64,000 nt of DNA from Devosia subaequoris (GTDB taxonomy: Bacteria > Pseudomonadota > Alphaproteobacteria > Rhizobiales > Devosiaceae), in contig NZ_JACIEW010000005.1 in the NCBI RefSeq assembly GCF_014197055.1, positions 1-64,000 on the forward strand, given 5' to 3'. The notes below the pieces were generated by a model. The model worked only from the letters and a program-made list of their open reading frames with translations. It searched no databases and was not told the origin of the DNA. The position numbers were made by a program, and so were the translations under genes. This document shows positions 1 through 64,000 of the stretch, one piece after another. Position 1 is the first letter of the stretch; each line of letters starts with the position of its first letter.

Positions 1-70
1 TAGGCCGGGTGTGGAAGCGCAGCAATGTGTGAAGCTTACCGGTACTAATAGCTCGATCGGCTTGATCGTT
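1..70 (+). rRNA. 23S ribosomal RNA, 3' end (partial)
   Basis: The first ~70 bases match the conserved 3' terminus of bacterial 23S rRNA, including the block GAAGCTTACCGGTACTAATA followed by the GCTCGAT...GGCTTGATCGTT end that pairs with the 23S 5' end. The rest of the gene lies before the window. The exact last base is approximate. It is followed by the 5S gene in the usual rrn order, and no tRNA is visible between or after them. Confidence 0.95.
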
Positions 71-151
71 CTCATTAATCTATGCCCGCAAACGAAAAAC
101 GTTTGCATCTCAGATCAAAACAAAACCAATCTTCACATGTGTGTTTTTCGC

Positions 152-272
152 TGACCTTGTGGTTCTTGCGAGGGGCCCAGGACCCGATCCCATCCCGAAC
201 TCGACCGTCAAATCCCTCCGCGCCAATGGTACTAAGTCTCAAGACTTGGGAGAGTAGGTCACTGCAAGGTCT
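152..272 (+). rRNA. 5S ribosomal RNA
   Basis: This is a 5S rRNA of about 120 nt. The helix I arms GACCTTG (153-159) and CAAGGTC (265-271) pair perfectly, and the conserved core GATCCCATCCCGAACTCG and GGGAGAGTAGGTCACTGC are present. It lies about 80 nt after the 23S end. The ends are set by helix I and could shift by a few bases. Confidence 0.95.
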
Positions 273-310
273 GCCAAAAACACACACTCTCTTCACAAAA
301 ACCAACTCAA

Positions 311-341
311 AAACGCCCCCGCAAATCAGCGGGGGCGTTTT
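311..341 (+). terminator. rho-independent terminator of the rRNA operon
   Basis: A perfect GC-rich hairpin, AACGCCCCCGC then AATCA then GCGGGGGCGTT, is followed by a short T run. It sits about 40 nt after 5S and closes the rrn operon before the next gene. Confidence 0.9.
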
Positions 342-374
342 GCGTTCTAAAACCGAACATGCCCGAGGAATAGC

Positions 375-890
375 GTGGATCAGGACATCTATAGCGCCGA
401 TTGCAGCCGCTGCTTCGGCCTTTGCTGCACCGCGCTATCGTTCGAGCGGTCGGCGCAGTTCGGCCACGACAAGATGGCCGGCCAACCTTGCCAATATCTG
501 CAGCAGGATTTTCGCTGCCGTATTCATGAGCGGCTCGACGATCTGGGCTATGGCGGCTGCGATGCGTTTGACTGTTTGGGGGCAGGGCCTCGGGCCAGTG
601 CCGCCTTTGCTGCAGAAAACTGGCAGCGCGATGCCGCGATCGCCCGAAAACTGTATGCGCGTTTCTCGCAATTGCTCAAGCTGCAGGAAATGCGGCAGGC
701 TCTTGATACCGCTGCCAGCCTCGAAATCCCGGCCGAAACGCACCAGCACAGAATGGCATTGCTAGCGCGCGTTAGCGCGGAAGCCGATTGCAGTGCCAAC
801 GAACCCACGGATACGGGGCAGGAAGTGCTCACTGAGGGGAGGGCCTTTCTGCGCAGTCTGGCCAACATCCTGGCGAATTCGCCGCCTTAA
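375..890 (+). CDS. cysteine-cluster (YkgJ-like, zinc/iron-chelating) protein
   Basis: This 171-residue cytoplasmic protein has an N-terminal cysteine cluster: CSRCFGLCC at residues 10-18, a further Cys in PCQYL, then FRCRIHERL and a GCDAFDCLGAG segment. This arrangement is typical of small proteins annotated as zinc/iron-chelating or YkgJ-like, and of the N-terminal domain of some pentapeptide-repeat proteins. The C-terminal half is helical with no recognisable motif. Start is GTG at 375, supported by GAGGAA four bases upstream. It stands alone between the rrn terminator and the MscS gene. The metal binding is inferred from the Cys pattern, and the cellular role is unknown. Confidence 0.75.
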   Translation: MDQDIYSADCSRCFGLCCTALSFERSAQFGHDKMAGQPCQYLQQDFRCRIHERLDDLGYGGCDAFDCLGAGPRASAAFAAENWQRDAAIARKLYARFSQLLKLQEMRQALDTAASLEIPAETHQHRMALLARVSAEADCSANEPTDTGQEVLTEGRAFLRSLANILANSPP

Positions 891-977
891 ATCTTCCGCG
901 GATCAGGCAGGGCAGAATCGGGGGTTGACCTGCGTGTGCCAAACGCCATGCTGGCCGGCAATTGTACCGCCAGCCAA

Positions 978-3209
978 ATGAGCTCCATCTTGCTGATCCG
1001 TATTCTGTTTCTGTCTCTTCTCCTGGTGTTTCCAGCGGGGGCGCAGGGTCTACTTCCAAGCAGTGCGCAAACCGAGGAGAGCCGCGTTGCTGAAGGCAGC
1101 GAGGAAAGTGCCGCCGCAGTCGATGACCTGGTGCGCATTCTCGAGGATGACGCGGCGCGAGCGGCTCTGATCGAGCGGCTGAAGCAGGCAGCGCCAGAGA
1201 ACGGTGCCGCTGAGGAGGCCGAGGCCGAAGCGGGAGATCTGAGTATTGCCCGGCAACTGGCCGAGTATACGCAGGGCATAGCCGAGGGGGCGTCGAACTC
1301 GGTGCGCTCGATCGGCTCGGCGCTTGGTAATTTGCAGGCGCTGTTCGATGGCACCCTGAACGCGGATGGCGAGGCGCTGCGGCAGTTTGCGATCAATATC
1401 GGGCTGCTTATCGCGGCACTGTTCGGCAGCTTCTTCTTGCTCCGGTTGATCGCCAACGCCTTGGGCCGCATGATTGCCGCGCGGGTGAGTGCCCGGGGCG
1501 TGGCTGCCCGAATTACTGGCTTGCTCGGGCTGGCAGTGATCGATGTCGCCAGTATTCTGCTTGCCTGGGGGCTGGGTTATGTTCTGGCGCTGAATTTCGG
1601 CACCACCTCGCGCGGCTTTATGGGCATCAATCAGTCCCTTCTGCTCAACGCCTTTCTGGTGGTCGAGTTGATCAAGCTGGCCGTACGCATCGTGCTCGAG
1701 CCACGGTTCCCGGCGCTCCGTTTCCTGCCGGTCACGGACGGGAATGCGGCATATTGGTCCTTCTGGAGCGCTCGGGTGATTTCATTGCTCGGCTATGCCT
1801 TCATGTTCGTCGCGCCGATGCTGAGCGGGCTGGTATCCCGCCCGGTCGGTGGCGCTGTGGAAGTGCTGGCCATGGCTACGGCCGTGACGATCGGCATCAT
1901 TATCACCCTGCAGAACAAGGATGATGTGCGACAGTGGCTGGGTCAGATCAGCGAACGACGAGGCAATGACGGCTTTGGCCAATTGCTCGCGGCTATCGGC
2001 CGGTTCTGGCATCTTGTGGTGATTGCCTATCTTGTCGCGCTGCTGGTGGTGTGGTTCGCCAATCCTGATACGGCGTTGCCCTTCATGATCGCCGCCACCA
2101 TGCAGTCGGTGTTCGCGGTGCTGATCGGCTCGCTGGTGGTCGGCTTTATCAGCCGCTTTGTTTCCACCGGACTCAGCCTGCCCGACGACGTACGCCAGCG
2201 CCTGCCGCTCCTTGAGTCTCGGCTGAAATCCTTTGTGCCGGCGGTGATGCGGGTGGTGCGTTGGATCGTCATCGCGGCCGTAGTGATTGCCATCGGTCAG
2301 GCGTGGGCGCTGTTCGACTTCGCAAGCTGGATTGGCAGCGAGGAAGGCTTGGCGGTCGCCGGTTCGGTGGTGTCGGCGGCGCTGATTCTGCTGGCCGCCA
2401 TTGTGCTCTATGTCGTGGTCGCCTCGTGGGTGGAGTACCGGCTCAATGTCAATTTTGGCAAGGTGCCGACCTCGCGCGAGAAGACCCTGCTCAACCTGTT
2501 CAAGAATGCCTTTACTGTAGCGCTCGTGGTGTTTGGCGCCATGCTCGCCCTAGCCCAGATCGGGGTCAATATCGCCCCGTTGCTCGCCGGTGCCGGTGTG
2601 GTGGGTCTCGCCATCGGTTTTGGTGCCCAAAAGCTCGTGCAGGACATCATCACCGGCATCTTCATTCAGTTTGAGAACATCATGAATGAGGGCGACGTCG
2701 TGACCGTGGGCAGTTGGTCTGGCGTGGTGGAGAAGCTAACGATCCGGTCGGTGACCATCCGTGATCTCGCCGGGACGGTGCATCTGGTTCCCTTCTCGTC
2801 GGTCGACCAGGTCAGCAATATGATGCGGGGTTTCTCCTATCACTTGGCTGAGATTGGCGTGTCCTATGACAGCGACATCGAAGAGGTAAAGAGCGCCATG
2901 CATGAGGCGTTCGATCGCCTGATGCAGACCGAGCACAAGGACGAGATTCTCGACGACCTTGAAATGCATGGCGTTACCGGGTTCGGCGACTCGGCCATCA
3001 TGGTGCGCGCGCGGATCAAGACCTTGCCCGGCACACAATGGGGCACTGGACGACGGTATAACCAGATCATCAAAGAGGTCTTTGATGAACGCGGGATCGA
3101 GATCCCCTATCCGCATGTCACTTATGTCCCCGCGGCGGGCGGGGGGGCGTCCAAATCGCCACCGCCGGCTGGCCGTGTCGAGGACCAGAGCGAAGACAGC
3201 GCGGATTGA
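978..3209 (+). CDS. mechanosensitive ion channel of the MscS family
   Basis: This large inner-membrane MscS-type channel (743 residues from this start) would release solutes during osmotic downshock. It has an N-terminal signal peptide (SSILLIRILFLSLLLVF), an acidic periplasmic region with a helical segment, several hydrophobic helices, and then the MscS core. The pore helix shows alternating Ala/Gly (AGAGVVGLAIGFGAQKLV), followed by the beta domain (GDVVTVGSWSGVVEKLTIRS) and the cytoplasmic cage. It is much longer than E. coli MscS and resembles YbdG/YjeP-like long members. ATG 978 is preferred because it begins the signal peptide. In-frame GTG 936 and ATG 948 are alternatives, and no clear ribosome site decides between them. 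Confidence 0.9.
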   Translation: MSSILLIRILFLSLLLVFPAGAQGLLPSSAQTEESRVAEGSEESAAAVDDLVRILEDDAARAALIERLKQAAPENGAAEEAEAEAGDLSIARQLAEYTQGIAEGASNSVRSIGSALGNLQALFDGTLNADGEALRQFAINIGLLIAALFGSFFLLRLIANALGRMIAARVSARGVAARITGLLGLAVIDVASILLAWGLGYVLALNFGTTSRGFMGINQSLLLNAFLVVELIKLAVRIVLEPRFPALRFLPVTDGNAAYWSFWSARVISLLGYAFMFVAPMLSGLVSRPVGGAVEVLAMATAVTIGIIITLQNKDDVRQWLGQISERRGNDGFGQLLAAIGRFWHLVVIAYLVALLVVWFANPDTALPFMIAATMQSVFAVLIGSLVVGFISRFVSTGLSLPDDVRQRLPLLESRLKSFVPAVMRVVRWIVIAAVVIAIGQAWALFDFASWIGSEEGLAVAGSVVSAALILLAAIVLYVVVASWVEYRLNVNFGKVPTSREKTLLNLFKNAFTVALVVFGAMLALAQIGVNIAPLLAGAGVVGLAIGFGAQKLVQDIITGIFIQFENIMNEGDVVTVGSWSGVVEKLTIRSVTIRDLAGTVHLVPFSSVDQVSNMMRGFSYHLAEIGVSYDSDIEEVKSAMHEAFDRLMQTEHKDEILDDLEMHGVTGFGDSAIMVRARIKTLPGTQWGTGRRYNQIIKEVFDERGIEIPYPHVTYVPAAGGGASKSPPPAGRVEDQSEDSAD

Positions 3210-3340
3210 CGGCGATGTGATCGGCGGAGCGGTTCTGCCTTAAGGTCATCTTAATCGGGTGCGTTAATGCTTTGATACACGCGCCCGGCAAGGCCGGTGC
3301 GTTCGCGTTTTCCTGTTACCGCGTATGCTCGAGGCCCGAG

Positions 3341-4546
3341 ATGATCCGATCCGGTGGTTCTTTCAATTTTCTTCGTCTGCTGATGGGGGCTGTCCTCGCC
3401 GGCATGGCGCTGATGGGGCCGGCCCAGGCCAATAGCGCCAGCTTTGTACGCAATCTCTGGCCCGAGGCGGAGCGGGCCGGGGTGAGCCGGCAGGCATTCG
3501 AGGCTGCCTTTGCCAGTTACAACCCGATCCCGCAGGTGATCGAGTTGACGAAAAAGCAGCCCGAATTCACCCAGACCGTGCAGCAATATGTCGACAAGCG
3601 CGTCACGGCGGCTCAAGCTGCCAAGGGTCAAGCCATGCGCGGGGAGTGGGCGCAGACGCTGGCCGGTGCGGAGCAGCGCTATGGGGTGCAGCCCGAAATC
3701 GTCCTGGCCATCTGGGGCATGGAAACCAATTTTGGCGGCTTCATGGGGGGCAACAACACCATTCATGCGCTCGCCACGCTGACCGAGAAGGGCTATCGCG
3801 CCAGTTTCTTCCGCTCCGAACTGGTGACCGCACTGCGCATCGTTTCGGACGGGCATATTTCGCCCAATGCCATGGTCGGATCCTGGGCGGGGGCGATGGG
3901 GCATACCCAGTTCATGCCTTCGAGCTTCATGCGCTATGCGGTCGATTATAATGGCGACGGGCGCAAGGATATCTGGAATTCGGTGCCCGATGCGCTTGGC
4001 TCGACCGCCAATTACCTCAAGAGCTTCAACTGGCGGCCGGGCGAGACCTGGGGCTATGAGGTCAAGCTGCCACAGGGATTCAATTTTGCAGCAGCGCGGG
4101 AGATGGGCAAGGCGCCCTTGAGCCAATGGCAGGCCATGGGCATCAGCCGCGCTTCGGGCAGCGCCTTTCCGCGCCCCAATGACATGGCCCGTCTCTATAT
4201 GCCGGCGGGCGCCAGCGGCCCGGCCTTTTTGCTGCTGCCCAATTTCGATGTGATCAAGCGCTACAACAATTCGGACAGCTATGCCCTGGCGGTGGGCCAT
4301 CTGGCCGACCGCATTCTGGGCGGCGGCAGCTTCGTGACGCCTTGGCCTTCGGGTGATTATGCGCTGAGCAAGGCGCAGCGGGCCGAAGTGCAATCGTTGC
4401 TCGGGCGAGCCGGATTTGATGTTGGCACGGCCGATGGGGTGGTCGGCCCCAAGACCCGCGCCGGGGTGATTGCCTATCAGCAGGCGCGCGGTTTGCCGGC
4501 CGATGGCCATGTTTCAGGGCTGCTGCTGGAGCGGCTGAAACGTTGA
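3341..4546 (+). CDS. lytic murein transglycosylase (MltB/SLT_2 family) with peptidoglycan-binding domain
   Basis: This periplasmic enzyme of 401 residues cleaves the glycan backbone of peptidoglycan to form 1,6-anhydro-muropeptides. It has a signal peptide (LLMGAVLAGMALMGPAQANS), then the SLT_2 catalytic domain with the motif IWGMETNFGG, whose Glu is the catalytic acid, and GAMGHTQFMPSSF. At the C-terminus is a PG_binding_1 domain (YALSKAQRAEVQSLLGRAGF then DGVVGPKTRAGVIAYQQ). ATG 3341 directly precedes the signal peptide and has GAGG ten bases upstream. A longer reading frame from 3272 adds a poor N-terminus. Confidence 0.92.
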   Translation: MIRSGGSFNFLRLLMGAVLAGMALMGPAQANSASFVRNLWPEAERAGVSRQAFEAAFASYNPIPQVIELTKKQPEFTQTVQQYVDKRVTAAQAAKGQAMRGEWAQTLAGAEQRYGVQPEIVLAIWGMETNFGGFMGGNNTIHALATLTEKGYRASFFRSELVTALRIVSDGHISPNAMVGSWAGAMGHTQFMPSSFMRYAVDYNGDGRKDIWNSVPDALGSTANYLKSFNWRPGETWGYEVKLPQGFNFAAAREMGKAPLSQWQAMGISRASGSAFPRPNDMARLYMPAGASGPAFLLLPNFDVIKRYNNSDSYALAVGHLADRILGGGSFVTPWPSGDYALSKAQRAEVQSLLGRAGFDVGTADGVVGPKTRAGVIAYQQARGLPADGHVSGLLLERLKR

Positions 4547-4724
4547 GAATGCCGTTAACACTCTGTTAACGAACTGGGCGCAAAGTTTTCCCGCTTAAGT
4601 AGAGGGCAGGCCAGCGACCGAACGACCGGCGCGCCTGTCCTCGCCCAGTTTTGCGCCACAATATCTCCGGTTTTCTGGCGCACACACCCGCTTTGGCTTC
4701 CCAACAGACCTGATTGATTTTCGA

Positions 4725-5723
4725 ATGCCCTTGCTTCGCTCCCTGCTTGCCGCCCTGACCCTGGCCGTCCTGCTGCTGCCTCATGCCGCCCAGGCGGTTT
4801 CCGTCATGGACCCGTTCAATGTCCCGCTGGCCATGGATGGAGGCACCGCCAAGGTGGGCGATGGGATCGCCTATGCGGATGGCGCTCGGGCCAAGCTCGA
4901 TGTCTATGCGCCCGAACAGCGGGGCGAGCCGGCGCCGGTGGTGTTCTTCATCTATGGCGGCGGCTGGAGCCGGGGCGAACGGGGCGAGTATGAGTTCGTC
5001 GGCCGCGCATTGGCCTCGCGCGGCTTTGTCACCGTGATTGCCGATTACCGGCTCTATCCCGAGGTGCGCTACCCTGATTTTCTCGAGGATGGCGCGCGCG
5101 CCCTGCGCTGGGTGCAGGACAATATCGCCAATTACGGTGGCGATCCGAACCGGCTGTTTCTGGCCGGACATTCGGCCGGCGCCTATAATGCGGTGATGCA
5201 GGCGCTCGACCCCTCGTTTCGCGCCGAATATGGCGTCACCATGCCGATCCTGGCGGTGGCGGCGCTGTCGGGACCTTATGATTTCTACCCATTCGAATAT
5301 GGCGAAGTGCGCGATGTGTTTGGTGAGGCGCCCAATCCGCAGGGCACCCAGCCGATCAATCTGATCACCGCCGAGGCGCCGGCGATGTATCTGGCCACCG
5401 GCACGACCGACCCGATTGTGCGGGTTCAGAACACGGAACGCTTTGCCGAGCGGCTGCGGGCGCAGGGCGTCTGGGTGACCACACAATATTATGACGGCTT
5501 CGGGCATATGGAGCCGGTGCTGGCCATGGGCGCGCTATGGCGCTGGCGCATGCCGGTGCTGGACGACATGGTGGGCTTTTTCCAGCGCTTTGGCGCTTTC
5601 CCCAGTGGCGTGCCCTATCTGGCAGTGGCACCTGAGGCGCCCGAAATGCTGCCCGAGGCCATCGCGCCGATCGACCAGATCGTCAGCGAGCTCAACGCGA
5701 TGTTCCAGCCGATTGAAGAATAG
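4725..5723 (+). CDS. exported alpha/beta-hydrolase (carboxylesterase-like)
   Basis: This is a 332-residue protein with a clear signal peptide (LLAALTLAVLLLPHAAQA), so it probably acts in the periplasm. The alpha/beta-hydrolase fold is supported by an oxyanion-hole motif FFIYGGGWSRG, close to the HGGGW of hormone-sensitive-lipase and kynurenine-formamidase-like esterases. It also has the nucleophile elbow GHSAGAYNA and a late Asp and His (TTDPIV, GFGHMEPV). Substrate is unknown. It is monocistronic, and no ribosome site is obvious before ATG 4725. Confidence 0.85.
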   Translation: MPLLRSLLAALTLAVLLLPHAAQAVSVMDPFNVPLAMDGGTAKVGDGIAYADGARAKLDVYAPEQRGEPAPVVFFIYGGGWSRGERGEYEFVGRALASRGFVTVIADYRLYPEVRYPDFLEDGARALRWVQDNIANYGGDPNRLFLAGHSAGAYNAVMQALDPSFRAEYGVTMPILAVAALSGPYDFYPFEYGEVRDVFGEAPNPQGTQPINLITAEAPAMYLATGTTDPIVRVQNTERFAERLRAQGVWVTTQYYDGFGHMEPVLAMGALWRWRMPVLDDMVGFFQRFGAFPSGVPYLAVAPEAPEMLPEAIAPIDQIVSELNAMFQPIEE

Positions 5724-6611
5724 GTCTTTGCCTGCCGAGCATGGCTGGCGCGAAACCGCCCCGGCGCGGCGGCATGCAAAAGCGCCGCCTCGCCTCTCGG
5801 CTATCGGTCGCACGGTAGCGAACGGCCAGAGGCCCTTCCGAAACTAGGTAGAACGAGCCACTGGCCGTTCGCCACGGAAACACGGATTTTCCACGGGTCC
5901 GGATTCAGGCGGTACCGTTATTGCAGGTCCGGCTGCCGAGCTTCTACCCGCGTAAAGAGGCGCCCCTCTTCCCGGCCTCCCCATCCGGCCCTGCGTCGGG
6001 GCCGCGTGTGTGACGGGGATGGAAGGAGGATACGAGAGGAATTCGGGCCGGGGATAATTTTGTTCAGGGTCAACGCCGGCGCTGCGGTGGTCGACAAGAC
6101 TGTCCGGCCAAGTGGCCCAAAACCGCAGCGGCGTCCCTGACCTACCGGCGGTCATCCCGGCGGATGCCGGGGCCCAACCCGAAGTTTAGCCACCGGCTCC
6201 GGAAGGCATTTTGCACGCGCGTCTCCATCTCAGGATGGGCCCCGGGTCAAGCCCGGGGTGACAGCCGGTCGGGTGGGCTTAACGGGGCAAAAGCGGAAGG
6301 TCAGTTGCCGACCCCATTCCCGTCATTGGCACGTCATTCTGTCGATGACCGCTTTTGGACCAAAGCGGACCTTCGAACATTGTCTAGGATGATGACTACG
6401 AAGCCTGATCACTGTCCGTGGACGGACAGCCGATGCATCGTTTGCCGATGCTCGGCTGCCCTTTAAAGCCGTTCAGCTGCTAGAGAAAGTCGCAAGGAGG
6501 ATGTTGAACTGGTTTGGTGAGATTACTGGGGTCAGGGCGCTCAAATTTCACCCACATCTCCTAGGCCGACTCGAGAATGATGCATTCTTGCTTGATTTTG
6601 TTCATGCCGAT
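5724..6611. other. long non-coding stretch left of the defence module
   Basis: About 890 bases with no credible gene. The short reading frames here have no family features. It contains a REP-like inverted repeat (6151-6262) and a short palindrome GACCGCTTTTGGACCAAAGCGG near 6348. It may be the left scar of an accessory insertion, since it separates core-type genes from the ATPase/HNH pair. Confidence 0.6.
6151..6262. repeat. REP-like imperfect inverted repeat
   Basis: The left arm begins GTCATCCCGGCGGATGCCGG and continues GGCCCAACC. The right arm is GGATGGGCCCC GGGTCAAGCCC GGGGTGAC, which read on the other strand resembles the left arm. Each arm also folds alone (CCCGGC-ggat-GCCGGG and CCCCGGG-tcaa-GCCCGGGG). 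This is the look of a bacterial REP/BIME element. A single related arm recurs at 9217-9244. Confidence 0.7.
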
Positions 6612-7244
6612 CTACACCTGCGGGATGTCCTCGACATAGACCGTCACCGCAGCGAGCGCCGCTTTCGCCTCAAGTTTCGTTTTGGCTTTGATGAGCTCCC
6701 CCACTTGCTTGTCAAATCCCGGGTCGACGAGCTTTCCTTCGACGCCTAAAAGCTTTGCGGTGAACCTCGTCAGGTTGCAAACAATGAGAGTTTGCGCGCC
6801 CTTTTCAGATATCGGCGCACAGATGTCACCGAACCAACGGATATGGTCCGCATACTTATCGAAATGCGGGTGCGCGATCCGGTAGTGGGCCGAGGTATCG
6901 GGGAACTTCTGAGGCTGACTTGTACGCACATCTTGCTCTCCCTTAGCGATGTTGCAATCGCGACAAGAGATCGCAAGGTTCTCAGGAGTAAACATGAAGC
7001 GGGCAGCCTTAGCCCTGGAAATGATGTGCTCCGCATCCCAGAGTGCCTTGTTCGCGGTGACGATCTGGCGGTTGCAGTAGACACAAACGTATTGCTGCTC
7101 TGCGATGTAGTGGTCCTTGATCTGCGCGCGAACCGGCTCGACGTCGTCGTGGCCCCAGTAATCTTTTAGCTGCTGCTCCGGCAAAAGCGCCTCAAAGGCG
7201 TCAACCAGCACCTTGTTTTCAGGCGTATATTCGACAGGGGTCAC
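6612..7244 (-). CDS. HNH endonuclease, PtuB-like partner of the adjacent ATPase (putative Septu defence)
   Basis: This is a 210-residue nuclease with a complete HNH zinc-knuckle core. C54 and C57 lie in VCVYC, E72-H73 in WDAEHIIS, N89 in PENL, and C94/C97 with N98 in CRDCNIAKG. The C-terminal part (HPHFDKYADHI, GDICAPISEKG) resembles HNH proteins that accompany retron or Septu ATPases. It starts at GTG 7244 and overlaps the ATPase stop by four bases (GTGA), so the two are translationally coupled. In Septu, PtuB is the nuclease recruited by the PtuA ATPase complex during phage attack. The HNH fold is clear, and the assignment to Septu rests on the pairing. Confidence 0.8.
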   Translation of the reverse strand: MTPVEYTPENKVLVDAFEALLPEQQLKDYWGHDDVEPVRAQIKDHYIAEQQYVCVYCNRQIVTANKALWDAEHIISRAKAARFMFTPENLAISCRDCNIAKGEQDVRTSQPQKFPDTSAHYRIAHPHFDKYADHIRWFGDICAPISEKGAQTLIVCNLTRFTAKLLGVEGKLVDPGFDKQVGELIKAKTKLEAKAALAAVTVYVEDIPQV

Positions 7245-8743
7245 TCCGCGGCCGCCTTTCCGGCATGATCCGCAACGTCTTGGAGATTGCGTATGATCTC
7301 CTTCGATGGATCTTCCTCGTCGAGCCCCTCCGCAAACTTGAGAAGGTCCTCAAGCGTAGCTTTGAATTCTCGGGACCTCGCTTTGCCGTTCGCGACTAAA
7401 CGGAGCGCTTCCACGATGCGATCTTTGACATGAAGGTTGCCGTTCGTCGGCAGGCCGAAAGCCTCCGCCAGCAAGAAGTCGGCCGACTGCCCCTTCAGTT
7501 CGCTCGACGGTGGTAAGCTCTCTCTGTCGAGGGAAATCACATCCGCATGCGCCGGCAATTCCGAGATCACCAACGGAGAGTGCGTTGCGACAACGAAGTG
7601 GCAACCCTGGTATCGCGCGAATGTTTTCACCAGCAGATCGACGTACTTAATTTGCCACTCGGGATGCAGACTCAGCTCTGGCTCATCGATTAGGATGAGA
7701 CTTCCGTTGCGGATCACGGAGGCCAGGGCGATCAGGGCGGACGCCATGCTCAATGTCCCGGAGCTAGCGCCGCGCAGATCAGACGAAACGCCCGACTTGT
7801 GCGTAACCTCGACGCCTCGCAGATTCAGAAATCCCGCTCGCCTGATTGGCTGGAGCCTCCGAAAAGTGTCGTCGAGAATGCCGCCGGCCTCGAAGTCTGC
7901 TCGCATTTCGATGCGGCCCTTCACAGATCGCTCGAACGCAATTTCCAGCAGATGTCTCAGTTCAAGCTCATCGATTCCGGCCCTTTGGGCCTCTTCGACG
8001 CCACGAAGCTGGGTGGGGTTTAAGACCGCATCGCCAAGGTGCACGCGCCGATTGACCGCGTCCCTCAAGCGCGAGGTTTCGCGCAGTCGGTAAATGATAT
8101 TTAGCGTTGGCTTGTAGCCAAGAAAGTCGAACACCGCGCCGATGTTCGTGCGACGGAGAGCCTCGTTTTCGGTCGTATCAAAAAGGCTATTCAAAGATCG
8201 ATAGAGTAGGGTCTCGATAGACGCCTTGCCGAAGCGATCACGCAGCCCAAGGTACTGATACATGGACCTTTCGACCGGCACGATTGATCGGGCCAGCGTT
8301 CTTGGCACCGGAAACTTGTCGAACGGGCTGATGGTTAGAGCCACGACGCGCTGTGGAAGCGGCAAGTCGCGCAGTGTTGCGTCTGCGCCATCGATCGTCA
8401 CGCTTATGCGATGTCGCCTGTCCTGCGTTAGTGCGCATTGTACGCCATCGCTCACGTACTCCAGATGCTCAAGGGGCAGATCTTTCAGGGTCGACCGCTT
8501 GCCAGACTGAAGTTCCTCGAGAGCGATAAATGTTCGCACAATCGCGCCAAGCAGATGGGACTTACCTGTCCCGTTCTTTCCTATGATCGCGGTGATGTGT
8601 TCGCGCTGCTGGCCGAAGGAGGCCTGCTGCTGACTGAAAACTGCATGTGGATTGATGATCGGCCGATCTCGCCGCCAGGGCATGTCTACCGGGACGTCCG
8701 CGGTGCGAGCCTCTAGCAGCTGAAAATCATGTTCGGCATACAA
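7241..8743 (-). CDS. AAA/ABC-type ATPase, PtuA-like (putative Septu anti-phage system)
   Basis: This 500-residue P-loop ATPase is of the SMC/OLD-like kind seen in defence systems. Walker A is GKNGTGKS at residues 55-62, a signature-like SSGT is at 327-330, Walker B LILIDEPELSLHPEWQ is around 349-364, and the switch His is in VVATHSPLV (H388). It has no TOPRIM or nuclease domain of its own, and the HNH protein encoded next supplies one. Start is TTG 8743: GGGGGAG lies seven bases upstream and an in-frame stop lies just before. Codon use seems less GC-biased than the neighbours, which fits acquisition by transfer. Length and gene order fit PtuA. A retron-type ATPase is the main alternative, but no reverse transcriptase is nearby. 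Confidence 0.8.
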   Translation of the reverse strand: MYAEHDFQLLEARTADVPVDMPWRRDRPIINPHAVFSQQQASFGQQREHITAIIGKNGTGKSHLLGAIVRTFIALEELQSGKRSTLKDLPLEHLEYVSDGVQCALTQDRRHRISVTIDGADATLRDLPLPQRVVALTISPFDKFPVPRTLARSIVPVERSMYQYLGLRDRFGKASIETLLYRSLNSLFDTTENEALRRTNIGAVFDFLGYKPTLNIIYRLRETSRLRDAVNRRVHLGDAVLNPTQLRGVEEAQRAGIDELELRHLLEIAFERSVKGRIEMRADFEAGGILDDTFRRLQPIRRAGFLNLRGVEVTHKSGVSSDLRGASSGTLSMASALIALASVIRNGSLILIDEPELSLHPEWQIKYVDLLVKTFARYQGCHFVVATHSPLVISELPAHADVISLDRESLPPSSELKGQSADFLLAEAFGLPTNGNLHVKDRIVEALRLVANGKARSREFKATLEDLLKFAEGLDEEDPSKEIIRNLQDVADHAGKAAAE

Positions 8744-9390
8744 AATATTGCTCCCCCATTATCCCACTAATTGTCTCGAGTTCTTCTCGAGATGTCGAGC
8801 GTCCACCTGTAGTTACCATAAGTTTTGGGCGCGTCCCACAGGGCCGGCGTGAACTGAGCCACGCTACGCTTTGTCTCAGCCGTACGGCTTTCATCCCTCG
8901 CGCAGGTCTCTTGGAGTCATCGGCATCGACCAGGCTTTCCGTTTTCCAGGTCTACACTGGCAATCTTGCTCGATCCGATCCCGCCCGACCTGGCTTTGCG
9001 CTCGACCCGTAAACCTGCCCGCCCGGAGCTTTCGTCATCGGACACGATCTACTTGTCCTGTCCCCTGGAGAGACGCATCGGGGTACCTGGTCGGTGAGGA
9101 ACGCCTGACGCATCGCCAGGAAGGCTTTTACACGTCAGCTTGTGGCGCGAAACGGCCATTACAGCCTCCATACCGGAATGACCGCAATCCACCCCATACC
9201 CGCCAATGAAGTGCAGAGCCCTCGGCTCAAGGCCGAGGGTGACGGCTGGTGGGTGGGGCGGTGCCGGTGAAAGGGCATAACGTCGTCATTGCGATACCGC
9301 CAGCGAGCAGGCGTTCGCAGCCCCGCCAAGACAGACGCTGAGGCGGCGATGCTAATGGTTTTTGCGGCCCGGCAGGTGTGTCCTGCGCCC
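8744..9390. other. non-coding stretch right of the defence module
   Basis: About 650 bases with no credible gene. It should hold the promoter for the leftward ATPase/HNH operon near 8744-8800. Beyond that is degenerate sequence and one REP-like hairpin. A 112-codon open frame (8871-9209) has no family features and was rejected. Confidence 0.55.
9217..9244. repeat. single REP-like hairpin
   Basis: The hairpin CCTCGGC-tcaa-GGCCGAGG is followed by GTGACGGCTGG. The tail and the TCAAG loop match the right arm of the element at 6151-6262 (GGGTCAAGCCC, GGGGTGACAGCCGG), so the two belong to one repeat family. They sit on either side of the ATPase/HNH pair. Confidence 0.65.
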
Positions 9391-9816
9391 TTAGCCCAGT
9401 TTCGCCTCGAGGGTGATGTCGATGGCGCCCAGGGCTTTGGAGACCGGGCAATTGACCTTGGCCTTTTCGGCCAGTTCCTGGAATTTGGCCTCGTCAATGT
9501 CCGGCACGGTGCCGACCAGGGTCAGCGCGCTGCCGGTGATGCCGGTGCCGGGGACCAGGGTGACTGCCGCCTCGACCTTGAGATTGGTGGCGGGGGTGCC
9601 GTTTTCGGCGAGAAAATGGGCCAGTTGCATGGCAAAGCAGCCTGAATGGGCGGCCGCGATCAATTCTTCCGGGTTGGTGCCCGACTGGCCGGTCTCATCA
9701 ACGAAGCGGCCCTTATGGGTATAGGGCAGCGCCTGGAGCGCGCCGCTCAGGGTATCCAGAGTGCCCGACCCCTCGGTCAGTGACTTCGTCCAGTTGGCGG
9801 TGGCCGTGCGCTTCAT
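9391..9816 (-). CDS. osmC: OsmC-family peroxiredoxin
   Basis: OsmC/Ohr-type thiol peroxidase of 141 residues that reduces organic hydroperoxides in the cytoplasm. Both redox cysteines are visible, in AAHSGCFAMQL and KVNCPVSKAL, spaced as in the family. The N-terminus MKRTATANWTKSLTEGSG is typical of the OsmC (YhfA-distinct) subgroup. ATG 9816 has GAGGAG nine bases upstream, and an upstream in-frame Met at 9861 is less likely. It is monocistronic. Confidence 0.9.
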   Translation of the reverse strand: MKRTATANWTKSLTEGSGTLDTLSGALQALPYTHKGRFVDETGQSGTNPEELIAAAHSGCFAMQLAHFLAENGTPATNLKVEAAVTLVPGTGITGSALTLVGTVPDIDEAKFQELAEKAKVNCPVSKALGAIDITLEAKLG

Positions 9817-9966
9817 CGTGCTCTCCTCGAAATTGCATGCATGGGCTTCAACCCGGGGCAAAGCCTAGCAGTTGCATTGGCGAAACCAAAGTTGCCATCG
9901 TGAACGCTCGGTGCCTGGATTGGGGGCAGCGACCGGATCGGATGTCCGGTCGGGCTGCTCCTCGGA

Positions 9967-10920
9967 TCAGGCGGCCAGGCTTTCCCGCGCGCCGACGCCG
10001 AGCATGATGTTGAGGTTCTGCACGGCAGCGCCAGAGGCGCCTTTGCCCAGATTGTCATAAACCGCAGAGATCACGGCCTGATTGAGCTCATCATTGGCAA
10101 AGACGTGCAGGGTGAGCGTGTTGGTGCCGTTATGGGCCTGCGGGTCGAGCGCGGCCGTCTTGCCCAGCCCCGGCTCATAGGGCGCCACCTGGACAAAGCT
10201 GTCGGGAATGGCGGCGTAATAGTCGCTCAGGGCCGCATGCAGATCCTTGCCGGTGGGGATATCGGCGGACATGTCGGTATGGATGGGCAGCGATGTCGAC
10301 ATGCCCTGCGCAAAATTGCCGACCACCGGCTCGAACAGAGGCGCGCGGCCGAGCTTGGCGTAATGCGCCATTTCGGGCAGGTGCTTGTGCTGAAAGGTCA
10401 AGGCATAGGGCATGTATCGGCTGGCCTTGTCGCCCTGGGCCTCATAGTCCTCGATCATCTGCCGGCCGCCGCCGGAATAACCGGACACGCCGTGATAGGA
10501 GAGCGGGAAATCGGTCGGCAGCAGCCGCGCCTCGATCAGCGGGCGGGCTGCGGCAATCAACCCCTGCGGCCAGCAGCCGGGATTGGCAACGTAGCGTGCC
10601 TTGGCTATTTCGTCGGCCTGGTCGGGTGCCATTTCGGCAAAGCCATAGGCCCAGCCTTCGGCCACGCGATGGGCAGTGGAGGCGTCGATGACGCGGGTGG
10701 TGTCGTTTTCGATCAACCGGACGCTTTCCCTGGCCGCATCGTCGGGCAGGCAGAGGATGGCGACGTCCGCGGCGTTGAGCAGGCGCTTGCGCTCCTCGAT
10801 GTCCTTGCGCTTGTCATGGGCGATGGAGATGACCTCGAGGTCGCGCCGGCTCGCCAGGCGCTCGCGGATCTGCAGGCCGGTGGTGCCGGCTTCGCCATCG
10901 ATGAAGATCTTTGCGACCAT
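9967..10920 (-). CDS. argC: N-acetyl-gamma-glutamyl-phosphate reductase (type 2)
   Basis: Third enzyme of arginine biosynthesis; it reduces N-acetylglutamyl phosphate to the semialdehyde with NADPH. The N-terminal nucleotide-binding motif FIDGEAGTTG and the catalytic cysteine in ANPGCWPQG are present, with SYHGVSGYSGGG and the C-terminal NTLTLHVF segment. About 318 residues is the length of the short ArgC2 class. Two ATGs are close together. ATG 10920 has GGAGG at seven bases, against one base for ATG 10926, so 10920 is chosen. It is not clustered with other arg genes, though argJ is ~9 kb away. Confidence 0.95.
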   Translation of the reverse strand: MVAKIFIDGEAGTTGLQIRERLASRRDLEVISIAHDKRKDIEERKRLLNAADVAILCLPDDAARESVRLIENDTTRVIDASTAHRVAEGWAYGFAEMAPDQADEIAKARYVANPGCWPQGLIAAARPLIEARLLPTDFPLSYHGVSGYSGGGRQMIEDYEAQGDKASRYMPYALTFQHKHLPEMAHYAKLGRAPLFEPVVGNFAQGMSTSLPIHTDMSADIPTGKDLHAALSDYYAAIPDSFVQVAPYEPGLGKTAALDPQAHNGTNTLTLHVFANDELNQAVISAVYDNLGKGASGAAVQNLNIMLGVGARESLAA

Positions 10921-11078
10921 GGTCATGCCTCCAGTTTTGAACGGTGGTAATGGGGCCGTGGGCCCCCTCCGTCAAGCCCATTGCGTCCGTCTCGCGGGGT
11001 GGGTGCAAGGGGCGGGATTGTCTTTAGACGGGGCGAGTGGCAATGATTTGACCAAACGGACAACAGGGGAAGAGCGCC

Positions 11079-11792
11079 ATGACCACACCGCACAACCATG
11101 CCAAGCCGGGCGACTATGCCGAAGCGGTGCTGCTGCCGGGCGATCCCCTGCGCGCCAAATGGATCGCCGAGACGTTTTTCGACACGCCAAAGCAGGTCAA
11201 TGCGGTGCGCAATTGCCTCGGCTATACCGGCACCTGGAAGGGCAAGCCGGTTTCGGTGCAGGCCAGCGGCATGGGCCAGCCGTCGCTGGCGATCTATGTG
11301 CACGAGCTGATCAATCTCTATGGCGTCAAATCCCTGATCCGGGTGGGTACCTGCGGGGGCCTGAACGCATCCGTGAAGGTGCGCGACGTGATCCTGGCGC
11401 AGGGCGCGTCGACGGACTCTTCAATCGTCAAGGGCCGATTCGGGGCGTTCAACTTCGCGCCGATTGCCGATTTCGGCCTGTTGCGCTCGGCGGCCGACAA
11501 GGCTGATGCCAAGGGGTTGCGCTACCATGCGGGCAATATGCTGTCCTCGGACATCTTCTATCACGCCGATGGCTTTGCCGGTTATGACAAGCTGCCCGAG
11601 CATGGCGTTATCGGGGTCGAGATGGAAGCGGCGGCGCTCTATACGCTGGCGGCGCGGTTTGGCGTCAAGGCGCTGACCATCTGTACCATGACCGATTGCC
11701 TGATCACCCATGAGGAGATCGACGCCGAAGCGCGCCAGACCTCGCTCAAGGACATGGTCGAATTGGCGCTCGACGTAGCGGTGGAGGCCTGA
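11079..11792 (+). CDS. deoD: purine-nucleoside phosphorylase
   Basis: Hexameric PNP of 237 residues that converts purine (deoxy)ribonucleosides and phosphate to base and (deoxy)ribose-1-phosphate in the salvage pathway. The motifs LLPGDPLRAK (phosphate site), RVGTCGGL, GVEMEAAALY (ribose/base site) and TMTDCLITHEE...ARQT are present. The Asp and Arg matching the E. coli catalytic pair D204/R217 are retained. A GGGGA lies upstream of ATG 11079. Its stop overlaps the start of the next gene (TGATG). Confidence 0.95.
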   Translation: MTTPHNHAKPGDYAEAVLLPGDPLRAKWIAETFFDTPKQVNAVRNCLGYTGTWKGKPVSVQASGMGQPSLAIYVHELINLYGVKSLIRVGTCGGLNASVKVRDVILAQGASTDSSIVKGRFGAFNFAPIADFGLLRSAADKADAKGLRYHAGNMLSSDIFYHADGFAGYDKLPEHGVIGVEMEAAALYTLAARFGVKALTICTMTDCLITHEEIDAEARQTSLKDMVELALDVAVEA

Positions 11793-12427
11793 TGGTTCAT
11801 CGGCGCACCATTGCCGAACGCCTGTCCGGGGCGATGGAGCGCCGCGACGAGGCGCCCAATATTGCCCTGGCCGAGGAGATCGCCGCGCGCAAGGACAAGG
11901 CGGCGGTGGCCGAGCTGGTGGAACTGGTGCGCTCGGGCACGACGCGGCAGCGCAATGATGCGATGAAGGTGCTCTACGAGATCGGGGCGCGGGACCCGGC
12001 GCTGATCGGCGGGCACTGCCCGGTGTTTCTCGAGGCGCTGGGCAGTCGCACCAACCGGCAGGTCTGGGGCGCCATGCAGGCGCTGGACAGTGTGGCCGAA
12101 CTCCGCGCCGACGAGATTGCGGCGGAGTTGCCAAACATCATCGCGGCGGCGGATCGGGGCTCGGTGATTGCCAAGGATCGCTGCACATCGCTGCTGACGA
12201 AGCTGGCGCGGTCGGGCTATGCCGAAAAGGCGGTGCCGATCCTGGTCGAACGGCTGAAAACAGCCGCGCCCAACCAGTTTCCGACCTATGCCGAGCAAAC
12301 CGCCAGCGTGGTGACACAGGCCGAAAAGCCTGGACTGATTGAGACCATTCGCCAGCGTCTGAACAAAATCACGCAGCGCGCCAAGCGCGAGCGCATGGAG
12401 AAGCTGCTGCGCAAGCTCAACGGTTAG
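11792..12427 (+). CDS. HEAT-like helical repeat protein of unknown function
   Basis: This is a 211-residue, wholly helical protein with no signal peptide. Repeated helical pairs such as AVAELVELVRSG...RNDAMKVLYEIG and VFLEALGS...WGAMQALDSVAE look like HEAT repeats, suggesting a protein- or nucleic-acid-binding scaffold. The C-terminus is strongly basic (RQRLNKITQRAKRERMEKLLRKLN). It is translationally coupled to deoD by a one-base TGATG overlap, but no functional link to purine salvage is known to me. Confidence 0.75.
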   Translation: MVHRRTIAERLSGAMERRDEAPNIALAEEIAARKDKAAVAELVELVRSGTTRQRNDAMKVLYEIGARDPALIGGHCPVFLEALGSRTNRQVWGAMQALDSVAELRADEIAAELPNIIAAADRGSVIAKDRCTSLLTKLARSGYAEKAVPILVERLKTAAPNQFPTYAEQTASVVTQAEKPGLIETIRQRLNKITQRAKRERMEKLLRKLNG

Positions 12428-12535
12428 AAGGTCGGTTTCGGCCAGGGCGCGGGAAAACCGGGTTGCCTGCTGAAGCGCAATAGGCATTTCTGCCGAGCCC
12501 ATTTGCGAACGTCCAACGGAAAAGGCAGGACATTG

Positions 12536-13180
12536 GTGACCCCGACAATTGACACAGCAGAAGGCGTTGCCTGGCATCTCGATGCCCTGACGGCGCGAGT
12601 GCCGGCGCTGCAGCCGATGCGCCAATCGGTCGGAGTGGTGTTGCCACGGGTTAATCCCAAGGGGTTTGCCGGCATGGCCAAGGTGATTTGCGGGCAGCAA
12701 TTGTCGGTGGCAAGTGCGGCGGCAATCTGGGGGCGATATGAAAACCTGCCCGGTGCGCTGGCGCCGGAGAGCTATCTGGACCTCAGCGAAGAGGCGGTGC
12801 GGGCGACAGGTTTTTCGCGCGGGAAGTTCCTGGCGCTGCGGGCGGTGGCAGAAGCCATTGCCAGCGGTGAACTGGACCTGGCGCATATCGACACGCTGCC
12901 GGCCGAGGAGGCGAGCGCGCGTCTGGTGGCGCTCAAGGGGATCGGGCCCTGGACGGCAGAGGTCTATCTGCTGTTCTGCGCGGCGCATCCCGATATCTTC
13001 CCGGCTGGCGATCTGGCCCTGCTCAAGGCGGCGCATCACGGTCTTGGGCTTGACGCTCGCCCAACCATCAAGGAGATGATCGGGCTGGCGCAGGACTGGT
13101 CGCCGCACCGTTCGGCGGCGGCACTGTTGTTCTGGCGCTATTTTGCTGCGCTCAAGAACAGGGATTCGAGCCTTTTATGA
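12536..13180 (+). CDS. DNA-3-methyladenine glycosylase II (HhH-GPD, AlkA-like)
   Basis: Base-excision repair glycosylase of 214 residues that removes alkylated purines. The HhH-GPD domain is clear: the hairpin LKGIGPWTAEVYL, then the catalytic aspartate in IFPAGDLALLKA, and an upstream ICGQQLS segment typical of AlkA-type enzymes. It lacks the N-terminal domain of E. coli AlkA, as in short alphaproteobacterial forms. Start is taken as GTG 12536 with AGGCAGGA upstream; TTG 12503 is the alternative. It overlaps the next gene by four bases (ATGA). Confidence 0.88.
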   Translation: MTPTIDTAEGVAWHLDALTARVPALQPMRQSVGVVLPRVNPKGFAGMAKVICGQQLSVASAAAIWGRYENLPGALAPESYLDLSEEAVRATGFSRGKFLALRAVAEAIASGELDLAHIDTLPAEEASARLVALKGIGPWTAEVYLLFCAAHPDIFPAGDLALLKAAHHGLGLDARPTIKEMIGLAQDWSPHRSAAALLFWRYFAALKNRDSSLL

Positions 13181-13836
13181 TCAAGCTTTCCGGCCCCATG
13201 CTCGCACCCGCCAATGGCGGGGCTCCCGATAGTGCCGTGGTGCTGCTGCATGGCTATGGCAGTGATGGCAATGACCTGATCGGGCTGGCGCCGCATTGGC
13301 AAAGCGTGTTGCCGGGGGCGATGTTTGTGGCGCCACATGCGCCGATCGGCACCGAAATGGGCGGGTTTCAGTGGTTTCCAATCGACTGGACCGGCGACCG
13401 GGTCGCCAGCCGGCAGACCGGGGTGCTTGCAGCCCGGCCGGTGGTGGAGGAGTTCCTCACCGATCTCTGGAACCAGACCGGGATCGCGCCGGAGCGGACC
13501 CTTTTGGGCGGGTTCAGCCAGGGCGCGATGATGGCGTTGCACGTGGGCACAGCCTTGCCTGCCGACCAGCGATTGATGGGGATCATCGGGTTTTCCGGCG
13601 CCTATCTGCCGCCGGACGGATTTGGTGCTGGCTCATTGGCTCGGCCGCCGGTGTGCCTGGTGCATGGCGATGTGGATGAAGTGGTCGATCCCAATCTCAG
13701 CGCCGAGGCCAATAGTGTGCTTAGTGAGGCTGGTTATAATGTCAGCTATCATGTCAGCCGGGGCGCGGGGCACGGTATTGCCCCGGACGGGCTGAGTTTT
13801 GCGACCGATTTCATTGCGCGGGTCAGTAAAAAATAA
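13177..13836 (+). CDS. phospholipase/carboxylesterase family alpha/beta-hydrolase
   Basis: 219-residue cytoplasmic serine hydrolase of the Abhydrolase_2 (YpfH/acyl-protein-thioesterase-like) family. It has an LLHGYGSDGNDL oxyanion region, nucleophile elbow LGGFSQGAMMAL, a catalytic Asp in HGDVDEVVD, and a catalytic His in GAGHGIAPD. It is coupled to the glycosylase by an ATGA overlap. Exact ester substrate unknown. Confidence 0.9.
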   Translation: MIKLSGPMLAPANGGAPDSAVVLLHGYGSDGNDLIGLAPHWQSVLPGAMFVAPHAPIGTEMGGFQWFPIDWTGDRVASRQTGVLAARPVVEEFLTDLWNQTGIAPERTLLGGFSQGAMMALHVGTALPADQRLMGIIGFSGAYLPPDGFGAGSLARPPVCLVHGDVDEVVDPNLSAEANSVLSEAGYNVSYHVSRGAGHGIAPDGLSFATDFIARVSKK

Positions 13837-13925
13837 GCTTTGCGTTCCCGCTTCACACGCCCGACACAAAGGGCTTAGTATAAGAGGGCTATGGACTTAC
13901 GCGATTCCCGCTTCGGGAGACTCAA

Positions 13926-14483
13926 GTGACTATCCATGTGTCGCCTGAGGCTTGTCCCGCCCTTGTACTGAACGCCGACTTCCGGCCGCTCAGCTACTAT
14001 CCACTGTCTCTGTGGTCCTGGCAGGATGCAATCAAGGCGGTGTGCCTGGATCGCGTAAATATTGTCTCCCACTATGACACGGTCATTCATTCTCCCAGCT
14101 TCGAAATGCGGCTGCCCAGCGTTGTGTCGCTGCGCGATTATATCAAGCCGGCACGGCACCCTGCGTTCACGCGTTTCAATGTATTTCTGCGTGACCGCTT
14201 CCAGTGCCAATATTGCGGCAGCACGCATGACCTGACGTTTGATCATGTCATTCCGCGCTCCAAGGGCGGGCTGACAACGTGGGAAAACGTCGTGGCGGCC
14301 TGTGCGCCGTGCAATCTGCGCAAGGCCAATCGACTGCCCAAAGAGATCAAGATGTTCCCGCATCAGACGCCCTACGCCCCGACGGTGCACGATCTGCACA
14401 ATAATGGCCGGGCCTTCCCGCCCAATCATCTGCATCAGAGCTGGCTGGATTATCTCTACTGGGATATCGAACTGGTGCCCTAA
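13926..14483 (+). CDS. HNH endonuclease (conserved alphaproteobacterial type)
   Basis: This 185-residue protein belongs to a highly conserved alphaproteobacterial HNH family. The core is CQYCGSTHDLTFDHVIPRSKGG, with ENVVAACAPCNLRKANRLP supplying the N-H and second Cys pair. The N-terminus ALVLNADFRPLSYYPLSLW is characteristic. Start is GTG 13926 with GGGAG seven bases upstream. Because it is conserved and not in an island, it is probably a housekeeping DNA-processing protein rather than a defence nuclease. The role is not established. Confidence 0.9.
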   Translation: MTIHVSPEACPALVLNADFRPLSYYPLSLWSWQDAIKAVCLDRVNIVSHYDTVIHSPSFEMRLPSVVSLRDYIKPARHPAFTRFNVFLRDRFQCQYCGSTHDLTFDHVIPRSKGGLTTWENVVAACAPCNLRKANRLPKEIKMFPHQTPYAPTVHDLHNNGRAFPPNHLHQSWLDYLYWDIELVP

Positions 14484-14541
14484 GGGCGAGGCGAGGGGTC
14501 ACCTGACCGTGCGGCCCCTGCTCAATCCTGGCCGGACGTAT

Positions 14542-15039
14542 CTAGGATTTGTGCCGGGCCTGAAACAGGATCGATAACCCCAGCAACCCGACGATTGCCG
14601 CCGAGATCAGCGCGTTGTAGCCGGCCAGCGAAAGGCCCAGGAAGCGGAACTGCACGACATCACAGCTGATCACGGGTTGCAGGTCGTTGAGCATGTCCAT
14701 GGAGAACTCGCTACCGACGCCGGCGCAAGCGGTCGGGCCGGGCCAGAAGCCCCATTCCACGCCCGAATGAAAACCGCCCAAATAGGCGCCCCAGGCAAAC
14801 AGAGCGGCAACGATGGCCATGGCGACATACCATACGGTGAGCGGTAGCCGGTTCCAGAGGATGAGAACCAGGGCCAGGAGCGGCAGGCCCCAGTAATAGG
14901 GCAGGCGCTGTTCAAGGCAGAGTTCGCAGGGTTGCAGGCCGCCGATGAATTGCGACCCCAGTGCTGCCAAAATGGTGACCAGTCCCAGCACAAAGGCCAG
15001 GCCGGCGGCGATCTTGTCGAGAGGACGCGAAGATGTCAT
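14542..15039 (-). CDS. DsbB-family disulfide bond formation protein
   Basis: Four-helix inner-membrane protein of 165 residues that would re-oxidise a periplasmic DsbA-like thiol oxidase and pass electrons to quinone. The first redox pair is PCELCLEQR after helix 1. The second is formed by the Cys residues in PTACAGVG and VISCDVVQFR. Length and topology match DsbB. No dsbA is seen in the window. Confidence 0.9.
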   Translation of the reverse strand: MTSSRPLDKIAAGLAFVLGLVTILAALGSQFIGGLQPCELCLEQRLPYYWGLPLLALVLILWNRLPLTVWYVAMAIVAALFAWGAYLGGFHSGVEWGFWPGPTACAGVGSEFSMDMLNDLQPVISCDVVQFRFLGLSLAGYNALISAAIVGLLGLSILFQARHKS

Positions 15040-15122
15040 GGCAAAAAACTCGGTATGACGCTGTGTTGACTAGGCCATTAATGGGCGATCGTGGCCTTGG
15101 CCAGAGCCAAACGGGCTCGTGA

Positions 15123-15953
15123 TCAATCGCCGGGCCGGGAAATGCCCAGTGCCTGACGCAGAGCGATGGCATTGGCGGGGGCGTGCAGTTTGTCCTCGTG
15201 CACGAAATAGGCGTAGACGTCCCGACCGGCGTCGCGCCATTGCCCCATGGTGGCTGCCCATTCGGCGATGTCCGCATCCGTGTAACCGGTGGCATCGGCG
15301 CGCGCCGGGCCCTGCAGGCGGCAATAGGCGAAATCGGCGGTCAGTTCGCGCGCGGGACTTTCCGTGGTGTCGGCGATGACGCGGGCGATATTGTGCCGGG
15401 ACAACAGGGCGTTGACCTCGGGTGCATCAAAGCTCTGGTGCCGTGGCTCGATGGCGTGGCGAATGGGGCCCACCCCACTGGCGTCGAGAAAGGGTTCAAC
15501 CCGGGCCGGATCAGCCTTTTGCGCGAGGGCGAGATAGTTTTCGATGTCTTTTGGCAGCATCTGCAGAAACGCAGCAAAGCTGTCCGGATCATAGGTCAGG
15601 TTGGGCGGTAATTGCCAGATAAACGGGCCCAGCCGGCTGCCCAGGGCCAGCGGACCGGAGGCAAAGAAATTGGCGAGCGGTTCGGCGCTGTTCTTCAGAC
15701 GCCTGATATGGGTCACCAATTGCGGACCCTTGAGAGAAAACCGGAAGCCTTCCGGCGTTTTACCGGCCCAGCGGGCAAAGCTGGCCGGCTTCTGATTGGC
15801 GCGGAAGGTGGCATTGATCTCGATGCTGGTGAGGCGATCGGCGGCGTGGGCCAGCTCCTTTTTCTGCACCAGTCCCTTGGGGTAGAAGGTGCCGCGCCAC
15901 GGCGCATAAACCCAGCCTGCGGTGCCTGTGCGAATAGTACCAGTCGCGCTCAT
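15123..15953 (-). CDS. DUF72 (YecE-like) family protein
   Basis: 276-residue TIM-barrel-like protein of the DUF72/YecE family. The diagnostic N-terminus IRTGTAGWVYAPWRGTFYP, the ASIEINATFR-type segment (TSIEINATFRANQ), FRFSLKGPQLVTH and the C-terminal DVYAYFVHEDKLHAPANA are all present. Molecular function is unknown for the family. ATG 15953 has GGGAGG eight bases upstream, and longer in-frame starts lack support. It is divergent from the SNase gene. Confidence 0.9.
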   Translation of the reverse strand: MSATGTIRTGTAGWVYAPWRGTFYPKGLVQKKELAHAADRLTSIEINATFRANQKPASFARWAGKTPEGFRFSLKGPQLVTHIRRLKNSAEPLANFFASGPLALGSRLGPFIWQLPPNLTYDPDSFAAFLQMLPKDIENYLALAQKADPARVEPFLDASGVGPIRHAIEPRHQSFDAPEVNALLSRHNIARVIADTTESPARELTADFAYCRLQGPARADATGYTDADIAEWAATMGQWRDAGRDVYAYFVHEDKLHAPANAIALRQALGISRPGD

Positions 15954-16075
15954 GGGGGCCTCCCTTTGCGGCCAGATTGGCGCTGGGCGCACAGAATGGC
16001 AATGGGGACCAGCAGATTGAGCACTGGTCGAAGCATGTCGGGACAGGCTAATCTTTTTTTGCCGCATTTGGGTGC

Positions 16076-16918
16076 ATGGTGAATGTGAAGTTTCAAGGGG
16101 CCGTCTGCTTGCGCCACACTGCTATTGTATCCGTGACTGCCGCTATGCTGGCCGGCCTGGGACCAACCTCGGCGCAGGCCTGCGAGGCCTTGCGCCTGGT
16201 CAATGGCGGGGTCGTGACCGAGGTTACCGACGGGGATACGGTGGTGCTTGATTCGGGGCTGGTCGTCCGCTTGATCGGCACCCAGGCGCCCAAACTGCCA
16301 TTGGGGCGCGAAGGGTTTCCGACCTGGCCGCTGGCGCCCGAGGCCAAAAGCGCTCTGGAAAGGCTGGTGCTGAACCAGCCTGTGCAGCTGGGCTATGGGG
16401 GCGAGGAGGTGGACCGTTACGAGCGGGCGCTGGCGCATTTGTTTGTGCATGATGTGGCTGAAGAACCGGTCTGGGCCCAGTTGCATATGGTCAGAACCGG
16501 GCTGGCGCGGGTTTATTCCTTCCCGGACAACCGACAATGCCTCGATCAACTCTTTGCGGGCGAGGCTCAGGCCCGTGCGGAGCGGCTTGGCATCTGGACC
16601 GATCCCTATTACAGCGTGCGGACGGCAGATCGTCCGGCCGAACTGGCAAAACTTGCGGGCAATTATGAATTGGTGGAAGGCCGGGTCTTGCTGGCGGACC
16701 GCAGCGGCTCCCGGGTCTATCTCAATTTTGGCCGGATCTGGAAGGAAGACTTTACGATAGTCATCGAGGCACCGGCACTCAGGCTGTTCGATCGCGACGG
16801 TCTGGACCCGCTGAGCCTGGATGGGGCGCTGATTCGCGTGCGCGGATGGGTGGACAACCGGGATGGTCCACGCATCGAGGTCACCCATCCCGAGCAGATC
16901 GAGGTTCTGGCGAGGTGA
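16076..16918 (+). CDS. secreted thermonuclease (SNase-like) family protein
   Basis: 280-residue exported protein with a signal peptide ending near PTSAQA. The staphylococcal-nuclease-like domain is recognisable by VTEVTDGDTVVL...VVRLIGTQAPK and VDRYERALAHLFV. The usual metal-binding DAPE segment reads TQAPK here, so nuclease activity is uncertain. The C-terminal ~90 residues form an additional OB-like region (GRVLLADRSGSRVYLNFG). Its TGA overlaps the ATG of the following M48 lipoprotein gene. Confidence 0.85.
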   Translation: MVNVKFQGAVCLRHTAIVSVTAAMLAGLGPTSAQACEALRLVNGGVVTEVTDGDTVVLDSGLVVRLIGTQAPKLPLGREGFPTWPLAPEAKSALERLVLNQPVQLGYGGEEVDRYERALAHLFVHDVAEEPVWAQLHMVRTGLARVYSFPDNRQCLDQLFAGEAQARAERLGIWTDPYYSVRTADRPAELAKLAGNYELVEGRVLLADRSGSRVYLNFGRIWKEDFTIVIEAPALRLFDRDGLDPLSLDGALIRVRGWVDNRDGPRIEVTHPEQIEVLAR

Positions 16919-18396
16919 TGTCCGCGCGAATGGATAGCAAGTTTGTGCGTATGGGGGCGCTGGCCATAAGCCTTGTGGCGCTGACGGCGTGTTCGACGCT
17001 GGTCGGTTCCGGCGTCAATGTGGCGCGCACGGGCGACAACCCGGCCCCGATTGTGGTGCCGGAAGGAACTGACCCGGACGATTCCGTGCTCGGCCTGCGC
17101 GAGCATCCGCGTATCGTTTCGGCCTATGGCGGTGTCTATGAAGACCGGCCGGCCGAAATCATGGTGGCCCGCATTGTCGGTCGGCTATTGGCCGCCGCCA
17201 ATCAGCCCGACGCGAAATATCAAGTGACCATTCTCGATACGTCCGAGGTCAATGCCTTCGCGCTGCCTGGCGGCTATATCTATGTCACACGCGGCATTCT
17301 CGCCCTGGCGTCGGACACCAGCGAACTGGCGGCGGTGCTGGCGCATGAAATCGCCCATGTGACCCTGCGCCATGCGCGGGCACGGACCGACCGGACGCGT
17401 CAGACCCAGATTGTCGACCGGGTGATTACCGGCATTTTTGGCGGCGATACCTCGACTGATGCCAGCGCCAATCGGACCCGCGAAGAGCTTGCGGCATTCA
17501 GCCGGAGCCAGGAGCTGGACGCCGACCGGGAAGGTATCAAATTTGCCGGCAAGGCCGGGTACGACCCGCAGGCGGCGGCGCGCTTCCTGGGGGTAATGAG
17601 CCGATTTGCGGCGTTCTCGGCCGGTGCGGTCAGTGGCAGCGATGGCTTCCTGTCCTCGCATCCCTCGACCCCGGCGCGGATCGAGACGGCGATGAACACC
17701 GCGCGCTCGATGTTCGGCCCGACCGGGGTCGGCGAGTCCGATCGCGAAGGCTATCTGTCGGCCATTTCCGGGCTCAGCTTCGGTGACAGCCCGGCGCAGG
17801 GGTCGATTGTAGGGCAGCGCTTCATTCATCCGGCCAGCAAGTTCACCTTCACCGTGCCGCAGGGCTATAGCCTGCAGACCTCGCAGAGTGCCGTGGTCGG
17901 GGTGGCCGGTGATGGCGAGGCGGTACGCTTCGACAGCGCGCAGGTGCAGTCGAGCATGTCGCTGACCGATTATCTGAAGTCGGGCTGGATAGCCGGGCTC
18001 AAGGCCGACACGGTAACGGCCAGTGTGCACAACGGCATCGAAATGGCGTCGGGCCTGGCCCAAACCGATCAATGGTTCTTCCGGGTCGCGGTGATGCGGC
18101 TCGATGGCGAAGTCTACCGTTTCATCTTTGCCGCCAAGAGCGATAGCCTGCGCTTTGCGCAAGGGGCCCAGGCAACGCTGGAGAGCTTCCGGCGCACCAA
18201 TGCCTCCGATCTCAGCCAGATCCGGCGGCTGGCTATCAAGCTGGTTACCGCGCGGGCGGGCGACACGGCCGACCGGCTGGCCGGACAGATGGCCAATATC
18301 GGCAATGCGCGCGAGTTGTTCTACATCATCAACGATCTCTATCCCGGCGATCCGCTGGTGCCGGGACAGCGCTACAAGGTGGTGGCGCGGCCCTAG
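16918..18396 (+). CDS. M48-family metallopeptidase lipoprotein with LysM-like C-terminus
   Basis: 492-residue lipoprotein (lipobox LTAC near residue 23), so it is anchored to a membrane on the periplasmic side. The zinc motif LAHEIAHVTLRHA (HExxH) and the downstream ELDADREGIKFA glutamate define an M48 peptidase, related to BepA-type outer-membrane quality-control proteases. The last ~60 residues (VTARAGDTADRLAGQM...INDLYPGDPLVPGQRYKVV) look like a LysM-type domain. ATG 16918 overlaps the upstream stop (TGATG). Confidence 0.92.
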   Translation: MSARMDSKFVRMGALAISLVALTACSTLVGSGVNVARTGDNPAPIVVPEGTDPDDSVLGLREHPRIVSAYGGVYEDRPAEIMVARIVGRLLAAANQPDAKYQVTILDTSEVNAFALPGGYIYVTRGILALASDTSELAAVLAHEIAHVTLRHARARTDRTRQTQIVDRVITGIFGGDTSTDASANRTREELAAFSRSQELDADREGIKFAGKAGYDPQAAARFLGVMSRFAAFSAGAVSGSDGFLSSHPSTPARIETAMNTARSMFGPTGVGESDREGYLSAISGLSFGDSPAQGSIVGQRFIHPASKFTFTVPQGYSLQTSQSAVVGVAGDGEAVRFDSAQVQSSMSLTDYLKSGWIAGLKADTVTASVHNGIEMASGLAQTDQWFFRVAVMRLDGEVYRFIFAAKSDSLRFAQGAQATLESFRRTNASDLSQIRRLAIKLVTARAGDTADRLAGQMANIGNARELFYIINDLYPGDPLVPGQRYKVVARP

Positions 18397-18409
18397 GGGC
18401 CGCGAGCGG

Positions 18410-18817
18410 CTAGAGGAGGTCGCAGAGGGCGGCGATCAGGGGTTCGTCGGCTGGCGGCATGGGATAGTCGCGCAAGGCTTGCGGACGGACCCATTTGAGC
18501 GCCTTGTGCTCGGCGGTATGCGGTGTGCCCTGCCATTTGCGGCAGACATAGAGCGGCATCAGCAGGTGCATCTTCTCGTAGGAGTGGCTGGCAAAGGAAA
18601 GTGGCGCCAGGCACGCCTCTTTCGTCTCGATTTCCAGTTCTTCGCGCAATTCGCGTATCAGGGCGGCTTCGGGAGTTTCACCCGGCTCGACCTTGCCGCC
18701 GGGAAATTCCCACAGACCGGCCATGGATTTTCCCTCGGGGCGCTGGGCGATCAGCACCCGGCGGTCAGCATCCACCAGGGCACAGGCGACCACGAGCAGC
18801 AGGGGTTTGTCGGTCAC
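18410..18817 (-). CDS. mutT: 8-oxo-dGTP pyrophosphohydrolase (MutT, Nudix)
   Basis: 135-residue Nudix hydrolase that removes oxidised dGTP from the nucleotide pool to prevent A:T to C:G mutations. The full Nudix box is present: GGKVEPGETPEAALIRELREELEI. The following W/P-containing C-terminal region (HTAEHKALKWVRPQAL) is like E. coli MutT. The start overlaps the GNAT gene stop by four bases (ATGA). Confidence 0.92.
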   Translation of the reverse strand: MTDKPLLLVVACALVDADRRVLIAQRPEGKSMAGLWEFPGGKVEPGETPEAALIRELREELEIETKEACLAPLSFASHSYEKMHLLMPLYVCRKWQGTPHTAEHKALKWVRPQALRDYPMPPADEPLIAALCDLL

Positions 18818-19563
18818 GCGGGGCCTCCGGGGATGCGGTATGAGTAGTCATATTGGTGGGTATAGCCGAGGGACGCGTAGAGCGCCTTGGCGGCGGCGTT
18901 GTCGGCCTGCACGTTGAGGGCGGCAAAACGGGCGCCCTTAGCATTCGCCCAGGAAAGACCCGTGCGCATCATGGCGGCGGCCAGGCCCTGCCGGCGGCGC
19001 GCCGGATCGGTGATGACATTGCCGGTAATGACGATGCCATCGGCGATGGCCATGAGGCCCGAGGCGACGACATTGCCCTCCCGCTCGACGACAATGCCAC
19101 AGGCCGGGACGGTCATGCTGGCCAGAAGGGACTGAAGCTTGTGCATCTGGTCGGGCTGGTAATGCTGCAGATCGCGTTGGGCTGAAAGAAACAGCGGGTC
19201 AGCCAGATCGAGAATGGTGCCGCCTGGATCGGGTTGTTGGGGGGTGAGCGGCATAGCGTAGAGGTGGCTGAGGTCGATGCGGCGCCAGTTGGCAGCATCA
19301 AGAGCCGCGGTCAGCGCCGGGCTTTCGAGCGGGGTGGTGCGCACGACCGGTGGCAGGTTGCGCTCTGTCAACCAATCCACTGCCTGTGCCAGACGGACCT
19401 CGGCCTCGCCTTGGTCAGCGGGGTCGAAGCATTGAATGGAATTGGCGCGCTTGGTGTAGCCATTGGCGGCACGGCGCACCCAGGCGCCGTCCCAGTCGAC
19501 CTCGATGCCCGGCCAGGCGAGCAGCCCGGCGCGCTCGAAGGTTTCGACCGCGGGCAGGCTCAC
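18814..19563 (-). CDS. GNAT-family N-acetyltransferase
   Basis: About 249 residues. The C-terminal half carries the GNAT acetyl-CoA site (VITDPARRRQGLAAAMMRTGL) and the ALNVQADNAAAKALYASLGY signature. The N-terminal half is a degenerate partner domain. Acceptor unknown. GTG 19563 is chosen because GGAG lies five bases upstream and the argJ stop ends two bases before; ATG 19584 inside argJ is the alternative. It lies in an argJ-GNAT-mutT run that I recall as conserved in related genomes. Confidence 0.82.
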   Translation of the reverse strand: MSLPAVETFERAGLLAWPGIEVDWDGAWVRRAANGYTKRANSIQCFDPADQGEAEVRLAQAVDWLTERNLPPVVRTTPLESPALTAALDAANWRRIDLSHLYAMPLTPQQPDPGGTILDLADPLFLSAQRDLQHYQPDQMHKLQSLLASMTVPACGIVVEREGNVVASGLMAIADGIVITGNVITDPARRRQGLAAAMMRTGLSWANAKGARFAALNVQADNAAAKALYASLGYTHQYDYSYRIPGGPA

Positions 19564-19564
19564 A

Positions 19565-20800
19565 TCAGCTCCGGTAGTCGCCATTGATGGTGATGTAGCC
19601 GTGGGTGAGGTCGCAGGTATAGACCGTGGCTGCGCCGTCGCCGAGACCGAGGGAGACGGTGAGTTCGAGCTCTTCGCCCTTCATATAGGCGCTGGTGGCG
19701 GCCTCGTCATAGCCGGTGGCGCGCTCGCCATTGCGGGCAACGACCAGATCGCCGAAGCGGATGGTGAGCTTGTCGCGGTCGGCCGGTTCGCCCGCCTTGC
19801 CCACGGCCATGACCACGCGGCCCCAATTGGCGTCTTCGCCGGCAATGGCGGTTTTGACCAGCGGCGAGTCGGCAATGGCCTTGGCAACGCGGAAGGCGCT
19901 CTGGTCGGAAACCGCCCCTTCGACATGCACAGAGACCTGCTTGGTGGCGCCTTCGCCGTCGCGGACCACATGGATGGCGAGTTCGAACAGGACGTCGGAC
20001 AGGGCCTGGCCGAAAATTTCGGCGCGGGGATCGTCAAGGCTCAATATGGGCTCGACCTGGGCCTTGCCGGTGGCAAAGGCGAGCAGGGTGTCGGAGGTCG
20101 AGGTGTCGCTATCGACGGTGATGGCATTGAAGCTGGTCTGGTTGTGCTTGACGAGCAGGGCCTGCAACACATCGGCCGCGATGGGCATGTCGGTGACCAC
20201 GAAGCTGAGCATGGTGGCCATGTCCGGCGCGATCATGCCCGAGCCCTTGGCGATGCCGTTGATTTTGACCTCAACGCCGTCGATCTCGAGTACAGCGCCC
20301 GACAGCTTGGGATAGGTGTCGGTGGTCATGATGGCTTTGGCCGGGTCGATCCACGGCGTGGCGGCCATGCGGGTGGCGGTTTCATCCAGTACGCCGGCAA
20401 ATTTGGAGGCGTCGAGCGGTTCGCCGATCACACCGGTGGAGGCGAGAAAAATCTGGTCGGTCGAACAGCCGAGGGCCTCGGCGGCAATCTGGGCGGTCTG
20501 CTGCACGGAATCCTTGCCTTTGATCCCGGTAAAGGCGTTGGCATTGCCCGAATTGACCACCAGGCCACGCGCCCTGCCGCCCGGCAGGTTGGCGCGGCAC
20601 CAATCTACGGCGGCCGAAGAGCATTTGGAGCGGGTGAGAACGCCGGCCGCGACAGTGCCTTCGTCAAAGGCCATCAGCAGCACATCGGTGCGGTTCTTGT
20701 ATTTGATGCCGGCTTCAGCGGTGGCGAAGCGCACGCCCTCGATTGCGGGCAGGTCCGGATAGGATTTGGGGGCGAGCGGGGAAACCGGATGGGCAGCCAT
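19565..20800 (-). CDS. argJ: bifunctional glutamate N-acetyltransferase / amino-acid acetyltransferase
   Basis: ArgJ recycles the acetyl group from N-acetylornithine onto glutamate in the cyclic arginine pathway, and may also use acetyl-CoA. It is 411 residues from ATG 20800 ([18 protein letters not shown]), the family N-terminus. The autocleavage site is the conserved ASTGVIGE, whose Thr becomes the N-terminal nucleophile of the beta chain. [14 protein letters not shown] is also typical. A longer frame from 20848 is less likely. Confidence 0.96.
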
Positions 20801-20896
20801 GGGCAGAAACCTTAAGCGGGGCAATAAGCTGACAAGGGTGTGCCCCAAAGCTGCGACGGGCGCAAGACGCCCGCCGCAGAGGTCTGAGGGCCTCGG

Positions 20897-22888
20897 TCAC
20901 GTCCCGCTGGGGTGCTCCGGCGCCGCATGCAGGATTTGCGACTCCGTCGAGTGGGTCAGGTGCAGATAGCGTTCGAACTGCACCAGAACGTCGGCGATGA
21001 TCTGGTCGCGATGCATGCCCATGATGTCGTAGCCCTTCCCACCGCTGGAGAAATAGGTGCGGGCCTCGTAGCGCAGATCGGGCTTGCCGCCACTGAGGGG
21101 GGCGAGGATCGGCATGGGCTGACTGGCCAGGCTCACGCCATAGACGAAGTCGCGCATGCCTTCTGCTGGCGCGCGCAGGGCAATAGCGCCGCCGTCTTCG
21201 TCCACAACTTCGGCGGGGCGCCCCCCTTGGGTCAGTTCACTGGCAACCTGGGTGAGGGCTGGACGCACTTCCTTTTCGAGGAACTGCTCGACTTCGCGCT
21301 GGCCCGGCGCCCGCAGCATCAAGCCCAGACGTCGTTGCCAGGTGACCCCGGAGGCGGGCTGGGCCGGTGCGAAGGCGGTCACCGCGTGGGCGTCCTGCTG
21401 GGCGAGGTCGGCGCGCATGCCGACGAACAGGGCCCAGACCAGGGCCAGCATGACAAAGGTGAAGGGCAGGGCACTGGCAATGGTTGCCGATTGCAGGGCC
21501 CCCAACCCCCCGGCCAGCAAGAGGCTGGCGGCGACCACACCCTCCATGACGCACCAGAAGACGCGCTGGCCGGTGGTGGTGGCGGTTTCGCCGCCTGCCG
21601 CGATGGAATCGACCACCAGGGATCCGGAGTCCGAGGAGGTGATGAAGAAGATCGCCACCAGGAGAATGGCCAGGGTCGAGGTGATCGCCGGGAAGGGCAG
21701 ATAGGTGAAGAACTGGAACAGGCCCACCGACACGTCATTGGCTATGGCGTTGCCCAGTTCACCGGCGGCTATACCGGTATCGATGAAGATGCCGGTATTG
21801 CCGAACACGGTCATCCAGAAGAAGGTGAAGCCGGCCGGGATGAACAGCACAGCGGTGACGAATTCGCGCACGGTGCGGCCACGCGAGATGCGGGCAATGA
21901 ACATGCCGACAAAGGGCGACCAGGAAATCCACCAGGCCCAGTAAAACAGGGTCCAGCCATCAACCCATGGGGTGGGTTCATAAGCGTAGATATTGAAGGT
22001 GCGCAGCACCAGGGTATCGAGATAGAGGCCCAAATTCTGCACGAAATCGCGGAACAGATCGGCGGTCGGACCGACAAAGAGCACGAAGAACATCAGCAAG
22101 ATCGCGACGACCAGATTGGTCTCGGAGAGAATGCGCACGCCCTTGTCCAGCCCGGTTACGACCGAAACGGTAGCGAGCGCGGTGATCACGGCGATCAGCG
22201 GCAATTGCACCATGGGGCCGATCGGGACGCCGAGCAGATAATTGAGCCCTGCATTGATCTGGCTGACGCCAAGGCCCAGCGAAGTGGCGATGCCGAACAT
22301 GGTGCCGACAATGGCGAAAATGTCGACGGCATGGCCGATGGGGCCGTTGATGCGCTCCTTGAGCAGCGGATAAAGGCCGGAGCGGATGGTCAGCGGCAGA
22401 TTGTAGCGATAGCCGAAATAGGCCAGCGACAGGCCGACTACGGCATAGATGCCCCAGGCATGAATGCCCCAGTGGAAGAAGGTGACACTCATGGCTTCGC
22501 GCATCGCCTCGATGGTGCGCGGCTCGGCGGTTGGCGGGGCCATGAAATGGGTCATGGGTTCGCCCACCGCATAGAACATCAGGCCGATGCCCATGCCCGC
22601 GGCAAAGAGCATGGCGATCCATGAGGTGAACTTGAAATCGGGGGTGGAATCGTCCGGGCCAAGCTTGAGACGCCCATAGCGGCCCAGGCTGAACAGGAGG
22701 ACAGCCACCAGGAAAATGCCGACCGAAAGCAGATAGAGCCAGCCGAAGCTGGTGAGGATCCATGATTGCAGAGCGCTGAAGAACGAACCGGCGCTGGCGG
22801 GAAAGATCACGCCAACGGCCAGGAACACAGCGATGATGAGTACCGAGCCGAAAAAGACCGGCGGATTGATGACAAAGCTCTTGAACAT
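20897..22888 (-). CDS. betT: BCCT-family choline/betaine transporter (BetT-like)
   Basis: 663-residue transporter with about 12 hydrophobic helices, including the BCCT signature [25 protein letters not shown] with the Trp residues that bind the quaternary ammonium group. A ~150-residue cytoplasmic tail follows the last helix, the feature that distinguishes long, osmoregulated BetT choline carriers from short BCCTs. Transport is probably proton- or sodium-driven. No betAB or betI genes are adjacent, so the substrate is inferred by family only. Confidence 0.9.
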
Positions 22889-22993
22889 GGCGCCCCCCTT
22901 TGACCCTTAAGGAGGAGTAAATCACAAAAGCTCAATAAGTTCCAAGGCGTGGGCGGCAGAGATGCCAGGCCGCCGTCGCCAGAGCTGTGGGGG

Positions 22994-23224
22994 TCAGGCC
23001 GTTGCTGCCTTGCGTCCTGCAATGAAGGTGGAAAAGCGCTTGTTGATAAAGGGCACGACAAGCAAGACGATGGTGGCCGACATCATTGGGACCAGGACGA
23101 GGCTGCGCTGCCAGATGTCCCAGCCATTGGTGAGGGGCATCAGCACGTAGAGATAGAGGGTCACCACTGGATAAACGGCCAGGGTCATCAACAGGGTGAG
23201 GCGGAGACGGGCAGGGAGGGACAT
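22994..23224 (-). CDS. small two-helix membrane protein (DUF2798-like)
   Basis: 76 residues with two predicted transmembrane helices (LTLLMTLAVYPVVTLYLYVL and MMSATIVLLVVPFI) and basic ends, reminiscent of DUF2798 proteins. GGAG precedes the start. It is divergent from the TetR gene across a region with two operator-like palindromes, so it is very probably the regulated target. Function unknown. Confidence 0.75.
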   Translation of the reverse strand: MSLPARLRLTLLMTLAVYPVVTLYLYVLMPLTNGWDIWQRSLVLVPMMSATIVLLVVPFINKRFSTFIAGRKAATA

Positions 23225-23236
23225 GGGAGCTCCAAT

Positions 23237-23278
23237 CGAAACGCTACGTTTCGTTATATATCGAAACGAGCCGTTTCG
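23237..23278. promoter_or_regulatory. twin TetR-type operators in the divergent promoter region
   Basis: Two 17-bp palindromes share the same half-site: CGAAACG-cta-CGTTTCG at 23237-23253 and CGAAACG-agc-CGTTTCG at 23262-23278. Their centres are 25 bp apart. They lie between the small membrane protein gene (minus) and the TetR gene (plus), the expected place for autoregulation and control of the divergent gene. Confidence 0.85.
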
Positions 23279-23322
23279 TTCAAGTCTTTTCTCATTGCCT
23301 GTTTTGCGCCATAGAGAAAGCC

Positions 23323-23949
23323 ATGAACAATGAACTGGACATCAACGTGGACCATGAGGAGACCGCCAGGCGGTCGATCGGCGCGCGGCGCAATCCGGCC
23401 AGCCAGGAAGCAATCCTGGACGCGGCCGAGGCGCTGCTGCGCGAAAACGGCATTGCCGGCTTTTCCATCGAGGCGGTGGCGCGGCGCGCGCGGGCCGGCA
23501 AGCCGACCATTTATCGCTGGTGGCCGCATCGCACGGCGCTGATGCTGGATGTCTACAAGCGGTTCAAGAATGCCAAGAGCTTTCCCGATACCGGAACGCT
23601 GCGCGGGGATCTTGTCAGCTTTCTCGAAAACCACCTGCTGGGCTTCTGGCAGGGGAGCCTGTGCGGCACGGTCTATCGGGCCGTGGTGGCCGAAGCCCAG
23701 ACTGACAAGGACGCCGCCGAGCTGCTGCAGGCCTATCAGGCCGAGAGAAAGCTCCATTCAGCGCGCATTGTCGAGCGGGCAAAGGCGCGGGGCGAAGTGC
23801 CCGAAGAAACCGACGCCGAACTGATGATCGACCTGGTGGTGTCCTTCGCCTGGCATCATCTGCTGCTAGGGCAATTGGATGAAGCCATGAACCGGGTGCC
23901 GCAGGTGGTCAATATGATTTTGAAGGGCGTGCCGGGCTATCGGGGGTAG
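23323..23949 (+). CDS. TetR/AcrR-family transcriptional regulator
   Basis: 208 residues. The N-terminal helix-turn-helix is typical of TetR proteins (AILDAAEALLRENGIAGFSI, EAVARRARAGKPTIYRWW). The ligand-binding half (TetR_C-like, with FLENHLLGFWQG...AWHHLLLGQLDEA) is generic. It probably represses the divergent membrane-protein gene and itself through the twin palindromes. The inducer is unknown. Confidence 0.92.
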   Translation: MNNELDINVDHEETARRSIGARRNPASQEAILDAAEALLRENGIAGFSIEAVARRARAGKPTIYRWWPHRTALMLDVYKRFKNAKSFPDTGTLRGDLVSFLENHLLGFWQGSLCGTVYRAVVAEAQTDKDAAELLQAYQAERKLHSARIVERAKARGEVPEETDAELMIDLVVSFAWHHLLLGQLDEAMNRVPQVVNMILKGVPGYRG

Positions 23950-23985
23950 GCCGGAGCCGGGCCGCGTCCTTGCCGCAGGCACAAC

Positions 23986-24014
23986 AAAAAGCCCGGCACG
24001 TTGGCCGGGCTTTT
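23986..24014. terminator. bidirectional terminator between tetR and the isomerase gene
   Basis: The hairpin AAAAAGCCCGGC-acgtt-GGCCGGGCTTTT has an A run on one side and a T run on the other. It serves the convergent TetR (plus) and PpiC-type (minus) genes. Confidence 0.9.
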
Positions 24015-24035
24015 CCGTGTTGTGAATGGCCGAAG

Positions 24036-24929
24036 TTATTGGCTCGCGGCAGCGTTCTCTTCCGCTTCCTGGGCGTCGAACTTGGCCTTGAGATCGGCAT
24101 CCTCGATGGTGACTTCGACGCCAGCCATCAGTTCCTCAACCTGTTCGGAGAAGGTGCGCATCAGGAGCTGGTTCTGGATCTGCGGAGCCACCTGCTCGAA
24201 AGCCGGCGGGGCCGACTGACGCTTTTCGTCAAGCCGGATGATGTGCCAGCCGAACTGGGACTGTACGGGCGCGGAAACGGCACCTTCTTCGAGCGCAAAG
24301 GCAGCCTCCTCGAAAGGCTGCACCATCATGCCGCGACCGAAAAAGCCCAGATCGCCGCCATTGGCCGCGCCGGGATCGATTGAGTGCTCGCGGGCCAGGG
24401 CGGCAAAATCGGCGCCGCCGTCGAGTTCGGTCTTGAGGCTGTTGGCCTCCTCTTCGCTCTCGACCAGGATGTGGCTGGCGCGGACCTCATCGACCGGCTC
24501 GAACTGTTCGACGAAGGCGTCATATTCGGCCTGGATCGCCTCGTCGGTCACGGAAGCGGCAATGGCCTCGGCGAAATAGGCCCGGCGGAGGGCGCGTTCC
24601 TCAAGATAGTCACGGCGCTGAGCGAAGATCTCGGTCTGGTCCATGCCGGCATCGCGGGCGGCGGCGGACATCACTTTCATGTCGATCAGAACGCGCACAA
24701 GGAAAGCGCGGCGCTCTTCGGGCGGCATTTGCGAGAGTTCCTGGGCCATATCCTCGGCGGCAAAGCCCAGATCGCCCTCGGTGATGGTCTCATCGCCAAC
24801 GGTGGCGACAACGGCGGTGGGATCGACGGGTGCAGCGGCGTCCTGCGCCAGGGCGCAAAGGGCCGGGGCGGCAGTCAGAAGGACGGCGAGGCTGGCGGCA
24901 CGCAGCAGGCGCTGGGGGGTAAAGGACAT
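24036..24929 (-). CDS. periplasmic peptidyl-prolyl isomerase (PpiC/SurA type)
   Basis: 297-residue exported parvulin-type foldase. It has a signal peptide (LLRAASLAVLLTAAPALCALAQ), a helical SurA_N-like chaperone region, then the rotamase domain: VRASHILVESEEEA, GGDLGFFGRGMMVQPFEEAAFAL, SQFGWHIIRLDEKR. It assists folding of exported proteins, and it is encoded divergently from secA, a natural functional neighbour. The start ATG 24929 is set by the signal peptide; the nearest AAGGAG is 13 bases away. Confidence 0.92.
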   Translation of the reverse strand: MSFTPQRLLRAASLAVLLTAAPALCALAQDAAAPVDPTAVVATVGDETITEGDLGFAAEDMAQELSQMPPEERRAFLVRVLIDMKVMSAAARDAGMDQTEIFAQRRDYLEERALRRAYFAEAIAASVTDEAIQAEYDAFVEQFEPVDEVRASHILVESEEEANSLKTELDGGADFAALAREHSIDPGAANGGDLGFFGRGMMVQPFEEAAFALEEGAVSAPVQSQFGWHIIRLDEKRQSAPPAFEQVAPQIQNQLLMRTFSEQVEELMAGVEVTIEDADLKAKFDAQEAEENAAASQ

Positions 24930-25118
24930 GGGAATCTCGTGTCTCCTTGGCGGGCCTGCAAGGGGCATGGCCAGCATGGTCAGAATTTTCGGCTTCCCGC
25001 TCGCATGGCAAGGGGGCCAAAATGTGCCGGACGGGGCCGCGATCACCCAAGTGTCATCGGGCGCGCTTGTCGCCGCCTGGCCGCACGGGTGCCGAAGGTG
25101 TGGCCCATTTCCGATACG

Positions 25119-25146
25119 TTGACAAGCCTGACCCCCACTCTTACAT
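25119..25146 (+). promoter_or_regulatory. candidate secA promoter
   Basis: TTGACA (25119-25124) and TTACAT (25141-25146) are separated by 16 bases, giving a 5' leader of about 195 nt before secA. The surrounding 24930-25347 gap (418 bases) holds no credible gene and must also contain the divergent promoter of the isomerase gene. Confidence 0.45.
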
Positions 25147-25347
25147 CTCAGCCGCTTTTCATTGAGCATGGGACCGCCACAAGCGCCCGAAAAGCGAGGC
25201 TGGGACCATGCGCTTAATCCGCAAGAGGGAACCGAGAAGGGTTCCCCAAGTTGTGACGAGGCGAAACGGGGCCCGCTAGCGCCCGCATTTATTGCAGGCC
25301 GCCCGCTCCACCAGCCCCGCCGCTCACAAACAAAGGACCTTAAAACA

Positions 25348-28056
25348 ATGGCACTTGCTGCGCTTGCCCGGAAATTCTTCGGGACGACCTCAGACAGGCA
25401 GGTCAAGCGGTACCAGGGGAAGGTCGCGGCGATCAACGCGCTGGAACCGGAGTTGGCCAAGCTCAGCGACGATGAGCTCAAGGCGCGTACAGCCGAGTTC
25501 AAGGCACAGCTCGAACAGGGCGTCAAGCTCGACGATTTGATCGTGCCCGCCTTTGCCACGGTGCGCGAGGCCAGCAAGCGCGTGCTGGGCATGCGGCATT
25601 TCGATGTGCAGCTGATCGGCGGCATGGTGATGAATGACCGCTCCATCGCCGAAATGCGCACCGGTGAAGGCAAGACGCTGGTGGCGACGCTGCCGATGTA
25701 TCTCAATGCGCTGACCGGCAAGGGCGCGCATCTGGTGACGGTCAATGACTATCTGGTGCGGCGCGACGCGCAGTGGATGGGCCAGATCTACAATTTCCTC
25801 GGTCTGTCCTATGGCGTGATCGTGCATGGGCTGACCGATGCCGAGCGCAAGGCTGCCTATGCCGCCGACATCACCTATGGCACCAATAACGAGCTCGGCT
25901 TCGACTATCTGCGCGACAATATGAAGTATACGCGCGCCCAGATGGTGCAGCGCGGCCATGAGTTCGCCATTGTCGACGAAGTGGATTCGATCCTAGTCGA
26001 TGAGGCGCGCACGCCGCTGATCATTTCGGGCCCGTCCGAAGATCGTTCCGAATTGTACGTGAAGATCGACAAGCTGATCGAGGTGATCGGCGAGGGCGAT
26101 TATGAACTGGACGAGAAGCATCGCGCCGCGACCTTTACCGATCAGGGCGTGGAAAAGCTCGAGGCGGCGCTGCGCGAGGCAGAGCTGCTGCGCGGCGAAT
26201 CCATGTATGATGTGGAGAACGTGGCCCTGGTGCACCATGCCAATTCGGCCCTGCGCGCCCACAAGCTGTTCCGCAAGGACAAGGACTATATCGTCCGCCA
26301 GACGCCGGAAGGCGGCGAAGTGGTGATCATTGACGAGTTTTCCGGCCGCATGATGCCGGGCCGCCGCTATTCGGAAGGCCTGCACCAGGCGCTCGAGGCC
26401 AAGGAACAGGTCAAGATCCAGGCTGAGAACCAGACACTGGCCTCCATCACCTTCCAGAACTATTTCCGCCTCTATAAGAAGCTGGCCGGCATGACCGGTA
26501 CGGCGGCGACCGAGGCCGAAGAATTTGCCGATATCTACAGCCTGGGCGTCACCACGGTGCCGACCAATGTGCCGATCCAGCGGATCGATGAGGACGACGC
26601 GATCTATCGCACGGCTGAAGAAAAATTCGAGGCTATCGCCGAACTGATCAAGGAATGCCAGGACCGTGGCCAGCCCGTGCTGGTGGGCACCACCTCGATC
26701 GAAAAGAGCGAGATGCTGGCGGAAATCCTGCGCAAGAAGAATGTGGGGCAGATGAACGTGCTCAATGCCCGTCATCACGAGCAGGAGGCCTATATCGTCG
26801 CCGATGCGGGCCTGCCGGGCGCCATCACCATTGCCACCAATATGGCTGGTCGCGGAACCGACATTCAGCTTGGCGGCAATCTCGAAATGCGCATCCAGCG
26901 TGAGGCGAGTGAACTCGAAGGCGAAGCGCGCGAGAAAAAGATCGAGCAGATCAAAGCCAAGATCGCCGAGGACAAGGCCAAGGCACTGGCCGCCGGCGGG
27001 TTGATGGTGATCGGAACCGAGCGGCATGAAAGCCGCCGCATCGACAACCAGCTGCGTGGCCGTTCGGGCCGCCAGGGCGATCCGGGGCACTCGAAATTCT
27101 TCCTCAGCCTGCAGGACGATCTGATGCGGATCTTCCCGGTGGATTCGATGGATTCCATGCTGGGCAAGCTGGGGCTCGAACAGGGCGAGAGCATCACTCA
27201 CCCCTGGGTCACCAAGGCCATCGAACGGGCTCAGGGCAAGGTCGAGGCGCGCAATTTCGACATCCGCAAGAACATCCTGAAATACGACGACGTGATGAAC
27301 GATCAGCGCAAGGTGATCTTTGAACAGCGTCTCGAATTCATGGATGCCGAGGACGTCAGCGAGACCATCACCGAGATGCGCCACGATGTGGTGGAGAACA
27401 TCTCAGCCAAGGCGATGCCGCCGCGCTCCTATCCCGAACAGTGGAACACCGAGCAGCTCGCCGCCGCCGCAAAGACCTATCTCAATATCGAAATTCCCGC
27501 AGCCGAATGGGCAGCCGAGGAAGGCATCGATGCCGAGGTCATGGAACAGCGCATTCGCGAAGCGGCCGATGCGCATATCGCTGCCAAGACCGAAAAATAT
27601 TCGCCCTCGGTCATGCGGCAGGTGGAAAAGTCGATCCTGCTGCAGTCGGTTGACGGGCTCTGGCGCGAGCATCTGGTGATGCTCGACCACCTGTCCAAGG
27701 TGGTGGGTTGGCGCGGCATCGCCCAGCGCGATCCGCTCAACGAATACAAGCAGGAAGCCTATGAGCTGTTCCAGGCCCTGCTGGGTAATCTGCGCGAACT
27801 GGTGACCACCCAGATCAGCCATGTCGAATTGCAGATCCGCCAGCCGGAAACGCCGCAGGCGCCCGATCCGGCCAAGCTGACCCAGACCCATATCGATCCG
27901 CTGACCGGCGAGAACGATGCGGGCGGGGAAGCTGCTGCAAGTCGCAACGACTTGCCGCCGGTCGATCCCAAGCTGCTGGTGGGCGTGTCGCGCAATGCGC
28001 CTTGCCCCTGTGGTTCGGGCAAGAAGTTCAAGCATTGCCACGGCGCCTTCGCCTGA
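25348..28056 (+). CDS. secA: preprotein translocase ATPase SecA
   Basis: 902-residue motor of the Sec export pathway that drives unfolded preproteins through SecYEG. It has the N-terminal [15 protein letters not shown], Walker [25 protein letters not shown], the helical scaffold [16 protein letters not shown], and a C-terminal zinc domain [14 protein letters not shown] that binds SecB and phospholipid. ATG 25348 with AAAGGA upstream gives the family N-terminus; a longer frame back to 25162 does not belong. Confidence 0.98.
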
Positions 28057-28077
28057 GGGGAATGCAACGGATGCAAC

Positions 28078-28104
28078 AAAGGGCGGTCTTCGGGCCGCCC
28101 TTTT
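28078..28104 (+). terminator. secA terminator
   Basis: AAAGGGCGG-tcttcg-GGCCGCCCTTTT hairpin with T run, about 20 bases after the secA stop. Confidence 0.9.
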
Positions 28105-28196
28105 CGCTTTTCCTCCCCGCGACTTGGCTTGGGCAGGGAACTTTTGAGCCACTAGCAGAACATGGCCGGTCAGCATCACCGGTCGGTTGAGGCGCT

Positions 28197-28868
28197 TCAG
28201 CAGCTCACGCGGATTTCAGCGTAGCCGGTGACGCCCTCATCGCCGCCCGAGGTGACGGCAATCATGCAGGGGCTGCCGGGCAGGGGCATGGAACCGCCCG
28301 AGGGAACCGAGGTGCCATCGGCCAGGGTGATATAACCATTGTCGACAACGCTGACATCGATCGTTCCGGGTTGATCGCAGACGGCATAGGCGTCGCCTGA
28401 GGCCACCAGAAGGCGCATGCCGACCGGCAGGCAATCTTCCTGATTGCTGCTGGTGGGGTTCGCTGCCGGGGTGGCGGAGGCCGTGGTGGGTACCGGCACG
28501 CTGGCGCTGGCCAAGCTGTCTTCAAGCTCGGTTAGCCGGTCTTGCAGTGATGCGAGGCTGCCGTTTTCTGCGCCGTTGCGCGTGTAGAGATCAAGGCTCA
28601 CGCGCAGTTCGGCTATTTGGGTGGAGAGGCGCAGGATGTCCTGCCGGCTCTGGGTGTAAATCCAGCCGGAAAAGGCAAAGGCGGCAATGCCGAACAGCAC
28701 GGCGCCAAAAGCCAGCAGGCCCGGCAGGCGCGGGGCATGGCCGCGCGCGGCGGGCTCCCGGACGCGCTTGTGCCGGGTGGACGATCTTTCCCGCGCGACG
28801 GGGCGCACTTCATCGATGGCCACGGCCTGGGGGGCACTGCCAGCTTTGGCGTTGTCCGGCTGATCCAT
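28197..28868 (-). CDS. single-pass membrane protein with coiled coil and cysteine-containing periplasmic domain
   Basis: 223 residues. A basic cytoplasmic N-terminus precedes one transmembrane helix (LLAFGAVLFGIAAFAFSGWIY). A short coiled coil follows (ILRLSTQIAELRVSL...LQDRLTELEDSL), then a Ser/Thr/Pro linker and a ~90-residue outer domain with four cysteines (EDCLPVG, YAVCDQ, SPCMIAV, IRVSC) that could form two disulfides. No family recognised. It follows the L,D-transpeptidase gene on the same strand with ~90 bases between, so an envelope role is plausible. Confidence 0.7.
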   Translation of the reverse strand: MDQPDNAKAGSAPQAVAIDEVRPVARERSSTRHKRVREPAARGHAPRLPGLLAFGAVLFGIAAFAFSGWIYTQSRQDILRLSTQIAELRVSLDLYTRNGAENGSLASLQDRLTELEDSLASASVPVPTTASATPAANPTSSNQEDCLPVGMRLLVASGDAYAVCDQPGTIDVSVVDNGYITLADGTSVPSGGSMPLPGSPCMIAVTSGGDEGVTGYAEIRVSC

Positions 28869-28960
28869 CAGGGTCTTCCATGCATTGCCGGCCCGCAGTC
28901 GGCCTCAACTGGGGCAGAACTTTGACCGCCTGATGATCCTGACCGGACAGGTCCCGCCAA

Positions 28961-30022
28961 TCAAGGGCGCTGGGTGGTCGCGGTCGGCATGCCGGTGGTT
29001 GCTTGGGCGCCGGCTTGAGCGTCGGGGGCGCCGAACAGTCCGCCGATATTTTCGCCAATGCCGGAGAAGAAACCATTCACGGCCTCACCCCTGGCCTTGA
29101 GCGCTGCTTCTTCGGCTGCCTTTCGTTCGGCCGCGAGCCGGGCCGCTTCCGCCTTGGCGGCCAGATCGGCCTCGTCGGCCTTGAGCTTGGCGGTGAGGGC
29201 AGGAGTCTGCACCGAAGGGGGGCAGGGGCCGGCGGCATCGAGCGGGCCGGTCGCGGTCGGATTGAAGATATATTGCTTCTCGCAGACGTCCCAGACTGGT
29301 GGGGTTTTGGTCAGCTCGAAATAATCATGGCCTTCCTTGATGTCCTTCCAGAAGTCCATATGCGGGCTGGTGGCGTGCTTGGCCATGTTTGCCGTGGTCA
29401 TGCGGAAGGGAAAGATCTGGAGCTGGAAGCTGGAATTGCCGCCCTTGAAGGTTTCGCGGGCCAGCGCGTAAATCTCGGCAATACCCGCATCGGTCATGGC
29501 GTAGCAACCGCGCGATGAGCAATCGCCATGCACCATCAAGTCCGAGCCGGTGCGGCCATGGGCGCGATCAAACTTGTTGGGAAAGCCCGTGTTGAAGGCG
29601 AGATAATAGCTTGAGCGCGGATTCATCAGGCCGGGGGTGATGGTATAGAAGCCTTCCGGGCTCTGGCGGTCGCCTTCCTTGAATTTGGGGCCGAGATCGC
29701 CCGAATAGGCGCAGATCTCATAGGTCTTGAAGAGATTGTAGGTGCCCGAGCTGGTCTTCTTCCAGACCTCGAGCACGGATTCTTCCTTGAACATGCGCAC
29801 CACCATGCCCTCGTTGGGGGTGGAGCCCATATTGCGCAGACCCTGCACCACACTGCCGGGCAGCGGCACGTTGTGCCGGTTGTCACCGCCCTTAACGAAA
29901 TTGGAGCATGCGGCGAGGCCCAGGCCCAGCCACAACAGAATGATGATAGCGCCGAGGCGGTGAAAGAAGGTGGCAGTCAAGGAGATCCAGCCCGTCACAA
30001 GAACAGCCCGCAACCGGGCCAA
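28961..30022 (-). CDS. L,D-transpeptidase lipoprotein (YkuD/YafK type)
   Basis: 353-residue envelope enzyme. A hydrophobic segment ends in a lipobox LAAC (Cys39), so it is probably lipidated. The YkuD catalytic motif HGDCSSRGCYAMTD contains the nucleophilic cysteine. The domain resembles E. coli YafK/DpaA more than classical YkuD. A charged Ala/Glu/Lys-rich coiled-coil tail (around residues 278-320) follows. Likely roles are 3-3 crosslinking, or attachment or release of proteins on peptidoglycan. Confidence 0.88.
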   Translation of the reverse strand: MARLRAVLVTGWISLTATFFHRLGAIIILLWLGLGLAACSNFVKGGDNRHNVPLPGSVVQGLRNMGSTPNEGMVVRMFKEESVLEVWKKTSSGTYNLFKTYEICAYSGDLGPKFKEGDRQSPEGFYTITPGLMNPRSSYYLAFNTGFPNKFDRAHGRTGSDLMVHGDCSSRGCYAMTDAGIAEIYALARETFKGGNSSFQLQIFPFRMTTANMAKHATSPHMDFWKDIKEGHDYFELTKTPPVWDVCEKQYIFNPTATGPLDAAGPCPPSVQTPALTAKLKADEADLAAKAEAARLAAERKAAEEAALKARGEAVNGFFSGIGENIGGLFGAPDAQAGAQATTGMPTATTQRP

Positions 30023-30199
30023 TGGTTAGTGCACTATGACCTGTTGCGGTGAACGAAGCCTTTATCATGGGCGGGTGGAGTGCGGAAGCAGGACGCGATC
30101 ACGCGAATTTGTGCATAACCGCGACCATGGTGCGAGGTCTGCAGCTCGTCGCCGGATCGCTCAAGCAGTCCGTTGCCTGGGCGCCAAAGCCTCTGCAGA

Positions 30200-31153
30200 T
30201 TACAGGTTGGTCCCGATGGCGAGGAATTTTTCGCGGCGGTGTTCGCGGGTTTCCAGGCGCGATTTGCCGACGAAATCCTTGAGGAAGGCGGCCAGGGCGG
30301 CGCGGGTCGAATCCATGATGGCGCCGTGGTGGCGATGGGCGCCGCCGGCCGGCTCGGGGATGATGGAATCGATGACGCCAAAGCCGAGCAGGTCCTGGGC
30401 GGTAATCTTCTGGGCGGTGGCCATGTCCTGCGCCTTGGCGGCGTCGCGGAACAGGATCGAGGCGCCGGCCTCGGGCGAGATCACCGAATAGATGGCGTTT
30501 TCCAGCATCAGCACGCGATTGGCGGTGGCAATGGCGATCGCCCCGCCCGAGCCGCCTTCGCCAATGACAATGGCGATATTGGGCACGCCCAGTTCGAGAC
30601 TTTTTTCGGTGGAGCGGGCAATGGCCTCGGCCTGACCGCGTTCCTCGGCACCGATGCCGGGATAGGCGCCGGAGGTATCGACAAAGGAAATCACCGGAAC
30701 CGAGAAGCGGTCCGCCATGTCCATGATGCGGACAGCCTTGCGGTAGCCTTCGGGATTGGCCATGCCGAAATTGTGCTTGAGACGGGTTTCGGTGGAATTG
30801 CCCTTTTCCTGGCCAAGAATGGCCACCGGCGTGCCGTTGAAGCGACCGAAGCCGGCCTGCAGCGCAGCGTCCTCGCCAAATTTGCGGTCACCGGCCAGCG
30901 GTGTCCATTCGGTGATCAGCGAGCGCACATAGTCGGAAAAATGCGGGCGCTGCGGGTGACGCGCCACCTGGGTCTTCTGCCAAGGGGTCAACTTGCGATA
31001 GATCTCGACCAGCGCCTCGTCAGCGCGGGCGGAAAGCCGGTTCACTTCTTCGTCGATCGATACGGCCTGATCGCTCTGGGCCATCGACTTCAATTCGGCG
31101 ATCTTGGCTTCGAGATCGGCGACCGGTTTTTCAAAATCGAGATAAGACTGCAT
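30200..31153 (-). CDS. accA: acetyl-CoA carboxylase carboxyltransferase subunit alpha
   Basis: 317 residues. With AccD it transfers CO2 from biotin to acetyl-CoA to give malonyl-CoA, the first step of fatty-acid synthesis. Start MQSYLDFEKPVADLE at 31153 is the family N-terminus, and the frame also runs from 31174. Diagnostic segments include RHPQRPHFSDYV, SFVDTSGAYPGIGAEERGQ and GEGGSGGAIA. It lies downstream of xerD, with ~160 bases between. Confidence 0.97.
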   Translation of the reverse strand: MQSYLDFEKPVADLEAKIAELKSMAQSDQAVSIDEEVNRLSARADEALVEIYRKLTPWQKTQVARHPQRPHFSDYVRSLITEWTPLAGDRKFGEDAALQAGFGRFNGTPVAILGQEKGNSTETRLKHNFGMANPEGYRKAVRIMDMADRFSVPVISFVDTSGAYPGIGAEERGQAEAIARSTEKSLELGVPNIAIVIGEGGSGGAIAIATANRVLMLENAIYSVISPEAGASILFRDAAKAQDMATAQKITAQDLLGFGVIDSIIPEPAGGAHRHHGAIMDSTRAALAAFLKDFVGKSRLETREHRREKFLAIGTNL

Positions 31154-31312
31154 CCCACCGCCCAAAAGGGTCATTGTTCTGGCACGAGGCTCGTTTGCGA
31201 CCCATGCATCATGGCCCGCTGCTCTTGCGCTTTAAAGTGGCCGGAAAGTGGCGACGGAGCAATGCCGAGTCAAGCTCTGGGCGCGAAATGGTTGGGATTT
31301 GGTGAGCAGAAA

Positions 31313-32221
31313 TCAGCCACGGGCCAGCGGATGGTGGCTTTCCACGAGATTGCGCAGTTTCTCGTCCAGCACATGAGTGTAGATCTGGGTTGTGGAAATA
31401 TCGGCATGGCCGAGCAGCATTTGCACCACACGCAGATCGGCGCCGCCGGCCAGCAAATGACTGGCAAAGGCGTGGCGCAGCACATGTGGAGCCACTCGGG
31501 CGGTGGAAATGCCGGCGCGGGCGGCCAGGCCCTTGAGGTCACGGGCAAAGACCTGGCGGGTAAGATGGCCGTTCTCGCCCTTGGCAGGAAAAAGAAAGGG
31601 GCCGGGCTCAAGCGTGCCGATCCAGTGGCGTACGGCATCTCGGGCGCGGTCGTTCATGGGCACCACGCGGTCCTTGTTGCCCTTGCCGGTGACGGTGATG
31701 AAGGCGGCGTCACGCATCACGGCGGCGCGCTTCAGGCTGACGAGTTCGGAGACGCGCAGGCCCGTGGCATAGAGCATTTCGAGCAGCACGTAGAGGCGCT
31801 GAGCCGCAATCTGTTTTTGCGGGCTGGCGGGGGTGTTGGCTTCGGCTTCGGCCAGGGTCAGCAGCCGGTCGACCTCGGCCAGGGACAGCACCTTGGGCAA
31901 GGCGCGGCGCGATTTTGGGCTGGCGACGATGCGGGTGGGATCGTCGCTGCGGATTCCGTCGGCACAAAGAAACCTGTGGAATTGGCGTATTGCGGAGAGG
32001 CGGCGGGCGCTGGAAGAGGCCGAAAGCCCTTCGGTTTTCAGATCATCGAGCCAGGCAGCGACGGTGTCGCGCGTGGCGCTCAGCAGGGTCTGGTTCTGCG
32101 CTGAAACGAAAGCGGCGTAATGGGTGAGGTCACGCCGATAGGCTTCGATGGTGTTGGCTGCCGCGCCGCGCTCGGCGCTCATCATCTCAAGGAAACTGCC
32201 GATCAGGTGTCCGCCGCTCAT
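31313..32221 (-). CDS. xerD: site-specific tyrosine recombinase XerD
   Basis: 302 residues. With XerC it resolves chromosome dimers at dif. The catalytic residues are visible: Arg in YATGLRVSELV, Lys in TGKGNKDRVVP, HxxR in PHVLRHAFASHLL, His in LLGHADISTTQIYTHV and its Tyr nucleophile. The N-terminal SAM-like domain is present. It overlaps the small upstream gene by four bases. A housekeeping recombinase, not an integrase of an island. Confidence 0.95.
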   Translation of the reverse strand: MSGGHLIGSFLEMMSAERGAAANTIEAYRRDLTHYAAFVSAQNQTLLSATRDTVAAWLDDLKTEGLSASSSARRLSAIRQFHRFLCADGIRSDDPTRIVASPKSRRALPKVLSLAEVDRLLTLAEAEANTPASPQKQIAAQRLYVLLEMLYATGLRVSELVSLKRAAVMRDAAFITVTGKGNKDRVVPMNDRARDAVRHWIGTLEPGPFLFPAKGENGHLTRQVFARDLKGLAARAGISTARVAPHVLRHAFASHLLAGGADLRVVQMLLGHADISTTQIYTHVLDEKLRNLVESHHPLARG

Positions 32222-32433
32222 TGGCCGGTGCTGGGTTCAGAGGTTACATTGGGCTGGGGCAGATTGCCGCCGGGGCGGTTGGTCTCGCTTTCGCCCAGCA
32301 ATTCACGGGTCGGAATGCGCTGACTGACTTCCTTGGGCGTGGGTTCGACAAAGGCCACCAGGGCGAACATGCCTGCAAAGGCCAGGCCGCCCAGGAAGAT
32401 CAGAGTGATGAGAAGGCGGATCAGGGAAGGCAT
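32218..32433 (-). CDS. small single-pass membrane protein upstream of xerD
   Basis: 71 residues: one N-terminal transmembrane helix (LLITLIFLGGLAFAGMFALVAFV) and a Pro/Ser-rich tail. Its stop overlaps the xerD start (ATGA), so both are translated from one message. Position beside aroK and xerD appears conserved in relatives by my recollection. Function unknown. Confidence 0.75.
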   Translation of the reverse strand: MPSLIRLLITLIFLGGLAFAGMFALVAFVEPTPKEVSQRIPTRELLGESETNRPGGNLPQPNVTSEPSTGQ

Positions 32434-32601
32434 GAGGGTCCTTACGTGCCGGAACAGCGTAAAAGACTATGAGCAAAAGGTTGCGGTTGTCTTGTTTTTC
32501 CAGTTTCGCCGAACAGGGCCTGGTGATCAACAGGGGCCCGGTATGCTTGACAGGTCGGGCAGGGACCGATTGATAGCGGCGGTGATCGGAGGGCGCGGCA
32601 G

Positions 32602-33189
32602 TTGAGCAGAACGGATGGCAGTGGACGGCAGAGCCGGGCCCGGGCATTGGCCAGCCGGCTGAACGGCCGCCCGCTGGTGCTGGTGGGTATGATGGGGGCT
32701 GGCAAGACCACTGTGGGCCGGCGCATTGCCAATCGCCTGGGCCGCCAGTTCATCGATAGCGACGAGGAAATCGAACGCGCCGCGCAAATGAGCATTCCCG
32801 AAATCTTCGAGCAGCGTGGCGAGGACGAGTTTCGCGCCGGGGAAATGCGGGTGATTGCCCGGCTGCTCAGGGAAAAGGATATCGTGCTGGCCACGGGCGG
32901 CGGGGCGTTCGTCAATCCCGACACCAGAGCGCTGGTGAAATCCGGTGCCGTTTCAGTCTGGCTCAAGGCCGATCTCGATCTGCTGTTCGAGCGGGTTTCG
33001 CGCCGCGCCAACCGGCCTTTGCTCAAGACGGCGGACCCCAGGGGGACGCTCGAAAAACTGATTGAAGATCGCTATCCGATCTATGCCGAGGCCGATCTGA
33101 CCGTGGTCAGCCGCGATGTGCCACAGGACAATGTTGCGGGGGACGTCATTGTTGCCCTGCTCAACCATTTCAAGAAAGAGCAAGCTTAG
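32602..33189 (+). CDS. aroK: shikimate kinase
   Basis: 195 residues. It phosphorylates shikimate at O3 in aromatic amino-acid synthesis. Walker A is GMMGAGKTTVGRR, the shikimate-binding DSDEEIE follows, then ATGGGAFV and the lid RRANRPLLK. Start is TTG 32602 with GGAGG upstream, and the extra ~25 N-terminal residues are usual in alphaproteobacteria. The next gene is aroB, five bases on, so the pair form an operon. Confidence 0.95.
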   Translation: MSRTDGSGRQSRARALASRLNGRPLVLVGMMGAGKTTVGRRIANRLGRQFIDSDEEIERAAQMSIPEIFEQRGEDEFRAGEMRVIARLLREKDIVLATGGGAFVNPDTRALVKSGAVSVWLKADLDLLFERVSRRANRPLLKTADPRGTLEKLIEDRYPIYAEADLTVVSRDVPQDNVAGDVIVALLNHFKKEQA

Positions 33190-33193
33190 TCTC

Positions 33194-34309
33194 ATGGCCC
33201 AGATCGACCACACAGTTCATGTTGCCCTGGGTGAACGCGCCTATGATATTTTGATCGGCCCGAAACTGATCGAGGAGGCCGGGGCGATCCTGGCGGAAAA
33301 ATTCCCGGGTCGGCGCTATGGCATCGTCACTGACGAGATGGTTGCCGGCGCGCAATTGCCGCGACTGACCGCGGGCCTCGATGCGGCCGGGCTTTCTTAT
33401 GACACCATAGTGTTGCCGGCCGGGGAGAGCACCAAGAGCTATGGCATGCTCGAAAAGGTGGTCGAGGGGCTGTTGTCCGCCAAGCTGGAGCGCGGCGATC
33501 TGGTGATCGCACTGGGCGGCGGCGTTGTTGGCGATCTGGCCGGGTTTGCCGCGGCGGTGACGCGGCGTGGCATGGATTTCGTGCAGGTGCCGACCTCGCT
33601 GCTGGCGCAGGTGGATTCCTCGGTGGGCGGCAAGACGGGCATCAATTCGCCGCATGGCAAGAACCTGGTGGGGGCGTTCCATCAACCCAAGCTGGTGCTG
33701 GCCGATCTTTCAGCACTCGATACGCTTGATCCGCGTCAATTTGCTGCCGGCTATGCCGAGGTGGTCAAATATGGGCTGATCGACGACCCGGAATTCTTCG
33801 AGTGGCTCGAAGCCAATCGTGTCGAGATCTTTTCGGGCGGGCCGGCGCGCGGTGAGGCGATTGCCCGCTGTTGTGCCCACAAGGCGCGGGTGGTGATCGC
33901 AGACGAGAAGGAAACCGGGGTCCGCGCCCTGCTCAATCTGGGGCACACTTTTGGCCATGCGCTGGAAAAGGACACCGGCTATTCGAGCCGCCTGTTGCAT
34001 GGTGAAGGCGTTGCCATCGGCATGGTGCTGGCGCATGGTTTTTCCAACCGGCTCGGGCTGGCGCCGGGGCAGGATAGCGGCCGGGTGGCGGCGCACTTGC
34101 AGGCCGCAGGTCTGCCGACGCGTTTGGCCGATATTCCGGGCGAGCTTGGCTCAACAGATGAGTTGATGGCGGCAATCGCGCAGGACAAGAAGGTGTCGCG
34201 CGGCGCGCTGACCTTTATCCTGACCCGGGGCATCGGCCAGGCCTTTATCGAGAGACAAGTCGATCCGCAGGCCGTTCGGGCCTTTCTGGAGGAGATGCGC
34301 GCAAAATGA
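33194..34309 (+). CDS. aroB: 3-dehydroquinate synthase
   Basis: 371 residues. NAD- and metal-dependent second step of the shikimate pathway (DAHP to 3-dehydroquinate). It shows PAGESTKSYGMLEKV, LGGGVVGDLAGFAAAVTRRG, PTSLLAQVDSSVGGKTGIN and the metal histidines in LNLGHTFGHALE and HGEGVAIGM. ATG 33194 is the true start; the open frame extends back into aroK. Its stop overlaps the next gene (ATGA). Confidence 0.97.
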   Translation: MAQIDHTVHVALGERAYDILIGPKLIEEAGAILAEKFPGRRYGIVTDEMVAGAQLPRLTAGLDAAGLSYDTIVLPAGESTKSYGMLEKVVEGLLSAKLERGDLVIALGGGVVGDLAGFAAAVTRRGMDFVQVPTSLLAQVDSSVGGKTGINSPHGKNLVGAFHQPKLVLADLSALDTLDPRQFAAGYAEVVKYGLIDDPEFFEWLEANRVEIFSGGPARGEAIARCCAHKARVVIADEKETGVRALLNLGHTFGHALEKDTGYSSRLLHGEGVAIGMVLAHGFSNRLGLAPGQDSGRVAAHLQAAGLPTRLADIPGELGSTDELMAAIAQDKKVSRGALTFILTRGIGQAFIERQVDPQAVRAFLEEMRAK

Positions 34310-35604
34310 GTCTCACCCTTTGGCTGACTTCTGGCGGCATCCTCTTGCTGCTGGCGATGAGTTTTTTCTTTTCCGGCTCGGAAACCGCGCTGACGGCGGC
34401 TTCGCGGGCGCGCATGCACCAGCTTTCGCGCGCTGGCGACAAGCGGGCAGCGCTGGTCGAGCAATTGTCCAGCCAGAAGGAGCGGCTGATCGGGGCGATC
34501 CTTCTGGGCAACAACATCGTCAATATCCTTGCCTCGACCCTGGCCGCCAGCGTGCTGATTGCCCTGTTCGGTGAGGCGGGCATTGCCTATGCCACGATCG
34601 CCATGACGGCGGCCGTGGTGGTATTTTCCGAGGTGCTGCCCAAGACGCTGGCGTTGATGCGGCCAGATGGTTTTGCGCTGGGGGTTTCGCCAGTGATCCG
34701 GGTGGTGGTGATCGTGTTTGCGCCGGTGACCTTGGCGGTTCAGGCCATTGTCAACGCGATCCTCAGGCTGTTTGGGCTTGATGCGAGCAATGTCAGCGCC
34801 ATTTCGGGTCATGACGAAATTCGCGGCACGCTGGACCTGCTGCATTCGGAGGGTGAAGTGGTCAAGGACGACCGCGACATGCTCGGCGGCCTACTGGATC
34901 TGCGTGACCTGGTGGTCAGCGATGTAATGGTGCACCGCACCCAGATGCTGGCGCTCGATGTCACCATGAGCGCGGATGAGCTGGTCAAGGCGGTACTGGA
35001 AAGCGCCTACACCCGTATTCCACTCTATCAGGGGGAAACCGACGACATTGTCGGCATTATCCACGCCAAGGACGTGCTGCGGGCGCTGATGGCGGTGGAT
35101 GGCGATGCTTCACGCGTCGATATTCGGCAGATCATGTCCAAGCCCTGGTTCATTCCCCAATCCACAGCGGTGCAGGTGCAGCTTTCGGCATTCCTCAAGC
35201 GCCACTCGCATATGGCGCTGGTGCTCGATGAATATGGCGTGCTTGAAGGGCTGGTGACGCTCGAAGACATTATCGAGGAAATCGTCGGCGACATTTCCGA
35301 CGAGCATGACGAGCCGGACGATGAAGCCGTGTTCGGCATCGACAAGCAGGAGGACGGCAGCTTCATCGTCGATGCCAGCATCGCCATTCGCGACATCAAC
35401 CGCCTGCTCGACTGGGATCTGCCCGATGCGCACGCCAATACGGTGGCCGGCATTGTCATCAATGCGGCCAAGCTCATTCCGGAGCCTGGACACCAGGTCG
35501 AAGCGCATGGCTTTTCGTTCCTGGTGTTGGAGCGGGACCGGCAGCGGGTGTCGAAAGTGCGCATCACCCCCCGAACGGAGGGTGGCGAGGCGCCAGCGGA
35601 TTGA
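34306..35604 (+). CDS. CNNM/CorC (HlyC/CorC) family membrane protein
   Basis: 432 residues. An N-terminal DUF21/CNNM transmembrane domain (FFFSGSETALTAASRARM, AILLGNNIVNI) is followed by two CBS domains (VMVHRTQMLALD..., ...LEGLVTLEDIIEEIVGDI) and a C-terminal CorC_HlyC domain. Such proteins are linked to magnesium/cobalt efflux. The 'hemolysin' name is historical. It is coupled to aroB by an ATGA overlap. Confidence 0.92.
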   Translation: MSLTLWLTSGGILLLLAMSFFFSGSETALTAASRARMHQLSRAGDKRAALVEQLSSQKERLIGAILLGNNIVNILASTLAASVLIALFGEAGIAYATIAMTAAVVVFSEVLPKTLALMRPDGFALGVSPVIRVVVIVFAPVTLAVQAIVNAILRLFGLDASNVSAISGHDEIRGTLDLLHSEGEVVKDDRDMLGGLLDLRDLVVSDVMVHRTQMLALDVTMSADELVKAVLESAYTRIPLYQGETDDIVGIIHAKDVLRALMAVDGDASRVDIRQIMSKPWFIPQSTAVQVQLSAFLKRHSHMALVLDEYGVLEGLVTLEDIIEEIVGDISDEHDEPDDEAVFGIDKQEDGSFIVDASIAIRDINRLLDWDLPDAHANTVAGIVINAAKLIPEPGHQVEAHGFSFLVLERDRQRVSKVRITPRTEGGEAPAD

Positions 35605-35874
35605 CTATATGGTCGAGGTCGGCAGCACCTCGATGGCGAGGGCATGCACGCTGGACTTCAATTCATCGTCAAGTGCGTCCATCACCGCGCGGTGTTGCGC
35701 TACGCGGCTTAGCCCGTCAAAATTGCGGGTCGCGATTCTGACACGAAAATGGGTTTCACCACCCTCCCGCCAACCGGCGTGACCATGGTGAGACTGGGAT
35801 TCATCGATCACCTCCAGATGGAGGGGAGCGAATTTTTCGGCGAGCTTGGCGTGGATCGTGTCCGTCATGGACAT
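35605..35874 (-). CDS. BolA-family protein
   Basis: 89 residues with the BolA signature: ESQSHHGHAGWREGGETHFRV and LSRVAQHRAVMDAL. BolA proteins work with monothiol glutaredoxins in Fe-S/iron homeostasis. ATG 35874 has GGAG eight bases upstream; ATG 35868 is possible. It is divergent from the DnaJ-like gene, a common alphaproteobacterial arrangement before cobS. Confidence 0.93.
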   Translation of the reverse strand: MSMTDTIHAKLAEKFAPLHLEVIDESQSHHGHAGWREGGETHFRVRIATRNFDGLSRVAQHRAVMDALDDELKSSVHALAIEVLPTSTI

Positions 35875-35916
35875 GGTGTCGGCTCCAATATCTGACTGAA
35901 GACACAACTAGGCACA

Positions 35917-36540
35917 ATGAAACAGCAATCCAAGCTCTTCGATAACATTCGCATTCGGCCGCGGCGGGAGGAAAAGCCCGAACCGATCGAGGTGCAGTGC
36001 GACTGGGAAGGCTGCGAAGCGGCCGGCGAGTTCAGGGCCCCCAAGGGCGCGGGCTCGGAGGGCCAGTATCACAATTTTTGCCTCGAGCATGTGCGGCACT
36101 ACAACAAGGCGTTCAACTATTTTGCCGGCATGAGCCCCGAAGAGCTGGACGAAGCGCTGCACACCCCGCCCAAGGCCGAATCGCGCTCGACCTTTGCCAC
36201 GGGCAACCCCACTGCGGCGCGTGCCGCGGGGCGCAATGCGGCCAAGCCCGGCGACAAATATGGTGACCCGTTCGGGGTTTTCGCGCGCTATCGCTATCAG
36301 CAGTCCAAGCGGCCGGCGACCGAGCGGGTCAAGCCGCTCAACGAACCGGACCGGCGGGCGCTTGAAGTGCTGGGCTTTACCGCCCACGCCAAGTCCGACG
36401 AGATCAAGCGGGCCTATAAGGACCTGGTCAAGAAGCACCATCCGGACGTCAATGGCGGCGACGCCTCTTCCGAGGAACGTCTACGTTCGGTGATCGCGGC
36501 CTATACCCATTTGAAGAAACAGGGGTTCGTGGTGCGCTAG
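35917..36540 (+). CDS. J-domain (DnaJ-like) protein
   Basis: 207 residues. The N-terminal ~100 residues form a distinct region with cysteines and a His (VQCDWEGCEAAGEF, NFCLEHVRHYNKAFNYF). The C-terminal J-domain is clear: ALEVLGF, EIKRAYKDLVKKHHPDVNGGD with the HPD that stimulates DnaK. Unlike DnaJ, the J-domain is C-terminal and there is no substrate domain. It lies directly upstream of cobS. Confidence 0.92.
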   Translation: MKQQSKLFDNIRIRPRREEKPEPIEVQCDWEGCEAAGEFRAPKGAGSEGQYHNFCLEHVRHYNKAFNYFAGMSPEELDEALHTPPKAESRSTFATGNPTAARAAGRNAAKPGDKYGDPFGVFARYRYQQSKRPATERVKPLNEPDRRALEVLGFTAHAKSDEIKRAYKDLVKKHHPDVNGGDASSEERLRSVIAAYTHLKKQGFVVR

Positions 36541-36708
36541 CACCGGCCCTTGCGGGCGCCAGAGCGTACGTATTGTTTGCCGGACCTCCCAGCGGCTGCC
36601 CGATCGTCACCCCGGCCTCACCATCCCGAGGCTACCCGCGTCGTCACATTGCTGCTATAGAGCCACCGCCTTCGCAGAATTTTTCCTTGCATTTCCAAGA
36701 GTCCGACC

Positions 36709-37692
36709 ATGACTGAATTCGCAAATTTGCCCGATACCGAATACCAGGCGCGGGATCTGTTCGGGATTGATACGGACATGGTGGTCAAGGGTTACAAAGA
36801 ACGCAGCGACCATGTGCCGCCGATCGATCCGGACTATCTGTTCGACCGCAATACCACGCTCGCGATCCTGGCGGGTTTTGCCTATAACCGCCGCGTCATG
36901 GTGCAGGGCTATCACGGCACGGGCAAATCCACCCATATCGAACAGGTCGCTGCACGGCTGAACTGGCCATTGGTGCGCGTGAACCTGGACAGCCATGTGA
37001 GCCGGATCGATCTGGTGGGCAAGGACGCGATTGTCCTCAAGGACGGCAAGCAGATCACCGAGTTCCGCGACGGCATCCTGCCGTGGGCGGTGCAGAACAA
37101 TATCGCGCTGGTGTTCGACGAATATGATGCGGGGCGTCCGGACGTGATGTTCGTGATCCAGCGCGTGCTTGAACAGTCGGGCCGGCTGACCCTGCTCGAC
37201 CAGAACCGTGTCATCGTCCCGCACCCCTCCTTCCGCCTGTTCTCGACCACCAATACGATTGGCCTGGGCGATACTTCGGGACTTTATCACGGCACGCAGC
37301 AGATCAATCAGGGTCAGATGGACCGCTGGAGCATCGTGACGACGCTCAACTATCTGCCGCATGACAAGGAAGTCGGCATCGTCCTGGCCAAGAACAAGGC
37401 CTATGGCGAGACCGACAAGGGCCAGAAGCAGATCGCCAATATGGTGCGCCTGGCAGATTTGACGCGCTCGGCCTTCATCAATGGCGATATCTCGACCGTG
37501 ATGAGCCCGCGCGGCGTCATCACCTGGGCCGAGAACGCCGTCATTTTCGGCGGCGATGTCGGCTTTGCCTTCCGGTTGACCTTCCTGAACAAATGCGACG
37601 AGCTCGAACGCCCGGTGGTGGCCGAGTTCTATCAGCGCGTGTTCGGCGAAGACCTGCCGGAAAGCTCCGCCAATCTGGCGGTGATGGCTTAG
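36709..37692 (+). CDS. cobS: aerobic cobaltochelatase subunit CobS
   Basis: 327-residue AAA+ ATPase that, with CobT and CobN, inserts cobalt into hydrogenobyrinic acid a,c-diamide in aerobic cobalamin synthesis. Walker A is [14 protein letters not shown], Walker [15 protein letters not shown], and [21 protein letters not shown] is sensor-like. CobT follows after a 127-base spacer with a palindromic repeat. CobN is not in the window. Confidence 0.96.
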
Positions 37693-37706
37693 TCCAGCGC
37701 GTACGG

Positions 37707-37794
37707 CCTCGCCCTTCGACAGGCTCAGGGTGAGGTCTACTGTGAATTCTGCGTCGTCTCGTAGACCTCATGGTGAGCTTGTCGAACCACGAGG
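37707..37794. repeat. imperfect inverted repeat between cobS and cobT
   Basis: Two 34-base arms (37707-37740 and 37761-37794) are inverted copies with seven mismatches, around a 20-base loop. The core reads TTCGACAGGCTCAGGGTGAG on one arm and CTCATGGTGAGCTTGTCGAA on the other. This sequence family is a widespread palindromic element in alphaproteobacterial genomes. Here it splits an otherwise compact cobS-cobT operon and may affect mRNA stability between them. Confidence 0.85.
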
Positions 37795-37819
37795 TCGCGG
37801 CCACCAAGGCAACTGATAC

Positions 37820-39709
37820 ATGGCACAACCTCCGCGCAGCAAAGCCAATAAGCCGGACCAGACCCAGGCGTTCAAGAGCGCCATGGGTGCGACGGTGCGC
37901 GCAATCGGGGCCAAGCCAGACCTTGAGGTGAGCTTTACCGCCGACCGGCCTTTGCTGACCTCGGACAAGGCGCGGCTGGCCAATCTGCCGCGCCTGCCGA
38001 CCAAGCGCGATATTGCCATTGCCCGTGGGCAGGGCGACGCCATGGCCATGCGACTGGCCAGCCACGATCCGGAATCCCACCGCAAGCGGGCGCCTATGGA
38101 CCCGCAGGCCCGAGCGGCCTTCGATGCGCTCGAACAGGCGCGGGTGGAATCGCTGGGCTGCATCCGCATGCCGGGCATGGTGGGCAATATTCACGAAATG
38201 CTGGAAGACCGGCTGTTTCGCGCCAATTTCGCTGAAGTCGACGACAAGGGCGATGCGCCGCTGGCCGAGGCGCTGGGATTGATGCTGCGCGAAAAGCTGG
38301 CCGGGGTGGACGTGCCGCCTTCGGGCCATGCGCTGGTTGATCTCTGGCGCAAGGAGATCGAGAGCAAGGCCGGTCCCTCGATCGAAAAGCTGCTCGAGGC
38401 CTATGAAAGCCAGGAGGACTTTTCGCGGGCCGCGCGCGCGGTGTTGCGCGACCTCAACCTGATCGCCGAAAGCGACATGGAAGACCCCTCCGACAGCGAT
38501 GAGGAAGCGGCCGAGGACAGCCAGCCCGAACAGGCCCAGGGATCGGATCAGGACCAGGAGCAGGGCGAAGGCGAGAACGAACAGTCCGAGAGCGAGGACG
38601 ACCAGCAGGCTGGCGAAAGTGAAGAATCCGGCGATGTCGAAGGCATGGACGCTGACATGGCCGACAGCGACGAGAACGCCGAGGCCGAAGCGGGCGAGGA
38701 TGCGCCGATGCCCCCACCCGCCAAGGATGGCGGCGAGCGGCTCTCGAACCAGTTCAACTACAAGGTGTTCACGCAGAAATATGACGAGATCGTCAAGGCG
38801 GCGGAGCTGTGTCCACCCGATGAGCTCGACCAGTTGCGGGCCCTGCTCGACAAGCAACTGGAGAACCTGGCGGGTGCCGTAGCGCGGCTGGCCAACAAGC
38901 TGCAGCGCCGGCTGATGGCCAAGCAGAACCGGAGCTGGCAGTTCGATCTCGAGGAAGGGCTGCTCGATACGGCGCGCCTCACCCGCGTGGTTACTGACCC
39001 GCTGCAGGCCTTGAGCTTCAAGGTCGAAAACGACACCGAATTCCGCGATACCGTGGTGACGCTGCTGATCGACAATTCGGGTTCGATGCGCGGCCGGCCG
39101 ATCACCATTGCGGCGATCTGCGGCGACATTCTCGCGCGCACGCTCGAGCGATGCGGGGTAAAGGTCGAGATCCTGGGCTTTACCACCCGCGCCTGGAAAG
39201 GCGGCAAGAGTCGGGAGGCGTGGCTGGAAGCCAATCGCCCCACCAATCCGGGCCGGGTCAACGATATTCGCCACATCATCTACAAGGCAGCAGACGAGCC
39301 CTGGCGCCATGCCCGGCGCAATCTCGGGCTGATGATGCGCGAGGGGCTGCTCAAGGAGAACATCGATGGCGAGGCGCTCGAATGGGCGCGCAAGCGCCTG
39401 ATGGCGCGGCCCGAGCAGCGGCGCATCATGATGGTGATTTCCGATGGCGCTCCGGTGGATGACTCGACCCAGTCAGTCAATGCCGGCAACTATCTCGAAG
39501 CCCATCTGCGCCAGGTGATCGAGGATATCGAAACCCGCTCGCCGATCCAGTTGGTGGCGGTGGGCATCGGCCACGATGTGACCCGCTATTACCGGCGCGC
39601 CGTGACCCTGCTCGATGCCGAGGAACTGGCCGGGGCGCTGACCGATGAATTGGCGGCGCTGTTCGACGAGGAACTGCCGGCCCAGACGCGGCGGCGGGCC
39701 AGGGGATGA
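37820..39709 (+). CDS. cobT: aerobic cobaltochelatase subunit CobT
   Basis: 629 residues. A helical N-terminal domain is followed by a long acidic, low-complexity segment (roughly residues 215-295, rich in Asp/Glu/Ser/Gln). The C-terminal von Willebrand A domain has the MIDAS motif [12 protein letters not shown]. CobT forms a ring with CobS resembling magnesium chelatase D/I. Its stop overlaps the next gene (ATGA). Confidence 0.96.
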
Positions 39710-40698
39710 TGCTGCGGGCCGCAACTGCCGTGGCACTGTTGGTTCTGGCCTTGCCGGCCGGGGCGATGGAGTTGATGGTCAGTGCCGCTCCCGTCACCCG
39801 GTTCAAGGGCGCAGAACTGGACCAGCCGGTCGAACGGCTGATCTTTCGCGGCGGGCTGACGCTGCAAAGCCCGGTTGACACTTTTGGCGGCCTCTCCGGC
39901 GTTACCCAGACCGGCCCAGACCAACGCATTGCTTTTGTCTCCGACCGGGGCAACTTCATTTCCGGACAATTAGCCTATGATGAGGCAGACCGACTGATCG
40001 GCTTGATCGGTGTTACAATCGAGCCGATGCAGAATTCGGGCGGTACTGTGTTGCCGCGCCAGTATGCCCGCGATGCCGAAGGCATGGACACGGTCTGGCG
40101 CGATGGCGCGGCCTATGCGGTGCGCGTGGGGTTCGAGCATCTGACCCGGGTGGCGGACTTTGAGATAACGGATGGCCGGCCGGATGGCGCGGCGCGGGAA
40201 GTCAACATTCCGCAGTGGCTGACCGATCTGAGGACCAATGAAAGCCTGGAATCGGTCTGCATTGCCCCGGAAGCATCGCCCATTGCCGGTTCCACCCTGC
40301 TGCTGACCGAAGAAGCGCTCGACAGCGATGGCAATCATCGCGGTGAGTTGCTGGGCGTCAATGACAAGGGACCGATTGGCTATGCCAACAGCCCAATCGT
40401 CAACCCGACGGACTGCAAATTCCTGCCCAATGGCGATCTGCTGGTGCTCGAGCGGGGGGTGTCGCTGTTTGCCTTCGTGATGAATTTGCGGCTGGTGCCG
40501 GCCGATCAGGTGCGGCCGGGCAATCTGATGCGCGGCGAGTTGCTGGTCTCGGCGCAAGGCGGCGAGATCGACAATATGGAAAGCCTGCTGGTGCACGAAA
40601 CGCCCGGCGGCGAGACGCGCATCCTCATCGGCTCGGACAATAATTTCAACGATTGGCAGCGCAATCTTGTCCTTGAGTTCGCGCTGCCACAGGAATAG
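39706..40698 (+). CDS. exported esterase-like phytase-family protein
   Basis: 330 residues with a signal peptide ([20 protein letters not shown]) and a beta-propeller-type 'esterase-like activity of phytase' domain: FGGLSGVTQ...[65 protein letters not shown]. It is coupled to cobT by an ATGA overlap although no link to cobalamin is known. Substrate unknown. Confidence 0.87.
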
Positions 40699-40719
40699 CC
40701 AGGCCTATTCGGCCGGCTT

Positions 40720-41355
40720 TCAGGCCGCCACCGGCATCTTGCGCAGTACCAGGTCGCGGACGGTCTTGTAGGGCGCCAGCATCAGCACTGCCATTACCAG
40801 TTTGACCAAGAAGTCGCCCAGCGCGAGGGACTGCCAGAGTTCGACTTCCGGGCCGATGCCGAGCAGCGGGGCGGGGAAGGCGAGTGAAGAGTCATCCATG
40901 CCGAACAGCGCATCGATGCCAGCGAAAGCCGGGGCCATGGCGAGGCTGAAGAACAGCGCCGTGTCGAGCGCGGAGGAGACCAGCGAGGAGAACATGGGCG
41001 CATGCCACCAGGCGCTGTTGCGCAGTCGGTGGAAGATCGAGATGTCGAGCAATTGAGCGACCAGGAATGCCGAGCCTGAGGCAATTGCGATGCGCGGGGT
41101 TGCCAACCAGATCGAGAGGATCACCGCCACGGCAAAACCAGCCACGACGACGAGCCGGGCGCGTTGTGGGCCGAAGGCGCGGTTGGAAAGGTCGGTGACC
41201 AGGAAGGCGACAGGATAGGTGAACGCGCCCCAGGTGAGGATGTCACCGAGGTTGACGCCACCGATCATGGCGTCGACGGGGAACTGGACCAGAAAGTTGG
41301 AGGCGGCGATGACGGCCACCATGGCGGCAATGGCCACCAGGAAACGAGACAGCAT
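40720..41355 (-). CDS. yhhQ: queuosine precursor transporter (YhhQ/VUT family)
   Basis: 211 residues with about six transmembrane helices and the family motifs AASNFLVQFP, TYPVAFLVTDLSNRAFG, FLVAQLLDISIFHRLR and SALDTALFF. E. coli YhhQ imports preQ0/preQ1 for queuosine tRNA modification. ATG 41355 has GAAGG upstream; an in-frame Met at 41388 is less likely. A hairpin-rich leader precedes it, but I could not match it to a known preQ1 riboswitch. Confidence 0.9.
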   Translation of the reverse strand: MLSRFLVAIAAMVAVIAASNFLVQFPVDAMIGGVNLGDILTWGAFTYPVAFLVTDLSNRAFGPQRARLVVVAGFAVAVILSIWLATPRIAIASGSAFLVAQLLDISIFHRLRNSAWWHAPMFSSLVSSALDTALFFSLAMAPAFAGIDALFGMDDSSLAFPAPLLGIGPEVELWQSLALGDFLVKLVMAVLMLAPYKTVRDLVLRKMPVAA

Positions 41356-41410
41356 TGGACTACCTTCATGTGATCCGCCGACCGGCAACAGACCGGGGCG
41401 GGGAGCTGAT

Positions 41411-41434
41411 GTGACGCCGGATTTGCGGCGACAC
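41411..41434 (-). other. stem-loop in the yhhQ leader
   Basis: The arms GTGACGCCG and CGGCGACAC pair over nine positions with one mismatch, around a six-base loop. The stem lies 55-80 bases upstream of the yhhQ start. No T run follows, so it is not a terminator. It may belong to a structured leader. Confidence 0.5.
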
Positions 41435-41484
41435 CGGGTCTTGTGCCTGCCTCAATTGGGCAGGACGCATGGAAGCCAAGCTTC

Positions 41485-41524
41485 CAAAAAAACAAGACCG
41501 CGTGGCAGTTGCCCACCACGCGGC
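41485..41524 (-). terminator. rpmB terminator
   Basis: On the minus strand CCGCGTGG-tgggcaact-CCACGCGG is followed by TCTTGTTTTTTT, about 20 bases after the rpmB stop. Confidence 0.92.
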
Positions 41525-41546
41525 CAGAAACTCGAATGCAGAAATC

Positions 41547-41831
41547 CTAGCCAGCGAGGGTGGCGCGGATTTCCTTCTTCAGGCCCAGAGCCAGCGGGGA
41601 CAGGTCGGCGTCGTCCTGCTTGAGCAGGAAGGCGTCCAGACCACCGCGATGCTCGACGGTGCGCAGTGCGGAAGTGGCGACACGCAGCTTGACCGGACGA
41701 TTGAGCGCGTCCGAGAGCAGGGTGACGTTCACCAGATTGGGGAGGAAGCGGCGGCGGGTACGGTTAAGGGCGTGCGAAACATTATTGCCCACCATAACAC
41801 CCTTGCCGGTCAGTTCGCAGCGACGTGCCAT
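41547..41831 (-). CDS. rpmB: 50S ribosomal protein L28
   Basis: 94 residues beginning [20 protein letters not shown] and containing [11 protein letters not shown], both diagnostic of bL28. ATG 41831 has AGGATC upstream; the open frame continues upstream without family similarity. It is monocistronic, with its own terminator. Confidence 0.97.
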
Positions 41832-42073
41832 TGGTCTTGATCCTGTTTGTGTAAAGGTCCTGCGTGGCGGGGACGTCCCGCTACGGGCCTCGATTGTGAT
41901 GAAATCTCGCGGGTCTTTAGAGAATTGGGGGGCATCCGTCAAGCAAAGAGGCCGGACAAAGCGGCGCGAGCGCCTTGCTTGTGCCCGGTATGGACGGCAG
42001 TTTGGAGATAAACAGTGATTCGTTTCGCCCGGCCAGCGTCTCGCGCGGGCATTTGCAGCCGAGAAGACCACAC

Positions 42074-42856
42074 GTGATCCGCACTGCCTTTGCTCTTGTT
42101 GCCGCCCTCGCACCGCTCACACTTTCACCGACCCTGGCCGCACCGGTCGAGGCACGCGCCAGCTATGTGGTGACGGTGGGCGGGATCAATGTGGCCATGG
42201 TTGATATCGACCTCAATGATGATGGCGCGCGCTACGGGCTAGATTTGTCGGCGCGGGTGGCGGGGCTGGGGAGCGTCGTGGCCAGTGGCACAGCCAGCGC
42301 CTCGGTGTCGGGGTCTTCGGCGGGCCCGTCTCTGCAATCGCAGAGCTTTGCGCTGGAGACGCGGGCCAATGGCGAGGTATTCACTGCCAATGTCGGCTAT
42401 GAGGGGCGCAATGTCAGCGCGTTCCAGGTGCAGCCACCGGTGACCGACTCCTATGATCGCGTGCCGCTGGAACGCGGGCATCTCAGGAATGTCGGCGATT
42501 TTCTCTCGGCGTTTGTGCTCAAGGGCAACGGGTTGGACCGGAGCCTGTGCGAGCGCACGCTCAAGATCTTCACCGGGGTCGAGCGCTTCGATATTGCGCT
42601 TGGCTTTCTGGACAATGACGAGGCAACCTCGCCGCGCACCGGCTATCAGGGGCCCCTGGTCGCCTGCTCGCTCGACTATCGGCCGATCTCGGGGCATTTC
42701 GAAAGCTCTGAGATGACTAATTACCTGGCCCAGACCAGCCGTATGATCCTGTGGTACGCGCCGCTGGGGCAGACCGGCTACTTTATTCCCTATCGCGTGA
42801 TTATCGGCACCTCGATGGGCGATCTCTCCATGGTGCTGACCCGCGCCGAGAGCTGA
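42074..42856 (+). CDS. exported DUF3108-family protein
   Basis: About 260 residues with a signal peptide ([20 protein letters not shown]) followed by a beta-rich domain that starts [21 protein letters not shown], as in DUF3108 proteins of the alphaproteobacterial envelope. Two cysteines ([10 protein letters not shown] and [10 protein letters not shown]) may form a disulfide. Start is taken as GTG 42074 with GAGAAG upstream. Function unknown. The gene is next to and divergent from rpmB. Confidence 0.8.
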
Positions 42857-43225
42857 GTTGCCTGTCCCAGTTTGGGACGGTCAAAAGCTTTTTTGACAAT
42901 TTTGCGACGATACCGGCCCGCCAGTGCGCGTCTCACCGGTTAACGGCCCACCGTGTCCCTTCGACCAGCACACTAAGGGACTGTCAGGAAATGGCCGGAG
43001 GCGAGCGGAATTAACCCGATGTTCACGCACATGAACGGGATTTGGGCTTATCTTGTAGTAAGTTAGCCTGGCTTGTAGGGCCTGTCTCTGCAGCCCACCA
43101 GATATGGTGGAGAACAAAGTGATAGCGGTGATTCCGGCCCGATTCTGTCCCTGTTCGTTCCCCGTTTGGACCAGACCTTAAGGCGGGCCGGATGCACCGA
43201 GCGGCTTTGTGCCGTCATGGCACAG
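42857..43225. other. non-coding stretch before the broken NTF2-like gene
   Basis: About 370 bases. I find no credible gene, RNA or strong terminator here. A TTGACA at 42893 has no suitable -10 partner. Confidence 0.5.
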
Positions 43226-43559
43226 TCAGAGTGTTTCCAGGGTCGCTATGCGCTGGTGGGAATCGAAGGTGAAGGCCTGACGCAGCACGGCAGGGCTCCC
43301 CGGGAAGGTGCCTGAGACTTCGAAGGTGACGATCGTGCGGTCCTTGTCCGCTTCGACCCGCTGCAATTGATAGCGCGGGCGATAAGCGCTCCTCGACGCT
43401 GCGCAGCCAGAGCGCGATGGCCGCTTGCCCGCGGTGCCACTCGCCTTCGTCGTGAACCGAAGCATTTGGCGCGAACAGGGCCGCCGCGTGGAGAGGGTCA
43501 GTGCGCTCGAAATATTGCGAGAGCGGATCGGGAAGCGTTGCGGGATCAAATGCGGACAT
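43226..43559 (-). pseudogene. frameshifted NTF2/SnoaL-like protein
   Basis: The start MSAFDPATLPDPLSQYFER (ATG 43559) and DPLHAAALFAPNASVHDEGE are typical of SnoaL-like NTF2-fold proteins. The second half, RYQLQRVEADKDRTIVTFEV...GTFPGSPAVLRQAFTFD, continues in another frame to a stop at 43226. Removing one of the two T residues at 43384-43385 (minus strand CGCTTATCGC) restores one reading frame with SVEERYRPRYQL. The break is either a recent single-base insertion or a sequencing error. Confidence 0.85.
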
Positions 43560-44064
43560 CCGGCAGATCTCCAAGGTGGTTGATATGAGCTTGTATGCGC
43601 CTGCGTCGTGACAGGCTGTGTCAGTGGCCGTTGTCCCATCCCGATACGTCAACTCGGATTTTCCTCAAGCTTGTGCCCAAAAGCACAGGACTTATGGGCG
43701 TGTCGTCGTGAAGATGGAAAAAATAGCGGAAGAACAAGCGTTTACGCTTCGTTCAGGAATGGCCGATTTTGTCGCCAGTTAACCCTTGGCTAAGCAAGTT
43801 GAACGGATTTCGGGCCGGATTGGCCTTGGTCGCGATCCGAAACGCCAAGCGCTCCAGCTTTAGTGTGGAATCGTGTATGGATGCCACCATATCTAGCCGT
43901 GAACAAAGCCAGACTCACTGAGTCGCGCCGATTCGGTTCTGTTTCGTTCCGCCTCCGTTCTATCGGTGAAGAGGCGTGACAAATTCATGACAAATCTGTC
44001 CTTTGCTGGGACAAGTGCGCCATGCCTCTCGCAAGCCGAGCAGGGACCGCCTACATAGGTGACG
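43560..44064. other. non-coding stretch upstream of the helicase gene
   Basis: About 500 bases without a supported gene. It should contain the promoters of the helicase gene and of the divergent broken gene. I could not identify a convincing -35/-10 pair. Confidence 0.5.
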
Positions 44065-47025
44065 ATGAGCTTTTCCCCTTCCCATTCGGTCAAGGCGATC
44101 CTTGGCCCGACCAATACCGGCAAGACCTATTTCGCCATTGAGCGCATGCTGGCCCATCCCACGGGGATGATCGGCCTGCCCTTGCGGCTGCTCGCGCGCG
44201 AGGTCTATCAGCGGATCGTCGAGCGGGTGGGCGAGCAGGCTGTTGCGCTGATCACCGGTGAAGAGCGCATCGTGCCGGCCAAGCCGCGCTATTGGGTGGC
44301 GACGGTGGAAGCCATGCCGATGGACATCCATGTCGACTGCGTGGCGGTGGATGAGATTCAGACCGCCATCGATTTCGACCGCGGTCATGTGTTCACCGAC
44401 CGGATCCTCAAGGCGCGCGGTCTGCATGAAACGCTGCTGCTGGGGTCGGCGACCATGGCGGGGGTGGTCAAGAAACTGATCCCGCATGCCGAGATCATCG
44501 ACCGGCCCCGCTTTTCCCAGCTTACCTATGCAGGGTCGAAGAAACTGTCGCGTCAGCCGGCGCGCTCGGCGATCGTCGCGTTCTCGGCGCGGCAGGTCTA
44601 TGCCATCGCCGAGCTGATTCGGCGCGAACGCGGGGGTGCGGCGGTTGTAATGGGCGCGCTCAGTCCCCGGACGCGCAATGCCCAGGTCGAGCTATATCAG
44701 AATGGCGATGTGGACTTTCTGGTCGCTACAGATGCCATCGGCATGGGGCTCAACCTCGACATCCACCATGTTGCCTTTGCTGATGACAGCAAGTTCGACG
44801 GGCACCAGAGCCGGCCGCTGACGCCGTCCGAACTGGGGCAGATTGCCGGTCGCGCCGGGCGTCACAAGCACAACGGAAGCTTTGGCGTTACCGGGGGCAC
44901 CGAAGGGTTTGACGAAGAGCTGGTGGTGGCATTGGAAACCCATGATTTCCAGCCAATCCGCCAAGTGCAGTGGCGCAATTCAGACCTCAACTTCAGCTCG
45001 GTCGAGGCGCTGCGCAATTCGCTTGAAGTGGTGCCGCAGGACCGGACACTGACCCGCGTGCCGATTGCAACCGATCAGCATGCGCTCGAATTTCTCATGC
45101 GCAATGAAGCCGGGGCCCTGGCGCGCGGCCACGATGCGGTCAAACTGCTTTGGGAATGTTGCCAAACTCCGGATTATCAGGGGATCTCGCCAGCCGCGCA
45201 TGGTGAGATCGTTACCCGCATTTATTCGGATTTGAGACGAATTGGATCGGTTCGCGCAGATTGGATTGCCGAGCAGGTCCGGTTTTGCGACAATGCGGAG
45301 GGCGACATTGATACACTCAGTAATCGGATCAAGCAGATCCGGACCTGGACCTTTGTCGCCAATCGTAAAAACTGGCTTGAAGACCCTACCTATTGGCGCG
45401 AAAAGACGCGAGACATTGAGGACCGCCTGAGTGACGCTCTGCACGAGCGGCTCACCCAGCGCTTCGTGGACCGGCGCACCAGCGTGTTGCTCCGCCATCT
45501 GAAAGACAAACGTATGGTATCTCCCGAAATCAATGAGCGCGGCGAAGTGCGGCTGGAAGGCCACCTCATCGGCACGCTCGAAGGCTTCCGTTTCACCCTG
45601 GCCCGCAATGATGGCGATACTGACGCCAAGGGATTGCGCGGCGCAGCCGATTCGGTGGTCGCCCCCGAGATACACAATCGTGCCGAGAGATTGGCCGGTT
45701 CGCCAAATGAAGAATTCGTGTTGGCCACCGACGGGCGCCTGCGCTGGCGCGGCGAAGTGGTGGCAGAGCTGGCCGAAGGCGACAGCCTTTATCGTCCCCG
45801 CATCCTGCTGCTGGCCGATGAGACGCTGACAGGACCGGATCTGGAAAAGGTTCAGGACCGCCTTTCGCTCTGGCTGCGTCACCATATCAATACTGTGCTT
45901 GAACAGGTCATGGCGCTCGAAGCGCCGGCTGATCTGGAGGGCAGCGCGCGGGGGCTGGCCTATCAGCTCTTCGAGCATATTGGCCTGTTGCCGCGTGCCA
46001 TGGTGGCCGATGAGGTCAAGGGGCTGGATCAGGATGTGCGCGGCAAGCTGCGCAAGCTCGGCATCAAGTTCGGTGCCTACCACATCTATCTGCCGCTTTC
46101 ATTGAAGCCCGCGCCGCGCGAGCTGGCGCTGATCCTGTTTGCGCTGAAAAATGGTGGTGTGCGCCAGCCGGGTGTCTCCGATATTCCCCATATTGTGCTG
46201 TCGGGCCGCACCTCCTTTGTGGTCGACCCCGAGGTCGATACGCGGCTTTACGAAATCGCCGGTTTCAAGGTGGCAGGCAGCCGGGCGGTGCGTGTCGACA
46301 TTCTCGAGCGCCTGGCCGACATCATCCGGCCGCTGGTGGCACTGGATGCCGGCCGGCCCTATCAGGGCGAATTGCCCGCCGGTGCTGCCGAGGGCAATGG
46401 TTTCCGAGTCACGGTGGAAATGACGAGCCTATTGGGCTGCTCGGGCGATGATTTCTCCTCCATCCTGACCTCGCTAGGCTATCGCGTCCGTCGCACCCCC
46501 AAGGCGGCCGTCGAGACGCCGGCGCCGGCAGAGGCCTCGGCCGAAACCCCGGCGCTTGAACAGGTGCTGGAGGACAATGCAGCCAGCGCCGAGGCGGGCA
46601 ACGAGGACGCTGCTCCAGAAAACGCTGAAGCGCCTGTCGTCGTGGCAGAACCGGGCGAAGGCGCCGTGCCGGATGCAGCTCCGGCTGAGGCCGCTGCAGA
46701 GCCGACCGCTCCGGCTGAACCGGAGTTTGACGAGGTCTGGTTCCCCGGTGGACGCCGCCATAATGACAATCGCCGCCACGAAAGCCGCAATCGCCGCGAA
46801 GGCGAGGACGGGCCGCGGCAGAACAATCGTCCCCGCCATGGCAAGGGGCCGCGCCGCCCCGAGGGCGCAGGCCAGCAGGCGCGCCCCAATGGCAAGGGCC
46901 GTCCCGACAAGGCGGAACGGGGCGAGCGCAAGGATCGCCGTCCGCCCCGTGAGGATCGCAAGCCGGTGTTCGATCCGGACAGCCCGTTCGCGGCGCTGGC
47001 GGCCCTACGCGACAAGTCGGAGTAG
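44065..47025 (+). CDS. Suv3-like superfamily 2 RNA helicase with basic C-terminal tail
   Basis: 986 residues. Motif I is LGPTNTGKT (residues 13-21), motif II is the unusual DEIQ (AVDEIQTAID) that marks mitochondrial Suv3-type Ski2-like helicases, and LLGSATMAG, VATDAIGMGLN and QIAGRAGRHKHNG are motifs III, V and VI. A long middle region and an acidic Ala/Glu/Pro-rich linker lead to an Arg/Asn/Gly-rich tail (about residues 890-970) that should bind RNA. The likely role is RNA unwinding in turnover or ribosome maturation. ATG 44065 or GTG 44059 may start it. Confidence 0.9.
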   Translation: MSFSPSHSVKAILGPTNTGKTYFAIERMLAHPTGMIGLPLRLLAREVYQRIVERVGEQAVALITGEERIVPAKPRYWVATVEAMPMDIHVDCVAVDEIQTAIDFDRGHVFTDRILKARGLHETLLLGSATMAGVVKKLIPHAEIIDRPRFSQLTYAGSKKLSRQPARSAIVAFSARQVYAIAELIRRERGGAAVVMGALSPRTRNAQVELYQNGDVDFLVATDAIGMGLNLDIHHVAFADDSKFDGHQSRPLTPSELGQIAGRAGRHKHNGSFGVTGGTEGFDEELVVALETHDFQPIRQVQWRNSDLNFSSVEALRNSLEVVPQDRTLTRVPIATDQHALEFLMRNEAGALARGHDAVKLLWECCQTPDYQGISPAAHGEIVTRIYSDLRRIGSVRADWIAEQVRFCDNAEGDIDTLSNRIKQIRTWTFVANRKNWLEDPTYWREKTRDIEDRLSDALHERLTQRFVDRRTSVLLRHLKDKRMVSPEINERGEVRLEGHLIGTLEGFRFTLARNDGDTDAKGLRGAADSVVAPEIHNRAERLAGSPNEEFVLATDGRLRWRGEVVAELAEGDSLYRPRILLLADETLTGPDLEKVQDRLSLWLRHHINTVLEQVMALEAPADLEGSARGLAYQLFEHIGLLPRAMVADEVKGLDQDVRGKLRKLGIKFGAYHIYLPLSLKPAPRELALILFALKNGGVRQPGVSDIPHIVLSGRTSFVVDPEVDTRLYEIAGFKVAGSRAVRVDILERLADIIRPLVALDAGRPYQGELPAGAAEGNGFRVTVEMTSLLGCSGDDFSSILTSLGYRVRRTPKAAVETPAPAEASAETPALEQVLEDNAASAEAGNEDAAPENAEAPVVVAEPGEGAVPDAAPAEAAAEPTAPAEPEFDEVWFPGGRRHNDNRRHESRNRREGEDGPRQNNRPRHGKGPRRPEGAGQQARPNGKGRPDKAERGERKDRRPPREDRKPVFDPDSPFAALAALRDKSE

Positions 47026-47028
47026 CAA

Positions 47029-47439
47029 TTGGCAGGGCTGGAGCAGGTACCGCTCCGCAAGGAGCGGCTCGACCGCTTCCTGTTCTTTTCGCGCGCCGTC
47101 AAATCGCGCACCCTGGCGCAGAAGATCATTGAAAGCGGCGCTATTCGCGTCAATTCGGAAAAGACCGAGCGTACCGATCTCAAGGTCGGGGCGGGTGATG
47201 TGCTGACCATGTCGCTGCACAACCGCATCGTGATATGGCGCATTCTCGATTGCGGCACACGGCGGGGGCCGGCCAGCGAAGCGCAGGGGCTTTACGAGGA
47301 TATTTCCCCGCCGCCGGTGCCCAGGGCAGAGCTGTCGCCATATGACGCGGCGATCGCAGAAAGACCGGCTGGAGCGGGACGTCCGACCAAGAAAGAGCGG
47401 CGCGAGACGGATCGGTTGCGCGGTGGCGATGTCGATTAG
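47029..47439 (+). CDS. S4-domain RNA-binding protein (Hsp15/HslR-like)
   Basis: 136 residues. The S4 domain is KERLDRFLFFSRAVKSRTLAQKIIESGAIRVN, as in Hsp15, which binds stalled 50S subunits carrying nascent peptidyl-tRNA. A basic tail (GRPTKKERRETDRLR) follows. Start is TTG 47029, three bases after the helicase stop with GGAG upstream, so it is co-transcribed and probably coupled with the helicase. Confidence 0.9.
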   Translation: MAGLEQVPLRKERLDRFLFFSRAVKSRTLAQKIIESGAIRVNSEKTERTDLKVGAGDVLTMSLHNRIVIWRILDCGTRRGPASEAQGLYEDISPPPVPRAELSPYDAAIAERPAGAGRPTKKERRETDRLRGGDVD

Positions 47440-47592
47440 GCAAGTCTTCCCCTTAGCCTGCCCCATGCGCCAAACCGTCCCTCCGGACGGCCTTGCGATG
47501 CGCAAGAAAACGGTTTAGCACCAAACCCGTTGAGACAGGCGGGCTGACCTGCCCCAAGGGTCGGGCCGCAACGAGATGGGATCGCCTCCTAG

Positions 47593-47931
47593 ATGACTTA
47601 TATCGTCACCGACAATTGCATTGCCTGCAAATATACCGACTGCGTGGAAGTGTGTCCGGTGGACTGCTTTTATGAAGGCGAGAACATGCTGGTGATCCAT
47701 CCGGACGAATGCATCGACTGCGGCGTGTGTGAACCCGAGTGTCCCGCAGAAGCGATCAAGCCGGATACCGAGAGCGGGCTCGACGAGTGGCTGGAGCTTA
47801 ATCGCAAGTTCTCCAATAGCTGGCCGAACCTGACCGAGCGGCGCGAACCATTGCCCGAGGCAAAAGAACGTGATGGTGAGGACGGCAAGCTCACCAAGTA
47901 CTTCTCGGAAGAGCCGGGCGAAGGCGACTAG
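47593..47931 (+). CDS. fdxA: 7Fe ferredoxin FdxA
   Basis: 112 residues carrying a [3Fe-4S] cluster (cysteines in [15 protein letters not shown]) and a [4Fe-4S] cluster ([12 protein letters not shown]), with the ~50-residue C-terminal extension usual in alphaproteobacterial FdxA. It is a low-potential electron carrier. It lies between the S4 gene and carD, a conserved neighbourhood. Confidence 0.96.
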
Positions 47932-48050
47932 GCGGTTCGCAGGCTCATTGCAAGCATCAAATCTTTGAGGCGTGGCAAAGGTTTGTCATGGTTTCGTCAC
48001 ATCCGGTCAATCCCCGGCGGGTGCTGATGCGCGCCGGTGATTCGTTCCTT

Positions 48051-48079
48051 TTGATTCTGCTGAAAAATTGTGCTATGGT
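48051..48079 (+). promoter_or_regulatory. candidate carD promoter
   Basis: TTGATT (48051-48056) and TATGGT (48074-48079) are separated by 17 bases, a good housekeeping-sigma promoter. Transcription would start near 48086 and give a ~215-nt leader before carD. Confidence 0.55.
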
Positions 48080-48111
48080 GTGACCATATGCAGTTAAGCC
48101 CATCACCCAGC

Positions 48112-48136
48112 CGTGCCGCGAAGGCACGATTTTTTT
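48112..48136 (+). terminator. terminator-like hairpin inside the carD leader
   Basis: CGTGCC-gcgaa-GGCACG is followed by ATTTTTTT, a textbook intrinsic terminator. It sits only ~25-50 nt after the predicted start point and 165 nt before the carD start codon. It could be an attenuator or the end of a ~50-nt small RNA. Confidence 0.7.
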
Positions 48137-48242
48137 GACACCACACAAAGCTGAACCATGCCGTTCCGGCAAGCGGATCCGGAGCGACGTGGGGTTTGAC
48201 TGCGCATATGCGTCCGGATTGACGGGCGCCAAACAAGTAGGA

Positions 48243-48271
48243 TGGCTGACCTTGCCGCAAGGAACCAGCCA
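48243..48271 (+). other. bipartite stem-loop just upstream of carD
   Basis: The outer stem TGGCTG/CAGCCA encloses an inner stem CCTT-gccgc-AAGG. It ends about 30 bases before the carD start and about 10 bases before the AAGGAG ribosome site, so it could influence translation. Confidence 0.55.
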
Positions 48272-48300
48272 TTGGGGCGTCAACAAGGAGTTCGAAGCAT

Positions 48301-48870
48301 ATGGTAGCCAAGAAGCAGCAGCAGCGGCTTGGGTTCAAGACAGGCGAGTTCGTCGTCTATCCGGCCCACGGCGTCGGCGTTGTCGTCGCCATTGAAGAGC
48401 AGGAAGTCGCTGGGCTGACCCTCGAGCTGTTTGTGATCAGCTTCGAGCAGGACAAGCTGACCCTGCGCGTTCCTGTGGCCAAGGTCAAGTCTGTCGGCAT
48501 GCGCAAGCTGGCCGAAGACGAAGAGGTCAAGCGCGCGCTCGATACCGTCACTGGCCGGGCTCGCGTCAAGCGCACCATGTGGTCGCGTCGCGCCCAGGAA
48601 TATGAAGCCAAGATCAATTCGGGCGATCTGATCGCGATTTCCGAAGTGGTCCGTGATCTTTACCGGTCCGAAGAGCAGCCCGAGCAGTCCTATTCGGAAC
48701 GCCAGCTGTTCGAGCAGGCCATGGATCGCATGAGCCGTGAGATCGGCGCCGTGCGCAAGCTCACCCTCACCGAAGCGGTGCAGCTTATCGAAAAGCAACT
48801 CGCCAAGAGCCCGCGTCGCACCAAGGCCGATGCGGCTGAAGCCGAAAGCGATGAGGAAGCTGCCGCTTAG
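48301..48870 (+). CDS. carD: CarD/CdnL-family RNA polymerase-binding regulator
   Basis: 189 residues. The N-terminal RNAP-interacting Tudor-like domain reads FKTGEFVVYPAHGVGVVVAIEEQEVAG...VISFEQDKLTLRVPVAK, and the helical DNA-binding part contains WSRRAQEYEAKINSGDLIAISEVVRDLYR. CdnL proteins stabilise open complexes at rRNA and growth promoters. AAGGAG precedes ATG 48301. A strong terminator follows. Confidence 0.96.
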   Translation: MVAKKQQQRLGFKTGEFVVYPAHGVGVVVAIEEQEVAGLTLELFVISFEQDKLTLRVPVAKVKSVGMRKLAEDEEVKRALDTVTGRARVKRTMWSRRAQEYEAKINSGDLIAISEVVRDLYRSEEQPEQSYSERQLFEQAMDRMSREIGAVRKLTLTEAVQLIEKQLAKSPRRTKADAAEAESDEEAAA

Positions 48871-48889
48871 GTTTTCTGCAGATTGATTG

Positions 48890-48920
48890 AAAAAGGCCGG
48901 TGTAGACACCGGCCTTTTTT
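48890..48920 (+). terminator. carD terminator
   Basis: AAAAAGGCCGGTG-tagac-ACCGGCCTTTTTTG hairpin with a T run, 20 bases after the carD stop. Confidence 0.93.
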
Positions 48921-49011
48921 GTGTCCTGAGGGCACACAAGTCCTCCCCTCGGCGTGACTTGGCCGCGCCGATCTGGTCAAAGCCGGGAGATACGAAATTC
49001 TCGGTGATGCC

Positions 49012-49344
49012 ATGCCCAATTATGCCTTTCTTGCCATTGCCATTGTTGCCGAAGTGATTGGTACCAGCGCGCTCAAGGCTTCGGAGGGTTTTTCTAACCT
49101 GTTGCCTTCCATTCTGGTGGTGGTGGGCTATGGGGTGGCGTTCTATTGCCTATCGATGACCCTGCGCACCCTGCCGGTCGGTATTGCCTATGCCGTGTGG
49201 TCGGGCGCCGGCATCGTGCTGGTGTCCCTGCTGGGCTGGATGCTCTACGGCCAGAAGCTCGACCTATGGGCCATGCTGGGGATCGGGCTGATCATTGCTG
49301 GGGTGCTGATCCTCAACCTGCTGTCGAAGTCGACGGTGCATTGA
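49012..49344 (+). CDS. SMR-family multidrug efflux protein (EmrE-like)
   Basis: 110 residues and four transmembrane helices. The proton/drug-coupling glutamate lies in helix 1 (AIVAEVIGTSALKASEGFS). Helix 3 carries GIAYAVWSGAGIVLVSLLGW, matching EmrE rather than SugE/Gdx (which have a different helix 3 signature). It acts as a dual-topology dimer. It overlaps the convergent kinase gene by 32 bases at the 3' end. Confidence 0.93.
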   Translation: MPNYAFLAIAIVAEVIGTSALKASEGFSNLLPSILVVVGYGVAFYCLSMTLRTLPVGIAYAVWSGAGIVLVSLLGWMLYGQKLDLWAMLGIGLIIAGVLILNLLSKSTVH

Positions 49345-49873
49345 GTCGATAACGGCCAGACGCCAGAGCGGCCTGCAAGGCGGCCATGGTATCCGCCCGG
49401 TTGAGGCCGTCCACATTGAGGGCATGGTCCTCATGTGCCCCGAGATCGGCGAATTCGGCATGGAGGGCAGCCACCACAGCGGGGTCAGTCAGGCTGTCGC
49501 CACCGCGGGCCTGGCAGCGGGCGACGGCCTCCTCGGCGCTGGTGCGCAAGACGACATAGTGCAGCGGCAGGCCCGGTTCGGCGAAAGCGGGCAGGGCCCA
49601 GGGGCGGATCACTCCATCCAGGGCGACGAAATAACCATTGGCGGCATAGGCCCCAGCCACGCTTGCGGCGATCTGCATGATCATCTGGTTCTGGGTGTGC
49701 GATTCAGGCAGCCAGGGGTCGATCTTGCCGGTCTTGATATAGCCCCAGAAATCGTCGGAGTGCAGATGCACCTTGGGCCCGCCGGGCAGATGCGCCAACG
49801 CCTCGGCGCAGGTGGTCTTGCCCGAGCCCGGATGGCCGGAGAGGATCAGGATATGGCCGGCGGGGAGGTCCAT
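49313..49873 (-). CDS. P-loop kinase-like ATPase (Zeta-toxin/AAA_33-like)
   Basis: 186 residues. Walker A is LSGHPGSGKTTCAEAL, followed by HLHSDDFWGYI, FVALDGVIRPW and YVVLRTSAEEAVARCQARGG, as in small-molecule kinases of the gluconate/chloramphenicol-kinase type. The substrate is unknown. The gene overlaps the upstream methyltransferase stop (TGATG) and, convergently, the SMR gene end. Confidence 0.82.
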   Translation of the reverse strand: MDLPAGHILILSGHPGSGKTTCAEALAHLPGGPKVHLHSDDFWGYIKTGKIDPWLPESHTQNQMIMQIAASVAGAYAANGYFVALDGVIRPWALPAFAEPGLPLHYVVLRTSAEEAVARCQARGGDSLTDPAVVAALHAEFADLGAHEDHALNVDGLNRADTMAALQAALASGRYRLNAPSTSTAG

Positions 49874-50700
49874 CAGGGATTTTTCAACACATCCTTCATG
49901 CTGACCGTGGCGCTACCGGGCCGCAGGGGTTTTTGCTGGCTTTCATGCGGCACCCATCCGGCGAGCCAGATGATTTCAAGGGTCGCGCGCACCCGGCCAT
50001 CGGCGTCTGCGTCGCGCTCGGCATAGGTCTGGGCGGCGGTTGCGAGCAGAGTGCGGGTGGCAAAGCGCCGGGGACGGTCGGCCAGGGGATTGGCGGCGCC
50101 CAGAGCCTTGAGTTCGGCCATCAGGGCAAAGGGGGTGGCGTAGCGGACGCGATGGGTTTCCACGTCGGCCACCGGCAGGGCAAAGCCGGCCCGCTGCAAC
50201 AGGGCGCCGGCATCGCGCACCTGTGCCATGGGCGCGACCCGGGCCGAAGCGCCGCCCGAAACCTGCAGATCGGCGGCCAGAAAGGCCTCGCGCAACTCGG
50301 TCAGGCTCTCGCCGCCAACAAAGGCCGCCATCAGCAATCCGTCAGGCTTGAGCAGGCGCCGCAGCCGCGCCAGATGGCCGGGCACATCATTGATCGCTTG
50401 CAGATGCAGCAGCGAGACGATCAGGTCGAGGTCGCCCTCTGGCAGAAGGGGAAACTCGTCGCCGGAAAAGGCCTCGACGCGCTGCGCCTGCACCGGCCCA
50501 TTGGCGGTAAACAGCGTCTGGGGCAAGGAAGAGGCATCGGGCCCGATCAGCACAGCGCGACTGAAGTCGCGCTTATAGGCGCTCAACCGATCGGCCAGGT
50601 CTTCGAGCACCAGATCGCGCACGAAATTGGCGCCCTGCGGGCGGCGTTGGAGATTGCGGGTGATCTGGGTGGTATCGAACAGGCGCGGAGGGGTGGTCAT
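49873..50700 (-). CDS. SAM-dependent methyltransferase (BioC/NDUFAF5-like)
   Basis: 275 residues. Starts LFDTTQITRNLQRR, typical of the alphaproteobacterial NDUFAF5-like group, with a class I core (FPLLPEGDLDLIVSLLHLQAINDVPGHLARLRRLLKPDGLLMAAFVGG, where the Rossmann strands are visible). Eukaryotic relatives hydroxylate or modify a complex I subunit. It is divergent from comF with 36 bases between starts. Confidence 0.88.
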   Translation of the reverse strand: MTTPPRLFDTTQITRNLQRRPQGANFVRDLVLEDLADRLSAYKRDFSRAVLIGPDASSLPQTLFTANGPVQAQRVEAFSGDEFPLLPEGDLDLIVSLLHLQAINDVPGHLARLRRLLKPDGLLMAAFVGGESLTELREAFLAADLQVSGGASARVAPMAQVRDAGALLQRAGFALPVADVETHRVRYATPFALMAELKALGAANPLADRPRRFATRTLLATAAQTYAERDADADGRVRATLEIIWLAGWVPHESQQKPLRPGSATVSMKDVLKNP

Positions 50701-50736
50701 CAAAGAGGCTTTCGCCGGGGCCGGGTCGGGAGCATT

Positions 50737-51543
50737 ATGGCTGTTATGGAGATGGGGGCCGGGGAAGTCAAAGAGATCGGGCGCGGGGCGCGAATGCGGC
50801 AGCGTTTCGCCGGGCTGCGACGTGCCTTGCTGGATCTGGTCTATCCGCCGGGATGCGCTGCCTGCAACGCGCCGCTGATCGGGGCCCAGGCGCTGTGTCC
50901 GTCCTGTTTTGCCGGTTTGCGGCAGATCAGTGCGCCGCTCTGCCCGGTGCTGGGCATTCCTTTCGAAACCGATCTGGGGCCGGACATGCGCTCGGCCGAG
51001 GCCCTGGCCGATCCGCCCCCTTTTGCGCGGGCGCGGGCGGCGGTGGTCTATAGCGCGGTGGCGGGGACGCTGATCAGCCGGCTCAAATATGGCGACCGGC
51101 CGGAAGTGGCGGGGTATTGCGCGCAATTGATGGCCCTGGCCGGGCACGACTATTGGGCCGCCGGGCCAATCATCGTGCCAGTGCCGCTGCATGCCAGCCG
51201 GTTGCGGTTCCGGCGCTACAACCAGTCCATGCTGCTGGCGCGCGAGTTGGGCCGACTGACGGGTCTGGATGTCGATCCGCATCTGATCGGGCGGCATAGA
51301 AAGACCCGGCAACAGGTGGGGCTGTCCGGCGACAGCCGGTTGCGCAATGTGCGAGGGGCTTTTTCAGCCCATCCGCATGCGCTCGAACGCCTGGCAGGGC
51401 GACCGGTGGTGCTGATCGACGATGTCTATACCACCGGGGCCACGGTCAAGGCGGCGACACGCGTGCTCAAGCGGGCCGGTGCCGCACAGGTGAACGTGTT
51501 GACCTTCGCTCGCGTTGTCATTGGCGAGGATCTCCCCATATAA
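50737..51543 (+). CDS. comF: ComF-family phosphoribosyltransferase-like protein
   Basis: 268 residues. An N-terminal zinc-ribbon-like pair (CAACNAPL, CPSC) is followed by VVYSAVAGTLISRLKYGDRPE, PVPLHASRLRFRRYNQSMLLA, and the PRPP-type loop VVLIDDVYTTGATVKAA. ComF proteins support DNA uptake or processing in competent bacteria. GGGAG precedes ATG 50737. The open frame upstream is antisense to the methyltransferase and not part of the gene. Confidence 0.9.
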   Translation: MAVMEMGAGEVKEIGRGARMRQRFAGLRRALLDLVYPPGCAACNAPLIGAQALCPSCFAGLRQISAPLCPVLGIPFETDLGPDMRSAEALADPPPFARARAAVVYSAVAGTLISRLKYGDRPEVAGYCAQLMALAGHDYWAAGPIIVPVPLHASRLRFRRYNQSMLLARELGRLTGLDVDPHLIGRHRKTRQQVGLSGDSRLRNVRGAFSAHPHALERLAGRPVVLIDDVYTTGATVKAATRVLKRAGAAQVNVLTFARVVIGEDLPI

Positions 51544-51580
51544 GGGGGCAAGTTCAGGATATTCAGGAGCCTTAAGCGAT

Positions 51581-51835
51581 ATGGCCAAGGTCGAAATCTA
51601 CACCACCCCCACCTGTCCCTATTGCCACGCCGCCAAGGCGCTGCTCAACGAAAAGGGCGTGGACTATTCCGAGATTACCGTGCTCGATCCCGCCCTGCGC
51701 GAGAAGATGACCCAGCGCGCCCATGGCCGCCGCACCGTTCCGCAGATCTTTGTCGGCGAGACGCATGTGGGCGGTTATGACGACATGGCAGCGCTTGACC
51801 GGCGCGGCGGGCTGGACCCCCTGCTGGCGCAGTAG
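51581..51835 (+). CDS. grxC: glutaredoxin 3
   Basis: 84 residues with the dithiol active site TCPYCHAAKALL and the TVPQIFVGETHVGGYDDMAAL GSH-binding segment. It reduces protein and low-molecular-weight disulfides with glutathione. CAGGAG lies upstream of ATG 51581. The nitrilase-family gene follows after six bases. Confidence 0.96.
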   Translation: MAKVEIYTTPTCPYCHAAKALLNEKGVDYSEITVLDPALREKMTQRAHGRRTVPQIFVGETHVGGYDDMAALDRRGGLDPLLAQ

Positions 51836-51841
51836 TACGCC

Positions 51842-52669
51842 ATGAAAATCGCCGCCATTCAGATGTGCTCGGGGCTTGACCCGGCCGTCAATCTTGCCGC
51901 GCTCGAGCCCTTGCTGGCCGAAGCTGCGGCGCAGGGTGCGTCCTATGCGCTGACCCCGGAAGTCACCATGATCTTTCCCGAGAACCGGGATCAGCTCAAA
52001 TCGGTGGCGGCGCCCTTCGAAGGGCATCCGCAACTGGCGGCGGTGGGTGATCTGGCCAGGCAGCACGACATGCATATTCATATCGGTTCGCTGCCGATCC
52101 CGCTGGCAGATGGGCGCTTTGCCAATCGCTCGGTGCTGTTCGGGCCGGATGGGGCGCAGCGTGCGACCTACGACAAGATCCATCTGTTTGATGCCGATAT
52201 CGCCGGGCTCAACGCCTATCGGGAGAGCGCCACCTATAAGGGTGGCGAAAAGGCCGTGATCGCGCCGCTGGGGGATTTTACCCTCGGTTTTTCGATCTGC
52301 TATGACATGCGCTATCCCCGGCTATACAATGTGCTGGCCAATGCCGGTGCGAGCCTGATGGCGGTGCCGGCGGCTTTCACCGTGCCCACGGGCCAGGCGC
52401 ATTGGCATGTGCTGTTGCGGGCCCGCGCCATTGAGACGGGGTCATATGTCATCGCCGCGGCGCAGGGCGGCAGCCATGCCAATGGACGGTCGACCTATGG
52501 GCATTCGCTGATCGTCGACCCATGGGGCAAAGTCATTGCCGAACTCGACCATGACCGGCCAGGCGTGCTGGTCGCGGAGATCGATCCGGCAGCCGTCACC
52601 GAGGCGCGGCAACGCGTGCCGGCCCTGGCCAATGCGCGGGACTTTGCCGCGCCCGATTTGCACGACTAA
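51842..52669 (+). CDS. carbon-nitrogen hydrolase (Nit1/omega-amidase-like)
   Basis: 275 residues of the nitrilase superfamily. The catalytic triad is visible: Glu in LTPEVTM, Lys in YDKIHLFDADI and Cys in FSICYDMRYPRLY. KIHLFDAD and the overall length match Nit1-type deaminated-glutathione amidases. Its position directly after grxC fits a role in glutathione-pool repair, which is inference. Confidence 0.9.
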   Translation: MKIAAIQMCSGLDPAVNLAALEPLLAEAAAQGASYALTPEVTMIFPENRDQLKSVAAPFEGHPQLAAVGDLARQHDMHIHIGSLPIPLADGRFANRSVLFGPDGAQRATYDKIHLFDADIAGLNAYRESATYKGGEKAVIAPLGDFTLGFSICYDMRYPRLYNVLANAGASLMAVPAAFTVPTGQAHWHVLLRARAIETGSYVIAAAQGGSHANGRSTYGHSLIVDPWGKVIAELDHDRPGVLVAEIDPAAVTEARQRVPALANARDFAAPDLHD

Positions 52670-52729
52670 GCCAAGGCCCTATATGGTCGAGAAATAGGCG
52701 CATAGCGCCGCAATGAAACGACAAGTCCA

Positions 52730-53152
52730 GTGATTCAGTATTCGCTTCAATGTTCGAACGGGCATCGCTTCGATGTCTGGTTCAAAAATGCAGCCGCCTA
52801 TGAGGAACAGCGTGGCCGTGGCCTGGTAAGCTGTGCCGAGTGTGGCGACGGCATGATCGAGAAGGCGCCGATGGCTCCTAATGTCGCGCGGACCGATCAG
52901 GATCGCATGCCGGTATCTGCGCATCACCCCGAGGCCGCCAAAATCCGAGACATGCTGCGTGCCTACCGCCAAAAGGTGCTGGCCGAAGCCGAAAATGTCG
53001 GTGACCGGTTTGCCGAGGAGGCGCGCAAGATTCATTTCGAGGAGGCCGAGGCGCGCGGCATTTATGGCGAGGCGACGCGGGATGAGGTGGCCGAGCTGAT
53101 TGAGGACGGCGTCGATTTTCTGCCCTTGCCCGATGTGGGAGAGGACAATTGA
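52730..53152 (+). CDS. DUF1178 family protein
   Basis: 140 residues starting at GTG 52730 (IQYSLQCSNGHRFDVWF), with a zinc-ribbon-like CSNGH...CAECG pair and the C-terminal FAEEARKIHFEEAEARGIYGEAT signature of DUF1178. Function unknown. Its stop overlaps the next start (TTGA). Confidence 0.92.
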   Translation: MIQYSLQCSNGHRFDVWFKNAAAYEEQRGRGLVSCAECGDGMIEKAPMAPNVARTDQDRMPVSAHHPEAAKIRDMLRAYRQKVLAEAENVGDRFAEEARKIHFEEAEARGIYGEATRDEVAELIEDGVDFLPLPDVGEDN

Positions 53153-53502
53153 GCCTGTTTGTCCGCGACGGGTTCGACGCTGCGCTCTCACAATTGCCGG
53201 GTGTCACCTTCGTCGATCAATGGGATGCGCGCGTCGCCAAGGTCGGCGGCAAGGTGTTCTGCGTGCTGACCGACTATGAACCCCGCTGCGTTGTCTTCAA
53301 GTGCAGCGAAGAGAGCTTTGATATTCTGACCAATCTGAGTGGCGTCGCGCAGGCCCGTTACTTTGCCAAGCGCAAATGGGCCAGTGCGGAGGCTGGCTCG
53401 GAACTAAGCGAGGATGATCTGCTGGCCTATGTCACCCGTTCGCACGCCCTGGTCGCTGAAGGGCTGACCCGGAAGCTGCGCGCCGAATTGGGCATTCTCT
53501 GA
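53149..53502 (+). CDS. MmcQ/YjbR-like protein
   Basis: 117 residues with the small alpha/beta fold pattern of MmcQ/YjbR proteins (FDAALSQLPGVTFVDQWDARVAKVGGKVFCVL, then YVTRSHALVAEGLTRKLRAEL at the end). Some relatives bind DNA. Start is TTG 53149, overlapping the DUF1178 stop, so the two are coupled. Confidence 0.78.
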   Translation: MSLFVRDGFDAALSQLPGVTFVDQWDARVAKVGGKVFCVLTDYEPRCVVFKCSEESFDILTNLSGVAQARYFAKRKWASAEAGSELSEDDLLAYVTRSHALVAEGLTRKLRAELGIL

Positions 53503-53661
53503 CTTTTTCGGGGATTGGGTCGGCCCGATAGGGAGGGTGGAATCCCCGCTATCGAGCCTGACCAGGCCAGCAAGCCTTGGCAGGCCGCTGGTTGGCTAAG
53601 CGCGTGTTAGCACCGGGCGGCAGGCTTGTCATCAAAAAGTCATGCGGCCAGACAGCGAATT

Positions 53662-53692
53662 GCACCGCCCCGTCTTTTCCGAGGGGCGGTGC
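53662..53692. terminator. hairpin between MmcQ-like gene and ilvD
   Basis: Perfect 10-bp stem GCACCGCCCC/GGGGCGGTGC with an 11-base loop. No T run follows on either strand, so termination is likely but not certain. It lies 13 bases after the ilvD stop. Confidence 0.55.
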
Positions 53693-53704
53693 AATGAAAT
53701 TGCC

Positions 53705-55558
53705 TCAGTGCCAGAGCTTGTCGATGGCCTTGGTGTCGCGCACCGCGCCAGTGGCGGCGGAGGTGACAAAGGCCGCATACGCCTTGAGCGCGGTGGTGAT
53801 CTTGCGCTTGCGCGGCTGGGCGGGCTTCCAGCCGAGCTTATCCTGTTCGGCGCGGCGGGCCGCCAGATCGGCATCGGAGACCAGCACATTGACGGTGCGG
53901 TTGGGGATGTCGATCTCGATGATGTCGCCTTCGCGCACCAGACCTATGGCGCCGCCTTCAGCGGCTTCAGGCGAGGCGTGGCCGATGGAAAGGCCCGAGG
54001 TGCCGCCCGAGAAGCGTCCGTCGGTGAGCAGCGCGCAGGCTTTGCCCAGCCCCTTGGATTTCAGGTAGCTGGTGGGATAGAGCATTTCCTGCATGCCGGG
54101 GCCGCCCTTGGGGCCTTCATAGCGGATGACGACGACGTCTCCTTCCTTGATCTCATTGGACAGGATCGCCTTGACGGTCATGTCCTGGCTCTCGAAGACG
54201 CGGGCCGGGCCGGTGAACTTGAGGATCGATTCATCCACGCCCGCCGTTTTCACGATGCAGCCATCGAGCGCGATATTGCCCTTGAGCACGGCCAGGCCGC
54301 CATCCTTGGAGAAGGGATTGTCGGGCGAGCGAATGGCACCATTAGTGCGGTCGGTGTCCAGTTCCTTCCAGCGATTAGACTGGGAGAAGGCCTGGGTGGT
54401 GCGCACGCCGCCGGGGGCGGCCATATAGAACTGGCGCACGCTCTCGGAATTGGTGCGCGAGATATCCCATTTGTCGATGGCATCGCCCATGGTGGCCGCA
54501 TGGACAGTGGGTTCGGTGCGATTGATCAGACCGGCGCGATCGAGCTGGCCGAGAATGGCGAAGATGCCGCCGGCCCGGTGCACGTCTTCCATATGAACGT
54601 CGTTCTTGGCCGGGGCGACTTTAGACAGCACCGGGACGCGGCGAGACAGGGCGTCGATATCGTCCATGGTGAAGTCGATGCCGCCTTCATGGGCAGCGGC
54701 CAGGATATGCAGCACGGTGTTGGTCGAACCGCCCATGGCGATGTCGAGGCTCATGGCGTTTTCAAAGGCGGCCTTGGTGGCAATCTTGCGCGGCAGGACA
54801 TTTTCGTCTTCCTGCTCGTAATAGCGGCGGGCCAGATCAACGATCAAATGGCCGGCTTCCTGGAACAGGCGCTTGCGGTCCGAATGGGTGGCAAGGGTGG
54901 AGCCATTGCCCGGCAGCGACAGGCCCAGCGCTTCGGTCAGGCAGTTCATCGAATTGGCGGTAAACATGCCTGAACATGAGCCGCAAGTGGGGCAGGCGGC
55001 TTCCTCGACCGCCTGCACTTCCTCGTCGGTATAGTGATCGTCGGCGGCCATCACCATGGCGTCGACCAGGTCGAGTGCCTGGAGCTTGCCCTTGACCATG
55101 GCCTTGCCCGCTTCCATCGGGCCGCCGGACACGAAGACCACCGGGATGTTGAGCCGCATGGCGGCGTTCAACATGCCGGGGGTGATCTTGTCGCAATTGG
55201 AAATGCAGACCATGGCGTCGGCGCAGTGCGCATTGACCATATATTCCACCGAGTCCGCGATGATATCGCGGCTGGGCAGGGAATAGAGCATGCCGTCATG
55301 GCCCATGGCGATGCCGTCATCGACCGCGATAGTGTTGAATTCCTTGGCGACGCCGCCGGCCGCCTCGATTTCGCGGGCAACGAGCTGGCCTAAATCCTTC
55401 AGATGCACATGGCCGGGCACGAACTGGGTGAAGGAATTGACCACAGCAATGATAGGCTTGCCGAAATCGCCGTCCTTCATGCCGGTGGCGCGCCAGAGGC
55501 CGCGCGCGCCGGCCATGTTGCGGCCATGGGTGGTGGTGCGGGAACGATAGGCGGGCAT
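53705..55558 (-). CDS. ilvD: dihydroxy-acid dehydratase
   Basis: 617 residues. It catalyses the third step of branched-chain amino-acid synthesis, using an Fe-S cluster. The conserved cysteine motifs [13 protein letters not shown] and [16 protein letters not shown] and [19 protein letters not shown] are present; length equals E. coli IlvD. A 22-bp palindrome lies about 95-115 bases upstream. Confidence 0.97.
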
Positions 55559-55912
55559 GGCGGAATTCCTCGGTCTGGACTACCGGTGGGGCCGGTTTGT
55601 TCTCTGATGTCCTGTTTAGACCCATTGGCATCGCGCTTCAAGAAATTTCCGTACCGTACCGTACGGTTCGGTAGATGTCGAAAGTCGAGAAGTCTGTCCG
55701 TTGTTCTCGTGTCACCGATCTTGTGCTGGAGTTGCGTGAAATCGCTGGCGGGGCGAATTATTAGAGCACATCGCCAACTCACACATGCCGTGCGCAGCAG
55801 CGGCATGACGGCTACAAATGCAGGCCCTATTCAGTAAGACGAACAGGCGGGGTGAAACCGCCCGCGCGGAGGTTTGTCCCAACCGTCCTTTGAGAAGCGA
55901 AGCCGCGAGGGG
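55559..55912. other. intergenic region between ilvD and the urocanase-like gene
   Basis: About 350 bases holding the ilvD promoter region (minus strand) and the 3' end of the large minus-strand operon. It contains the palindrome at 55652-55673 and a 29-codon frame (55675-55764) that I do not accept as a gene. A weak GC hairpin near 55850 may end the operon. Confidence 0.5.
55652..55673. promoter_or_regulatory. 22-bp palindrome upstream of ilvD (operator-like)
   Basis: The half-sites TACCGTACCGT and ACGGTTCGGTA are inverted copies with one mismatch, centred on ACCGTACGGT. Size and symmetry are typical of TetR-type operators. No regulator gene lies next to it in this window. Confidence 0.65.
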
Positions 55913-57574
55913 TCAGGCCAAGTTGATATACCCAATTCCCTTCCGGGCAATTTCGTCCCGGCTTTCCTCGTAGCCGGCATCGGCATAGCGCATGACGCCG
56001 AGTGCTGTGTCATTGGTCAGTGCGTAGGACAGCCGTTCGGCACCCGCGTCCGTGCCGTCAGCCACAACGGTGACGCCGGCCGAGGTCATGTAGCCGGCAT
56101 AGCCGCCGCCGCCTGAATGGACCACGACCAGATCGGCCATCGAAGAGCAGAGCAGCATGGCATCGAGAATTGGCCAGTCGGCGATGGCGTCCGAGCCGTC
56201 CTGCATGCGTTCGGTCATGATGTTGGGATGCGCCATGGCCCCGGCGTCGAGATGATCGCGGCTGAAGGTGACCGGACCGGCAAGTTCGCCTTTTCGCACC
56301 ATATCGTTGACCGCCAGCGCCAGTTCGGTGCGCTCGCCATGGCCGAGCCAGGCAATGCGCGATGGCAGGCCCTCGAAGGGAACGTGGCGGCGGGCCAATT
56401 GAATCCAGTTGGTGACAATGCGGTTGTCCGGAAACATTTGCAGCAGGCGGTCATCGATCTTGCGGATGTCTTCGGGATCACCCGATTGCGCCATCCAACG
56501 AAAAGGGCCGATGGCACGAGCAAAGAGCGGGCGCAGATAAGCCTCGGTGAAAATGCGGATATCGAAGGCGTTCTCGACGCCGCCATCCTTGGCGTGGGTT
56601 CGGATCAGATTGCCGTTATCAAACACCTCGGCGCCGCGCGCCTGGAAAGCGAGCATGGCGGTAACGTGGTCGACAATGGAGGCTCGGCTGGCGGCCATCA
56701 GTGCGGCAGGATTGGACTTGCGCAACTCGCGCACCTGTTCGAGCGAATAGTCCTTTGGCACATAGCCATAAACCAGGTCATGGGCCGAGGTCTGGTCGGT
56801 GACAATGTCGGGCGTGATGCCGCGTCGCGCAATCTCGGGATAAATGTGGGCGGCATTGCCGACCAGGCCGATGGAGGTCGCGCGTTTGTCGCGGACCGCA
56901 TCTGCGATCATGTCGAGCGCCGCGTCGAGATCGGGTGCGATCTCCTCAAGGTAGCCGATCTCCTTGCGTTTTGACGCGCGCTCAGGGTCGATATCGACGC
57001 AAAGGATCGCCGCGCCGGCCATGCGACCGGCCAGCGGCTGCGCACCGCCCATGCCGCCCAGGCCCGCCGTCAGGATAAAGCGTCCCGCCAGATCGCCGTT
57101 GAAACGGTTTTCGGCAATGCGCATGAAGATTTCATAGGTGCCCTGGATGACACCCTGACTGCCAATATATTGCCAGGCGCCAGCGGTCAGCCCACCCCAG
57201 CAGATCAGGCCCTTGCGCTCCAATTCGTAGAACACCTCGGCCTTGGCCCACTGCCCGACGATGTTGCAATTGGCCATGATCACCAGTGGCGCCTTGGCGT
57301 GGGTTTTGACCAGGCCAATCGGCTTGCCGGACTGGATGATCAGCGTTTGGTCCTCGTCCATGGTCTTGAGCGCATGAACAATCGCGTCGTGGCTGGCCCA
57401 GTTTCGCGCCGCCTTGCCGAGCGCCGCATAGACAACGAGATTGTCCGGGTCTTCACCGACGCTGAGCACATTTTCCAGCAGCCGCAGCAGGGCTTCCTGG
57501 CGCCGGCCGCGGGCGCGGATTTCATTGCCGCCGGGAATGGGAAAGCGTGGGTGACGGGGATTGTGGGTCGGCAT
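55913..57574 (-). CDS. urocanase paralogue, probable thiourocanate hydratase
   Basis: 553 residues with full-length urocanase architecture: NAD-binding GLGGMGGAQPLAG, TDQTSAHDLVYGYVP, and DGTDAGAERLSYALTNDTALGVMRYADAGYE. Two active-site features differ from histidine-degrading HutU as I know it. The invariant Cys of the R-I-C-W motif is Ala408 (SRIAWLGHGER), and the usual HHGGGVGMG loop reads HSGGGGYAGYM. No other hut genes are near. It is last in an operon with hydantoin- and carbamoyl-cleaving enzymes, so hydration of thiourocanate (from ergothioneine) is the best-supported role. GGAGG lies six bases before ATG 57574. Confidence 0.82.
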   Translation of the reverse strand: MPTHNPRHPRFPIPGGNEIRARGRRQEALLRLLENVLSVGEDPDNLVVYAALGKAARNWASHDAIVHALKTMDEDQTLIIQSGKPIGLVKTHAKAPLVIMANCNIVGQWAKAEVFYELERKGLICWGGLTAGAWQYIGSQGVIQGTYEIFMRIAENRFNGDLAGRFILTAGLGGMGGAQPLAGRMAGAAILCVDIDPERASKRKEIGYLEEIAPDLDAALDMIADAVRDKRATSIGLVGNAAHIYPEIARRGITPDIVTDQTSAHDLVYGYVPKDYSLEQVRELRKSNPAALMAASRASIVDHVTAMLAFQARGAEVFDNGNLIRTHAKDGGVENAFDIRIFTEAYLRPLFARAIGPFRWMAQSGDPEDIRKIDDRLLQMFPDNRIVTNWIQLARRHVPFEGLPSRIAWLGHGERTELALAVNDMVRKGELAGPVTFSRDHLDAGAMAHPNIMTERMQDGSDAIADWPILDAMLLCSSMADLVVVHSGGGGYAGYMTSAGVTVVADGTDAGAERLSYALTNDTALGVMRYADAGYEESRDEIARKGIGYINLA

Positions 57575-57577
57575 CTC

Positions 57578-58666
57578 TCAGTCCTCCTTGGCCAAGGCAT
57601 AGCGGGCCAGCTCAATCCCCATGGTCCTTTCGACATGCGGATAGACCGAGGGATCGAGCACGCTCGAAGACAGTGGAATGATGGATTTGGGGACATGCAG
57701 CACAAAGATCTGCATGCCCTCCTCAAGCTGGCCGACGCTAAGGGGTTCGCCATCCCTCGAAAGTGTGGTGATGACATCGGGGAAGGTCGCCTGACGGGCG
57801 CCGTCGCGGTCTTCGACGGCCATGTATTCGTTCATGACGTGCAGCACAGCGCCATTTTCTAGCGTGACCGTCCCGACGTCGAAGGCCTCGCTGGTATAGG
57901 TCACTGCCTTTTTGGCGATTTTGCCGTCAACCAGGATCGCCCCGCCCGTGGTCTTGACGATGGCATCGATAATGGCGCTGCCGCCCTTGCCTTCGGCCGC
58001 GATGATCGCCTCGCCGAGCTTCAGCGCCAGCGAAATGCCACCCAGGGCTGCATGGTCGCGGACATAGCTGGCGCGCACCGGGTTGCGGCAGGAGGCAATA
58101 AACCCCCCGGACATGTCCGAGGCGGTGCGCAGGATCGGGGATACCTTGGCGGTGGAGCCGCGGGTGACCAGCTCGATATAGCGGTTTTCCTCGCGATTGC
58201 CGCCCACGGCGGTCTGGATCATCGGTTCGGGCGAGCCGGCCAAGCCGATCGAGCCCATGTCACCTGTGGGATGCGCGCGGATGTCGCCCACGGCGTCAAC
58301 CACCTTCAGCCCAAGCGCGGCCGATGGCAGCCAGCCATTGAGCGTCGAGGACTTGCCATTCTGACCAACCATCAAGCCTGCCAGCTTCTCGCCCAGCGCG
58401 TCCTGGAGCAATTGCACCGCCTTGATGTAATCAACGCCACGCATTTCCCAGGCCGTGGTTGAGGCCGGGGCGCCGATGGCGGCTGCCGTCGCGATCCAGT
58501 CACGATCGGCCAGTTCCTCTACCGAGACCAGTTCGGGCTTGCCGATCGAGACCGCCGCATAGCCCAGCATGCGCCCGTGATCGGCCCAGCCGCCGCCGCC
58601 CGCTGCATAGACCGAACCGCCCTTGACGGCCGCTTCCACGTCTTTTTCGGAAAGGATGCGTCCCAT
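57578..58666 (-). CDS. DUF917 family protein, possible desulfhydrase of the pathway
   Basis: 362 residues, the full length of DUF917 proteins, with the Gly-rich VYAAGGGGWADHGR N-terminus and GDMGSIGLAGSPEPMIQ. DUF917 genes often accompany hydantoinase systems, but the reaction is not well defined. In this operon the step not otherwise covered is conversion of the thio-oxo-imidazolidine propionate to hydantoin-5-propionate, so I propose it here by elimination. The start overlaps the upstream stop by one base (TAATG). Confidence 0.8.
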   Translation of the reverse strand: MGRILSEKDVEAAVKGGSVYAAGGGGWADHGRMLGYAAVSIGKPELVSVEELADRDWIATAAAIGAPASTTAWEMRGVDYIKAVQLLQDALGEKLAGLMVGQNGKSSTLNGWLPSAALGLKVVDAVGDIRAHPTGDMGSIGLAGSPEPMIQTAVGGNREENRYIELVTRGSTAKVSPILRTASDMSGGFIASCRNPVRASYVRDHAALGGISLALKLGEAIIAAEGKGGSAIIDAIVKTTGGAILVDGKIAKKAVTYTSEAFDVGTVTLENGAVLHVMNEYMAVEDRDGARQATFPDVITTLSRDGEPLSVGQLEEGMQIFVLHVPKSIIPLSSSVLDPSVYPHVERTMGIELARYALAKED

Positions 58667-59919
58667 TATGCTGTCTCCTGGAGGTCTTTATCGAGCCGCC
58701 GCACCGCGTCGAGCAGCACGGCCGCGCCAAGCGCAATGTCCTCTGCATTTGCGGATTCTTCGGGGGTATGGCTTCGGCCCTCGACACAAGGCACGAAGAT
58801 CATGGCGGCCTTGGTGATGCGCGCCATCCATGCCGTGTCATGTCCGGCTCCGGAGGCCATGCGGCGATGACGGGCGCCGGTGGCGTCGCAAGCAACGTCC
58901 AGCGAGGCGAGGACACCGGCGTCGCAGGGCGTCGGCATATTGTCCGAAAGGACGCGCGGCTCCGGCACGGTGACGCCGGTTTGGGCAGCGATGCCGGCCA
59001 CCCCGTCATGCAATTGGGCGAGGAAATGCTCCATGTCGGTGCGGCGTTCGGCCCGGGCATCGATCAGCATGGTAACCCGCGCTGGCACCACATTGGCGGC
59101 ATTGGGTTCCATGCGGAACTCGCCGACCGTGGCCGCGAAGTGGAATTCGCCCGCCGCCAGATCGGTCGCGAAACGCTCGACAGCCAGGGCGATCCAGGCG
59201 GCGGTTGAAAGCGCATCCTTGCGACTGCCCATGGGGGTGGTTCCGGCATGGTCGGCTCGGCCCTCGACCACAATCTCGATGCGGGTGATGCCCGCAATGG
59301 CGGTCACCACACCAATATCGAGATTTTCGCTTTCGAGCACCGGCCCCTGTTCGATATGGAGTTCAAGGAAGGCGGCAATGTCGTTGCGCGTTATCTGGGC
59401 CGCCGTGTTGCCGCCAATTTCGGCTATGGCATTGGCAAGGGTGACGCCCTCGCTCTGTCGGTCGAGCCAGGCTTCGGGGCGGGTTCCGGTGATGCCGCGG
59501 CTGCCGACACAGGAGACGCCGAAAATCGAGACTTCTTCGGCAAGGAAGTCGATGATTTCCAGATCATGGTCGAGTTCCATGCCGTTGTCCGCAAGGGCGC
59601 GGGCCACTTCGAGGGCGGCCGATACTCCGGCGATGCCGTCATAGCGGCCGCCCTCGGGCACGGTGTCGGAATGAGAGCCGAGCATGATCGTTCCGAGGCC
59701 CGGTTTCCGGCCCTTTCGCGAGCCGATGAGGTTTCCGGCAGCGTCGATGTGCGTGGTGAGGCCGGCGGCCTCAAAGCGTTGCGCCACCCATTCGCGGCCC
59801 TTGAGGAACATGGGCGTGAATGCGCGGCGGGTATAGGGACGGTCGGGCTCGGTGATATCGGCCAGAGCCGAGATGTCTTCATCGATCCGCGCGGCGCTGG
59901 TGGGCAGGTTGCGGGTCAT
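58666..59919 (-). CDS. M20-family N-carbamoyl-amino-acid hydrolase
   Basis: 417 residues of the hydantoinase/carbamoylase (allantoate amidohydrolase) type. The metal site is seen in LGSHSDTVPEGGRYDGIAGV and IDFLAEEVSIFGVSCVGS. The dimerisation lid region has RIEIVVEGRADHAGTTPMGSRKDAL. Expected reaction is N-carbamoyl-L-amino acid to amino acid, CO2 and ammonia, plausibly N-carbamoylglutamate to glutamate. It overlaps the hydantoinase-like gene by four bases (ATGA). Confidence 0.92.
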   Translation of the reverse strand: MTRNLPTSAARIDEDISALADITEPDRPYTRRAFTPMFLKGREWVAQRFEAAGLTTHIDAAGNLIGSRKGRKPGLGTIMLGSHSDTVPEGGRYDGIAGVSAALEVARALADNGMELDHDLEIIDFLAEEVSIFGVSCVGSRGITGTRPEAWLDRQSEGVTLANAIAEIGGNTAAQITRNDIAAFLELHIEQGPVLESENLDIGVVTAIAGITRIEIVVEGRADHAGTTPMGSRKDALSTAAWIALAVERFATDLAAGEFHFAATVGEFRMEPNAANVVPARVTMLIDARAERRTDMEHFLAQLHDGVAGIAAQTGVTVPEPRVLSDNMPTPCDAGVLASLDVACDATGARHRRMASGAGHDTAWMARITKAAMIFVPCVEGRSHTPEESANAEDIALGAAVLLDAVRRLDKDLQETA

Positions 59920-61277
59920 GCGCTCGCCTCGGGACGCACAAAGCGACCTGTGCCTGGCTCAGATAGAACTTCCTTACCATCAAAGACTTGTTGGCCACGC
60001 AGCCATGTTCCGGCGACAGACCAGGGCAGTTCGATGCCGTTATAGGGGCTCCAGCCGACGACGTTATGGCCGCTGCGGGCCGCGTCATAGACCTGCGGGC
60101 GATTGACGAGAACGGTGATGTCGGCGTCCTTGCCGGGCTTCAGCGCGCCCTTGATGTGGTCGAGGCGGAAGTGGCGGGCGGGGTTTTCGGCCATCAGTTT
60201 GGCGGCCCAGGTCAAGGGCACGCCATGGTCCAGAGCCCCCTTGATGAACAGCGGCACCATCACTTCGAGGCCGGGGACGCCCGAAGCATTGGCGAGCATG
60301 TCAGGATTGGTCTTGCGATCCTCGGACCAGCTCACGTGATCGGTCGAAATCAGGGTGACATTGCCGGCTGCTACATGCTGCCAGAGGTTTTCGACTTCGA
60401 CGCGCGGGCGGATCGGCGGGTTGATCTTGGCCTTGCCGCCGAGGCGGGCGACGTCATTTTCCTCGTCCAGCGTCAGATAGTGAATGCAGCACTCGATGGT
60501 GGCGGCATAACCCTGGTCGCGATAGGTGCGGGCGATCTCGTAGCCGCGCCCCAGCGAGCAATGCACGACATGGGCGGGACAGCCAGTTTGGGCGCCCGTT
60601 TCGTAAATCTGCAGCGATGCCAGGAGTTCGGTGAGCGGCGGACGGCTGAGGGCATGGGCGCGATAGTCGGTGATCCCTGCGGCCTTGACCTTGGCCATGG
60701 CGGCGCGGACCATTTCATCGTCCTCGTTGTGAACACCTGCTGTGAGGCCGGTCCTGGCGACGGCAGCAAAACACTCTTCAAGCAAAGCAGGGGGGATGCG
60801 CGGAAAGCGGATTGGGTCGGTGCCGAAGGTGGAGAATTTGAAGGCGGCAACGCCGGCTGCGGCCTGTTCGGCGATGCGCGTGGCACCCTCTTCGGGATTG
60901 ATGGTGCCGTAGAGAGCGAAATCGACAAGGGCCTGCGGGCCGGCATGCTCGACCTTGATACGGACCGCATCGGCCGAGCAGACCAGATTGCCCTCGTCAT
61001 AAGGCATGTCCACGATGGTTGTGACGCCGCCGGCCGCCGCCGAGCGGGTGGACCAGATGAAATCTTCCTGATTTTTCTGGCTGAGCGAATGGGTCTGGGC
61101 GTCGATGGCGCCGGGCAGGATCATGGCAGTGCCGAGATCGTGGCGGTCCAAAGCTTCGGGGCCAGCGCCCTCGCCGACCAAAGCGATCTTGCCATCGCGC
61201 ACGGCAACATGGCCGCGCTCGATGACGCGGTCCGGAAGGACGATGGTGCCGGTGAGGCTGAGGTCGAAGTCGGACAT
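59916..61277 (-). CDS. cyclic amidohydrolase (dihydropyrimidinase/hydantoinase-like)
   Basis: 453 residues of the amidohydrolase superfamily. ATLPG-like entry motif is PGAIDAQTHSL; the carboxylated-lysine strand is AAFKFST; the later metal histidines are in GVHNED and HVVHCSLG; the terminal Asp is in STDHVSW. The first metal histidine of the usual D-x-H-x-H is replaced by Gln (DAQTH), unusual for a hydantoinase. It would open the hydantoin-type ring before decarbamoylation. ATG 61277 has GGAAAG eight bases upstream. Confidence 0.88.
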   Translation of the reverse strand: MSDFDLSLTGTIVLPDRVIERGHVAVRDGKIALVGEGAGPEALDRHDLGTAMILPGAIDAQTHSLSQKNQEDFIWSTRSAAAGGVTTIVDMPYDEGNLVCSADAVRIKVEHAGPQALVDFALYGTINPEEGATRIAEQAAAGVAAFKFSTFGTDPIRFPRIPPALLEECFAAVARTGLTAGVHNEDDEMVRAAMAKVKAAGITDYRAHALSRPPLTELLASLQIYETGAQTGCPAHVVHCSLGRGYEIARTYRDQGYAATIECCIHYLTLDEENDVARLGGKAKINPPIRPRVEVENLWQHVAAGNVTLISTDHVSWSEDRKTNPDMLANASGVPGLEVMVPLFIKGALDHGVPLTWAAKLMAENPARHFRLDHIKGALKPGKDADITVLVNRPQVYDAARSGHNVVGWSPYNGIELPWSVAGTWLRGQQVFDGKEVLSEPGTGRFVRPEASA

Positions 61278-61295
61278 GGTCAAGTCTTTCCGTTC

Positions 61296-62048
61296 TCAGG
61301 CGTTGGCGCGCGCGCCCTGGCCGGTGCGGCGGGTCAGTGCCCGTTCGATGGCCGAGAGGCCGTCGTAAATCAGCACAGCGAGTGCGCCCACAATAAGCCC
61401 GCCTTGCAGCACGAAGGCGGTGTTGCTGGACAGAAGCCCGGCGATGATGACTTCACCGAGCGTGCGCGCCGCAACGGTGGAGCCGATGGTGGCGGTGGCC
61501 AGGGAAATTACCGTTGAGAGGCGCACTCCGGCGAGGATGATCGGCAGGGCCAAGGGTAGCTCAACGCGGACAAGACGTTGCCTGCCGGTCATGCCCATGC
61601 CGCGTGCCGCTTCGGTCACCGTGGGCGGAAGCCCGGTGAGGCCGGTCAGGGTGTTTTCAAAGATTGGCAGGAGGCCATAGAGAAACAGGGCCACCAGCGT
61701 CGGTGCCGTGCCAAAGCCGAGCATGGGCACGGCAAGGGCCAGCACCGCAACAGGCGGAAAGGTCTGGCCGACATTGGCAAGGCTCCGCGACAGCGGCAGG
61801 AATTCGGCGCCAAAGGGACGCGTCACCAGGATAGCGAGGCCGACCGCGACGGTGGTGGCCAGAGCTGTGGCAACCGCCACGATCAACAGGTGGTTGAGTG
61901 TAAGGTCGAGCAGGCTGCCCTGGTTGTAGATGATCGGCTGATTGTTCTTGGTCAGGGGTTCGAAGAGAAAGGCGAAGCTTTCCGGGCTGACCAGAAATGC
62001 CACCAGCAGGGCCAGGACGAGGAGGCGGATGACAAGGCCAATGCTCAT
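61296..62048 (-). CDS. quaternary-amine ABC transporter permease (YehW/OpuCB-like)
   Basis: 250 residues with about six membrane helices and the permease coupling motif EAARGMGMTGRQRLVRVELPLALP, which is diagnostic of the glycine-betaine/carnitine/choline (OpuC, Yeh/Osm) branch. It overlaps the ATPase stop by four bases (ATGA). Gene size and order match E. coli YehW. Confidence 0.92.
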   Translation of the reverse strand: MSIGLVIRLLVLALLVAFLVSPESFAFLFEPLTKNNQPIIYNQGSLLDLTLNHLLIVAVATALATTVAVGLAILVTRPFGAEFLPLSRSLANVGQTFPPVAVLALAVPMLGFGTAPTLVALFLYGLLPIFENTLTGLTGLPPTVTEAARGMGMTGRQRLVRVELPLALPIILAGVRLSTVISLATATIGSTVAARTLGEVIIAGLLSSNTAFVLQGGLIVGALAVLIYDGLSAIERALTRRTGQGARANA

Positions 62049-62977
62049 GACGGCCTCACAGCGCACCTGGCCAGATCGGCGCGGTTGATACGGCCGACCA
62101 GTGTGCCATTGTCCATGACAGGCAAGGCTTCGCGCCCCGACCAGAGGCATTCGGCATAGGCCTCGCGCAGGCTGGCAGTGGCGGCAATCGGTTGGCCCGC
62201 AGCTTCGCCGGGTTCGACCAAAGAGCTCACCTTTGCCAGCGAGAGCAGCCGGAAGGGACGGTCGCCGCCGATGAGCTCAGCGACGAAATCAGTGGCCGGA
62301 TTGGCGATGATCTCCTCGGGGGTCGCATATTGCAGCAATTCGCCGCCGTCCATGACAGCGATGCGGCTGCCCAGGTGAATGGCCTCTTCCATGTCATGGG
62401 TGACCAGCACCACCGTAGTGTTGAACCGTCTCTGGATGGCAAGCAGGTCGTCCTGGGCCTTGGCACGGATGACCGGGTCGAGGGCGCCAAAGGGTTCGTC
62501 CATCAGGAGGATATTGGGTTCGGCCGCCAATGCGCGCGCCACGCCGACGCGCTGCTGTTGACCGCCCGAGAGTTCATTGGGCATGCGGTCACGAAATTGA
62601 GCCGGGTCGAGCTGGAACAGCGAAAGCAGTTCGTCGACCCGATTGGCGATGCGGGCCTTGTCCCAACCAAGCAGATGCGGGACCGTGCCGATATTCTGCC
62701 CCACGGTGCGGTGGGGAAACAGACCGTGGCCCTGGATGGCGTAACCAATGCGGCGGCGCAGTTCATAGGCGGGAACCTCGCGCGTATCCTGTCCGTCAAT
62801 CAGCACCTTGCCAGAGGTCGGCTCGACCAGCCGGTTGACCATGCGCATCAGCGTGGTCTTGCCCGAACCGGAGGTGCCCACAATGGCGCAGAGTTCACCC
62901 GCGCCGATGGTCAGGGAGACCCTGTCGACCACCGTCGTCTGGCCATAGACCTTGGTCAGCTCCTGGATTTCGATCAT
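62045..62977 (-). CDS. quaternary-amine ABC transporter ATP-binding protein
   Basis: 310 residues. It has Walker A VGTSGSGKTTLMRMVN, the Q-loop IQGHGLFPHRTV, the signature LSGGQQQRVGVARAL, Walker B ILLMDEPFGALD and the switch His LVTHDMEEA. The final ~60 residues form a CBS-like segment (ALPVMDNGTLVGRINRADL), as in OpuCA-type ATPases that sense ionic strength. It overlaps both neighbours by four bases. Confidence 0.95.
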   Translation of the reverse strand: MIEIQELTKVYGQTTVVDRVSLTIGAGELCAIVGTSGSGKTTLMRMVNRLVEPTSGKVLIDGQDTREVPAYELRRRIGYAIQGHGLFPHRTVGQNIGTVPHLLGWDKARIANRVDELLSLFQLDPAQFRDRMPNELSGGQQQRVGVARALAAEPNILLMDEPFGALDPVIRAKAQDDLLAIQRRFNTTVVLVTHDMEEAIHLGSRIAVMDGGELLQYATPEEIIANPATDFVAELIGGDRPFRLLSLAKVSSLVEPGEAAGQPIAATASLREAYAECLWSGREALPVMDNGTLVGRINRADLARCAVRPS

Positions 62978-64000
62978 TGGGCACGCTCCCTGGTGCTGAC
63001 CATTTCGACAAAGGCATCGAGGACTACGGCGGCGGCAAAGGCCAGGGCGACGGTGGGGACGGCGCCGAGCAGGACCAAATCCATGGCGGTCTGGCCAATG
63101 CCCTGGAACACGAAGACGCCAAAGCCGCCGCCGCCGATCAGCGCGGCAATGGTGGCAAGACCGATATTCTGGACCAGCACGATGCGAATGCCGGTGAGGA
63201 TCACGGGAAAGGCCAGCGGCAGTTCCACTGAAAACAGGCGCTGCCGATTGGTCATGCCCATGCCCCTTGCCGCGTCATTGGCGACCTCGGGCACATTGAC
63301 CAGGCCCACCACGGTGTTGGAAACGATGGGCAGCAGCGAATAGGCAAAGAGCGCCACCATCGCCGGGGCGATGCCGATGCCCGAGATGCCGATGGCCGAT
63401 GCGCCCGGCACATTGGCCGCGACCCAGGCCAAAGGAGCAATGAGTAGCCCGAACAGCGCGATGGAGGGGATGGTCTGGACGATATTGAGGGTATTGAGCA
63501 CAGCAGCGCGCAGCGGTTTGACGCGATAGAGCAGGATGCCCAGCGGCACACCGGCAAGGATGGCGATGGCGACCGACCCGAAGGCCAGAAGCAGATGGGT
63601 GCGGGCCTCGGCCCAGAAAGCCGGCGCGCGATTGGCGAACTCCTTGAGGATCGACAGATCGTTCCAAGCGCCACTCCAGAGCAGCGCTGCCATCGCCATC
63701 CCGACCACGGCGAGGATACCGATGCGCTGCCATGGACCGAATTTAAGCCGCGTGAGGGCGTCGGTGACCAGCAGTGCGAAGGCAAAGGTCAATAGCCAGA
63801 ACCCGGCGCCAGGTGACACCCGGGCAAAGGTGTTGTCAGGGGGCGTCAGAAACGTCGCCGACTGGCCGATCAGGAAGAAGAGCGTGGCCAGCACCAGGAA
63901 GCCGACACCGAGCTTGGCGAGAGGATTGACGCGCAGCAGCATGGTCCCGACGCCGATCAGCAGGACAAGACCGAGCAGGACCACCGAGGGAGAGCCGAGG
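62974..64000 (-). CDS. quaternary-amine ABC transporter permease (YehY-like), 5' end beyond the window
   Basis: At least 336 residues from an internal GTG at 63984, and the frame stays open to the window edge (upstream codons read LGSPS), so the gene is probably truncated here. Several N-terminal helices precede a six-helix permease core with DAARGMGMTNRQRLFSVELPLAFP. This is the two-part layout of YehY, which is ~385 residues. The binding-protein gene would be expected just upstream, outside the window. Confidence 0.9.
   Translation of the reverse strand, partial: LGSPSVVLLGLVLLIGVGTMLLRVNPLAKLGVGFLVLATLFFLIGQSATFLTPPDNTFARVSPGAGFWLLTFAFALLVTDALTRLKFGPWQRIGILAVVGMAMAALLWSGAWNDLSILKEFANRAPAFWAEARTHLLLAFGSVAIAILAGVPLGILLYRVKPLRAAVLNTLNIVQTIPSIALFGLLIAPLAWVAANVPGASAIGISGIGIAPAMVALFAYSLLPIVSNTVVGLVNVPEVANDAARGMGMTNRQRLFSVELPLAFPVILTGIRIVLVQNIGLATIAALIGGGGFGVFVFQGIGQTAMDLVLLGAVPTVALAFAAAVVLDAFVEMVSTRERAQ

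Follow-up and report, generated by a model that had tools for sequence, protein, structure and literature searches.

Bacterial ergothioneine catabolism was reportedly laid out as a five-step pathway by Beliaeva and colleagues in 2021, and Muramatsu and colleagues are said to have described the ergothionase of Burkholderia sp. HME13 in 2013. In this pathway a lyase, a thiourocanate hydratase, a thiohydantoin desulfurase and the hydrolases ErtD and ErtE convert ergothioneine to glutamate. The ABC importer YehZYXW (OsmU) is represented by several solved structures (E. coli YehZ, 4wep; Brucella, 5teu and 5uve; Agrobacterium, 4nd9 and 4ne4) and is annotated for osmoprotectants or glycine betaine; to our knowledge, the physiological substrate of the YehZYXW/OsmF systems, which are conserved across Devosia, rhizobia, Brucella and E. 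coli, is unsettled. In EgtUV of pneumococcus and Helicobacter, EgtU is a fused permease and binding protein, and a report on it stresses G244 and an F293/Y337 switch as determinants (PMC9732360).

Here we describe a unit of nine genes in the soil bacterium Devosia subaequoris in which the five enzyme types of the Ert pathway are combined with an importer of the YehZYXW type; a LysR gene lies divergently beside it. The unit very probably imports ergothioneine, uses it as a nutrient and degrades it to glutamate.

Organization of the locus

The window, that is, the whole stretch of DNA analyzed, comprised 64,000 nucleotides and corresponded to positions 1-64000 of the longer contig NZ_JACIEW010000005.1. 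A sequence-only reading of the window had described seven minus-strand genes linked by overlaps or tiny gaps, had placed a C-N lyase just past position 64000 and had pointed to the same region for a binding protein. The predicted layout was confirmed: all seven genes were present as tightly packed open frames, and the intergenic gaps from the permease gene at 62974 to the urocanase-like gene were -4, -4, 12, -4, -1 and 3 bases. The continued contig sequence was identical to the window where the two overlapped, and beyond the window edge it added both a betaine-type binding protein gene (gap of 155 bases) and a gene of the aromatic lyase family (gap of 55 bases). The resulting nine-gene unit spans 55913-66933 on the minus strand and adjoins the divergent LysR gene (Table 1). 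An ilvD-like gene is next downstream and begins 354 bases past the final operon gene. The start of the YehW gene was placed where it overlaps the ATPase gene by ATGA, the longest open frame running from 62150, and ErtD starts at either TTG 61283 or ATG 61277.

Table 1. Genes of the unit and its upstream neighbors, in contig coordinates.
Feature	Position	Strand	Supporting matches
Thiourocanate hydratase, urocanase-like	55913-57574	-	NF058530; 7ned
Thiohydantoin desulfurase, DUF917 / S-Me-THD fold	57578-58666	-	NF058529
ErtE, N-carbamyl-L-glutamate amidohydrolase, carbamoylase-like	58666-59919	-	NF058540
ErtD, hydantoin-5-propionate amidohydrolase, hydantoinase-like	59916-61283	-	NF058538
YehW-type ABC permease	61296-62048	-	PF00528
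YehX-type ABC ATPase	62045-62977	-	PF00005
YehY-type ABC permease, 396 aa	62974-64164, crosses window edge at 64000	-	PF00528; frame read across edge
YehZ/OsmF-type binding protein	64320-65231, past window edge	-	PF04069, OsmF model, structure matches
Ergothionase-like lyase	65287-66933, past window edge	-	PF00221, 272 bits; best PDB match ergothionase
LysR gene, divergent	67057-68148, past window edge	+	PF00126, PF03466
FAD disulfide reductase, membership doubtful	68213-69604, past window edge	+	NF004992, 744/629

The importer and its candidate ligand

Families were assigned with NCBI curated (NCBIfam) models, and scores are given in bits together with the model cut-off. The binding protein passed the OsmF model (495, cut-off 400), its fold agreed with the structure matches, and permease, ATPase and permease genes adjoin it, as the sequence-only reading had proposed in assigning the unit its own betaine-type importer. 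Its sequence identity was 56% with E. coli YehZ and 76-77% with the Brucella and Agrobacterium homologues. For the ATPase the best NCBIfam model was the betaine/proline/choline family ProV, with 295.5 bits below the cut-off of 326.6. In type, the importer corresponds to YehZYXW/OsmF and not to EgtU. Where EgtU is a fusion, the unit encodes its binding protein and its two permeases as distinct polypeptides. Seven of the 15 pocket sites compared with pneumococcal EgtU were kept (K242, I243, T275, N339, E375, Y419 and Y443), and the changes included G244 to Asp, F293 to Tyr, Y337 to Ala, Y341 to Trp, R379 to Ser and D381 to Ala. The binding protein thus has Asp, Tyr and Ala at the positions for which EgtU is distinguished by Gly 244 and the Phe/Tyr pair 293/337.

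The gene order A-s-y-x-w-D-E-C-B was found to recur in Devosia, Martelella, Salinarimonas, UR115 and G262; because the same nine-gene order occurs in other families of the class, the arrangement is not due to chance. Within the family of Devosia, the binding protein gene lay within ~8 kb in 35 of the 43 genomes with the desulfurase, and in the 33 of these genomes that were read the lyase gene always adjoined it. A LysR homologue, by contrast, was present beside only 13 of 30 further clusters. The identities of the binding protein and of the core enzymes fell together (r = 0.94 over 10 between-lineage averages). Given this recurrence and the parallel divergence of binding protein and core enzymes, gene context makes ergothioneine a strong candidate ligand of YehZYXW. 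In the full-text literature no report linking the two was found: ergothioneine combined with YehZ gave no reports, and with OsmU or OsmF only reports unrelated by title.

The transporter could instead be a generic betaine importer, because close homologues also stand alone, away from catabolic genes. It would then take up glycine betaine, proline betaine or choline for osmoprotection, or several betaines, while the catabolic role of the enzymes would stand. This agrees with the glycine betaine (OsmF) annotation of the family, with the loss of the EgtU specificity residues and with the many stand-alone copies, some of them close to genes for a catalase or a cation:proton antiporter. In addition, 12 of the 15 compared pocket sites did not differ between operon-linked and stand-alone copies, apart from at most one row at each. 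Within the core tree, 66 of the 87 rows were without YehZYXW in the stretch examined, and four more were undetermined. Monophyly of the operon-linked binding proteins was not found; at least three changes were forced in a first tree and nine in a larger, quick tree. Against a generic importer stand the position of the transporter genes between those of the lyase and ErtD, the 4-base overlaps inside the transporter, the linkage within the family and the parallel divergence from the core enzymes. Moreover, the title of a paper on the E. coli homologue terms that system low-affinity and non-osmoregulatory. We consider general betaine uptake possible but rather unlikely.

Assignment of the catabolic enzymes

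The sequence-only reading had recognized enzymes of the types that break down ergothioneine, and four of them passed the cut-offs of curated equivalog models. The urocanase-like protein, the sole PF01175 match in the genome, scored 1036 bits on the thiourocanate hydratase model NF058530 (cut-off 930). By sequence, its best PDB match was 7ned (805 bits; the next match reached 607), an entry titled thiourocanate hydratase from Paenibacillus sp. Soil724D2, to which it was 62% identical over 467 aligned residues; Paenibacillus belongs to a phylum other than that of Devosia. The DUF917 protein passed the thiohydantoin desulfurase model NF058529 (597, cut-off 440). ErtD passed NF058538 (780, cut-off 600) but not the second ErtD model NF058539 (381, cut-off 650), and ErtE passed NF058540 (594, cut-off 520), scoring higher on the generic Zn-dependent hydrolase model NF009531 (653, cut-off 486).

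Both the hydratase and the desulfurase families also contain members acting on S-methyl compounds (NF058531 and NF058532; solved structures 8q9u and 8q9v), and in Pfam DUF917 is named after the S-methyl reaction. The unit might accordingly degrade S-methyl-ergothioneine, with an S-methylated urocanate being hydrated and the DUF917 protein releasing methanethiol. However, the hydratase reached only 739 bits on NF058531 (cut-off 880) and the desulfurase 282 on NF058532 (cut-off 450), and the hydratase matched 8q9u with 574 bits. The second urocanase of genome G086, a positive control, passed the S-methyl hydratase model (891, cut-off 880) and failed the thiourocanate model (696, cut-off 930), and this reverse pattern shows that the hydratase models discriminate. 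S-methyl-ergothioneine was rejected as the substrate on the two model pairs with this control, and we regard such a route as very unlikely.

The lyase was the sole PF00221 match in the genome. No curated lyase model reached its cut-off, and no ergothionase model was among the eight NCBIfam hits; its identity therefore rests on comparison with the PDB, where the best, although distant, match was ergothionase (186 bits). The entries 6s7j and 6s7q, the ergothionase of Treponema denticola, share with the lyase the loss of the MIO triad, which here is replaced by Cys-Ala-gap in place of Ala-Ser-Gly. Two further changes, N195 to Ser and Y280 to Leu in HAL numbering, are also as in ergothionase, whereas at F329 the lyase has Ser and ergothionase has Phe. 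Ala-Ser-Gly was absent from 78 of the 79 readable motifs among 83 lyase rows including that of the unit (four were unreadable). One report likewise describes ergothionase as lacking MIO (PMC13405746).

The same report cites a published pathway for ergothioneine sulfonate in Agrobacterium radiobacter (PMC13405746), and a FAD disulfide reductase gene is adjacent to the unit. It could be supposed that the unit degrades the sulfonate or another oxidized form in place of ergothioneine, the reductase then acting first on oxidized ergothioneine. This is most improbable: the hydratase and desulfurase match the thiourocanate and thiohydantoin models, and the reductase gene was found beside only 2 of the 30 further clusters whose sequence upstream of the lyase gene was read, probably in the same genomes as two of the loci described next. 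It was at the locus edge in 3 of 80 loci, a set in which its absence is not judgeable because 13 of the 14 YehZ-bearing loci measured have <2 kb upstream of the lyase. In a sample of the class, with five candidates per genome scored for the reductase, 13 genomes had a close reductase copy and 10 the binding protein, and only the genome of the window had both. On the further clusters and the class sample, the reductase was rejected as a conserved part of the operon. Among 21 loci with a stand-alone transporter, however, four had the reductase gene next to it; all four belong to Sinorhizobium/Ensifer, and we take this as a lead only.

A hut-type operon for histidine or hercynine with paralogous enzymes is barely credible. 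In its favor, HutH and HutU are homologues of the lyase and the urocanase, each of which is the only protein of its kind in the genome, and the urocanase exceeds the cut-off of the broader hutU model (684, cut-off 375). All seven urocanase-family proteins tested (that of the unit and six others) pass that model, however, so that it does not discriminate. True HutH and HutU, the latter also considered by the sequence-only reading, were rejected on the loss of MIO, the hutH score of the lyase (195, cut-off 539) and the best fit of the urocanase to thiourocanate hydratase, and we know of no place for a desulfurase or hydantoinase in the hut route.

Proposed pathway and its meaning

In the preferred reading, ergothioneine import and degradation, the nine genes would form one transcription unit, probably under the control of the divergently encoded LysR protein, as its position suggests, and the YehZYXW-type importer would take up ergothioneine. 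By analogy with characterized relatives, we infer that the MIO-less lyase would split ergothioneine into thiourocanate and trimethylamine, and that the hydratase would convert thiourocanate to thiohydantoin propionate. The desulfurase would replace sulfur by oxygen, releasing sulfide and yielding hydantoin-5-propionate, the ring of which ErtD would open to N-carbamoylglutamate; ErtE would convert the latter to glutamate, CO2 and ammonia. In favor of this reading, the genome contained no EgtD match; against it, there was no clear FMO-type trimethylamine oxidase, for which one match of 33 bits covered 72 of 532 positions and exceeded the Pfam cut-off of 22.

The sequence-only reading had proposed that such a transporter-plus-pathway unit may be undescribed in this lineage. 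No description was recognized in the full-text literature searched, outside which lie the subscription journals with key pathway papers. The enzymes belong to a known pathway: the catabolic half is a predicted new member of it, and NCBI curated models already exist for its enzymes.

Tentatively, and with somewhat less than even confidence, YehZYXW/OsmF may at heart be an ergothioneine importer. Operon-linked copies would feed catabolism, and stand-alone copies, with their near-identical pocket, would scavenge it for use as an antioxidant; in Sinorhizobium, the FAD disulfide reductase encoded next to such a copy could regenerate ergothioneine from its oxidized form. Read from sequence, the known catabolic pathway is complete in Devosia and its relatives, and the context of the importer points to a concrete candidate ligand of YehZYXW, for which several structures have been solved. 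If the broader proposal is true, many proteobacteria would be able to scavenge ergothioneine, and the present 'glycine betaine' annotations of OsmF would mislead.

Gene layout and enzyme assignments

All seven clustered minus-strand genes proposed for 55913..64000 in the sequence-only reading were found there as open frames. The contig is 359888 bases long, of which the window is the first 64000, and past its edge the expected C-N lyase and binding protein genes were indeed present. From the lyase to the hydratase, the intergenic gaps were 55, 155, -4, -4, 12, -4, -1 and 3 bases, and the last operon gene was 354 bases from the next gene. Devosia species were the closest named relatives; the desulfurase of Devosia marina was 95% identical to the aligned query.

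Features read on the contig past the window edge
Feature	Position	Arrangement
Binding protein	64320-65231	in line with the seven window genes
Gene of the aromatic-lyase family	65287-66933	in line with the seven window genes
LysR gene	67057-68148	divergent
FAD disulfide reductase	68213-69604	beyond the LysR gene

Enzymes were assigned by score against the cut-offs of the curated NCBIfam pathway models. The DUF917 protein passed the model for thiohydantoin desulfurase (597/440 bits); the hydantoinase passed that for ErtD (780/600), as did the carbamoylase that for ErtE (594/520). Searched against thiourocanate hydratases and HutU, the urocanase-like protein came out as a thiourocanate hydratase (1036 bits, cut-off 930); its best solved relative by sequence was 7ned, titled Paenibacillus thiourocanate hydratase (805 bits; next 607), with 8q9u and 8q9v, titled S-methylthiourocanate hydratase, at 574. 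The general hutU model was also passed (684/375), as it was by all six other urocanase-family proteins tested. The models for the S-methyl-ergothioneine route stayed below cut-off (hydratase 739/880, desulfurase 282/450), and the model pair discriminates: the second urocanase of genome G086 passed the S-methyl model (891/880) and failed the thiourocanate model (696/930). Genome G086 (L042, G086:C6:262001-282000) carried both thiourocanate-type and S-methyl-thiourocanate-type sets.

No curated NCBIfam model recognized the lyase at cut-off. Its best solved match was ergothionase (186 bits), followed by histidine ammonia-lyase (HAL, 130 bits). In HAL numbering, the lyase kept Y53, H83, R283 and E414, read through the ergothionase and HAL alignments. 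Like ergothionase, it lacked the MIO-forming Ala-Ser-Gly triad and had N195 replaced by Ser and Y280 by Leu, but it differed at F329, which is Ser here and Phe in ergothionase. Among 83 lyases (the window's and 82 from 90 related loci, eight of which had none), the triad site read Cys-Ala-Asp in 75, Glu-Ala-Asp in two and Cys-Gly-Asp in one; four were unreadable, two of them from one genome, UR115, entered twice (L035, L113). The remaining lyase (L034:9083-10687), beside the G086 desulfurase and hydratase, had a true MIO triad and differed from the other 78 readable ones. PMC13405746 describes ergothionase as lacking MIO. The lyase and the urocanase-like protein were each the sole member of their Pfam family in the genome (estimated 99.98% complete). 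Overall, the unit very probably serves ergothioneine breakdown.

Linkage of importer and catabolic core

In the class sample, the desulfurase scored above cut-off in 5 of 385 genomes, and two of these five, G040 and G262, shared the full nine-gene order and a LysR gene with the window genome. Of the unit's genes, the stretch fetched for G015 contained just three, for lyase, desulfurase and hydratase; in the one for G086, the desulfurase and hydratase genes had as neighbor a distant lyase carrying the true MIO triad. When the best 80 of 400 relatives were retained (Devosia, Pelagibacterium, Martelella, Salinarimonas, rhizobia and others), YehZYXW lay between the lyase and ErtD, or adjoined ErtE/desulfurase where ErtD was not found, in 15 of these 80 loci plus one partial locus at a contig end; most rhizobial loci among them had the core without YehZYXW.

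Across 121 Devosiaceae genomes, the desulfurase occurred in 43 and the binding protein in 77. For the 43, the binding protein was within about 8 kb in 35, on another contig in four, far apart in one and absent at E 1e-90 in three, so 37 genomes had the binding protein and no desulfurase. The lyase adjoined the binding protein in all 33 linked clusters (of 35) read on the lyase side. For 22 of the 37 desulfurase-less genomes, 23 stretches were read, and 20 of these genomes had no core gene there; in G473, where the contig ends, the lyase adjoined the binding protein, and G386 had a single weak ErtD-like match (27% identity).

Identities of binding protein and core correlated over 16 operon-linked loci (Mantel r 0.91) and over 10 between-lineage averages, which are not independent (r 0.94). 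In a quick hydratase and desulfurase tree, with midpoint root and some long branches, YehZYXW-bearing lineages were scattered and several branched early, with six changes needed and at least five forced. This pattern would fit, without proving, a single old nine-gene unit with several losses. A larger binding-protein tree, also by a quick method, gave at least nine changes of linkage state.

The binding pocket

Fifteen sites matched to the pocket of EgtU, whose hallmarks were taken from PMC9732360, were compared in 87 labelled binding proteins, linked and stand-alone. Nine sites were identical in all rows. Three others each departed from this in a single stand-alone protein, site 31 did so in four of the stand-alone proteins, and positions 61 and 171 were variable. 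This near-identity argues that linked and stand-alone proteins would share much the same ligand, whatever its identity. The window protein kept EgtU K242, I243, T275, N339, E375, Y419 and Y443 but lacked the hallmarks, having Asp for G244, Tyr/Ala for the F293/Y337 pair and Ser for R379; E. coli YehZ (row L171) had equivalents of T274, R379 and D381. Such a pocket may bind ergothioneine in another mode or may be a broad betaine pocket, and both fit. The importer role is therefore inferred from gene context, by which the YehZYXW system of this unit is probably an ergothioneine importer.

Neighboring genes and variant clusters

A GAACA-N5-TGTTC palindrome directly upstream of the lyase (about 66940-66960), a possible operator, was seen in four of four regions (the window and three very close Devosia, L043, L044 and L045). 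A homologue of the LysR gene adjoined 13 of 30 further clusters (28 Devosiaceae, G040 and G262). All five cluster-adjacent LysR relatives tested (L046, L047, L053, L141, L143) had two LysR-type HTH domains; in the window LysR the first (67000-67258 region) was out of frame with the remainder, whose intact frame starts at 67057; either the gene is truly frameshifted or the sequence contains an error. FAD disulfide reductases, a common superfamily, adjoined three separate betaine-type transporters: the window unit, stand-alone YehZYXW of Sinorhizobium/Ensifer (L139, L158, L166, L167) and, on a plasmid of Ligilactobacillus salivarius, an EgtU-like importer (reductase at L174:3889-5220, with 27% identity to the window reductase). 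A role as ergothioneine-disulfide reductase would fit; the link is rare, with the reductase beside only 2 of 30 related clusters.

Clusters of ErtD, ErtE, desulfurase and hydratase without an adjacent window-type lyase occurred at L141, L143, L117 and L255. Those of Paracoccus aminophilus and Thalassospira had a TRAP transporter downstream in place of YehZYXW, and Thalassospira also a UbiD-family decarboxylase. In these few cases this would be expected if the clusters import a later intermediate, with entry possibly at thiourocanate. On a Microvirga ossetica plasmid (L142), a cluster of desulfurase, ErtD-like and ErtE-like genes had no hydratase. After these came genes for a flavin reductase, a racemase and an FAD oxidoreductase, and an amino-acid ABC importer adjoined the cluster, which would be a different pathway variant. 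Among the translations listed, read by eye, loci without YehZYXW (L046, L047, L053 and similar) had other transporters downstream: Devosia ureilytica had an ABC system of peptide type, Pelagibacterium had TRAP-like genes, and rhizobia had an ABC system of polyamine type.

The catabolic pathway and its enzymes were already known. Among the open-licence full texts searched, we recognized no report tying YehZ, OsmF or YehZYXW to ergothioneine, and found none on ergothioneine and Devosia together. The new aspect is that the known breakdown enzymes are combined in one unit with a putative importer from an unexpected family.
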